From IMG/VR virus record IMGVR_UViG_3300027833_000147, positions 1 to 32,067 of that record: a stretch of 32,067 bases of DNA, one strand, 5' to 3'. This DNA is from a virus. Every line of letters begins with the position of its first letter. Within the stretch, counting starts at the first letter, position 1. Under the pieces are notes generated by a model that saw nothing but the letters and a program-made list of their open reading frames with translations, made no database searches and had not been told where the DNA came from. Of this stretch, positions 1-32,067 are shown one piece after another. Both the position numbers and the translations under genes were made by a program.

Positions 1-150
1 CCTGAAGTGGTATATAGAAGAGATGATGGTTATTTAGCTATTAAATATTATAAATTAAATTCATTAATTATTGAAGCGATTAAAACTCACCAAGTATTTA
101 TTGAAGACATAGGTGAACAAATAAACTGGTTAAGAACACAAATAGATTAA
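1..150 (+). CDS. C-terminal end of a peptidase S74 (intramolecular chaperone) tail protein, partial
   Basis: The gene runs in from the left edge; only its last 49 codons are present, open from base 1 to a TAA at 148-150. The peptide begins PEVV, continues with a DGYLAIKYYKLNSLIIEAIK stretch, and ends in a short amphipathic helix. This is the typical end of S74 domains of endosialidase-type tail fibres and spikes, where an autoproteolytic C-terminal chaperone trimerises the fibre. The next gene starts at the A of this stop codon (TAATG), so the two are translationally coupled. The next gene also ends in an S74 domain, so two tail-fibre-type proteins are encoded in tandem. The family assignment rests on a short stretch only. 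Confidence 0.72.
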   Translation, partial: PEVVYRRDDGYLAIKYYKLNSLIIEAIKTHQVFIEDIGEQINWLRTQID

Positions 151-3100
151 TGGCTAATATTATAATATATCCTACGGGAAGTACATCGAACACCAATCCA
201 CATATAATTTTTAGTGGTTCAGGTAATAGTTATGCTATTGAAATAGATAATTCAGGTGATTTAATATTTAAGTCTTCAACTAATATTTTTAAAGTCTCTG
301 ATAGTAATACTCCATTATCATTACCTGCTGAGGCCAATGTCGTTAATAGTGAACTTTATGTTGGTAGTATGATGGTGGTTGATTCCGGAGGTCATTGGGT
401 AGGTCAACTAGAAGGTTTAAAAGGTCAAAAAGGACTTAAAGGTCTTAGAGGTGGAGATGGTAGAGAAGGGACTAAAGGTAATAAAGGTAAAACGGGAGTA
501 GTTGGACCTACAGGCGATAAAGGTGATTTTGGTATTAAAGGTGGTATAGGTTCTGACGGACTAAAAGGTATTAAAGGTGAGTTATCAGTTAAAGGAGATA
601 AAGGTAACCGAGGAATACAAGGAAATAAAGGTGAAGTTGGACCAAAAGGATTGAAAGGATTAAAACCTTCAGAATCTACCAAAGGTTTAAAAGGACCTAC
701 AGGATTAAAAGGGATTACATCTACCGATAAAGGACAACAAGGACCAACAGGACTTAAAGGAATTAAAGGTATTAAAGGGTTAAAGCCAGACCAAGGAGCA
801 CAGGGTAATATTGGAGGTGATTCGCCTCAAGGACCTACCGGTCTAAAAGGTCCACAATCTTCTGATAAAGGTCAGAAAGGATTTAAAGGTATTAAGGGAG
901 TTAAAGGTCAAAAAGGTATTCTTGGGGTACAAGGACCTCAAGGTGAGAAAGGTATAAGAGCCACAGATGGTGATACGGGACCACAAGGACCAACAGGACC
1001 TAATGCCGATAAAGGACCTATTGGTAACAAAGGTATAAAAGGTCTTACAGGACCACAAGGTCCGCAAGGACCCGATGGTATTATAGGTGTACAAGGACCT
1101 AATGGGGACTTAGGGCCTCAAGGACCGCAATCTACAGACAAAGGTGATAAAGGTATTAAGGGTATCAAAGGTATTAAGGGAGTAAAAGGTCCTAAACAAA
1201 GTAGAGGTGTAATAGGTACACAAGGTGAGAAAGGATTTATTGGGCCACAAGGACCAACAGGACCAGGTGGACCCGCAGCCGTTAAAGGACCCACAGGTCC
1301 TCAAGGACCGGTCGGACCCAAAGGTTTCAATGGTAATAGAGGGTCACAAGGGGATTCACTAAAAGGACCAACAGGTTCTGGTGGAGAGAATGGTCCACAA
1401 GGACCAACAAGTACAGATAAAGGTACCAAAGGTTTAAAAGGTCTTATTGGTATAAAAGGGATTAAAGGATTAATTGGTCCACAATCTTCAACTAGTTCAG
1501 GTCCACAAGGTCCGACAGGGCCACAGGGACCAACAGGACCAGCAAGTGCCGATAAAGGACTAAAGGGTCCAAATGGTAATAAAGGTTTCAGAGGACCTCA
1601 GGGACCTCAGGGACCACAAGGTAATAATGAAAAGGGACTTATAGGTGATGTTGCCGATGGTGGAGATATTGGTCCGGTAAGTTCAGATAAGGGTCTACAA
1701 GGACCGACAGGTGACACGGGACCTAAAGGATTTCAAGGACCACAAGGTACAATTGGTACTTCACCTAAAGGAGCGAGAGGGGTACAAGGACCAATAGGTC
1801 CTAACGCGGAACAAGGTCCAAGTGGTGTACCCACAAATAAAGGTAATAAAGGTTTAAAAGGTATCAAAGGACCTAAGGGTACAGATGGGCCACGAGGTAC
1901 TATTGGATTTAGTATAAATGGACCAACAGGACCAGGAGGGCCAGTAGGTCCAAACAATACTGATAAAGGACTTAAGGGATTACAAGGTGACACGGGACCT
2001 ACCAATACCGATAAAGGAACTCAAGGACCAAAAGGACCAAGAGGTAATCAGGGTGGTGGTGGTCCACAAGGACCAACAGGACCAAAAGGAATTACCGGAG
2101 GTCAAGGACCAACAGGACCAGCAAGTACAGATAAAGGTATTAAAGGTCAAAAGGGTTATAAAGGTACTAAAGGACCTAACGGACCAACAGGACCAACAGG
2201 ACCAAAAGGTACTCAAAATACAACCACAGGTGATAAAGGACCAACAAGTACGGATAAAGGTCAAAAAGGACTAAAAGGTCCAAAAGGATTACAAATTGGT
2301 AGAGGTGGACAAGGGCCACAAGGAGCAAAGGCTTCAGGAGGAGCGACAGGTCCAACAGGACCACAAGGTCCAGCAAGTACTGATAGAGGACCGATAGGAC
2401 CAAAAGGACCACAAGGTAACGATGGACCAAGAGGGCCACAAGGTTCAGCGTCGTCACAAGGTAATGTAGGACCAACAGGACCAGGTGGACCCGCAGGAAA
2501 TACTGCAGGACCAAAAGGACCAATAGGTCCAAGACAATCACAAGGTGATAGAGGTCCACAAGGAGCGAAGGCTTCAGGAGGAGCGACAGGACCAACAGGA
2601 CCACAAGGTCCAGCAAGTACTGATAGGGGTGTTCAAGGTGAAATCGGTTCACAAGCCAGTAGGGGACCACAAGGTTCAGCATCAGGACAAGGGGCGACAG
2701 GACCAACAGGTTCAGGTGGACCAACAGGACCCGCGAGTTCTGATAAAGGTAATAAAGGAATAAAAGGACCATTTATAGGTCAATCTAGTGATAAAGGTTT
2801 TAAAGGTATTAAAGGTTCACGACCTTCAGGGGGACCACAAGGACCAACAGGTCCAACTAGTACAGAGAGAGGACCTACAGGACAAAAAGGGCCAAGAGGA
2901 CCACAAGGTTCAAGAGGACTACAAGGAGCAAAGGCTTCAGGAGGAGCGACAGGTCCAACAGGTGCTCAAGGACCGGCAAGTTCCGATAAAGGTAATAAAG
3001 GTTATAAGGGAATTGATGGACCACAAGGACCAACTGGACCAAAAGGACCGACAAATTCAACAGGTGCACAAGGTGGAACGGGACCAACAGGGGAAGCGGG

Positions 3101-4115
3101 TAACGACCCAGGACCAAGAGGTAATCAAGGACCAAGAGGACCACAAGGAGGAGGAGGAGCCCAAGGACCAAAGGCTTCAGGAGGGGCGACAGGTCCCATA
3201 GGAAAAACTGGTACGAATAGTACAGAAAAAGGACCGAGAGGAGATATTGGTATACAGGGACCAAAAGGTTATAAAGGTCTAATTGGAGGTCAAGGACCAC
3301 AAGGACCAACAGGTTATAAAGGTTACAAAGGACTAAGAGGCCCTAAAGGACCAAAAGGTTACAAAGGACCGAGAGGTGGACAAGGACCGCTAGGGATTAG
3401 AGGACCACAAGGGTTTGGTGGTATTGATGGGGAAAAAGGGCCTATAGGACCTCAGGGAACGGATAAAGGTTTAAAAGGGCCAAAAGGACCAAAAGGTGCC
3501 GTAGGTAATAAAGGTTTAAAAGGACCAAAAGGTTACCGAGGACCACAAGGACCAACTGGACCAACAGGTTCGGCGGGACAACAAGGTGGAGGAGGAGCCC
3601 AAGGACCGGCAGGACCAACAGGTAATAAAGGTATTAGGGGACCACAAGGACCAAAAGGAATAAAAGGGCCACAAGGACCAAAAGGACTAAAAGGTGCTGT
3701 AGGTAATAAAGGTACTAAAGGGCCAGGTGGTCTTCAAGGGGCAACAGGTCCAACAGGGGCACAAGGACCTATCGGTAGTACTTCAGATAAGAGATTGAAG
3801 AATGACATTAGAAGTATTGAAACACCTTTAAGTAAAGTTTTAAATCTAAGAGGTGTTGAATATATTTGGAGAAAAGAAGGTATTAACGGTGAGATTATTG
3901 AAGAAGGTGGTAGTAAAGATATTGGTGTTATTGCACAAGAAGTTAAAGAAATATTACCTGAATTAATTGGTGGTTCAGAAAAACACGGTTACAAAGTCAG
4001 TTATGAGGAAATGATATCAATACTGTTCGAAGCAATTAAGGAACAAGAATCGATATTAGATGTAAAGGAAAGTGAACTAACTGAATTAGAGGAAAAGTTT
4101 AAACGTAATCAGTAA
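150..4115 (+). CDS. Collagen-like tail fibre with C-terminal S74 intramolecular chaperone
   Basis: This is a 1321-residue protein with three parts. Residues 1 to about 88 are non-repetitive and probably attach to the virion. Residues about 89-1205 are Gly-X-Y repeats, rich in GPQGPTGP and GxKGxKG triplets, that should form a long collagen-like triple helix. About twenty breaks read (S/N/A)(T/S/A)DKG or TERG/TDRG. From Ser1212 the sequence SDKRLKNDI starts a classic S74 domain, with IGVIAQEV and LPELI blocks, and ends in a Glu/Lys coiled coil. In this family the fibre is trimerised by the chaperone, which then cuts itself off at the Ser of the SD pair. The start overlaps the upstream stop codon (TAATG). 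The 3' end overlaps a convergent minus-strand gene by 17 bases. The call as a structural fibre is secure; the receptor is unknown. Confidence 0.93.
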   Translation: MANIIIYPTGSTSNTNPHIIFSGSGNSYAIEIDNSGDLIFKSSTNIFKVSDSNTPLSLPAEANVVNSELYVGSMMVVDSGGHWVGQLEGLKGQKGLKGLRGGDGREGTKGNKGKTGVVGPTGDKGDFGIKGGIGSDGLKGIKGELSVKGDKGNRGIQGNKGEVGPKGLKGLKPSESTKGLKGPTGLKGITSTDKGQQGPTGLKGIKGIKGLKPDQGAQGNIGGDSPQGPTGLKGPQSSDKGQKGFKGIKGVKGQKGILGVQGPQGEKGIRATDGDTGPQGPTGPNADKGPIGNKGIKGLTGPQGPQGPDGIIGVQGPNGDLGPQGPQSTDKGDKGIKGIKGIKGVKGPKQSRGVIGTQGEKGFIGPQGPTGPGGPAAVKGPTGPQGPVGPKGFNGNRGSQGDSLKGPTGSGGENGPQGPTSTDKGTKGLKGLIGIKGIKGLIGPQSSTSSGPQGPTGPQGPTGPASADKGLKGPNGNKGFRGPQGPQGPQGNNEKGLIGDVADGGDIGPVSSDKGLQGPTGDTGPKGFQGPQGTIGTSPKGARGVQGPIGPNAEQGPSGVPTNKGNKGLKGIKGPKGTDGPRGTIGFSINGPTGPGGPVGPNNTDKGLKGLQGDTGPTNTDKGTQGPKGPRGNQGGGGPQGPTGPKGITGGQGPTGPASTDKGIKGQKGYKGTKGPNGPTGPTGPKGTQNTTTGDKGPTSTDKGQKGLKGPKGLQIGRGGQGPQGAKASGGATGPTGPQGPASTDRGPIGPKGPQGNDGPRGPQGSASSQGNVGPTGPGGPAGNTAGPKGPIGPRQSQGDRGPQGAKASGGATGPTGPQGPASTDRGVQGEIGSQASRGPQGSASGQGATGPTGSGGPTGPASSDKGNKGIKGPFIGQSSDKGFKGIKGSRPSGGPQGPTGPTSTERGPTGQKGPRGPQGSRGLQGAKASGGATGPTGAQGPASSDKGNKGYKGIDGPQGPTGPKGPTNSTGAQGGTGPTGEAGNDPGPRGNQGPRGPQGGGGAQGPKASGGATGPIGKTGTNSTEKGPRGDIGIQGPKGYKGLIGGQGPQGPTGYKGYKGLRGPKGPKGYKGPRGGQGPLGIRGPQGFGGIDGEKGPIGPQGTDKGLKGPKGPKGAVGNKGLKGPKGYRGPQGPTGPTGSAGQQGGGGAQGPAGPTGNKGIRGPQGPKGIKGPQGPKGLKGAVGNKGTKGPGGLQGATGPTGAQGPIGSTSDKRLKNDIRSIETPLSKVLNLRGVEYIWRKEGINGEIIEEGGSKDIGVIAQEVKEILPELIGGSEKHGYKVSYEEMISILFEAIKEQESILDVKESELTELEEKFKRNQ
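2316..3216 (+). repeat. Dispersed near-identical DNA repeats inside the collagen-like fibre gene
   Basis: A block encoding AKASGGATGPTGPQGPASTD recurs at about 2316-2387 and 2556-2627, 240 bases apart, and the two copies are nearly identical. Shorter copies start near 2919 and 3165 and keep the KASGGATGP core. Identity is at the DNA level, including synonymous positions, so recent duplication or gene conversion is likely. All copies keep the reading frame and the Gly-X-Y register. Confidence 0.8.
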
Positions 4116-5157
4116 ACATATCGTTTAAATACTTTCTAACCAAAGTATGGTCAGCGTAATCATAATAACTTCTACTTAATGAAAGACCTTCAACTACTTC
4201 CTCAGTAATCATTTCTTTAGTTAAGTCTTCAAAGTCACCATAGTATTCAAATACGTTTCGGTAATCATCTAATTGATAATCATCATTAAAAATTGAACTA
4301 AATAAGTGAGGTATGAATTTGGTAACTTCAACAATATAGTTGTATATAGTTTTCTCCTCACCTTTATGATTTGTTATTGTCTTAGTTTCCCAATCACCAC
4401 TGTTATCTATCTCTAATAAATGTTTAACTTCACTCATTATTTCATTATATTTTTCATCAGTATATGCAGTGTTATATGAGTTATGGTGAAGTGAATATAA
4501 ATTACCTGAAACTTCAGAAGCCTCATCTAATAAAACTTTAGTAGATGTTTCATCTTCTTCTAAAATATCCATTACTAGTAGAGGGTCTTTAACTTCAACA
4601 TAATTAGGGTGACCTTGGTCTTGAGCGATATTTTCTAATAACTCAGTTTCGGGTGAAATTTGAGTTCCTGATAATTCTTCAGATATTGATTTGGCAAGTA
4701 AGAATTTATTTTTTTCATTTAACTCTTCAATAACATCGGTGTATAAATTTTGAGTAACATCTTGAAATGGTTCGAACCAATCACCATCTTCACTTAAAAT
4801 ATTTTTAACCATATCGGATGATGAACTTTCACGATTACCGTCATCTGATTTAAAAAAAGTACTTAAGTCTGCCCTCTCACCAAGAGTTAAAAAATATTTA
4901 TCACCTTTTTTAGTTATATCACTATAAGTGGAAACAATGTTATCGATAGTTTTTTCACGGTCATCAATATAACTTTTTCTTAGGTAAGTCATTGGAAACA
5001 TTTCAATAACACTTTCGTATGTTCCGGAGTTTTGAAGTAATCCGAACTTTTCTACTAAATCAAAAAAACTATCTTTATCCCCATTCATATAACGGTTGAT
5101 AAAGTCTTCAACCTCACCTGAACCTCCTGATAGTATACTGATAATTTTTTCTTTCAT
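4099..5157 (-). CDS. Unknown acidic protein, 352 residues
   Basis: The start is the ATG complement at 5155-5157 and the stop is at 4099, overlapping the end of the convergent fibre gene by 17 bases. I recognise no domain. The protein is strongly acidic (many DE runs, several SGD/EED patches), lacks Cys-rich or membrane segments, and looks mostly alpha-helical. The N-terminus (MKEKIISILSGGSGEVEDF) is a short amphipathic helix followed by a Gly-rich turn; it resembles the N-termini of neighbouring phage proteins but has no clear protease site. A TATATTTAT promoter-like motif lies 16 bases upstream of the start. The large acidic paralogue-like gene across the intergenic region at 5470 has similar composition but no obvious shared motif. 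Confidence 0.8.
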   Translation of the reverse strand: MKEKIISILSGGSGEVEDFINRYMNGDKDSFFDLVEKFGLLQNSGTYESVIEMFPMTYLRKSYIDDREKTIDNIVSTYSDITKKGDKYFLTLGERADLSTFFKSDDGNRESSSSDMVKNILSEDGDWFEPFQDVTQNLYTDVIEELNEKNKFLLAKSISEELSGTQISPETELLENIAQDQGHPNYVEVKDPLLVMDILEEDETSTKVLLDEASEVSGNLYSLHHNSYNTAYTDEKYNEIMSEVKHLLEIDNSGDWETKTITNHKGEEKTIYNYIVEVTKFIPHLFSSIFNDDYQLDDYRNVFEYYGDFEDLTKEMITEEVVEGLSLSRSYYDYADHTLVRKYLNDMFTDYV

Positions 5158-5173
5158 AACACGTTATTTACAT

Positions 5174-5182
5174 ATAAATATA
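5174..5182 (-). promoter_or_regulatory. Candidate phage promoter TATATTTAT for the 352-residue gene
   Basis: The minus strand reads TATATTTAT, 16 bases before the ATG at 5157. It is one of seven exact copies found in the window, all just upstream of genes in the coding orientation. It directly abuts the terminator of the preceding minus-strand gene, as expected for a new transcription unit. No TTTG -33 box is seen. Confidence 0.55.
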
Positions 5183-5207
5183 AAAAAAGGTGAGTTTTAC
5201 CTCACCT
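5182..5207 (-). terminator. Rho-independent terminator after the 43-residue gene
   Basis: A 7-bp perfect stem AGGTGAG/CTCACCT (5188-5194 with 5201-5207) has a 6-base loop. On the minus strand it is followed by seven T (5182-5188 read in reverse). It ends the small minus-strand gene at 5236-5367. Confidence 0.8.
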
Positions 5208-5235
5208 ATTTACCCCAATCTCTTATTTTGTTTAA

Positions 5236-5367
5236 TTACTTCTTATCGTAATACTTTTCAACCGTCTTTTTGATGGCTTCTTTAACAGTTTGAGTGTTTG
5301 TACTTTTAACAGTTTGTGAACTCTGCTTTGTTTGGTTTTTGTTTTTGTTTTTACATCCGCATCCCAT
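5236..5367 (-). CDS. Small Cys/Lys-rich protein, 43 residues
   Basis: The protein begins MGCGCKNKNKNQTKQ and ends KKTVEKYYDKK. A Cys-Gly-Cys head is followed by an Asn/Lys-rich linker, a Ser/Thr/Gln-rich stretch and an amphipathic helix. The MGCGCK start is a recurring feature of tiny unknown proteins in phages of Bacteroidetes, as far as I recall; the function is unknown. The gene has its own promoter-like motif 31 bases upstream and a strong terminator 29 bases after its stop, so it forms a monocistronic unit, which supports it being real despite its size. The paired Cys could bind metal or form a redox pair; this is inference only. Confidence 0.72.
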   Translation of the reverse strand: MGCGCKNKNKNQTKQSSQTVKSTNTQTVKEAIKKTVEKYYDKK

Positions 5368-5398
5368 AGTTGATATTTTTTTAATAAAGTTTATAATA

Positions 5399-5407
5399 AT
5401 AAATATA
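5399..5407 (-). promoter_or_regulatory. Candidate phage promoter TATATTTAT for the 43-residue gene
   Basis: An exact TATATTTAT lies on the minus strand, 31 bases before the ATG at 5367. It forms a divergent pair with the plus-strand copy at 5444-5452; the two are separated by 36 bases. Confidence 0.5.
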
Positions 5408-5443
5408 AGTAACCATCAATTAGTGTAATAATCGGTTTTTATT

Positions 5444-5452
5444 TATATTTAT
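5444..5452 (+). promoter_or_regulatory. Candidate phage promoter TATATTTAT for the 5470 operon
   Basis: An exact TATATTTAT lies 17 bases before the ATG at 5470. It heads a long run of tightly packed or overlapping genes (5470-12122) that ends at the terminator at 12106-12132. Confidence 0.55.
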
Positions 5453-5469
5453 GATAAAAGTACAATATT

Positions 5470-7089
5470 ATGAATCTTAGTCAAGTTTTATTAGAAAGTA
5501 GGAAGGATGATTTTTTAAGAATGTTTAGAGACAAGTTTTCTGACGAACAACTTAAAAAAGTTTTTACCTTATCTAGACAATTAGCCCCTAATCAAAAATA
5601 CCTCACATTTTTAGGTAATGTTGTGCCTACAGAAAATTTCGATGAGAGTTTAAGTAAGGCCGAAAAAGTGGTTGAGAAATTTATTAAGTACCAACAAGCG
5701 TTAGAGACGAGAGATATCAACCAATTTAAAAGTTTAGAGGAAATAATAACTGCGATTAATAATCATGAGAATAAAGTTAGACGTACAGTTAAATCTGTTG
5801 ATGGTGCGAATATTGTTTATGAGGATGACCGTTTCACTGTTGTGACTCCACAAACACATAAGGCAAGTTGTTATTATGGTGCAGGTACTAAATGGTGTAC
5901 CGCTTCTATGAATGGTTCTTCACATTTCGATAACTACAATGTAGAGGGTAAACTTTTCTATATCTTAGATAAAAAAGCAAAAAGTAATGACAAATATTAT
6001 AAAGTGGCTTTATTACAAAAATATGATGGAGATAAAACATTCTATGACGCGCCTGATAAATCTTTTAAAGATGGGTGGATATTAGGTACTCCAGAATATG
6101 ATGAAATTCAAAGCGCGATTGATAAATACATTAATACTAACTACCAAAGAGAGATTAATATCTTTAAAGATAAAGAGGCGGCTAAAGTCGAAAGAGAAAG
6201 ATTAAGAAAAGTGGCTGAAAGACGTAGAGTTGCTCAGTTAAGGATTGCTGCGGACCAAAGAAAAGAAGAGGACTCATGGAATTTAGAAAACGAACCTGAC
6301 CAAGAAGGTGTGTATGCTAATGCGGTATTTGAAGTTATGGTTGATAACTACGGTGTATCTGTTGATGAAGAAGAAGGTGAAAGTATATATGATTTAGTCC
6401 CGTCACAGTATAGTCATTATGATTTACCAACGTTTGAATGGGTAGGTGATGACGATACTGGAATAACATTTGCTGTTGGTACGTGGGATGAAGTATGGCA
6501 AGCGGCTAAAGAATATATGGAAGGACTATGGGATGACCAAGGAGCTGACGGATGGAGTAACTCGTTTGTTGAAAGTCATATTGATGAGCAGGAAGTTAGA
6601 GAATATTTTTATGATATGTTTTCGGATGATGTAAATAATAATTATGAATCATATTTTGATACAGACGAATTACCACTATCGGACGAACAAGAATCTCAAG
6701 TAGCCAAATTAAAAGAAGAGGCTGAAGAGTTAGATGAGATAACTAAAAATGTAGATGACGTATATAATGAAGATGAGGTAGAATTAGCTGAAGATAGATG
6801 GAATGAAATAGATGATGAAATAACAGATATTGAATCTGACCCTGAAGGTGAACCAACAGAGGAACAAATTGAAGATATGGTAAATAGTAGAGTTGATGAT
6901 GTCATGTATGATATGATGGCTAGTATGTCCGATTATGGTTTAGAAATAAGTGACTATGTCGATAAAGATGCATTATTTGAGGCGGCAATTGATAGCGATG
7001 GTGTGGGTAATTCTCTTAGTAGTTACGATGGGGACGATAATGAAGTAATGATAGGTGATACTTGGTATCACGTTTTTAGAACAGAATAA
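5470..7089 (+). CDS. Large acidic phage protein with YGxGTKWCT motif and capsid-targeting-like leader
   Basis: The protein has 539 residues. The N-terminus MNLSQVLLE/SRKDDF looks like a T4-type capsid-targeting leader with an LLE/S prohead-protease site after Glu9. Around residues 133-144 lies SCYYGAGTKWCTA, followed by GKLFYILDKK and YYKVALLQKY blocks. The same blocks occur in the next gene, so the two are paralogues. A Lys/Arg-rich helix follows (about residues 230-265), then a very acidic, Asp/Glu/Tyr-rich C-terminal half. I know YGxGTKWC blocks from uncharacterised phage proteins but cannot assign an enzyme activity. It overlaps the next gene by one base (TAATG). A packaged internal head protein is the favoured reading, by inference. 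Confidence 0.85.
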   Translation: MNLSQVLLESRKDDFLRMFRDKFSDEQLKKVFTLSRQLAPNQKYLTFLGNVVPTENFDESLSKAEKVVEKFIKYQQALETRDINQFKSLEEIITAINNHENKVRRTVKSVDGANIVYEDDRFTVVTPQTHKASCYYGAGTKWCTASMNGSSHFDNYNVEGKLFYILDKKAKSNDKYYKVALLQKYDGDKTFYDAPDKSFKDGWILGTPEYDEIQSAIDKYINTNYQREINIFKDKEAAKVERERLRKVAERRRVAQLRIAADQRKEEDSWNLENEPDQEGVYANAVFEVMVDNYGVSVDEEEGESIYDLVPSQYSHYDLPTFEWVGDDDTGITFAVGTWDEVWQAAKEYMEGLWDDQGADGWSNSFVESHIDEQEVREYFYDMFSDDVNNNYESYFDTDELPLSDEQESQVAKLKEEAEELDEITKNVDDVYNEDEVELAEDRWNEIDDEITDIESDPEGEPTEEQIEDMVNSRVDDVMYDMMASMSDYGLEISDYVDKDALFEAAIDSDGVGNSLSSYDGDDNEVMIGDTWYHVFRTE

Positions 7090-8531
7090 TGAAGTTATTA
7101 AATTTAATAGAAGGTAGAAGAGAAGATATACTTAATCGTTTTGATGAGAACCCTGAGTTACGCAAAACAATAGAGGAGTTCTTAGACCATGAATTTAATA
7201 AGAAAACAAATTATAAATATGTAAATTGGGTACTTAAAAGAAATTTTGATGATTTTGGTAATACAATTATTTCTTTAGATACTGTAATTAATTGGATTGA
7301 AAAATTTGATAGAGTAAGGAAAAACTTACAATATAAAGATATTAATCAATATAAAAACATTCAGGACCTTATCGATACGTTAGAGGTTTACGGTGACACA
7401 AAAAGTGAAGAAAAAACTAAAGTAGAGGCGGATACCTCAAAGATATATGAGGACTCTGAAGTTTTAATAGTTAAACCACTTAGTCAAAAATCGTCATGTT
7501 ATTATGGTCAGGGTACCAAATGGTGTACGTCAGCCACATCTGGTGGTAACGCATTTAAAGGTTATAATGATAGAGGTCCTTTGTATTATTTTATATTTAA
7601 AAATTTAAATAAAGATAATGATTATTATAAAATCGCTATTCATTATAATGTAGGTGAGGATAGGTACTCACTTTTTGATGCTAAAGATAATTTTAATTCT
7701 AATCTATTAGGTTTTTTAAAAACAAATTCAGCTTTCAATTCGATTGAAAAAGATATTGAAGAAAATCATAAAGTTGATAAATCTAAAACTTTAGAGATTA
7801 TGTTAATTAAACTTATTAGAGAAAATAAGTTTAATTTTAGTAAAATTAGAAATTATGTCCTATACGATAAGTTAGTTAATATACTTGGGGATGATAATAC
7901 CGCACCACTTGTAGTTGCTGAATATGGTGAAAAACATATTATGATTAAAGTGGGTGATAACGATGATGAAATAGTATTTAGGGAGTTACTAAACCCCAGG
8001 ACAAGAAAGAGTACTTCAAAATATGTTTATGATACAAGACCTCTATATGAAATGGTAGAATATCTTGAGTCTAAATCGGACCCATATGATTTAGCACATT
8101 TATTAAGTCAAAATACTATACATACTAATTATAAAGTTATTAGAGATTTATTTAATTTCTTTATTGAAGAATTGCATGAAGAGCTAAGTGTGGGTAATCA
8201 AGAAGGTTTTAAGTTTTGGCAACCTATAAACTCACACTCAAATTATCGATTTGAAAGTAGAAATCCTGACAATGCTTACATTAAATTTTTAAATTATATA
8301 ATTGAGCAAACAAATGAAGGGGAACCAGCCAGTAAGAGAGATTTTTTAATTAATGTCTTAGAAAAAGACCCTGAAGAGGTAGTATTTTCAGGATATCTCT
8401 CAACAATGTTCAGTTCAATGAAAGATGCTGGACTCGTTAGTCTTTACAGAGCCAACACTTCACCTTATTTTAGGTACAAGCTTGGCCCCAACCACAATGT
8501 TTGGGAAAAAGGAAGACTAAAGAGAATATGA
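7089..8531 (+). CDS. Paralogue of the upstream YGxGTKWCT protein with capsid-targeting-like leader
   Basis: The protein has 480 residues and starts at the A of the upstream stop (TAATG). Its leader MKLLNLIE/GRREDIL carries an LIE/G site after Glu8. SSCYYGQGTKWCTSATSG at about 135-150, then PLYYFIFKN and DYYKIAIHYN, match the upstream protein block for block, preceded in both by a (V/I)YED stretch. The two N-terminal 200 residues are clearly homologous; the C-terminal halves are not. The region around residues 325-460 (YDLAHLLSQN, then an LIxVLEKDPEEVVFSGYLSTMF segment and a YFRYKLG end) looks like a small winged-helix-type module, but I cannot confirm this. Function unknown; probably delivered or expressed together with the 5470 product. 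Confidence 0.85.
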   Translation: MKLLNLIEGRREDILNRFDENPELRKTIEEFLDHEFNKKTNYKYVNWVLKRNFDDFGNTIISLDTVINWIEKFDRVRKNLQYKDINQYKNIQDLIDTLEVYGDTKSEEKTKVEADTSKIYEDSEVLIVKPLSQKSSCYYGQGTKWCTSATSGGNAFKGYNDRGPLYYFIFKNLNKDNDYYKIAIHYNVGEDRYSLFDAKDNFNSNLLGFLKTNSAFNSIEKDIEENHKVDKSKTLEIMLIKLIRENKFNFSKIRNYVLYDKLVNILGDDNTAPLVVAEYGEKHIMIKVGDNDDEIVFRELLNPRTRKSTSKYVYDTRPLYEMVEYLESKSDPYDLAHLLSQNTIHTNYKVIRDLFNFFIEELHEELSVGNQEGFKFWQPINSHSNYRFESRNPDNAYIKFLNYIIEQTNEGEPASKRDFLINVLEKDPEEVVFSGYLSTMFSSMKDAGLVSLYRANTSPYFRYKLGPNHNVWEKGRLKRI

Positions 8532-9304
8532 GATTAGATACCAATTGGATTTTACAAGAACCTATAGATTTAGAGCATAAACAATATGTTCTATTAGATT
8601 ATATTAACAAAGTTGATAAAGACTTTGATAACTTTAAATTATACCCTTCTTTTCAAGAGTTATCACTACATTTAGCTAATATTGGCTCCATTAGAGATAA
8701 GTCAAAATATATCACACTTAATAGAGAGCCTGTGGATATAGATGACGAAATCCTATTGGACGATTTGGTATATAATAATTTAAAACAAAACGATGAAACA
8801 AAAGAGGAAATATCAAAGATTATAAAGTTTTCTCAGAGTAAGTTAACGGATTTATTTTTAATTGGTAAGTCTATATGGTCATTACTATACGATGATGTTT
8901 CTATACGAATAGTTTTTAATGACATTAAAAAAACAAAAAGTAAGTCCGGTGTTGGGTTCTTTTATATAGTATATGACGAGGTGTTACACATTTATCAATA
9001 TCGAATTAATACCATAACTACAGAAACAAATGAAAACAAATGTTCAACGGATTTAATTTACAAAGGGGATGTGGTGGATGTAACAGATAAAAAAACTTTA
9101 ATTAATCTAATTAGAGATAATGCTAAAAGTTTTAATCCACAAAAAACAAATAAGTTTTTGGATGGTATTGAATATTCGTACCCTATATTTAGGGTTAAGT
9201 ATGAACAAAAATTTCCATTAGAAGGTTCTATATTATCCATTGCAAAGAGAAAAATTATGAACTATATTTTTCAAACAATTAAAATTCAAGAATTAAAGTC
9301 CTAA
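8528..9304 (+). CDS. Conserved phage protein of unknown function
   Basis: The product has 258 residues. I chose the ATG at 8528 because it overlaps the upstream TGA (ATGA) and gives the N-terminus MRLDTNWILQEPIDLEHKQYVLLDY, which matches a protein I have seen repeatedly, unannotated, in myovirus-like genomes. The segment YPSFQELSLHLANI follows. No catalytic motif or membrane segment is visible; the C-terminus is a Lys-rich helix. It lies in the middle of a co-directional, overlapping operon and the next gene starts two bases after its stop. An upstream in-frame ATG at 8501 lies within the preceding gene and is less likely. Confidence 0.8.
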   Translation: MRLDTNWILQEPIDLEHKQYVLLDYINKVDKDFDNFKLYPSFQELSLHLANIGSIRDKSKYITLNREPVDIDDEILLDDLVYNNLKQNDETKEEISKIIKFSQSKLTDLFLIGKSIWSLLYDDVSIRIVFNDIKKTKSKSGVGFFYIVYDEVLHIYQYRINTITTETNENKCSTDLIYKGDVVDVTDKKTLINLIRDNAKSFNPQKTNKFLDGIEYSYPIFRVKYEQKFPLEGSILSIAKRKIMNYIFQTIKIQELKS

Positions 9305-9305
9305 G

Positions 9306-9728
9306 ATGAGTAACATTAAACTTAAGAAGCCTGACCACATCGTATGGGATGAGGAAAATCAAAAATACAATGCAAATATTTTACCATACGGTAGTAGTGT
9401 ATCGGCTCCTGTCATTAAAATAGAGGATATATCATCGTATAAACAAAGAAATGTAAAAAAAATACAAACTAAGTTTAATAAGAAATATCAAGAATTAGTT
9501 GATGAGTATAATAATTTAGTTGATGAAGTTAAGTTAAATCAAGTGGTCTATCAATCTAAATTTTCTTTTGAGCCAATAATAGGACATATTTATCACCTTT
9601 ATTATGGAAATGATGGTAAATATTTCTTATCATTAATTGAACCTGAAATGTGGAATCAAGAATTTGTTTTAAGTGTGGAACTAAATTCTGAACATAAATG
9701 GGTCTTAATAAAAAAACCTCAAAACTAA
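9306..9728 (+). CDS. DUF2452 family protein
   Basis: The product has 140 residues. The N-terminus MSNIKLKKPDHIVWDEENQK, the block YNANILPYGSSVSAPVIK, and later FSFEPIIGHIYHLY with LSLIEPEMWN are characteristic of the DUF2452 family, which is widespread in Bacteroidetes chromosomes. The function is unknown. A charged helix around residues 50-80 (NKKYQELVDEYNNLVDEV) is probably coiled. The presence of this host-typical family supports a Bacteroidetes host and past gene exchange. It is coupled to the next gene by a TAATG overlap. Confidence 0.85.
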   Translation: MSNIKLKKPDHIVWDEENQKYNANILPYGSSVSAPVIKIEDISSYKQRNVKKIQTKFNKKYQELVDEYNNLVDEVKLNQVVYQSKFSFEPIIGHIYHLYYGNDGKYFLSLIEPEMWNQEFVLSVELNSEHKWVLIKKPQN

Positions 9729-10660
9729 TGAAACTTCAAAACCCAATAGACGTTAATGTTACAGATAAAACCATATCAGTTCTTTTAGCGGGTGGTTTGG
9801 GTAATATGTTGTTTCAGACAGCAACATTAATGGTCTATGCCAAAGAAATGGGTTACGACCCAATCGTTGGTTATTGGACGACACATCAATCGGAGAGTTC
9901 TAAATTTAATGAACACCTTAATCGAAATGGTAGAAACATACATTTTGACCCATGGGGTGGACACATATTAAAAGACCCACATATATCATTTGGAGATGTT
10001 TACCCTAAGTTACCATGGTTTGATAGTCGACCTAACGCTTTTGAGTGGTGGTTTGACCAAAGTTTAGGTTGGGATATTGATACAGGAGAAGGTGGTGTGT
10101 ACTACGATTTAAAACAAAAAGTAAACCCCCCATATCTTTTCCAAGGTTATTTCTTTAATAAGTTATATTGGCACCATGAAAGGGATTACATATTAGAATT
10201 ATTTGAACCTGATGAAAATATATCTAAATATATTGAATATAATTATGGGAGTTTATTCGATAAGAGTATTTCATTACATTTAAGAATGGGTGGAGGCAGA
10301 CAAGATAATTTTTTTGATATAAAATTAATACCTGAAGAATGGGTTATTAAAATTTTAAATAATGAGAGTGACGGACATAAAGTACTTGTGTTTTCAGATA
10401 ATTTAGAATCAGCCAAAAATTTTGTAAACAAATTGGGTTTTCCCAAAGAAAAGTTTGTTTATATTGACGAAGACCCGTATATTGCGGTTCATATGATGAG
10501 TATGTGTGATAAACATATATTATCAAATTCAACGTTATCATTTTGGGGTGCGTATCTTGATAAGAAACAAGAAAATGAGTATACTTTTATACACGAGACT
10601 TTTTTCGAAAGACATCCTTACAGTATGATACCTTACGATAAATGGAAAATAAATTATTAA
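9728..10660 (+). CDS. GT11-type alpha-1,2-fucosyltransferase-like glycosyltransferase
   Basis: The product has 310 residues, taking the ATG that overlaps the upstream stop at 9728. GGLGNMLFQ at residues 22-30 is the GT11 N-terminal signature. Around 184-190 SLHLRMGGG replaces the usual HxRRGDY GDP-fucose-binding motif, and VFSDNLESAKNFV plus MSMCDKHILSNSTLSFWGAYL match the C-terminal GT11 motifs. The family transfers fucose from GDP-fucose to galactose, or related deoxyhexoses. The HxRRGD motif is altered (Met and Gly in place of the second Arg and Asp), so donor or acceptor use may differ. No membrane segment or signal peptide, so cytoplasmic. Possible roles are changing host surface glycans or decorating virion proteins. 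Confidence 0.85.
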   Translation: MKLQNPIDVNVTDKTISVLLAGGLGNMLFQTATLMVYAKEMGYDPIVGYWTTHQSESSKFNEHLNRNGRNIHFDPWGGHILKDPHISFGDVYPKLPWFDSRPNAFEWWFDQSLGWDIDTGEGGVYYDLKQKVNPPYLFQGYFFNKLYWHHERDYILELFEPDENISKYIEYNYGSLFDKSISLHLRMGGGRQDNFFDIKLIPEEWVIKILNNESDGHKVLVFSDNLESAKNFVNKLGFPKEKFVYIDEDPYIAVHMMSMCDKHILSNSTLSFWGAYLDKKQENEYTFIHETFFERHPYSMIPYDKWKINY

Positions 10661-10671
10661 ATATAAAAATC

Positions 10672-10875
10672 ATGAACGGAGTATCCAAAACCACTATGAA
10701 TAAAATTGAAGGTAAACTTAGAATACCGATACACATTAAATATATTGCGGATTTTATAGTAAAAGATTCTATTGAGCAAACTAAAAAAATATTAGATAAA
10801 TTAGTTGATGATAATATTGTTGTTGAAATAGAAAATAATAAAGGTTTTTATATGTTATCATCAAACAAAAAGTAA
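10672..10875 (+). CDS. Small protein, possible winged-helix fold
   Basis: The product has 67 residues from the ATG at 10672, which has an A-rich leader typical of Bacteroidetes translation starts; an in-frame ATG at 10642 inside the end of the preceding gene would add ten residues. The order is helix, helix (IPIHIKYIADFIVKDSIEQTKKILDKLVDDNI), then a beta-hairpin (VVEIENNKGFYMLSSNKK). This is the layout of a small winged-helix domain of the kind used in transcriptional regulators. No partner or site can be named. Its stop codon is followed immediately by the DUF3310 start. Confidence 0.65.
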   Translation: MNGVSKTTMNKIEGKLRIPIHIKYIADFIVKDSIEQTKKILDKLVDDNIVVEIENNKGFYMLSSNKK

Positions 10876-11115
10876 ATGAGTAAAAAAGAACTAGTAACAC
10901 ACCCTGAACACTATGGGGGTGAAGATAACCCTTATGAGGTTGTTAAGATAGCTGAAGCGACAGGGATAGATAAAGATGCGTATCTATTCAATGTTCTAAA
11001 ATATATAATTAGAAGTGGTAAGAAAGATGATAATCCACCGGTACAAGACTTAAAAAAGGCTTTATGGTATTTAGATAGAAGAATTAAAACAATTGAACAA
11101 AATGGAGAAGAATAA
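10876..11115 (+). CDS. DUF3310 family protein
   Basis: The product has 79 residues. THPEHYGGEDNPYEVVKIAEA, then NVLKYIIRSGKKD and DLKKALWYLDRRI, are the conserved blocks of DUF3310, a small family common in phages and sometimes described as nucleotide-kinase-like or SaV-like. The biochemical role is not established. Start and stop are fixed by immediate adjacency to the upstream gene and by overlap with the methyltransferase downstream. Confidence 0.9.
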   Translation: MSKKELVTHPEHYGGEDNPYEVVKIAEATGIDKDAYLFNVLKYIIRSGKKDDNPPVQDLKKALWYLDRRIKTIEQNGEE

Positions 11116-11971
11116 AATTTATTGCGGTGATGGTCGTAAACTTATGTCGGAGATGTCCGAAAAAACAGTAGACTTAGTTGTCACTAGTCCACCTTATGGT
11201 GTTGGTATTGATTATGATAGTTGGGATGATGATAAAGAAATAGCCGAGTACTGGAAATTTACAAGAGAATGGTTAAGGGAGACTTATCGAGTACTTAAAG
11301 ACGATGGTCGTATAGCACTAAACATTCCTTACGAGATTAACAGACAAAAAAAAGGTGGTAGAATATATTTTTCTGCTGAATTTTGGATGATAATGAAAGA
11401 GATTGGGTTTGGTTTCTTTGGTATTGTGGATTTAGAAGAAGATTCCCCACACCGCTCAAAGACAACTGCTTGGGGTAGTTGGATGAGTCCATCTTCACCA
11501 TATATCTATAATCCTAAGGAGTGTGTGATTCTTGCTTATAAGAAAAAACATAAGAAAGATATTAAAGGGACACCTCAATGGAAAGGTGAGTTTCAAATGG
11601 TTCCTAATGAAAAAATTGAAGGTGAGTTTAGAAAGAAGTTAGTCTATGAGGATAAAGATAAAAAAGATTTTATGTCTTTAGTCTTTGGTCAGTGGAATTA
11701 TTTTGCGGACACAAGACAAAAAACGAAGGCAACATTTTCATTAGATATACCGTACAGAGCAATTAAAATTCTTTCATATAAAGAAGATGTGATTATGGAC
11801 CCATTCAACGGAAGTGGAACAACTTGTTTAGCTGCTGAAATGTTAGGTAGACCTTGGATTGGTATGGACATCAGTAAAAATTACTGTGAAGTGGCTCGAG
11901 AAAGGGTAAAAGAGTATCAAACTGAACAAAAACAGTTGAAGTTAGTATTAGATGAACATACGAGAAATTAA
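11102..11971 (+). CDS. Beta-class DNA methyltransferase (N4-cytosine or N6-adenine), orphan
   Basis: The product has 289 residues from the ATG at 11102 (an ATG at 11093 would add three). TSPPYG at residues 28-33 is catalytic motif IV. Motif I (SAM binding), DPFNGSGTT, is at 233-241, followed by WIGMDISKNYCEVARERV. Motif IV before motif I is the beta-class order; SPPY is usual for N4-cytosine enzymes but also occurs in some N6-adenine enzymes. No restriction enzyme gene lies next to it, so it probably protects phage DNA from host restriction or marks it for regulation. Its start overlaps the DUF3310 gene and its end overlaps the next small ORF. Confidence 0.93.
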   Translation: MEKNKIYCGDGRKLMSEMSEKTVDLVVTSPPYGVGIDYDSWDDDKEIAEYWKFTREWLRETYRVLKDDGRIALNIPYEINRQKKGGRIYFSAEFWMIMKEIGFGFFGIVDLEEDSPHRSKTTAWGSWMSPSSPYIYNPKECVILAYKKKHKKDIKGTPQWKGEFQMVPNEKIEGEFRKKLVYEDKDKKDFMSLVFGQWNYFADTRQKTKATFSLDIPYRAIKILSYKEDVIMDPFNGSGTTCLAAEMLGRPWIGMDISKNYCEVARERVKEYQTEQKQLKLVLDEHTRN

Positions 11972-12122
11972 AGTTCAAAGAAGAGATTCTATAACTATAA
12001 CGACAACTGATGGTCATGTAAAAACATTTAAAAAAGAAAATTTAAGTGGACCTAAAAAAGTGTGGTTTGATAATATCATCGCATGTTCAAAATCATTAAT
12101 GAGTGAAACCCCTACAAAGTGA
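11952..12122 (+). CDS. Small basic protein, 56 residues
   Basis: The protein runs MNIREIKVQRRDSITITTTDG to SKSLMSETPTK. It starts 20 bases inside the end of the methyltransferase gene and its TGA lies inside the stem of the terminator at 12106-12132. A beta-rich, Lys/Arg-rich N-terminus with an Ile/Thr stretch suggests a small SH3-like or nucleic-acid-binding fold, but I recognise no family. The overlap with the upstream gene, the full open frame and the terminator at its end argue for a real last gene of the operon. Confidence 0.6.
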   Translation: MNIREIKVQRRDSITITTTDGHVKTFKKENLSGPKKVWFDNIIACSKSLMSETPTK

Positions 12123-12132
12123 GGGGTTTTTT
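12106..12132 (+). terminator. Rho-independent terminator of the 5470-12122 operon
   Basis: The stem AAACCCCT/AGGGGTTT (12106-12113 with 12122-12129) has an 8-base loop and a run of six T. The stop codon of the last gene lies at the loop/stem edge, so translation reaches into the terminator. Confidence 0.85.
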
Positions 12133-12141
12133 GTTATTATA

Positions 12142-12150
12142 GATATTTAT
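12142..12150 (+). promoter_or_regulatory. Candidate phage promoter variant GATATTTAT for the lysozyme unit
   Basis: GATATTTAT differs from the repeated TATATTTAT motif only in the first base. It lies 14 bases before the lysozyme ATG and just after the preceding operon's terminator, where a new promoter is needed. Confidence 0.42.
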
Positions 12151-12164
12151 TAATAAAAGTTTTT

Positions 12165-12734
12165 ATGTCAAAGTTATTTATAAATGAGTCAGAAGAATCT
12201 CATATACGTAGAATGTATTTAATTGAGAATGAAGTCGATAAAAAAGATGGTACTAAAATGAAAGCCAGTCAAAACTTTTGGGACCATATTAAATTTGAAG
12301 AAGGTGACCCAAAAAAACCTATTGGTAACATAAAAGAACCAGTATTAAAGGCGTATAAAGACACTAGTGGAGTTTTAACTATCGGTTATGGACACACGGG
12401 TAGTGATGTAAAACGTGGTTTAGTGATAGATAAAAAAACTGCATTAGAGTTACTTTATAAAGATGCTTCGGAGGCTGCCGACTGTGTTAGAAGATTTTTA
12501 GGGGAATGGAAAGATAAAGGATTAAAAACGTATATGTTAACTCAAGGACAATTTGATTCGTTAATATCATTAGTTTTTAATACTGGATGTGATTCAGTTA
12601 GAATGTCAAGATTCATACAATATGTTAAATCTGGTCAAAATAAAAAAGCGGCAGAAAGTATTTTATCATATAAGTCCTCGAATGACGGTCTTAAAAATAG
12701 AAGAACAAAAGAAAAAAATATGTTTATATCATGA
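12165..12734 (+). CDS. GH24 lysozyme with capsid-targeting-like leader
   Basis: The product has 189 residues and hydrolyses peptidoglycan glycan strands. FEEG (Glu46) and the block LKAYKDTSGVLTIGYGHTG (Asp66, Thr72 in T4-lysozyme spacing D-x5-T) are the GH24 catalytic region; the Glu-to-Asp spacing is longer than in T4 lysozyme because of a Pro/Lys-rich insertion. The later block LTQGQFDSLISLVFNTG is also typical. Before the domain lie about 30 extra residues starting MSKLFINE/SEESHIRRMYLIENE, with an INE/S prohead-protease-like site after Glu8. No secretion signal is present. The usual GH24 reading is endolysin; the leader instead suggests packaging in the virion for use at infection. It overlaps the next gene by four bases (ATGA). 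Confidence 0.9.
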   Translation: MSKLFINESEESHIRRMYLIENEVDKKDGTKMKASQNFWDHIKFEEGDPKKPIGNIKEPVLKAYKDTSGVLTIGYGHTGSDVKRGLVIDKKTALELLYKDASEAADCVRRFLGEWKDKGLKTYMLTQGQFDSLISLVFNTGCDSVRMSRFIQYVKSGQNKKAAESILSYKSSNDGLKNRRTKEKNMFIS

Positions 12735-14929
12735 AAAAATTATTAAAAGAATCAGGATTAAGAAATATCAACGATTTATCTAAGAGATATGAGAAAGCTA
12801 AAATATATTTTCATCAAGATTTAGACGGTGTTACTACCGCTTTAGCTATGAAAAATTATTTAGAGAATAATGGAATCAAAGTTGTTGATTCTGAAATAAT
12901 ACAATATGGTGATAAGGAGTTCGCGGTAAAGAAACAAGACGCTAAAGGAGATACGATGCCGGTCTTAGTTGACTTTGCTCACGGAAAACCAATGTTTGTT
13001 GTACACACTGACCACCATGATAGTCAAACAGGTGTGGAAGGTGACACATCGACATCATTCAGGTCATCAAGGTCTAATGTTGAGACACTATCACAAATAA
13101 TGTCACCAAGTGATATCTTTACTGCCGATGATATTAGATTAATATCTACAGTTGATTCTGCGGATTTCGCTAAGTATGGGTTAGAACCACAAGACATAAT
13201 GAATTTTGTATTTAAATTACAAAAGGATAAGTCATTACAGAAAAATAAAATGGCTTTAGGTTTAGCGACTAACAAACTTATGTTAGCATACAAAAATAAA
13301 CCAGGGTTTATGGAGGATTTAGTAATGACATCTCAACCATCACTATTAAACATATTTCAAAACATTAATAGATTAGCCGCTGAAAAGGGGTACGCGTTAC
13401 CTGAAGAAATGGCGTTGAATCAAAAAGATTATGTACAGAAACAAAAAGATAGTGATAAGGTTTATGTTGATGACGGAATTATAGTACAATACGGTGGAGG
13501 TTCAATGTTCAAACCAGGTTCTTATGACCGTTACACTCCATTCAAAAATAATCCTGAGGCTGACTTTATAGTAATCGCTTGGCCAATGGGGTTAGTACAA
13601 GCTTCATGTAACCCATTCAAAGGTGAGAGAGAATTGAAAGGTGTTAACTTAGGTGATATAGCTCAAGAAGTATTAAGTAAATGGGAGAGTCAATTAAGAG
13701 AAAAGATAATTCCTTTATCTACAATCAAGTGGATATCAGAGGGTAATAAACAATTTGGTGATGAGTCAGTTGGTTTTACTAATGCGGATTTAGAAGCCTT
13801 TTATGGTGATAAGGTTCGTTCGATGAGTGGTGGTGATGACTACATGGAAAAATTAAAAGATATAATGGACAAACCATCAACTAAATTAACTGAAGATGAG
13901 TGGGCGATATTAGATAAATTAGGTGTTCCAGCGTGGGAAATGATTCAAGCTAACTCAGGTGGACACAAATGTATTACAAATATATCTGCTTTAAATTACT
14001 TTGGAAGAGGTAAGAGAAAACCTGAAGGTAAATATAAATACAATAAAGATAAAGGTGATTCACCATATGTTAAGTTTGTTAAAATGATTCAAAAAGAATT
14101 TGTAAGAAAACTTAAAGAAAAAATTAATGAATCCAAAGGTGTAAATGAAGGAATGATAAAAGAAATAGATGTTACTATTGGTGATTACGAGTCAGATAAT
14201 ATTGATGTACATAGAAGAGCTAGAAAAGACACGGTTAATAAAGAATTGTTAAATGATATCCAATCTGCAGCAGAAAAAGCTAAAGTAAAAGTTCAGATTA
14301 ATTGGGCACATACTGGACATAGTAGTAAAACTAAGTCAGGTAATGTTAGTAGACATAGTACTCATGATGCGGTTGATATATCTAGATTACAAGATTTAAA
14401 AGACCCAAAACAGAAAAGTTTAAGAGGCTCGGGTAATGCATCTAACTCTACTAACGGTAGTGAAAATTTTAGAATTGCAGGAAATAGACTTAAAGACGCT
14501 TTAGTTGAATTAGGTTATAATTGGAACGGTGAACGTGGTCATAAAAAGGCGGTTTTATGGCAAACTGATATTGGAGGTAATCATTATAATCATCTACATG
14601 TTTCAAACAAAGACGGAGGTAAAACAAATAGTAGTGGTCCGGTAGGTAAAGACGAAGGTAAAATTAAAAAAAGTAATCTAAAAATTGATGACATAATAAG
14701 TAATGGTGATAATTCAGAACTTATTGCTGTTGGTTCAAAAGGTGAAGGAGTAAAGCAAATACAAAACATTTTGAAAAAAAATGGTTATGATTTAGGTGAA
14801 CCTGGTGTTGATGGTAAGTTTGGACCTATTACTAAGAAAGCGATTAAGAAGTTCCAAAAAGATAGGGGATTAAATTTAATTGATGGTATTGTTGGAATTG
14901 AAACTTCCACAGAACTTAAAAAGGGTTAA
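12731..14929 (+). CDS. DHH phosphoesterase / M15 peptidase / peptidoglycan-binding fusion protein
   Basis: The 732-residue protein has a leader MKKLLKE/SGL (LKE/S site after Glu7). Residues about 20-415 form a DHH-family phosphoesterase: HQDLDG (His28, Asp30, Asp32), TDHHD (Asp94-His95-His96), and a DHHA1-like GGH at 410-412. A Lys/Glu linker contains INE/SKGVNE/G near 465-472. Residues about 475-635 form an M15-like metallopeptidase: SRHSTHDAVD (His542, Asp549) and HYNHLHVS (His621, His623) as zinc ligands. Residues about 663-732 are a PG_binding_1 repeat (KGEGVKQIQNIL, DGKFGPITKKAIKKFQ). DHH enzymes cleave oligoribonucleotides, ssDNA or cyclic dinucleotides; M15 enzymes cut peptidoglycan peptides. 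I know of no standard family combining these. It is coupled to the lysozyme gene by ATGA. Confidence 0.88.
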   Translation: MKKLLKESGLRNINDLSKRYEKAKIYFHQDLDGVTTALAMKNYLENNGIKVVDSEIIQYGDKEFAVKKQDAKGDTMPVLVDFAHGKPMFVVHTDHHDSQTGVEGDTSTSFRSSRSNVETLSQIMSPSDIFTADDIRLISTVDSADFAKYGLEPQDIMNFVFKLQKDKSLQKNKMALGLATNKLMLAYKNKPGFMEDLVMTSQPSLLNIFQNINRLAAEKGYALPEEMALNQKDYVQKQKDSDKVYVDDGIIVQYGGGSMFKPGSYDRYTPFKNNPEADFIVIAWPMGLVQASCNPFKGERELKGVNLGDIAQEVLSKWESQLREKIIPLSTIKWISEGNKQFGDESVGFTNADLEAFYGDKVRSMSGGDDYMEKLKDIMDKPSTKLTEDEWAILDKLGVPAWEMIQANSGGHKCITNISALNYFGRGKRKPEGKYKYNKDKGDSPYVKFVKMIQKEFVRKLKEKINESKGVNEGMIKEIDVTIGDYESDNIDVHRRARKDTVNKELLNDIQSAAEKAKVKVQINWAHTGHSSKTKSGNVSRHSTHDAVDISRLQDLKDPKQKSLRGSGNASNSTNGSENFRIAGNRLKDALVELGYNWNGERGHKKAVLWQTDIGGNHYNHLHVSNKDGGKTNSSGPVGKDEGKIKKSNLKIDDIISNGDNSELIAVGSKGEGVKQIQNILKKNGYDLGEPGVDGKFGPITKKAIKKFQKDRGLNLIDGIVGIETSTELKKG

Positions 14930-14934
14930 AAGTA

Positions 14935-15291
14935 TTAAAATAAAGAGAAGGAGACATTGTCTCCTTTTTTTATGCCTTGTTCTTCACAAAAACCACCAGA
15001 GACTTCTAAAACTGTATTACCAAAACCTTGATATGACTCACAATTTTTATTATCATTACACGGTTGACAGTTGGAATGGATTTTAGTTATTTCTGTTCCG
15101 TTAATAAAAATGATATCTAATGGTATTATACAGTTATACATCCAAAAACTTTGTTCAGTGGTGTTTGGCATAAAAAATAACATACCATTAAAAGATTCAT
15201 CAAACTTTTTACTCATCATTCCTTTAGAAATGGAATCTGGAGTGGCAGAAACTTTGACTTTTAAAATATTATCATTTATTATTACTTTCAT
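14935..15291 (-). CDS. DUF192 family protein
   Basis: The product has 118 residues and starts at the ATG complement at 15289-15291; upstream in-frame ATGs lie inside the divergent Nudix gene and are not plausible. KGMMSKKFDESFNGMLFFMP, then SFWMYNCIIPLDIIFING and the C-terminal VLEVSGGFCEEQGIKKGDNVSF match DUF192 (often secreted small proteins in bacteria and archaea; role unknown). No signal peptide is visible here. Two extra Cys (NCQPCNDNKNC) sit in an insertion and could bind metal. It converges with the fusion gene at 12731-14929; the terminator hairpin of that gene lies inside this gene's 3' end. Confidence 0.87.
   Translation of the reverse strand: MKVIINDNILKVKVSATPDSISKGMMSKKFDESFNGMLFFMPNTTEQSFWMYNCIIPLDIIFINGTEITKIHSNCQPCNDNKNCESYQGFGNTVLEVSGGFCEEQGIKKGDNVSFSLF
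14948..14971 (+). terminator. Rho-independent terminator of the lysis module
   Basis: A perfect 8-bp stem AAGGAGAC/GTCTCCTT with a 3-base loop is followed by a run of seven T at 14965-14971, 18 bases after the stop at 14929. It lies within the coding end of the convergent DUF192 gene. Confidence 0.88.
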
Positions 15292-15295
15292 ACTA

Positions 15296-15304
15296 ATAAA
15301 TATA
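15296..15304 (-). promoter_or_regulatory. Candidate phage promoter TATATTTAT for DUF192
   Basis: An exact TATATTTAT lies on the minus strand only 4 bases before the DUF192 ATG. If it acts as a -7/-10 box, transcription would start at or next to the A of the ATG, giving a leaderless mRNA. The same close spacing is seen at 22273-22281 and 29953-29961. Confidence 0.5.
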
Positions 15305-15319
15305 CAATAAAGAGAATAT

Positions 15320-15727
15320 ATGAAAAAATACGCAGGTATAATTGTAAGGTGTAACAATAAAGTTCTACTTTGCAAAAGAAATTCAGAAACGACATTACCA
15401 GGATTTTGGTCATGTCCAGCAGGAAGTGTGGAAGAAGGGGAGCCGATTAAGGATGCTGCCATTAGAGAATTCATTGAAGAGACTGATTTACCTGTTATGG
15501 GTGACATAGATTTTGCAGCAGTCATAAAACGATATAATAGAGATGGTACAAAGGTTAAAGGTATGTTATATACCTATCTTATGGATGTTGAAGAAGAAAT
15601 GTTTCCTGATTTAGAAAATGCTCATGATGGTGATGAACACACGGAATGTGGGTATTTTGGTAAAGATGAACTACCTGAACCAATGACAAAACAATTTAAT
15701 AAACTTATAAAAATAATTTTAAAATGA
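15320..15727 (+). CDS. Nudix hydrolase
   Basis: The product has 135 residues. The Nudix box spans residues 35-57: GSVEEGEPIKDAAIREFIEETDL matches Gx5Ex7REUxEExGU, with Asp in place of the last Gly. The N-terminal strand KKYAGIIVRCNNKVLLCKR and PGFWSCPAGS are usual for MutT-like and ADP-ribose/NTP pyrophosphatases. The family hydrolyses nucleoside diphosphates linked to another group; the actual substrate cannot be read from the sequence. In phages such enzymes clean nucleotide pools or act on NAD/ADP-ribose compounds or RNA caps. It is coupled by ATGA overlap to the next small gene. Confidence 0.92.
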   Translation: MKKYAGIIVRCNNKVLLCKRNSETTLPGFWSCPAGSVEEGEPIKDAAIREFIEETDLPVMGDIDFAAVIKRYNRDGTKVKGMLYTYLMDVEEEMFPDLENAHDGDEHTECGYFGKDELPEPMTKQFNKLIKIILK

Positions 15728-15948
15728 ACAAATTAGTAAACATGTTAAGAACATCTGCACAGGCAGATAAAGCAAAGGCATTATTATCACTTGAATTACT
15801 TGGTAGTAAAGCGGTAGGAATCGGAGACCACTCAACAGGGGACTTCTATAAAAACGCTGAAGAAGCGTTAGTAATGTTAGTAGACGCGGATGATAGGTTA
15901 AGTGCTTTAGAAAAGTATTTTGATTCTAATGGTGTGATTATTGGGTAA
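15724..15948 (+). CDS. Small conserved phage protein, 74 residues
   Basis: The product begins MNKLVNMLRTSAQADKAKALL and contains LELLGSKAVGIGDHSTGDFYKNAEEAL, followed by an acidic helix with DADDRLSALEKYF. I recall the GIGDHST-DFYKNAEEAL block from unannotated phage proteins but no function is known. It is entirely helical by composition and lacks Cys or membrane segments. It overlaps the Nudix stop codon by four bases. Its stop codon lies in the loop of the terminator-like hairpin at 15937-15964. Confidence 0.75.
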   Translation: MNKLVNMLRTSAQADKAKALLSLELLGSKAVGIGDHSTGDFYKNAEEALVMLVDADDRLSALEKYFDSNGVIIG

Positions 15949-15964
15949 ATATCCAATAATTTTA
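15937..15964 (+). terminator. AT-rich terminator-like hairpin
   Basis: A perfect 8-bp inverted repeat ATTATTGG/CCAATAAT (15937-15944 with 15953-15960) is followed by four T. It overlaps the end of the 74-residue gene. The stem is weak in GC, so termination may be partial. Confidence 0.55.
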
Positions 15965-15993
15965 ATACAAAACACAAAAAAACCCTTAAAGGG

Positions 15994-16024
15994 CTTGTCT
16001 GAGAGTAAATTTTTTGTATATTTG
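15994..16024 (+). promoter_or_regulatory. Upstream host-type promoter (P1) for the large RNA gene
   Basis: CTTG at 15994-15997, a 19-base spacer and TATATTTG at 16017-16024 fit the Bacteroidetes primary-sigma consensus TTTG-N19/20-TAnnTTTG with one mismatch in the -33 box. It lies about 100 bases upstream of the stronger P2. Confidence 0.5.
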
Positions 16025-16095
16025 TATAACTTTTGAGATTTATTGGAATATTTATATTTTACCCAACAGAAAATCAGAAAGTTTTTAAAAAAAAG

Positions 16096-16127
16096 TTTGA
16101 CAGATTAAAAAATTTGTTGTAGTTTTG
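16096..16127 (+). promoter_or_regulatory. Strong host-type promoter (P2) for the large RNA gene
   Basis: TTTG at 16096-16099, a 20-base spacer and TAGTTTTG at 16120-16127 are a perfect match to the Bacteroidetes primary-sigma promoter TTTG-N19/20-TAnnTTTG. Transcription should begin near 16133, just before the TTCAGTA hairpin. Confidence 0.8.
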
Positions 16128-16135
16128 TAAAACAA

Positions 16136-16165
16136 TTCAGTAAGAGTACTGAAGACGTTCTTTGA
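16136..16165 (+). promoter_or_regulatory. rRNA-leader-like hairpin plus boxA-like element at the 5' end of the large RNA
   Basis: TTCAGTA-AGAG-TACTGAA (16136-16153) is a perfect 7-bp hairpin. Four bases downstream lies GTTCTTTGA (16157-16165), which resembles the boxA of Bacteroidetes rRNA leaders (related to the E. coli TGCTCTTTAACA). A hairpin followed by boxA is the layout of a nut-type antitermination site bound by NusB/NusE. This would keep RNA polymerase processive through a long structured untranslated RNA. Confidence 0.55.
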
Positions 16166-17014
16166 AAATATTAGTAAGTGTCACCTTAATCATCACAGTT
16201 TGTGAAAGGAATTCAAAAGATTAACCCCTTTTTCTTAAACGGTTAAGTATGACATTTGACGGCGGTTTAGCGTCGTTAGATAACCCCAGCAATGGGACTA
16301 AAGGGATTGAAACGAGAATAGTACATCGTGAATATTCGCAGAGTTTACTCTGACAACTAAACAAAGTGGCTACGGTCAAGACCCTAAGGGCAACTGCTAA
16401 AGGGATGAGACCACTCTGAGTCCGTGGAATATCAGAGTTGAGATAGTGATATCAATAGGAAAAGCTACAGGTGACGGTTCGACACACCCTGTCAGGTGTT
16501 GTAGGGCTGAGTACCAGTACAAAGGAATTCCGATACGATAAGTTAACGTATTCCTGAAGTACCGTAAGTTGACAGACTTACAGAGAGGTGTGAAGCATTT
16601 TGTTTTCAAAAGAAACGAAACTTCTCCCGAAGCACATCTTTCTCATTTCCATCGTTACTTTTACTAAAACTAAAAGAGAGCAAAAGTTCTTCGGGCGTTG
16701 ACAACGAAAGGTGTCTAACACTTCGAGTCAATAGACTAACGAAGTCATCGGTAGACCGCAAGTCTCCTGATGTCAATTATCAAATACCTGGTGGGATGGC
16801 CGTCCCTTAGTGAACTCGCAAGGTTTGACAGAGTAAAGTAGTAGTTGAGTAGTTGTTAACGAAAAGAGTGGTTCACTCAAATAACCGACACTGACTTGAT
16901 ACTTTCGGCAACGAGAGTGGATACATGAGCAACCGATATAGGGTAATCTCACTAAAGACAAGTCACCATAAACGTGTAATCTCAGCGTTCTATACTCTAT
17001 TATATATCTTCCTT

Positions 17015-17045
17015 AACCTCAGTTCTAACCGACTGAGGTTTTTTT
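17015..17045 (+). terminator. Terminator of the large RNA gene
   Basis: A perfect 9-bp stem AACCTCAGT/ACTGAGGTT (17015-17023 with 17032-17040) has an 8-base loop and a run of seven T (17039-17045). Confidence 0.9.
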
Positions 17046-17056
17046 ATGCTAAATAA

Positions 17057-17088
17057 TTTGTGTAAGTGAATAGTATTCACTATATTTG
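17057..17088 (+). promoter_or_regulatory. Host-type promoter for the 17111 gene cluster
   Basis: TTTG at 17057-17060, exactly 20 bases, then TATATTTG at 17081-17088: a perfect TTTG-N20-TAnnTTTG promoter. Start of transcription should be near 17094. The spacer contains a perfect inverted repeat GTGAATA/TATTCAC, a possible operator. Confidence 0.82.
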
Positions 17089-17110
17089 TATAAATAAAAA
17101 AAATAAAATT

Positions 17111-17416
17111 ATGGAAGGAATTATCACATTAGTCATTATCGGTTTCGTTTTAACGTTTGGTTCACAACTACTAAAAGGTATTGGAAATATCTTTGCCGCG
17201 TCAGGTAGAGTTGGAGGTTGGATAATTGGAATTATTTTAGTTTCATTTCTATTAAAGACTATTGTATTTTCACCTAAATCTGTAGGGTCAGGTAGTTTAT
17301 CACATGCAACTGAATATTTCGGAGGTGGAGTTACTCAAGAAGGGGAATTTTTTATATGGTCAAATAATAAGTATAAGTGGAATGATACCATATCAGACTA
17401 CGAATGGGTACAATAA
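17111..17416 (+). CDS. Small membrane protein, 101 residues
   Basis: I chose the ATG at 17111 because the promoter's -7 box lies at 17081-17088, so an upstream in-frame ATG at 17066 would not be transcribed; the A-rich leader also fits. MEGIITLVIIGFVLTFGSQLL is one hydrophobic segment, then a Gly/Ala-rich GNIFAASGRVGG link, then WIIGIILVSFLLKTIVF as a second. The C-terminal half (about residues 60-101) is soluble, aromatic and polar, with FFIWSNNKYKWNDTISDYEWVQ. Function unknown. With its own host-type promoter it is probably expressed early and alone, as a host-takeover or superinfection-exclusion type protein; that role is inference. Confidence 0.75.
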   Translation: MEGIITLVIIGFVLTFGSQLLKGIGNIFAASGRVGGWIIGIILVSFLLKTIVFSPKSVGSGSLSHATEYFGGGVTQEGEFFIWSNNKYKWNDTISDYEWVQ

Positions 17417-17453
17417 TTAATAACAAATAATAGGATAAATCAATAATAAAACG

Positions 17454-17461
17454 TATATTTG
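17454..17461 (+). promoter_or_regulatory. TATATTTG box directly before the 17466 gene
   Basis: TATATTTG fits the Bacteroidetes -7 consensus and lies 4 bases before the ATG at 17466. No TTTG is present at the expected -33 distance. If used, transcription would start at about the ATG, giving a leaderless mRNA. Confidence 0.45.
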
Positions 17462-17465
17462 TAAT

Positions 17466-17741
17466 ATGGAAAAAGGAGATAAAATAAAAGATATTAAAAA
17501 CGGTTCAATACATATCATTGAATCTATTGAGTCATTTGATAACAACACTGTAATTTTTACTGAGGATAGTAAATGTTTACCGATTAAAGACGTGTGTGAA
17601 TTTAAAGTTTGTGACGAACTTAAAGAAGTTCTAACTAATAACCCTGAAATTATAGATGATTATTTAACGGAGACATACGTTAAACCGTATCAAGAGTATT
17701 TAAATAAATTAAAAGAAAAATATGAAAACGATAAAAATTGA
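17466..17741 (+). CDS. Unknown small protein, 91 residues
   Basis: The product begins MEKGDKIKDIKNGSIHIIESIE, a compact beta-rich opening resembling small SH3-like barrels, with VIFTEDSKCLPIKDVCEFKV following. The C-terminal third is helical and charged (YLTETYVKPYQEYLNKLKEKYENDKN). No family recognised. A similar opening (MFKVGDYVIPEGSKTIKVINEIEEIE) occurs in the protein at 18324, so the two may be distant relatives; each begins with a 'conditions of use' barrel-like module. It overlaps the next gene by 20 bases. Confidence 0.75.
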   Translation: MEKGDKIKDIKNGSIHIIESIESFDNNTVIFTEDSKCLPIKDVCEFKVCDELKEVLTNNPEIIDDYLTETYVKPYQEYLNKLKEKYENDKN

Positions 17742-17976
17742 ACACCCAAAGTACGGAATCCTTCAAGAAAAAAGTTTTGATGATGATATACAGTTTAAAA
17801 TCTATCTTAAAATGGTTCATTCTTGTTTGGAACTTAAAGAGGATTTAACCACATCGAATGGTAATGATTTTCTTCTTCACATACCATACGATTTACTAAG
17901 GTCTTCAATGGTAATAGGTAATGTCCAAAAAATCAGTTTAGCTGAGTACGCAATTCAAAAATCTAAAACACAATAA
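17722..17976 (+). CDS. Unknown small protein, 84 residues
   Basis: The product begins MKTIKIEHPKYGILQEKSFDDDIQFKIYLKMVH and ends ISLAEYAIQKSKTQ. Two short beta strands come first, then helices. No motif recognised. The start lies 20 bases inside the upstream gene, in a different frame, and the stop is followed one base later by the next ATG, so the genes form a tight operon. It is cytoplasmic by composition. Confidence 0.75.
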   Translation: MKTIKIEHPKYGILQEKSFDDDIQFKIYLKMVHSCLELKEDLTTSNGNDFLLHIPYDLLRSSMVIGNVQKISLAEYAIQKSKTQ

Positions 17977-17977
17977 A

Positions 17978-18331
17978 ATGGTAAAAATAATTAATAATTT
18001 ATGGAGTATGATTAAGATGGTTCTAATCTTAATCTTTATGTTAATTACAGTTAAGTTTGTTGGTACGGATAAACTTGTAGAGGTAGGTCTTATTTGTCTC
18101 GGATTCTACTTCTCATACAAACTCATAGATTTGTTATCAGTGTACCTTAAAAACAAGATAAACGGGTTTAAAGTGGATAAAACAGTTAAAGTTGTTGAGG
18201 AAATAAATCCTGAGGTTAAATATATTGAAGGATTAATCAATGAGATTAAGAAAAAGGCTAAGAAGACAATAAAGGATAAAAATACATTAGACCTTTTAGG
18301 TATTAAACTAAAGCAACTTAAAAATGTTTAA
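17978..18331 (+). CDS. Small membrane protein with cytoplasmic basic tail, 117 residues
   Basis: Two hydrophobic segments lie at about residues 10-28 (MIKMVLILIFMLITVKFVG) and 35-55 (VEVGLICLGFYFSYKLIDLLSVYL), then a Lys-rich helical tail (about 58-117) with EINPEVKYIEGLINEIKKKAKK, probably a coiled coil. Function unknown. Two membrane helices with a basic tail can be seen in holin-like proteins, but the gene is far from the lysis module and I do not make that call. It overlaps the next gene by eight bases. Confidence 0.72.
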   Translation: MVKIINNLWSMIKMVLILIFMLITVKFVGTDKLVEVGLICLGFYFSYKLIDLLSVYLKNKINGFKVDKTVKVVEEINPEVKYIEGLINEIKKKAKKTIKDKNTLDLLGIKLKQLKNV

Positions 18332-18515
18332 GGTAGGTGATTATGTAATACCAGAAGGTAGTAAGACTATTAAAGTGATTAATGAGATAGAAGAAATTGA
18401 AAACCAATTTATTATTTACATGACAGATAATAGTTCTTATCATATTTCACAACTACTAACTTTAAATGAGGTAGTAAAAAAAGATAAACATTATAAAGAA
18501 AGTTTTAAATTATGA
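18324..18515 (+). CDS. Unknown small protein, 63 residues
   Basis: The product begins MFKVGDYVIPEGSKTIKVINEIEEIENQFIIY. The VGDYVIPEGS opening and alternating hydrophobics suggest a small five-stranded barrel (SH3 or KOW-like), as in many tiny phage proteins. A second half holds YHISQLLTLNEVVKKDKHYKE. No family recognised. It overlaps both neighbours (eight bases upstream, ATGA downstream). Confidence 0.72.
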   Translation: MFKVGDYVIPEGSKTIKVINEIEEIENQFIIYMTDNSSYHISQLLTLNEVVKKDKHYKESFKL

Positions 18516-18991
18516 GCGAAAAAAAAGAAATTGTAGGGTTCACAGCAGGTAATTTTGATTTAATGCATCCAGGTTACATTTACACATTTGAAGACGCAAG
18601 AAAACATTGTGATAAATTCATTGTATTTTTACAAAGGGACCCATCGTTACATAGAAAATCCAAGTACAAACCAGTGGTTCCATTATATGAAAGATATAGA
18701 ACCTTAATGGCAATTCAATATATTGATGAGGTTTACGTATATCAAACTGAAGAAGAATTATATGATTTAATTACATTTTTTAAACCTGATATTAGAATTC
18801 TTGGTGAAGATTACATTGATAAATCATTTACTGGAGATGACCTACCACCAAAGGTAATCTACACTAGTAGAGCTCATGGTTGGTCAACAACCCGAATGAA
18901 AGATATGATTGCGATGCAAACTATTAAACAAAATCCTGAAGTAGTTGAAGATGCAAATTACTTTGAACGTAAATTAGGGATGGATGATTAA
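18512..18991 (+). CDS. Cytidylyltransferase-like nucleotidyltransferase
   Basis: The product has 159 residues. GNFDLMHPGYI (13-23) is the nucleotide-binding HxGH-type motif with Tyr in place of the second His. YERYRTLMAIQYIDEVYVY is the family's second block, RILGEDY follows, and WSTTRMK (124-130) stands for the ISTTxxK motif. The family includes glycerol-3-phosphate and ethanolamine-phosphate cytidylyltransferases (TagD, Pect) and ADP-heptose synthase domains; they join CTP or ATP to a phosphorylated alcohol or sugar. The altered HxGH motif leaves activity and substrate open. Possible links are to cell-surface or virion glycan building, as for the GT11 enzyme. It starts by ATGA overlap with the previous gene. 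Confidence 0.87.
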   Translation: MSEKKEIVGFTAGNFDLMHPGYIYTFEDARKHCDKFIVFLQRDPSLHRKSKYKPVVPLYERYRTLMAIQYIDEVYVYQTEEELYDLITFFKPDIRILGEDYIDKSFTGDDLPPKVIYTSRAHGWSTTRMKDMIAMQTIKQNPEVVEDANYFERKLGMDD

Positions 18992-19004
18992 TGATATCAA
19001 ACAT

Positions 19005-19154
19005 ATGCCAAATCAAAAATGGCACAAAATTATAAGTTTTATTAAATCAGGTGTTAGAATTATTGGGTACGGTTTTATTCCTTTTAACTTGATTACCGCT
19101 TGTATTATACTTATTGTTAGTGAGGTTATAGGAATCATTGAAGAGATGGTTTAA
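19005..19154 (+). CDS. Small single-pass membrane protein, 49 residues
   Basis: MPNQKWHKIISFIKSGVRIIG is a basic amphipathic start, followed by a hydrophobic segment from about residue 23 (FIPFNLITACIILIVSEVIG) and a short acidic end (IIEEMV). It starts 13 bases after the cytidylyltransferase stop and fills the space up to the structured RNA candidate that begins right at its stop codon. The frame is open and codon use matches neighbours, but no homologue is recognised, so it is less certain than the surrounding genes. Confidence 0.6.
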   Translation: MPNQKWHKIISFIKSGVRIIGYGFIPFNLITACIILIVSEVIGIIEEMV

Positions 19155-19265
19155 GAGGTGAAGGAAAGATAGATTTCCCTATTAGATGAAATAGGGTGGT
19201 GGAGTTATCCGACAGCCAAAACGTAGTCGGTCCCTAAAAGGTGGAGAGAAATCTTCACCTTTTTT
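19155..19265 (+). ncRNA. Short structured RNA candidate (about 110 bases)
   Basis: The outer stem AGGTGAAG/CTTCACCT (19156-19163 with 19253-19260) closes the whole element and is followed by a T-run, so the RNA ends in its own terminator. Inside are CCCTATT/AATAGGG (19177-19183 with 19190-19196) and CCGAC/GTCGG (19209-19213 with 19226-19230). GGAAA/TTTCC (19163-19167 with 19174-19178) and a second CCCTA at 19232-19236 offer alternative pairings, as in a switch. No protein frame is supported and it lies exactly between two genes. No promoter box is visible, so it may be processed from the upstream mRNA. I do not recognise a known riboswitch or ribozyme. Confidence 0.62.
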
Positions 19266-19296
19266 AATTTAATAATCAATATTTTATGATATGACA

Positions 19297-19305
19297 TATA
19301 TTTAT
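19297..19305 (+). promoter_or_regulatory. Candidate phage promoter TATATTTAT for the 19324 gene
   Basis: An exact TATATTTAT lies 18 bases before the ATG at 19324. Its position shows that an in-frame ATG at 19291 cannot be the start, because it lies upstream of the promoter. Confidence 0.55.
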
Positions 19306-19323
19306 AGTAAAATAATAACCAAT

Positions 19324-19623
19324 ATGTCAAATATTATCATAACAGAAACACAATTACGTAAGTTAAAAACAAAAATTCATGAAAAATCTCACGAAGGTTC
19401 TTACATGGCTAAACAACAATTATTTACTATAGCCACATTGGCGTATAAAATGTGGGAACAGATGGAAGAAGGTGAGCAACTTGATGATTGGATGGAAAGT
19501 AAAATTGCTCAATCAGAACAAAGTGTTATTTCAGTTGTAAAATCTTTCATGTATGATGAGGCTGAGGAAGAGCTAAAAGGTATGGAAAAACTAAATTATG
19601 ACGAGTTAGTTATCGGAACTTAA
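19324..19623 (+). CDS. Unknown helical protein with capsid-targeting-like leader, 99 residues
   Basis: The start at 19324 gives MSNIIITE/TQLRKLKTKIHE, with an ITE/T protease-like site after Glu8; T4 Alt has the comparable leader MELITE. The rest is helical and acidic (YKMWEQMEEGEQLDDWMESKIAQSE, then AEEELKGMEKLNYDELV). No domain recognised. It is a single-gene unit with its own promoter motif and a perfect 12-bp terminator, so it is likely expressed strongly and late. A small internal head protein is the favoured reading, by inference only. Confidence 0.75.
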   Translation: MSNIIITETQLRKLKTKIHEKSHEGSYMAKQQLFTIATLAYKMWEQMEEGEQLDDWMESKIAQSEQSVISVVKSFMYDEAEEELKGMEKLNYDELVIGT

Positions 19624-19648
19624 TTTAATTAATATATTGACAAATACT

Positions 19649-19681
19649 AACCTTTCTTCTATTTTAGAAGAAAGGTTTTTT
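19649..19681 (+). terminator. Rho-independent terminator after the 19324 gene
   Basis: A perfect 12-bp stem AACCTTTCTTCT/AGAAGAAAGGTT (19649-19660 with 19666-19677) with a 5-base loop ends in six T. Confidence 0.9.
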
Positions 19682-19705
19682 AATGCCTTAAAAAAAAACA
19701 AAAAT

Positions 19706-19918
19706 ATGATACAACTAACATTTAACACAAGTAAACACACATTACTTTACAGACCTGATATTGAAAAAACACATGTAAGGGAATATCCAAACGTAACAAC
19801 AATTAAAGATACTGATAAGTACTACGAGGTGAGACAGAAACAAATTACAACGGGAGCAAGTGTTCCAATCATTAGAGTTCCTATCAAATATACGATTATT
19901 GAATATATCCATGAATAA
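19706..19918 (+). CDS. Unknown small beta-rich protein, 70 residues
   Basis: The ATG at 19706 follows a long A-run, the preferred Bacteroidetes leader; an alternative TTG-start frame further upstream would run through the terminator and is rejected. MIQLTFNTSKHTLLYRPDIEKTHVREYPNVTTIK and the ending VPIIRVPIKYTIIEYIHE are rich in beta strands with few charged helices. No family recognised. Its stop (ATGAATAA) overlaps the thyA start by eight bases, so thyA is probably translationally coupled to it. Confidence 0.72.
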   Translation: MIQLTFNTSKHTLLYRPDIEKTHVREYPNVTTIKDTDKYYEVRQKQITTGASVPIIRVPIKYTIIEYIHE

Positions 19919-20963
19919 TATCGATAAACAATATAATGAATTACTATCTACTATTTTAGAACATGGTATAGATAAATCAGATAGGACTGGTACGGGTACT
20001 AAGTCTATTTTTGGTTACACTATAAGACATAATATGAAAGAAGGGTTTCCTCTTCTTACCACTAAGAAGATGGCAGTCAAAACTATGATGACTGAGTTAA
20101 AATGGTTTCTAAAGGGTGATACTAATATCAAATACTTAGTTGATAATAATTGTCATATATGGGATGGTGATGCGTATAAAAAATACTGTGATGATTCACC
20201 ACACCCTTATCCTGTTATAACACAACCAGAATTTATCAATAAAATAAAAACAGATGAGGGTTTTGCGAAGACATGGGGAGAGTTAGGTCCAGTATATGGT
20301 GCTCAGTGGAGAGGATGGTTTCAAGAAGGTGAACAGGTATTTGAAGGTGACACATTACAAGTTTATAACGAAAAAAGTGTTGACCAAATTAAAAATTTAC
20401 TCGAACAACTTAAAAAGAATCCAGACTCAAGAAGGTTGATGGTTAGTGCTTGGAATGTTGGGGAGTTAGATTTAATGACTTTACCTCCATGTCACTATGG
20501 ATTTCAAATGTATACTAGGTTATTAACTGACAAAGAGAGATATGAATACTGGTTCAAAAATAATTATGAGACAGGTATGGAAAGATATTTCGACTCTAAA
20601 AACCTCCCTGATTTTGATGATACAAGACACGAACCAACACCAAAGAGAGCAATATCGTTAATGTGGAACCAAAGGTCGGTAGATACATTCTTAGGGTTAC
20701 CATTTAATATTTCTTCATACGCCACTTTACTTATGTTAATTGCAAAAGAAGTACATATGATACCAGACCAATTAATAGGTAATTTAGGTGATGTTCATCT
20801 ATATCAAAACCATTTAAATCAAGCTAAGGAGCAGATTAAAAGAGAGGGATATGATTTACCATATATTAATTTTCAAAATGTTAATTTATTAGGTGGTGAA
20901 TTTAACTATGAATTAATAAATTATAATTATAAACCAACTATTAAAGCTCCGTTAAGTAATTAA
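19911..20963 (+). CDS. thyA: Thymidylate synthase
   Basis: The product has 350 residues and makes dTMP from dUMP with methylenetetrahydrofolate. SDRTGTGTKSIFGY near the N-terminus binds phosphate, TLPPCHYGFQMY holds catalytic Cys194, and SVDTFLGLPFNISSYATLL plus GDVHLYQNHLNQAKEQ complete the site. It is longer than the usual 264 residues because of an insertion of about 40 residues (ERYEYWFKNNYETGMERYFDSKN and following) after the catalytic block and another before it. I chose the ATG that overlaps the upstream stop; an earlier in-frame ATG gives a hydrophobic extra without family support. It pairs with the DHFR-like gene at 31000 to keep the phage supplied with dTMP. Confidence 0.97.
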   Translation: MNNIDKQYNELLSTILEHGIDKSDRTGTGTKSIFGYTIRHNMKEGFPLLTTKKMAVKTMMTELKWFLKGDTNIKYLVDNNCHIWDGDAYKKYCDDSPHPYPVITQPEFINKIKTDEGFAKTWGELGPVYGAQWRGWFQEGEQVFEGDTLQVYNEKSVDQIKNLLEQLKKNPDSRRLMVSAWNVGELDLMTLPPCHYGFQMYTRLLTDKERYEYWFKNNYETGMERYFDSKNLPDFDDTRHEPTPKRAISLMWNQRSVDTFLGLPFNISSYATLLMLIAKEVHMIPDQLIGNLGDVHLYQNHLNQAKEQIKREGYDLPYINFQNVNLLGGEFNYELINYNYKPTIKAPLSN

Positions 20964-21170
20964 ATGATGTTAAGTAAACAAATTCTTATTGATAATATTG
21001 AAAGAGACGATGTATGGGATGGCGCTAAACACCTTTACGCGTCTACCTTACTTAAAGAATATGATTCGGATTCAGTAAGAAAGTTTTTATTTGATAAGTT
21101 TAAAGATACTGGTGATTATTATTATTGTTCTATCTTAAAAGGAGAAGGCGATGGAGAAAAACGTAATTAA
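20964..21170 (+). CDS. Unknown small protein, 68 residues
   Basis: The start directly follows the thyA stop (20964; a second in-frame ATG at 20967 is equally possible). MLSKQILIDNIERDDVWDGAKHLYASTLL, then SVRKFLFDKFKDTGDYYYCSILKGEG. It is helical throughout, with a Trp/Tyr-rich surface. No motif recognised. The C-terminal end overlaps the next gene by 20 bases; within this overlap AAAGGAG forms a Shine-Dalgarno-like site ahead of the next ATG, which is unusual for a Bacteroidetes-type genome. Confidence 0.72.
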   Translation: MMLSKQILIDNIERDDVWDGAKHLYASTLLKEYDSDSVRKFLFDKFKDTGDYYYCSILKGEGDGEKRN

Positions 21171-21546
21171 CTTCATCCAAAGATACTATACGTTTGAGAT
21201 AAACAGTAGTAAAGAGATATTTTTAAGGGATGTGTTCGAAGATAATAGTGAAACCCATACTGTCGATATAAACTCAAGGGTTAAATTTGTGTGGGGTAGA
21301 GCTAAAAACGTTACGGGTGTTGATTTACGTAATAAAGAGTTTACTCATATACAAAAAATAATAAGAGAAGTTTTTAGGTCTAAACAAAGCATAGACTTTT
21401 ATAATTTTATGGTTAATGAAATACATGAGCAGGAAGAATGGGGAGGTATAGTTATACCATTAAAAGATTTACAATGTGAGTTTCCTAATTTATACGGTAA
21501 TAATTTGGGTAAAATAATAACCGAAAATACTAAAAAAGATGAGTAA
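21151..21546 (+). CDS. Unknown protein, 131 residues
   Basis: The product begins MEKNVINFIQRYYTFEINSSKEIFLRDVFEDNS and contains a charged central helix (NKEFTHIQKIIREVFRSKQS) and a Trp/Gly block (EQEEWGGIVIPL). No family recognised. The start has an AAAGGAGA site just upstream, inside the end of the preceding gene. Its stop region encodes KKDE, and the same AAAAAAGATGAGTAA arrangement that couples it to the next gene also couples the gene after that. Confidence 0.75.
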   Translation: MEKNVINFIQRYYTFEINSSKEIFLRDVFEDNSETHTVDINSRVKFVWGRAKNVTGVDLRNKEFTHIQKIIREVFRSKQSIDFYNFMVNEIHEQEEWGGIVIPLKDLQCEFPNLYGNNLGKIITENTKKDE

Positions 21547-21688
21547 ACATTTAAAAGAAACGAATATGACATATTGGAGACATTGGAAAATGGCGATAAG
21601 TTCTGGCGTTGCACTTATTATTCACGCTTGGTTTCCTAATGTTTTAAAGGATTATGCTAGTAATAAAATATGTAAAAAAGATGAGTAA
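21539..21688 (+). CDS. Small DUF6356-like membrane protein, 49 residues
   Basis: MSKHLKETNMTYWRHWKMAIS is a polar, aromatic start; SSGVALIIHAWFPNVLKDYASNKI is a hydrophobic hairpin-like segment ending in a Ser/Asn patch. This matches the core of the DUF6356 family (a His-Trp/Leu-x-Pro motif in a membrane segment, known from bacterial 'capsule biosynthesis'-labelled proteins); the match is from memory of the pattern and the function is unknown. The gene overlaps its neighbours by eight bases on both sides (ATGAGTAA in both cases), strongly suggesting translational coupling. Confidence 0.72.
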   Translation: MSKHLKETNMTYWRHWKMAISSGVALIIHAWFPNVLKDYASNKICKKDE

Positions 21689-22271
21689 AGAGTATAAAGA
21701 TTTAAAGTTAATTATTGGTAAATATAAAAAGATAATAGTTACAGGTCCTCACGGTGCCGGTAATAAAATATGTACTAAGATTATTTCTCATGATTTTAAC
21801 TTAAAAGAAAAAAGAGCAGAATATGCGTGGGATTTAAATAAATATAATGAGGATGATGGGTTATTAAAATTTCATAAAGATAATAAAGATAATGAATTTA
21901 TTTCTTTTGCCCCATCACAATCAGGTCATTTACATAGGATAAAAGATATGTTAAAAGATGTTTTAGTTGTTTTTATGTATAAAGACATGAATAGTATTGA
22001 AAGATATACTGAGAGAAATCCATTCGTCAAAGACCAAAGTCATAACTATGAGTGGGGTGTTTATAATCAAATGGTGATGGAAGACTTCCCTGAGAGTTCA
22101 GGTTACCTTAGAAAAAGTATTGAACAATTAACCTATCATATATGGGAAAACCACCAAAGAGATTTAATACCGAATTGGGTTGAAATTAATCATAACTCTT
22201 TAGAGGGTCACGAATTATGGATTAGTAAAGAAGACCGAAAAGAATTTAAAGAGTGGCAAACTACATTTTAG
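21681..22271 (+). CDS. P-loop NTPase-like protein (degenerate Walker A)
   Basis: The product has 196 residues from the ATG at 21681, which overlaps the upstream stop; an earlier in-frame ATG (21654) lies inside the DUF6356-like gene. KKIIVTGPHGAGNKICTKI (residues 16-34) looks like a strand followed by a Walker A loop, but with Asn before Lys (GPHGAGNKI) instead of GxxGxGK[ST]. A later segment, LVVFMYKDMNSIERYTERNPF, resembles kinase or sulfotransferase lid regions. The C-terminal part is Trp/Glu-rich. It may be a nucleotide kinase or PAPS-using transferase; substrate unknown and the loop may not be functional. Confidence 0.72.
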   Translation: MSKEYKDLKLIIGKYKKIIVTGPHGAGNKICTKIISHDFNLKEKRAEYAWDLNKYNEDDGLLKFHKDNKDNEFISFAPSQSGHLHRIKDMLKDVLVVFMYKDMNSIERYTERNPFVKDQSHNYEWGVYNQMVMEDFPESSGYLRKSIEQLTYHIWENHQRDLIPNWVEINHNSLEGHELWISKEDRKEFKEWQTTF

Positions 22272-22272
22272 A

Positions 22273-22281
22273 TATATTTAT
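22273..22281 (+). promoter_or_regulatory. Candidate phage promoter TATATTTAT for the 22287 gene
   Basis: An exact TATATTTAT lies 5 bases before the ATG at 22287, immediately after the upstream stop. The short spacing implies a leaderless or nearly leaderless mRNA. Confidence 0.52.
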
Positions 22282-22286
22282 CTGTA

Positions 22287-23129
22287 ATGAAACTACTTAA
22301 ACTCTTAGAAAATATAGTTCACGAACGATACAGTGGTGTTGACATAAAAATGTTTGCACTATTTGCTGACATATTTAGTGACTTAATTAAAGGTCTAAAT
22401 ATGGGTATGTTAGATGAAGTATATCGAGACTTATCACAAAAGTACGAAGGAACAAAAAAACAATTACCATTAGAATATTTCTACGATTTTCTTATTAAGA
22501 ATAAAGATTATTTCTCAAAGGAAGAGGAATCGTTACAGGAAAACGAAAAACAAAAAGATTTATTATTTAAGTATTGGGACGACAAAGGTGTTGAATCTAC
22601 ACCTATTTACCATTACTTAGGTTTAGACAGTTCTAATAGGGAGGATAGAGAAAAAATATTAACGTATAAGATTGAATACTTTGGTGGAATTTATAATGTT
22701 TACGAGAAAATTAAAAAAGAGTTAAAGGTTGGTGAGCCATTTAATTATACTCAAGCTGGTTATGAGATTGAGGGAATTATTAGTGAGGTAACTATGGATA
22801 TCTATACGGGTCAAACCAATCATATATTATCGGATAACTCAGAATATGTCGCGTATTATGATGTTATGGTTACAATTAATGGTGATAACTCATCTGTAAC
22901 TTTAATAGGTGATGGTGAAACTTATATGTTAGGTGATTTATGGAATAATGATGATAATGTACCTGAGAGTGTTAAGGGTGTTGTCGAGGAGATAGGTTAT
23001 GAAATTGGTGATGTACTTAGAGATTATGTGGATAGTATAACTCATTCTTATGGTTTAGATTCAGATAGTATAGATTATAATGTTGTTATGGAAGAGGAAT
23101 TTAATATTGAGCGAAGAAAAGTTGATTAA
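22287..23129 (+). CDS. Unknown protein with capsid-targeting-like leader, 280 residues
   Basis: The N-terminus MKLLKLLE/NIVHERYSG carries an LLE/N site after Glu8 and resembles the leader of the 7089 product (MKLLNLIE/GRR). The N-terminal half is helical and Lys/Glu-rich; the C-terminal half is acidic and beta-rich, with repeated Asp/Asn/Tyr (DNSEYVAYYDVMVTINGDNSSVTLIGDG). No domain recognised. Like the 19324 and 12165 genes it has a TATATTTAT-type motif right upstream, which links the leader class to that promoter class. Confidence 0.8.
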   Translation: MKLLKLLENIVHERYSGVDIKMFALFADIFSDLIKGLNMGMLDEVYRDLSQKYEGTKKQLPLEYFYDFLIKNKDYFSKEEESLQENEKQKDLLFKYWDDKGVESTPIYHYLGLDSSNREDREKILTYKIEYFGGIYNVYEKIKKELKVGEPFNYTQAGYEIEGIISEVTMDIYTGQTNHILSDNSEYVAYYDVMVTINGDNSSVTLIGDGETYMLGDLWNNDDNVPESVKGVVEEIGYEIGDVLRDYVDSITHSYGLDSDSIDYNVVMEEEFNIERRKVD

Positions 23130-23152
23130 TTCCATTTTTTATTTTAAGTTTG
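23121..23152 (+). promoter_or_regulatory. Host-type promoter for the 23171 gene
   Basis: GTTG at 23121-23124, a 20-base spacer and TAAGTTTG at 23145-23152 match TTTG-N20-TAnnTTTG with one mismatch in the -33 box. Transcription should start near 23158, so the start codon at 23171 is used, not the in-frame ATG at 23150. Confidence 0.6.
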
Positions 23153-23170
23153 TATAAAATAAAAAATCTT

Positions 23171-23575
23171 ATGCAAATTACTGAAACAATCTTCAACCAC
23201 CTACAAACATGTGTTTACCCTTTTGAGACTGTAAAGGTCGGTGATGTTACTGCTTTGAACAAATATCCTGATATGGATGATGTCTTATCGTGGTTACGTA
23301 ACCAACACATTTATATCACAGCATTACCTTTTAGAGATGCGAGTGAAGGTCCTGAGCTTTCTTATTATTACTCAGTTATAGACTTAAATGATTTTGGACA
23401 GGAGGAGGACATTCTTTGTGACGAAACTAACTTAGGTGTTTCTGATTTGGATTACGATACGTTTGAAGGAGCGCTAATTCAAGGTGTGGAGAGTTACCTC
23501 AGTTACAAATCCAAAGATTTAAAGTGGAAACGTGAATTGATGTTTGGTGATAATCTTGGTGAAAAATTAGTTTAA
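23171..23575 (+). CDS. Unknown protein, 134 residues
   Basis: The start at 23171 follows the promoter at 23121-23152. MQITETIFNHLQTCVYPFETVKVGDVTALNKYPDMDDV, then a Tyr/Asp-rich middle (ELSYYYSVIDLNDFGQEEDI) and a Lys/Trp-rich end. MQITE/T could be a very short protease-type leader like T4 Alt's MELITE, but with a host-type promoter this is doubtful. No family recognised. It converges with the minus-strand gene at 23572, overlapping by four bases. Confidence 0.75.
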   Translation: MQITETIFNHLQTCVYPFETVKVGDVTALNKYPDMDDVLSWLRNQHIYITALPFRDASEGPELSYYYSVIDLNDFGQEEDILCDETNLGVSDLDYDTFEGALIQGVESYLSYKSKDLKWKRELMFGDNLGEKLV

Positions 23576-24243
23576 AACTTTTCAGAAGAAACTAACTCTC
23601 TAGCTTGTTCTTCAGTATTATACGCGAATTCAAAAATAAGTATATTTCTGTGTGGGTCAAATGTAAACTTAGCATAAGAACCTTCATTAATCTCCCAACC
23701 TGAATGTTGGTTTAGTAATCTATAACATACTTCTTCCATTTCGTTTGAAGTGGTAATACTCTTACCATTTACGTCATCATTTGTGTCATGAATCCAACCA
23801 CTATCCCCACCAGCGTCTACATTAACTTCTAATATGTCAGACCCTTCATCGTTTAGGTAATCAAAGATAGGTTTAAATACTTCAGGTTCTTCTTCCATCT
23901 CAATTATGGTTTCCTGAATGGGTTCAGTATCGTAAACGGTATAAGTACCAAATATTTCAACACTTCTAAATTCAGAGTTAATTTCAACCTCATAAGTGTA
24001 GTATTCACTACCTGTCTCTTCGTGCCAAGTATTATCACCGACAGCCTCTTCAACATACTCACTAAGTTCACGTTCAATAGGAATTAAGAAACTTTTTGGA
24101 CTACCAGTATTTTGGTAACCACAATAATACCCATCTTGATAGATTGAGAAGGCGTCATCAAACTCCATAACGGCTTTTTCACACCCTGACTTTAAGAATG
24201 CCGGATTAATTAAATTAAATAGTACTTTGTATTTCTGTTCCAT
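23572..24243 (-). CDS. Unknown acidic protein, 223 residues
   Basis: The product begins MEQKYKVLFNLINPAFLKSGCEKAVMEFDDAF. It is beta-rich and acidic, with conserved-looking aromatic pairs (GYYCGYQNTG, TWHEETGSEYYTYEVEINSEF) and DAGGDSGWIHDTNDD. No known domain. An AATATTTAT motif lies 14 bases upstream, overlapping the stop of the DUF6915 gene, so the gene may have its own promoter as well as be read from upstream. Confidence 0.76.
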   Translation of the reverse strand: MEQKYKVLFNLINPAFLKSGCEKAVMEFDDAFSIYQDGYYCGYQNTGSPKSFLIPIERELSEYVEEAVGDNTWHEETGSEYYTYEVEINSEFRSVEIFGTYTVYDTEPIQETIIEMEEEPEVFKPIFDYLNDEGSDILEVNVDAGGDSGWIHDTNDDVNGKSITTSNEMEEVCYRLLNQHSGWEINEGSYAKFTFDPHRNILIFEFAYNTEEQARELVSSEKF

Positions 24244-24257
24244 GATAGTTTTTATAT

Positions 24258-24266
24258 ATAAATATT
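24258..24266 (-). promoter_or_regulatory. Possible promoter variant AATATTTAT for the 23572-24243 gene
   Basis: The minus strand reads AATATTTAT, one base away from the TATATTTAT motif, 14 bases before the ATG at 24243. Confidence 0.33.
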
Positions 24267-24618
24267 AGTCAGTAAACTTTAATTTCATAGTTTTCATCAT
24301 CCATAAGGGTTTTTCTTTATTATTTAAAGCGTCTACCCATTCTTTTGCTGATGGAATATAATTATTACAATCTTCTTTAACGTGTTGTTCACCGATGTAA
24401 CGAACGTAAACTTCTTTACCGTCTGAATTTAAGAATGACTCTCCAAAGGTTTTCTCACATTCAAATATACCTTCAGAGTGGTGTCTAAATACTCTATGAA
24501 AGGATGTACCAATCCATGATTTAGTTTCATCAAACCAATTATGTATATGTAGGTAATCTTCAGGTTTCCCACCAAACTTTTTAGCGGATGATTTAGAATG
24601 TAAAATAGGGTGTGCCAT
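24265..24618 (-). CDS. DUF6915 family protein
   Basis: The product has 117 residues. MAHPILHSKSSAKKFGGKPEDYLHIHNWFDETKSW, then HRVFRHHSEGIFECEKTFG and VRYIGEQHVKEDCN, are the conserved blocks of DUF6915, found in both phages and bacteria. The many His, Glu and Cys residues could form a metal site, but no activity is known. It is the first gene of a two-gene minus-strand unit and is divergent from the sulfatase gene. Confidence 0.88.
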   Translation of the reverse strand: MAHPILHSKSSAKKFGGKPEDYLHIHNWFDETKSWIGTSFHRVFRHHSEGIFECEKTFGESFLNSDGKEVYVRYIGEQHVKEDCNNYIPSAKEWVDALNNKEKPLWMMKTMKLKFTD

Positions 24619-24645
24619 ATTTTTTAATTTTAGTTAGTTATAAGT

Positions 24646-24654
24646 ATAAATAAA
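24646..24654 (-). promoter_or_regulatory. Weak promoter-motif variant TTTATTTAT for DUF6915
   Basis: The minus strand reads TTTATTTAT 27 bases before the DUF6915 ATG. It matches TATATTTAT at eight of nine positions; in AT-rich DNA this alone is weak support. Confidence 0.22.
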
Positions 24655-24707
24655 CAATTAACTATACACTAAAGTATCTTATTTAATACTTTTTAAAAAA
24701 ATACATC

Positions 24708-26321
24708 ATGAAAAAACAAAACAAATTTAAAGAATTACTTGTTGATAAACCTGATATTGTAATAATAATAACAGACCAAGAGAGAGCCACTCAATACTTT
24801 CCTGAAGGGTGGGAACGAGAAAATCTACCAACACTAACTAAATTAAAAGATAATGGTTTCACATTTGATAAAGCCTTCTGTAATAGTTGTATGTGTACAC
24901 CGAGTAGGGCTACTTTATTTACTGGTACGTACCCATCACAACATCAATGTACTGAAACCTTAACAACAGGTGGTATATACTCACCTGGTGAAATACAATT
25001 AAATAATAAAAGTAATAACATTGGTAAGATGTTAGATAGTATCGGTTACGATGTACAATACAGAGGTAAATGGCATTTAAGTAAAGGTGCGGATGGTGGT
25101 GACCCATTAGCTAAAGAAATATCACTTTATGGGTTTAAAGGTTGGGTTGGACCTGATGCGGGTGAAGACGCGAAACCTGAAAACTTTGGTGGGGGTTATC
25201 CAAATGCTGATGCGAGGTATGTGAAAGAAGGTATAGAATATTTAGAACAGGTAAGAATCAGTAGAGAAAAGGGTGAACCAAGAAAACCATATTGTTTAGT
25301 ATTAAGTTTAGTAAATCCTCATGATGTGTTAGGTTATCCAAAGTCAGTACAATTTGGTTATACTCCTGATGAATATACTGGTAGAACTATTACCGACTTA
25401 CCACCTACAGTTACGGAACAGTTACTTAAAAATGGTAAACCTATGGCTCAACTACAAACAAACATTGCTGCCGATGGTTTATTAGGTGTCTTACGAAATG
25501 ATGATATGAAATTAAATTACTTAAATTTTTACGCATACTTACTAACTAAGATTGATGGTGAAATTGGTAAATTTATTGATGTACTTTATGATGATACCAA
25601 AGGTAGTAGACTTGCTGATGACGCGGTAGTTATACGATTGGCAGACCACGGAGAAATGGGGATGTCACATGGTGGTATGAGACAAAAGGCTTTTGTTGCT
25701 TATGAAGAAGCGTTAAGAATACCTATGGTGATATCAAACCCTATTGTGTTTAACAAAAAAGAATCGTCAGATGAATTAGCGACACTTATTGATATATTCC
25801 CAACGATATCTGAGATTGTTGGTGTACCTAAAGATAGTAACTCAAGAGGTGAGAGTTTAATACCAATAATTGAGGAAGGTAAATCAGTTCAAGATTCTAT
25901 ATTATTTACTTTTGATGATACTAAGTCGGGTTCGAATAATTTACCATCTTCTGTTAAAGCAACTAATAGATTAAGGGCAATCCGTACACATGATTGGAAG
26001 TACACATATTATTTCGATTCATTAGGTAGATATCAAAAAGAATATGAGTTATACGACTTAGTTAACGATATTGAGGAATTACATAATTTAGCTTATAAAC
26101 CTGAGTATAGAGAACAAAGGGAATACTTACATCAGCAGTTGATGGAATTAGAAGAAAGAAAATTAAGAGTTAATGAGGTATTTGTTAATAAAAATAACCA
26201 ATATGAATATAAAACTTGGGTTGAGACAAATCCTAATTTTGAGACTTACGCTTACAATGATATAGAGGGTTATGAGAAGGAGAATTTTGATATAAACGAA
26301 GAAAAAAATACGGAAAAATAG
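24708..26321 (+). CDS. Type I sulfatase (formylglycine-dependent), cytoplasmic
   Basis: The product has 537 residues and should hydrolyse sulfate esters (or phosphonate monoesters). CTPSR at 63-67 is the sulfatase signature whose Cys63 is converted to formylglycine. DIVIIITDQ (Asp23, Gln24) binds the metal, RGKWHL (119-124) holds the family Lys and His, and ADHGEMGMSHGG (312-323) supplies more metal and sulfate ligands. The C-terminal part (ELYDLVNDIEELHNLA) is the usual sulfatase end. There is no signal peptide, although most polysaccharide sulfatases are secreted. Maturation needs a formylglycine-forming enzyme, which I do not see here and would come from the host. It is rare in phages and lies just upstream of a GH16-like lipoprotein. 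Confidence 0.93.
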   Translation: MKKQNKFKELLVDKPDIVIIITDQERATQYFPEGWERENLPTLTKLKDNGFTFDKAFCNSCMCTPSRATLFTGTYPSQHQCTETLTTGGIYSPGEIQLNNKSNNIGKMLDSIGYDVQYRGKWHLSKGADGGDPLAKEISLYGFKGWVGPDAGEDAKPENFGGGYPNADARYVKEGIEYLEQVRISREKGEPRKPYCLVLSLVNPHDVLGYPKSVQFGYTPDEYTGRTITDLPPTVTEQLLKNGKPMAQLQTNIAADGLLGVLRNDDMKLNYLNFYAYLLTKIDGEIGKFIDVLYDDTKGSRLADDAVVIRLADHGEMGMSHGGMRQKAFVAYEEALRIPMVISNPIVFNKKESSDELATLIDIFPTISEIVGVPKDSNSRGESLIPIIEEGKSVQDSILFTFDDTKSGSNNLPSSVKATNRLRAIRTHDWKYTYYFDSLGRYQKEYELYDLVNDIEELHNLAYKPEYREQREYLHQQLMELEERKLRVNEVFVNKNNQYEYKTWVETNPNFETYAYNDIEGYEKENFDINEEKNTEK

Positions 26322-26327
26322 AATAAT

Positions 26328-26468
26328 ATGTTAATCAAAATAATTGTAGGTTCATTCTTAATTTCATGGATATTTATAATTTATGAAATTATAACCGCAC
26401 CTTTATGTGATGAGTACGGTAACATAATAAATAAAGATAAAAATAAAAAACAATTAAAAAACAATTAA
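26328..26468 (+). CDS. Small single-pass membrane protein, 46 residues
   Basis: MLIKIIVGSFLISWIFIIYEI is a single hydrophobic segment, followed by a short loop with one Cys (APLCDEYGN) and a Lys/Asn-rich tail (NKDKNKKQLKNN) encoded by an A-rich stretch. It starts six bases after the sulfatase stop. The A-rich 3' end doubles as the leader of the next gene. Homology is not recognised. Confidence 0.55.
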   Translation: MLIKIIVGSFLISWIFIIYEIITAPLCDEYGNIINKDKNKKQLKNN

Positions 26469-26482
26469 AAAACAAAAAAAAT

Positions 26483-27016
26483 ATGTCAACACCACATTTT
26501 AAAATTACAAATAGTACCAAAGTACCTGTTTGTTATGCGGTTTATGAACAACCGAAAATGAATAATAATCCTTCTAAGCATGGAGCATTAAAACCAGGAA
26601 GTACTAAAGAATGGAATTCCGGAGATTTACCCGTAGGTAATTATGAAGTATGGGCTGTAGTAGTTGGAGACGCTCAAGACCATACCGAACTAACAAAGGT
26701 TGATGGAGACAAACCCTTCTTCCCTGGGGAAGATGTTATGAAAGTTTATTTTGAAGATGGTTTACAGAATTGGTTAGGAGAATTAGATAGAGATGATTTA
26801 GAAGCTTTTTCTGGAGATGATTTAAAACAAACACTTGGAGAAGATATGACCGAATCTGTATGTCCTACATTCTATTGGAATGGAACGTCTACACACCATG
26901 TGCAAGTTACAGGTGGACCTCAACTTGTATTAGAAGAAGAAACAGGTAAATACCGAATGGGTAAACCTGAAGAAACTATTCAAGCAACTCCCCTGATTTG
27001 TTATAGAGCAGGATAA
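26483..27016 (+). CDS. Unknown beta-sandwich-like protein, 177 residues
   Basis: MSTPHFKITNSTKVPVCYAVYEQ opens a beta-rich domain, with GSTKEWNSGDLPVGNYEVWAVVVGD typical of carbohydrate- or lipid-binding sandwich folds; a Thr/Trp block (CPTFYWNGTSTHHVQVTGGPQLVL) lies near the end. The opening resembles aegerolysin-type sandwiches, but I cannot confirm a family. There is no signal peptide. The start is preceded by repeated CAATTAAAAAA units, an A-rich leader likely to drive strong translation. Its location between sulfatase and GH16-like gene suggests a shared purpose. Confidence 0.75.
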   Translation: MSTPHFKITNSTKVPVCYAVYEQPKMNNNPSKHGALKPGSTKEWNSGDLPVGNYEVWAVVVGDAQDHTELTKVDGDKPFFPGEDVMKVYFEDGLQNWLGELDRDDLEAFSGDDLKQTLGEDMTESVCPTFYWNGTSTHHVQVTGGPQLVLEEETGKYRMGKPEETIQATPLICYRAG

Positions 27017-27051
27017 AATTAAAAATAAAAAACAATTAAACAATTAAAAAA

Positions 27052-28839
27052 ATGAAAAAACTATTATTAATTATGATGTCGGGTCTACTCTTAATGAGTT
27101 GTACTCAACAAAACGATTTAACATTTAATGAAATGGTAAATCAAACAGAGATTACCGCTAAGGGTATTGATACAACTGCATTGTTTTATGAATCGAGTGC
27201 GACTAAAGAATTAACTGGTGTGAAATCAGTATTCGCAGGTATTAACAACACCACTATTGAGGTGTTATGTAATTCTAAGGGTGAAACTGAATCAAAGGTT
27301 ATTAATTCTCCATTTATGGAAGACGAGGTAATACACCTACCAGTTAAACTCACATTAGAAGAAGCTGAACAAATATTATTAGATGCTGGTTATGGTACAG
27401 GTGTCGAAGGAGTTGCTGATTGGTCTGAGGTCGTATTAAGAAGACCGTTAGAACCAGGTTTCAACGTAGCACAATATATTTTTACGACAAGTAAAGGATT
27501 TGTAAGTGTAAATGCAACAACAGGTTCAATTTCACCTGTAAGTTTAGAGGGGTGTCCTTGCCCATTTACTGACCCATGTATTTGTCCTGAAGAAAAATTA
27601 TCTGATGGAGATGACCCTTACATTATGGTTTGGAACATTGATAAGGGTGCAGGTGTTAGTTTAAAAGTCACAGGTGGACAAGAATGGGAAGGACAAGCGA
27701 TAAGTCCCAAGGTAGGTGAATCAGTAAATGAAGGGTACAATTACGCTTATGTTATATTTCAAACTTTAAATGTTGATATATACACAGGAGCTAGTGGTGG
27801 TGGTCAAAAGTTAGGGAGTACCACTATTGAAATGGTGACGAAAGATGGGAACACCTATCCTTTAGATAGTAAAGGGTTAATTAATTTAAAATACAACCCA
27901 AGTAAATCAACCTATCCAGGTCCTACGGGTTGGCAAAACAGAAATTGGTTTGATATTACCTATGTTGGTGTTGCACCACCGTCTGTCCTTACCAATGAAG
28001 GATGGAACAATGGTTTAGGTAATAGTAGTTCGGTTGCGGTCACAGATGAATCATTCTTTACCACTGATTTCGGTGATGAGAATGGGAGATGGACGGCTCA
28101 AGACGGAGCGATTTACCAAAGTACCGCAACGATTGATAATAATGTTGCGAGTAGAGCATATGTGGTAAAATTGGTTGAAGGTCAGAGTTCATGGTCATAT
28201 GAACAAGGGATTGGAGTTGCTAAAGATGGTCTATGGCAAATAGACATTAAATGTGGTTCTAACGGAGAGAAACCATACTGTGAAACATTCTATATTGCTG
28301 AGAGAAAGAACTTAGCTCCAGGTGTAAGTAACTATTTAGATGGTCACGGAGGTGGTCAAGGAGGTGGAGGTAATGGTAGAGAAATTGACATTATGGAAAC
28401 TCAGTGGAATGGATGTGATGGATGTACCACAGATATGGGACCACAAGTAAGTTTAGGTAATGCTGATGGAGGAACTTATTGGAATCAAACTGAAGCTCAA
28501 AATATTAGAGTTAATAATGCTCAATGGTCAGATATTGGTGGTATCAACTCAGGATTCGCAACTTATGGTGTTTTAATTAGGGGTAATAACTTATGGTTAT
28601 ATGCATACAAACCTGATGGTACATTTTGGTATTCAACAGATACAATACCAAACACTAACACCACTTACGTGCAGGAAGGTAATTTTGTACCTTACATCGG
28701 TACTTGGAGTCAACCAGCAACTGCGGGTGACTTTAAAACAGGATACAATAACTTTATTTATTTAGATGCTGACGATGATAAGATTAAAGGGTTAAATCCA
28801 AAGGATAATCCTGAAGCGTTTGGTGCAGTATTAAAATAA
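27052..28839 (+). CDS. Secreted lipoprotein with GH16-like (ConA-type) glycoside hydrolase domain
   Basis: The product has 595 residues. MKKLLLIMMSGLLLMSCTQQN is a lipoprotein signal with lipobox LMSC, so Cys17 is acylated. Residues about 25-180 form an N-terminal domain ending in a Cys-rich CPCPFTDPCICPE hinge; then a beta-sandwich (about 190-300). From about 310 to 595 lies a ConA-like hydrolase: REIDIMETQW holds the GH16 catalytic set Glu444, Asp446, Glu449 (ExDxxE), preceded by a Gly-rich loop. GH16 enzymes cut beta-glucans, agar or carrageenan; GH7 has a similar EMDIWEA motif and is the alternative. An outer-membrane lipoprotein fits a Bacteroidetes host. A phage-encoded lipoprotein hydrolase is unusual. 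A strong terminator follows. Confidence 0.82.
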   Translation: MKKLLLIMMSGLLLMSCTQQNDLTFNEMVNQTEITAKGIDTTALFYESSATKELTGVKSVFAGINNTTIEVLCNSKGETESKVINSPFMEDEVIHLPVKLTLEEAEQILLDAGYGTGVEGVADWSEVVLRRPLEPGFNVAQYIFTTSKGFVSVNATTGSISPVSLEGCPCPFTDPCICPEEKLSDGDDPYIMVWNIDKGAGVSLKVTGGQEWEGQAISPKVGESVNEGYNYAYVIFQTLNVDIYTGASGGGQKLGSTTIEMVTKDGNTYPLDSKGLINLKYNPSKSTYPGPTGWQNRNWFDITYVGVAPPSVLTNEGWNNGLGNSSSVAVTDESFFTTDFGDENGRWTAQDGAIYQSTATIDNNVASRAYVVKLVEGQSSWSYEQGIGVAKDGLWQIDIKCGSNGEKPYCETFYIAERKNLAPGVSNYLDGHGGGQGGGGNGREIDIMETQWNGCDGCTTDMGPQVSLGNADGGTYWNQTEAQNIRVNNAQWSDIGGINSGFATYGVLIRGNNLWLYAYKPDGTFWYSTDTIPNTNTTYVQEGNFVPYIGTWSQPATAGDFKTGYNNFIYLDADDDKIKGLNPKDNPEAFGAVLK

Positions 28840-28860
28840 TCTCTATTGATTACAAATTAT

Positions 28861-28889
28861 AAAACCCTCACAGAAATGTGGGGGTTTTT
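28861..28889 (+). terminator. Terminator after the GH16-like gene, GAAA loop
   Basis: ACCCTCACA/TGTGGGGGT (28864-28872 with 28877-28885) closes a GAAA tetraloop, extended by A-T pairs and followed by TTTTT. One G-U pair. Confidence 0.9.
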
Positions 28890-28920
28890 GTTGTTTATTA
28901 CAAATGTATTTACTATCATT

Positions 28921-29412
28921 ATGATTATGGTGTACTGGTTTAAACGAAAATATAGACAAGTTAAGAGAGTATTAGATTTCTTGCCTATTATTTGGAGAGG
29001 ATTTGATTTTGATTATAGATACGCAATTGAGTTATTTAAACATCAATTAATGCGTACTGAGAAACATATGTCTTCTCCCAATGCAATGACGGTAAGCGCT
29101 AACAGTAGAGCTAGGAGAATTAAAACTGCCATTGAACTTCTTGATAAAGTTTACGATGAAGAATATGGTTGTGAATATCAAGAGCAGATAAAATCAATAT
29201 ATGGTGACAATGTGTTAGATTGGAATTTTGAAGATACTGGAAGAGGGGATGGAACTTCATATCTTAAATATGAATATGAGAAGTGGGAAAATAAAGATGA
29301 AGTTAAAGAGACATTCGATAAACTATTTAAACAATCTAAGGAAAAGCAAATTAGAGCAGAGAAATTAGTATGGGAATTTATATCTCATAACATCCGAGGA
29401 TGGTGGGATTAA
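28921..29412 (+). CDS. Conserved phage protein, 163 residues
   Basis: I place the start at 28921 because the open frame further upstream passes through the terminator of the previous gene. MIMVYWFKRKYRQVKRVLDFLP is followed by GFDFDYRYAIELFKHQLMRTEKHM, a block common to unannotated phage proteins, and a long Lys/Glu helix. The N-terminus is basic and hydrophobic; if an ATG at 28876 were used, a membrane helix (WGFLLFITNVFTIIMIMVYWF) would precede it. A virion- or membrane-associated role is possible but not shown. Confidence 0.75.
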   Translation: MIMVYWFKRKYRQVKRVLDFLPIIWRGFDFDYRYAIELFKHQLMRTEKHMSSPNAMTVSANSRARRIKTAIELLDKVYDEEYGCEYQEQIKSIYGDNVLDWNFEDTGRGDGTSYLKYEYEKWENKDEVKETFDKLFKQSKEKQIRAEKLVWEFISHNIRGWWD

Positions 29413-29453
29413 TGGATTAGACACAATAAAAAATAATAACTTAAACAAAACAA

Positions 29454-29882
29454 ATGAAAGTAAAATTTACAACAAGTAAAGGTGACATGGTTGCCGAACT
29501 ATTTAATGACGCAACACCAAAGACAGTTGCTAACTTTACAAAACTAATTAGTGAAGGATTTTATAATAATATGAAATTCCACAGAGTAATACCAAACTTC
29601 ATGGTACAGGGCGGATGTCCACAAGGTAACGGTACTGGTGGTTCAGGAACTAAAATAATGTGTGAACATAGAGGGGCGGACAAACAACGACATGATAGAG
29701 GAACATTATCGATGGCTCATGCGGGACCAAACACAGGTAGTTCTCAATTCTTTATTTGTCATAACCGACAAGGGACACAGCATTTAGACGGACAACATAC
29801 TGCGTTTGGTACTGTAGTTGAAGGGTTAGATGTCTTAGATACTATTGGTCAAGGAGATACTTTTAGTATTTCACTTATCTAA
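29454..29882 (+). CDS. Cyclophilin-type peptidyl-prolyl cis-trans isomerase
   Basis: The product has 142 residues, slightly shorter than usual cyclophilins (about 160). FHRVIPNFMVQGG (42-54) contains catalytic Arg44 and Gln52; GTLSMAHAGPNTGSSQFFICH and HLDGQHTAFGTVVEG complete the site, with His in the position of the cyclosporin-binding Trp of human cyclophilin A, as in many bacterial forms. There is no signal peptide, so it acts in the cytoplasm. Cyclophilins are rare in phages; a role in folding of phage structural proteins, such as the Pro-rich fibre, is plausible. It has an A-rich leader and its own terminator, and so forms a single unit. Confidence 0.95.
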   Translation: MKVKFTTSKGDMVAELFNDATPKTVANFTKLISEGFYNNMKFHRVIPNFMVQGGCPQGNGTGGSGTKIMCEHRGADKQRHDRGTLSMAHAGPNTGSSQFFICHNRQGTQHLDGQHTAFGTVVEGLDVLDTIGQGDTFSISLI

Positions 29883-29915
29883 ATAGTGTATACGTAACTG
29901 ATTATGAATTTTAAG

Positions 29916-29947
29916 ACCCTCATCAGAAATGGTGGGGGTTTTCTTTT
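29916..29947 (+). terminator. Terminator after the cyclophilin gene, GAAA loop
   Basis: ACCCTCATCA/TGGTGGGGGT (29916-29925 with 29930-29939), 10 pairs including two G-U, closes a GAAA tetraloop and is followed by TTTTCTTTT. It is nearly the same design as the terminator at 28861-28889. Confidence 0.9.
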
Positions 29948-29952
29948 GTTGG

Positions 29953-29961
29953 TATATTTAT
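29953..29961 (+). promoter_or_regulatory. Candidate phage promoter TATATTTAT for the 29966 gene
   Basis: An exact TATATTTAT lies 4 bases before the ATG at 29966 and right after the cyclophilin terminator, so a promoter is needed here. The spacing predicts a leaderless mRNA. Confidence 0.55.
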
Positions 29962-29965
29962 TGGT

Positions 29966-30388
29966 ATGAAGTCATATTTTATAAAGATAAAAGAAACACT
30001 TTTATATTACGATATACAACCACTGTTATTTTTTTGGATAGCGAGTGATTTATTAAATAATATGGTGTTATGGACAACACCCACCTATTGGGAAGATGCC
30101 GGACAACCTAACACTTATTGGTTGTATATGTCTTATTTTGTTTTAAGTTTATCGATGTTAGTGACTTTGAATAATATCAAATGGTTATCAAGAGCGGTTA
30201 CAGGTTACCTTTTACTTACATTATTCTCAACGGTAAGATATGTTGTAAATATTTTTAGTGATTCAGGTGAACCTTTTGGGGTTATAGATGTGAAGAATTT
30301 AATAATTACTATGTGGTATGCTTTTATGTGGTCATGGATATTATTTAAACTAAAAAGAGAAATCTTATATAAATCATTAAAGAAATGA
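29966..30388 (+). CDS. Multi-pass membrane protein, 140 residues
   Basis: Hydrophobic segments lie at about 17-35 (IQPLLFFWIASDLLNNMVL), 52-70 (WLYMSYFVLSLSMLVTL), 77-97 (SRAVTGYLLLTLFSTVRYVVNIF) and 110-128 (LIITMWYAFMWSWILFKL), so three or four membrane helices, with basic ends. The pattern would suit a holin, and the next gene has the form of a membrane protein with a coiled-coil tail, but neither is next to the lysozyme gene. Function is therefore only a suggestion. It overlaps the next gene by four bases (ATGA). Confidence 0.75.
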   Translation: MKSYFIKIKETLLYYDIQPLLFFWIASDLLNNMVLWTTPTYWEDAGQPNTYWLYMSYFVLSLSMLVTLNNIKWLSRAVTGYLLLTLFSTVRYVVNIFSDSGEPFGVIDVKNLIITMWYAFMWSWILFKLKREILYKSLKK

Positions 30389-30672
30389 GCGAACAATTAA
30401 CTACCATTATTATTACTACATTAACAGTTGCTGGAGGGGCAGGAGCGTGGAAATTCTATGAGTTTTTAATTCGTAATAAGAGAGAAAAACAAAAAGAAGA
30501 ATTATCTGAGCAGAACATGTATCGTGATGACTTACGTACTAGAGTTGAAAAACTTGAAAGTGATAAAGATGAATGTACTATGACATTACGAGAGTTAAGT
30601 TCAGAATTATCTGCAATCAAAGTTAAGTTAGATTTTTTAGAAAGAGAAAATGATAGATTAAAGTACCGTTAA
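30385..30672 (+). CDS. Single-pass membrane protein with coiled coil, 95 residues
   Basis: TTIIITTLTVAGGAGAWKFYEFLI (residues about 5-28) is a membrane helix with a Gly-rich centre; the rest is a charged coiled coil (LRTRVEKLESDKDE, then LSSELSAIKVKLDFLERENDRLKYR). Proteins of this layout (Gly-rich N-terminal helix, Trp-Lys-Phe-Tyr, coiled coil) recur in phages and are sometimes called spanin- or holin-like. I give it no fixed function. It is translated by ATGA overlap with the 140-residue membrane protein, so they probably act together. Confidence 0.78.
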   Translation: MSEQLTTIIITTLTVAGGAGAWKFYEFLIRNKREKQKEELSEQNMYRDDLRTRVEKLESDKDECTMTLRELSSELSAIKVKLDFLERENDRLKYR

Positions 30673-30697
30673 TAGTTAACAATTGAAGGATAATTCG

Positions 30698-30705
30698 TAT
30701 CTTTG
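30698..30705 (+). promoter_or_regulatory. TATCTTTG box before the 30713 gene
   Basis: TATCTTTG matches the Bacteroidetes -7 consensus TAnnTTTG, 7 bases before the ATG at 30713. A -33 TTTG is not found at the right distance. Confidence 0.4.
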
Positions 30706-30712
30706 TTTTATT

Positions 30713-30994
30713 ATGGAAGAACTAATATTAAAATTGTCTGATATTGAAGAAATTAACTTCACAACAATCATCAATGAAGTTATTGAGATTGATTGTAGAG
30801 AAGAGGCGAGTAAGATTGTTAGTCACTATATAAATGGTGACTTTTTAATGCGTTTCGGATTGTTAGTACTTTATAGTATGTATCTGACTGATGATATTGA
30901 TAAATTCATCTTAGAGTTAGATAATTTAAAGATAAAATTAATTAAAGAAAATTTAATACCTGAGTTTGGATGCTTCGGTACAACAATTGATTAA
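30713..30994 (+). CDS. Unknown acidic helical protein, 93 residues
   Basis: I use the ATG at 30713 because the -7 box lies at 30698-30705; an upstream in-frame ATG at 30683 would be before it. MEELILKLSDIEEINFTTIINEVIEIDCREEASKIV is a helical repeat-like start, followed by GDFLMRFGLLVLYSMYLTDDIDKFILEL. No family recognised. It is separated from the DHFR gene by five bases, so both are likely in one transcript. Confidence 0.72.
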   Translation: MEELILKLSDIEEINFTTIINEVIEIDCREEASKIVSHYINGDFLMRFGLLVLYSMYLTDDIDKFILELDNLKIKLIKENLIPEFGCFGTTID

Positions 30995-30999
30995 ACTAA

Positions 31000-31377
31000 A
31001 TGAAGGCGATAATAGCGGTTAATAATCTTGGTTTTATTGGGTTAGGTGATAAGTTACTTTGGCACAATAAAAAAGATTTAATTCATTTTAAACGTATGAC
31101 ACATGGTGATACGTTATTAGTAGGTTATAGAACCTCAAAAGCCTTACCGACACTACCAGGTAGAGATTTAGTTATTGTTGATAGACGAGATAGTTCAATA
31201 CTACACTATTATGACTCGGATTGGTGTATAGGAGGTAAAATAACATATGAGAGATTTTGTGAATCATTTACGGAGTTACATATATCTCATATCGATAATA
31301 ATGAAATAGGGGACGTAACGTTTCCAAATCTAAGTAGGTTAAATCCTCAATGTAAGATTTATAACTACAACTTTTAA
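31000..31377 (+). CDS. Dihydrofolate reductase-like protein, short form
   Basis: The product has 125 residues, against about 160 for usual DHFR. KAIIAVNNLGFIGLGDKLLWHNKKDLIHFKRMTHG carries the active-site acid (Asp26) and the folate-binding helix; LLVGYRTSKALPTLPGRDLVIV and CIGGKITYERF (GG of the NADPH site) follow. It reduces dihydrofolate to tetrahydrofolate with NADPH, refilling the cofactor used by thymidylate synthase at 19911. The shortening is mainly between LPGRDLVIV and CIGGK and at the C-terminus, so activity is likely but not certain. Confidence 0.88.
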   Translation: MKAIIAVNNLGFIGLGDKLLWHNKKDLIHFKRMTHGDTLLVGYRTSKALPTLPGRDLVIVDRRDSSILHYYDSDWCIGGKITYERFCESFTELHISHIDNNEIGDVTFPNLSRLNPQCKIYNYNF

Positions 31378-31380
31378 ACA

Positions 31381-32067
31381 ATGAAAAATATGAAAAATTT
31401 ATTACTATTATTAATCGTACTCCTAACGACAAGTTGCGCGACATTTACAGTATCGACATTAAATCATGACCCAATATACGAAGACGAAAACTACTACGTA
31501 GTTGGGGATAATATAAAGGTGGATACTCTAAACGAATTTCAATTTAGAAATAAACTAAGAACGGATATAGGTTTTAGATTAGACTTTGCAAGATATGCTT
31601 TGAGTCAACCAGTGTCATTTGATTGGAATAACAGATTGTTAGGAAGACAGTATGATTCTAGGTATAATTCTTATTATTGGAATAGAGACCAAATGTGGAA
31701 TGATTGGGCTTGGGGTTATACAGGCTGGAATTCTTGGGGTTCTCCTCATAGATGGTCACCATTTGGATATGATAGATGGGGTTATGGGTTCTACTATGGT
31801 TGGAATAACCACGGATGGGGATATAATGGGTACTATGGTAATGGATGGAATAACTATGGATGGAATAACTATGGGTGGAATAATTATTACGGTCAAAATA
31901 ATTGGTACGGAAGACGAGGTAGAAACAATGTGTCGTATATCAACGGTCGAAGAGGTAGTACTATGAGTATACGAGATAGAATAGGGCAATCATCAATGAT
32001 TGAGTCAACTAAACCAAGAGTTAATGTTACTAAACCAAGAGTTAATGTTACTAAACCAAGAGTTAAT
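31381..32067 (+). CDS. Tyr/Trp/Asn/Gly-rich lipoprotein, partial (runs off the window)
   Basis: The frame is open from the ATG at 31381 to the last base (229 codons). MKNMKNLLLLLIVLLTTSC is a lipoprotein signal with lipobox TTSC (Cys19). After a globular part of about 90 residues comes a low-complexity region with repeated YGWNNYGWNNY-type units (about residues 120-180), then an Arg-rich stretch and a tandem repeat TKPRVNV at the right edge. Lipoproteins with Trp/Asn/Tyr/Gly-rich repeats occur in Flavobacteriia chromosomes, where they are often mislabelled; the presence here suggests acquisition from a host. An outer-membrane location is likely; function unknown (superinfection exclusion is one idea, inference only). 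Confidence 0.8.
   Translation, partial: MKNMKNLLLLLIVLLTTSCATFTVSTLNHDPIYEDENYYVVGDNIKVDTLNEFQFRNKLRTDIGFRLDFARYALSQPVSFDWNNRLLGRQYDSRYNSYYWNRDQMWNDWAWGYTGWNSWGSPHRWSPFGYDRWGYGFYYGWNNHGWGYNGYYGNGWNNYGWNNYGWNNYYGQNNWYGRRGRNNVSYINGRRGSTMSIRDRIGQSSMIESTKPRVNVTKPRVNVTKPRVN
32008..32067 (+). repeat. Tandem 21-base repeat encoding TKPRVNV
   Basis: The unit starting ACTAAACCAAGAGTTAATG repeats every 21 bases, with two full copies and most of a third before the window ends. Copies are identical in DNA, indicating recent expansion, and the array may continue past the edge. Confidence 0.92.

Follow-up and report, generated by a model that had tools for sequence, protein, structure and literature searches.

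The virus record IMGVR_UViG_3300027833_000147 encodes a protein in which a DHH-DHHA1 phosphoesterase is joined to a peptidoglycan hydrolase. The best-supported reading of this fusion, with a probability of roughly 0.55, is a cargo polyprotein that would be packaged in the phage head and split there by the prohead protease; packaging, cleavage, ejection and substrates are what we infer from the sequence. The two activities belong to different cell compartments. The phages carrying it would be T4-like jumbo phages that encode bS21 and probably infect Bacteroidota. An MKKLLKE leader would bring the protein into the prohead, where a gp21-like S77 protease would trim the leader after Glu7 and cut the linker after Glu467, Glu473 and/or Glu478. 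Two free enzymes, the DHH-DHHA1 phosphoesterase and the peptidoglycan hydrolase, would result in the head, and both would be let out at infection. The peptidase would then help to breach or remodel the wall, and in the cytoplasm a small phosphodiester (a cyclic or a short oligonucleotide) would be the substrate of the DHH enzyme. The second enzyme would be swapped among phages by recombination in the linker, which would also bear the cut site.

Locus of the fusion gene

The window, i.e., the whole stretch of 32,067 nucleotides that was analysed, is a 32-kb fragment from the genome of a large ocean phage. Positions 12731-14929 of the plus strand form a single uninterrupted ORF of 732 aa, whose start codon is overlapped by the stop of a lysozyme gene (ATGA). 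A slash marks putative cut positions throughout.

12165..12734, plus strand: phage lysozyme gene, with the leader MSKLFINE/S
12731..14929, plus strand: fusion protein of DHH-DHHA1 phosphoesterase, LAS/M15-like peptidase and peptidoglycan-binding domain (ORF, profiles, models)

On the reverse strand, stops run throughout frame 1 across the locus; an antisense ORF of 89 aa was seen at 13024-13293. A search of known defence families with PADLOC gave no match. A near-identical copy of the gene (L027:5001-7210) is split by a frameshift at about residue 265, which may be an assembly error or mark a pseudogene.

A phosphoesterase of the DHH superfamily

The DHH-DHHA1 half spans residues 1-473. Pfam PF01368 matched the window protein with E 0.0014-0.0022 (18.7-19.4 bits, below the cut-off of 28.1) and was matched by 38/38 family members, at best with 6.6e-5, all of them below or near cut-off level. 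The RecJ profile TIGR00644 matched with E 2.2e-4. The following motifs are invariant:

12812..12826, plus strand: DHH motif I, H28-Q-D30-L-D32
12971..12973, plus strand: DHH motif II, Asp81
13010..13018, plus strand: DHH motif III, D94-H95-H96
13154..13156, plus strand: DHH motif IV, Asp142
13958..13966, plus strand: DHHA1 GGH motif, G410-G411-H412

Residues H28, D30, D32, D81, D94-H95-H96, D142 and G410-G411-H412 are unchanged across 23 diverse sequences, including those of 634-735 kb phages. The sequence-only reading had assigned this half from its DHH and GGH motifs; the metal ligands are retained, and no loss of a ligand was seen among these sequences.

An AlphaFold model of the DHH half, for which a set of 38 sequences was used, reached a pLDDT of 74 and a pTM of 0.69, with pLDDT below 50 around residues 92-124. 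Nearly all of the top Foldseek matches in the PDB were DHH enzymes, among them GdpP, DhhP, pAp phosphatase and archaeal RecJ (E 7.5e-5 to 1e-3, probability 0.93-1.0), with TM-scores of only about 0.2-0.4 and rmsd of 9-14. At the level of the model these matches support membership of the DHH superfamily without pointing to a subfamily or substrate, because the TM-scores are low. A sequence-profile search of the PDB with this half returned chance matches only. Enzymes of the RecJ, NrnA, pAp phosphatase and GdpP types have the metal ligands, the GGH motif and, as the model suggests, the fold class in common with the window protein, whereas the structural matches are only about 10-14% identical to it, and the window family has a large middle region of its own (residues ~150-400). 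Judging from the model, a RecJ/nanoRNase-type activity (hydrolysis of pAp/nanoRNA or ssDNA) would fit the DHH fold as well as cyclic-nucleotide hydrolysis. In jumbo phages, DHH-superfamily phosphodiesterases have been proposed to break down immune signals made of cyclic nucleotides (Iyer et al. 2021, PMC7824862); the passage on them lists a small number of phages and describes neither fusion nor head packaging.

The DHH half is present in at least 579 IMG/VR viral contigs, and its matches in phage collections were solely uncultured 634-735-kb phages. A cellular DHH gene was considered as its origin and set aside, since no relative of this half turned up when 84,980 prokaryote genomes were scanned by pattern, a method that would overlook distant relatives.

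A LAS-type peptidase with a peptidoglycan-binding domain

Residues 479-636 adopt a LAS fold by model match, the structures matched including hedgehog (E 2.6e-3, TMt 0.51-0.56) and the RB49, LysECD7 and T5 L-Ala-D-Glu peptidases. In the alignment of the M15-like cassette, the ligand set H542-x6-D549 ... H621-x-H623 is invariant. A Pfam search of the M15-like part gave no match to the M15 profile.

14165..14638, plus strand: LAS/M15-like zinc peptidase domain, putative ligands H542, D549 and H623 (model, alignment)
14741..14908, plus strand: PG_binding_1 domain, residues 671-726 (Pfam E 1e-16)

Profiles, ligands and fold matches together bear out the domain assignment made earlier from the sequence, i.e., DHH, M15-like zinc peptidase and peptidoglycan-binding domain.

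PG_binding_1 combined with M15, M23 or GH19 is the classic architecture of endolysins, and endolysins were also matched in the PHROG search. A serious, if rather unlikely, rival explanation is that a DHH enzyme has been joined to an endolysin of late lysis. The protein would be made late and remain whole, its peptidase with the PG-binding domain being the endolysin that a holin releases, and the linker would simply be flexible; the DHH half would be a cytoplasmic recycler of short RNAs or nucleotides, and the fusion would be an accident of adjacent genes. The overlap of the gene with the phage lysozyme gene favours this explanation. Modular swapping of lysin domains is common among phages.

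Candidate cleavage sites

T4 gp21 cleaves after L/I-X-E (PMC9026906). Motifs of this type are found at the N-terminus of the fusion and in its linker:

12731..12751, plus strand: N-terminal leader MKKLLKE/S, putatively capsid-targeting and cut after Glu7; E7 and a hydrophobic P3 in 38/38
14123..14134, plus strand: putative prohead-protease site 1, INE467/S (sequence motif)
14141..14152, plus strand: putative site 2, VNE473/G; homology to the relative G002 ends exactly here
14156..14167, plus strand: putative site 3, IKE478/I; Glu invariant at the start of the M15 cassette in five contexts

In the leader, the hydrophobic P3 and the P1 Glu are conserved in 38/38 sequences, and P2 varies (K/N/S/T/V). 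The linker motifs proposed in the sequence-only reading, INE467/S and VNE473/G, were confirmed, and a third, IKE478/I, was added to them. Site 2 carries Val at P3, whereas T4 prefers Leu or Ile. Residues 461-478 hold four [ILV]xE motifs, as many as the whole of residues 13-458. As a counter-example, ISE337, within the folded DHH domain, is also conserved in 38/38.

Among distinct fused junctions, 35/36 have an [ILV]xE within 26 residues; the lone exception is L002, from a 642-kb phage, which has no site near the DHH end. Since the motif is weak, occurring in 33% of random 27-aa stretches from these proteomes, 12 junction types were subjected to a shuffling test with 20,000 shuffles. They contained 22 [ILV]xE sites against 8.2 expected (0/20,000 shuffles as high), and all 12/12 held the motif against 6.4 on shuffling (p 0.0002), the types being partly dependent in that several have the DHH-side residues INESKG in common. 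The best independent cases are those with sites on the cassette side: VVKE/D in M15b, IVTE/N in M15c, SVTE/S in LAS2, NITE/N in SET and VITE/Q in M23b. The Glu of the M15 cassette is kept as MIKE, VVKE, IVTE, AINE or SVTE, and L106, a lysin that lacks DHH, again has its M15 module behind AINE. Sites also occur between cassettes: the linker KEKINESKGLNE is repeated between two cassettes in L017 (INESKGLNE/Q), and INE/T (L055) and LFE/Q or LFE/E (L151, L053) are found at the same kind of position. That a hydrophobic-x-Glu is kept in leader and junction far above chance speaks against the endolysin explanation.

The two halves could also be parted with no protease, if a free peptidase began by internal translation at Met475 (GMIKE). 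An ATG does occur at the cassette start in 3/3 M15 variants (GMIKE, DMMRVGD, NMVRVGD), whereas the junctions of the M23, GH19 and SET cassettes lack a Met there. An internal start was for this reason rejected as a general way to part the halves, and for the window protein it is considered highly improbable.

Head protease and capsid protein of related phages

Among the ORFs of the 32-kb window, neither a protease gene nor a capsid gene was seen. Both are found in the relatives G001 and G002, which encode a gp21-like S77 prohead protease (PF03420, E ~1e-24) and a Gp23 capsid protein (E ~1e-63), each above the cut-off. The propeptide of the capsid protein, which starts MGALLE/SGLVGN, bears the sites LLE/S, IKE/D, xxE/N, LYE/N and LINE/A, alike in 4/4 phages. 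By reading of the sequences, the putative LINE/A site corresponds in position to the maturation cut of T4. The leader of the DHH protein, MKKLLKESGLRN, is similar to the capsid-protein start, MGALLESGLVGN.

In G001, G002 and G008, a ribosomal S21 gene is found close to the protease and capsid genes, on the strand opposite to them, with a sub-threshold match in G010. The same position of bS21, on the opposite strand beside the prohead protease and capsid genes, has been described in phages assigned to Bacteroidetes hosts (PMC9723584). Because of this match between the relatives and the Bacteroidetes-assigned phages, the window phage probably infects a member of the Bacteroidota. A DHH protein has 0 occurrences in the text of PMC9723584. 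All the close relatives found are uncultured, and no virion proteomics was found for them.

Cassette exchange at the linker

The same fusion was sought in other phages and proved to be recurrent, with several types of C-terminal domain. After residue 465 the family carries no cassette, M15-PGB, M23-PGB, PGB-GH19, M23-PGB-PGB-GH19 (a fusion of 1079 aa), a second M23, a second LAS, or a SET domain (PF00856, E 1e-10). Further tails are a PGB protein of unclear catalytic type and a tail of 304 aa, for which a Pfam search gave no significant match. The SET domain stands behind the DHH half, after NITE/N, in L180:5393-6067, L182 and L185, and could possibly be a packaged protein methyltransferase.

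In 114/212 rows, near-copies included, or about half of the family, the DHH protein stands alone. A tree of 91 DHH domains requires at least 21 changes of cassette state and no fewer than 13 switches between fused and alone, nine of which are forced by branches with good support; one label (L060, really of the second M23 type) was wrong on this tree and could shift the counts of state changes by one. Both the occupation of the slot by a SET methyltransferase-like domain, which has no evident role in lysis, and the half of the family with DHH alone argue against the endolysin explanation. The short DHH tails of L195, L267 and L268 (...ARKQGQGLRFPKSAVK...) correspond to the beginning of a lysozyme gene that lies separately downstream (L263:5573-6556, G010), and a fusion or fission may possibly be under way there.

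The exchange is seen against the close relative G002 (198 kb), whose DHH half is 99% identical in protein sequence to that of the window.

14150..14929, plus strand: exchangeable C-terminal cassette; flanks 88-94% identical in G002, which has PGB-GH19 here

The alignment of the window with G002 runs unbroken for 14.2 kb and ends at 14149, the last base of Glu473 (VNE/G); it restarts at 14935, six bases past the stop codon, with 94% identity. Between these breakpoints, M15-PGB in the window is replaced by PGB-GH19 in G002. Against the M23-bearing relatives, homology ends at 14148 and restarts at 14676-14684, inside or just before the common PGB domain. From the alignments, the exact position of the breakpoint is suggestive of a cut site, not proof of one, and a breakpoint at Glu473 is partly expected because the common linker itself serves as recombination homology.

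Leaders on separate genes

In unfused genomes, the GH19 and M23 cassettes occur as independent genes, each with a VTE/S or ITE/S leader. G010 (257 kb) has the DHH gene alone, and just upstream of it a separate PGB-GH19 gene with the leader MKIVITE/SQFKKLINE/N. In G001 (270 kb), where DHH likewise stands alone, a relative of the M23b cassette begins MKIKLIDILLEEVTE/SQ, with the leader end ..EEVTE/S. The fused site thus takes the position of the separate gene's leader, as a protease-split fusion predicts. A relic of fusion would initially look identical to a protease-split site.

This is the ground for another alternative, in which the leader brings the whole fusion into the head and the protein is ejected uncut, as one polyvalent protein, the linker motifs being relics of leaders. 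Such relics are expected after fusion, as the unfused cassettes bear leaders of this kind, and delivery of polyvalent fusions with the DNA has already been proposed (PMC5512222). The motif survives, however, in junctions that have diverged and in the second linkers of L017 and L055, places where decay of a relic would be expected, and packaging without cleavage is considered quite improbable.

The idea of a prohead protease acting on the linker, first raised from the sequence of the window, has been strengthened by the gp21-like protease of the relatives, the capsid site of the LINE/A type, the motif in 35/36 junctions and the cassettes with leaders of their own.

A few common leader types ending in hydrophobic-x-Glu were noticed on unrelated proteins of G001, G002, G008 and G010 (loci L108-L131, L273-L300). 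Recurring ones are LTESDL..IVKRVINE, ITESQ, KIIITESQY, MNLQESIRRILREE and KKIIKLTESDLTRIVKRVINE. In a set of 813 proteins, [ILV]xE[STGA] is over-represented close to the N-terminus: two start positions there have 17 and 18 proteins, respectively, compared with an average of 3.3 for each position farther in. These starts may possibly represent a genome-wide set of capsid-targeting leaders. Among the lysozyme, M23, GH19 and PGB genes of G001, G002 and G010 whose starts were read, most bear leaders, so leaders are perhaps not a mark of entry-only proteins. The genomes searched for lysozyme, M23 and GH19 genes yielded few of them; since those whose starts were read bear leaders, leader-bearing lysins may also serve lysis, which is in favour of the endolysin explanation.

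Resemblance to packaged and polyvalent proteins

The proposed packaged, protease-split polyprotein resembles two known systems. The internal proteins of T4 and Alt, cut by gp21 (PMC9026906, PMC9958956), have a short N-terminal hydrophobic-x-Glu leader, an S77 protease and a T4-like head, all of which have counterparts in the window protein or in the relatives, and a T4 leader is able to bring foreign fusions into the head (PMC9026906, PMC9958956). The T4 leaders each precede one protein, whereas in the window family putative sites also lie between two enzymes. Against the polyprotein reading, the cuts mapped in SPN3US take off propeptides and do not separate two enzymes (PMC10052503).

Polyvalent proteins (Iyer et al. 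2017, PMC5512222) unite several unrelated activities in one polypeptide, including domains that target peptidoglycan and nucleotides, as here. The window protein resembles them in that a single polypeptide encoded by a mobile element combines domains of disparate biochemistry. They were proposed to enter with the DNA and be processed, and were likened to viral polyproteins (PMC5512222). Their splitting was proposed to occur mainly by their own metallopeptidase domains, whereas the putative sites in the window protein match a separate head-maturation protease. Profile searches found no embedded processing metallopeptidase domain in the window protein, the LAS domain being of the peptidoglycan type. 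Neither a DHH nor a SET domain occurs in the text of PMC5512222.

If the polyprotein reading is true, the head protease would, beyond capsid maturation, separate enzymes needed in different places, and a single leader could load several effectors. It would explain fused enzymes with incompatible work sites in large phages. A sequence rule, hydrophobic-x-Glu in leaders and linkers, would let packaged proteins be predicted across hundreds of uncultured phages, and the widespread viral DHH enzyme would become a candidate early counter-defence factor. The fullest version of this proposal, in which a large clade of uncultured jumbo phages splits packaged polyproteins by its capsid-maturation protease, the DHH enzyme neutralising a host nucleotide signal at entry next to an exchangeable hydrolase or SET cargo, is speculative and thought unlikely.

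Neighboring genes

Two related proteins of the window, at 5470-7089 and 7089-8531 (phrog_17056/28193), are of unknown function and have a GTKWCT-type motif. They start with MNLSQVLLE/S and MKLLNLIE/G, and similar genes with similar leaders sit near the DHH gene in G001, G002, G008 and G010. From these starts, the pair may be additional head cargo. At 150-4115 the window encodes a collagen-like repeat protein of 1321 aa, whose C-terminal sequence resembles, by its look, an intramolecular chaperone domain. By eye, a sulfatase-like protein (24708-26321) and a secreted glycan-hydrolase-like lipoprotein (27052-28839) were also recognized, and both are possibly polysaccharide degradation genes carried by the phage.
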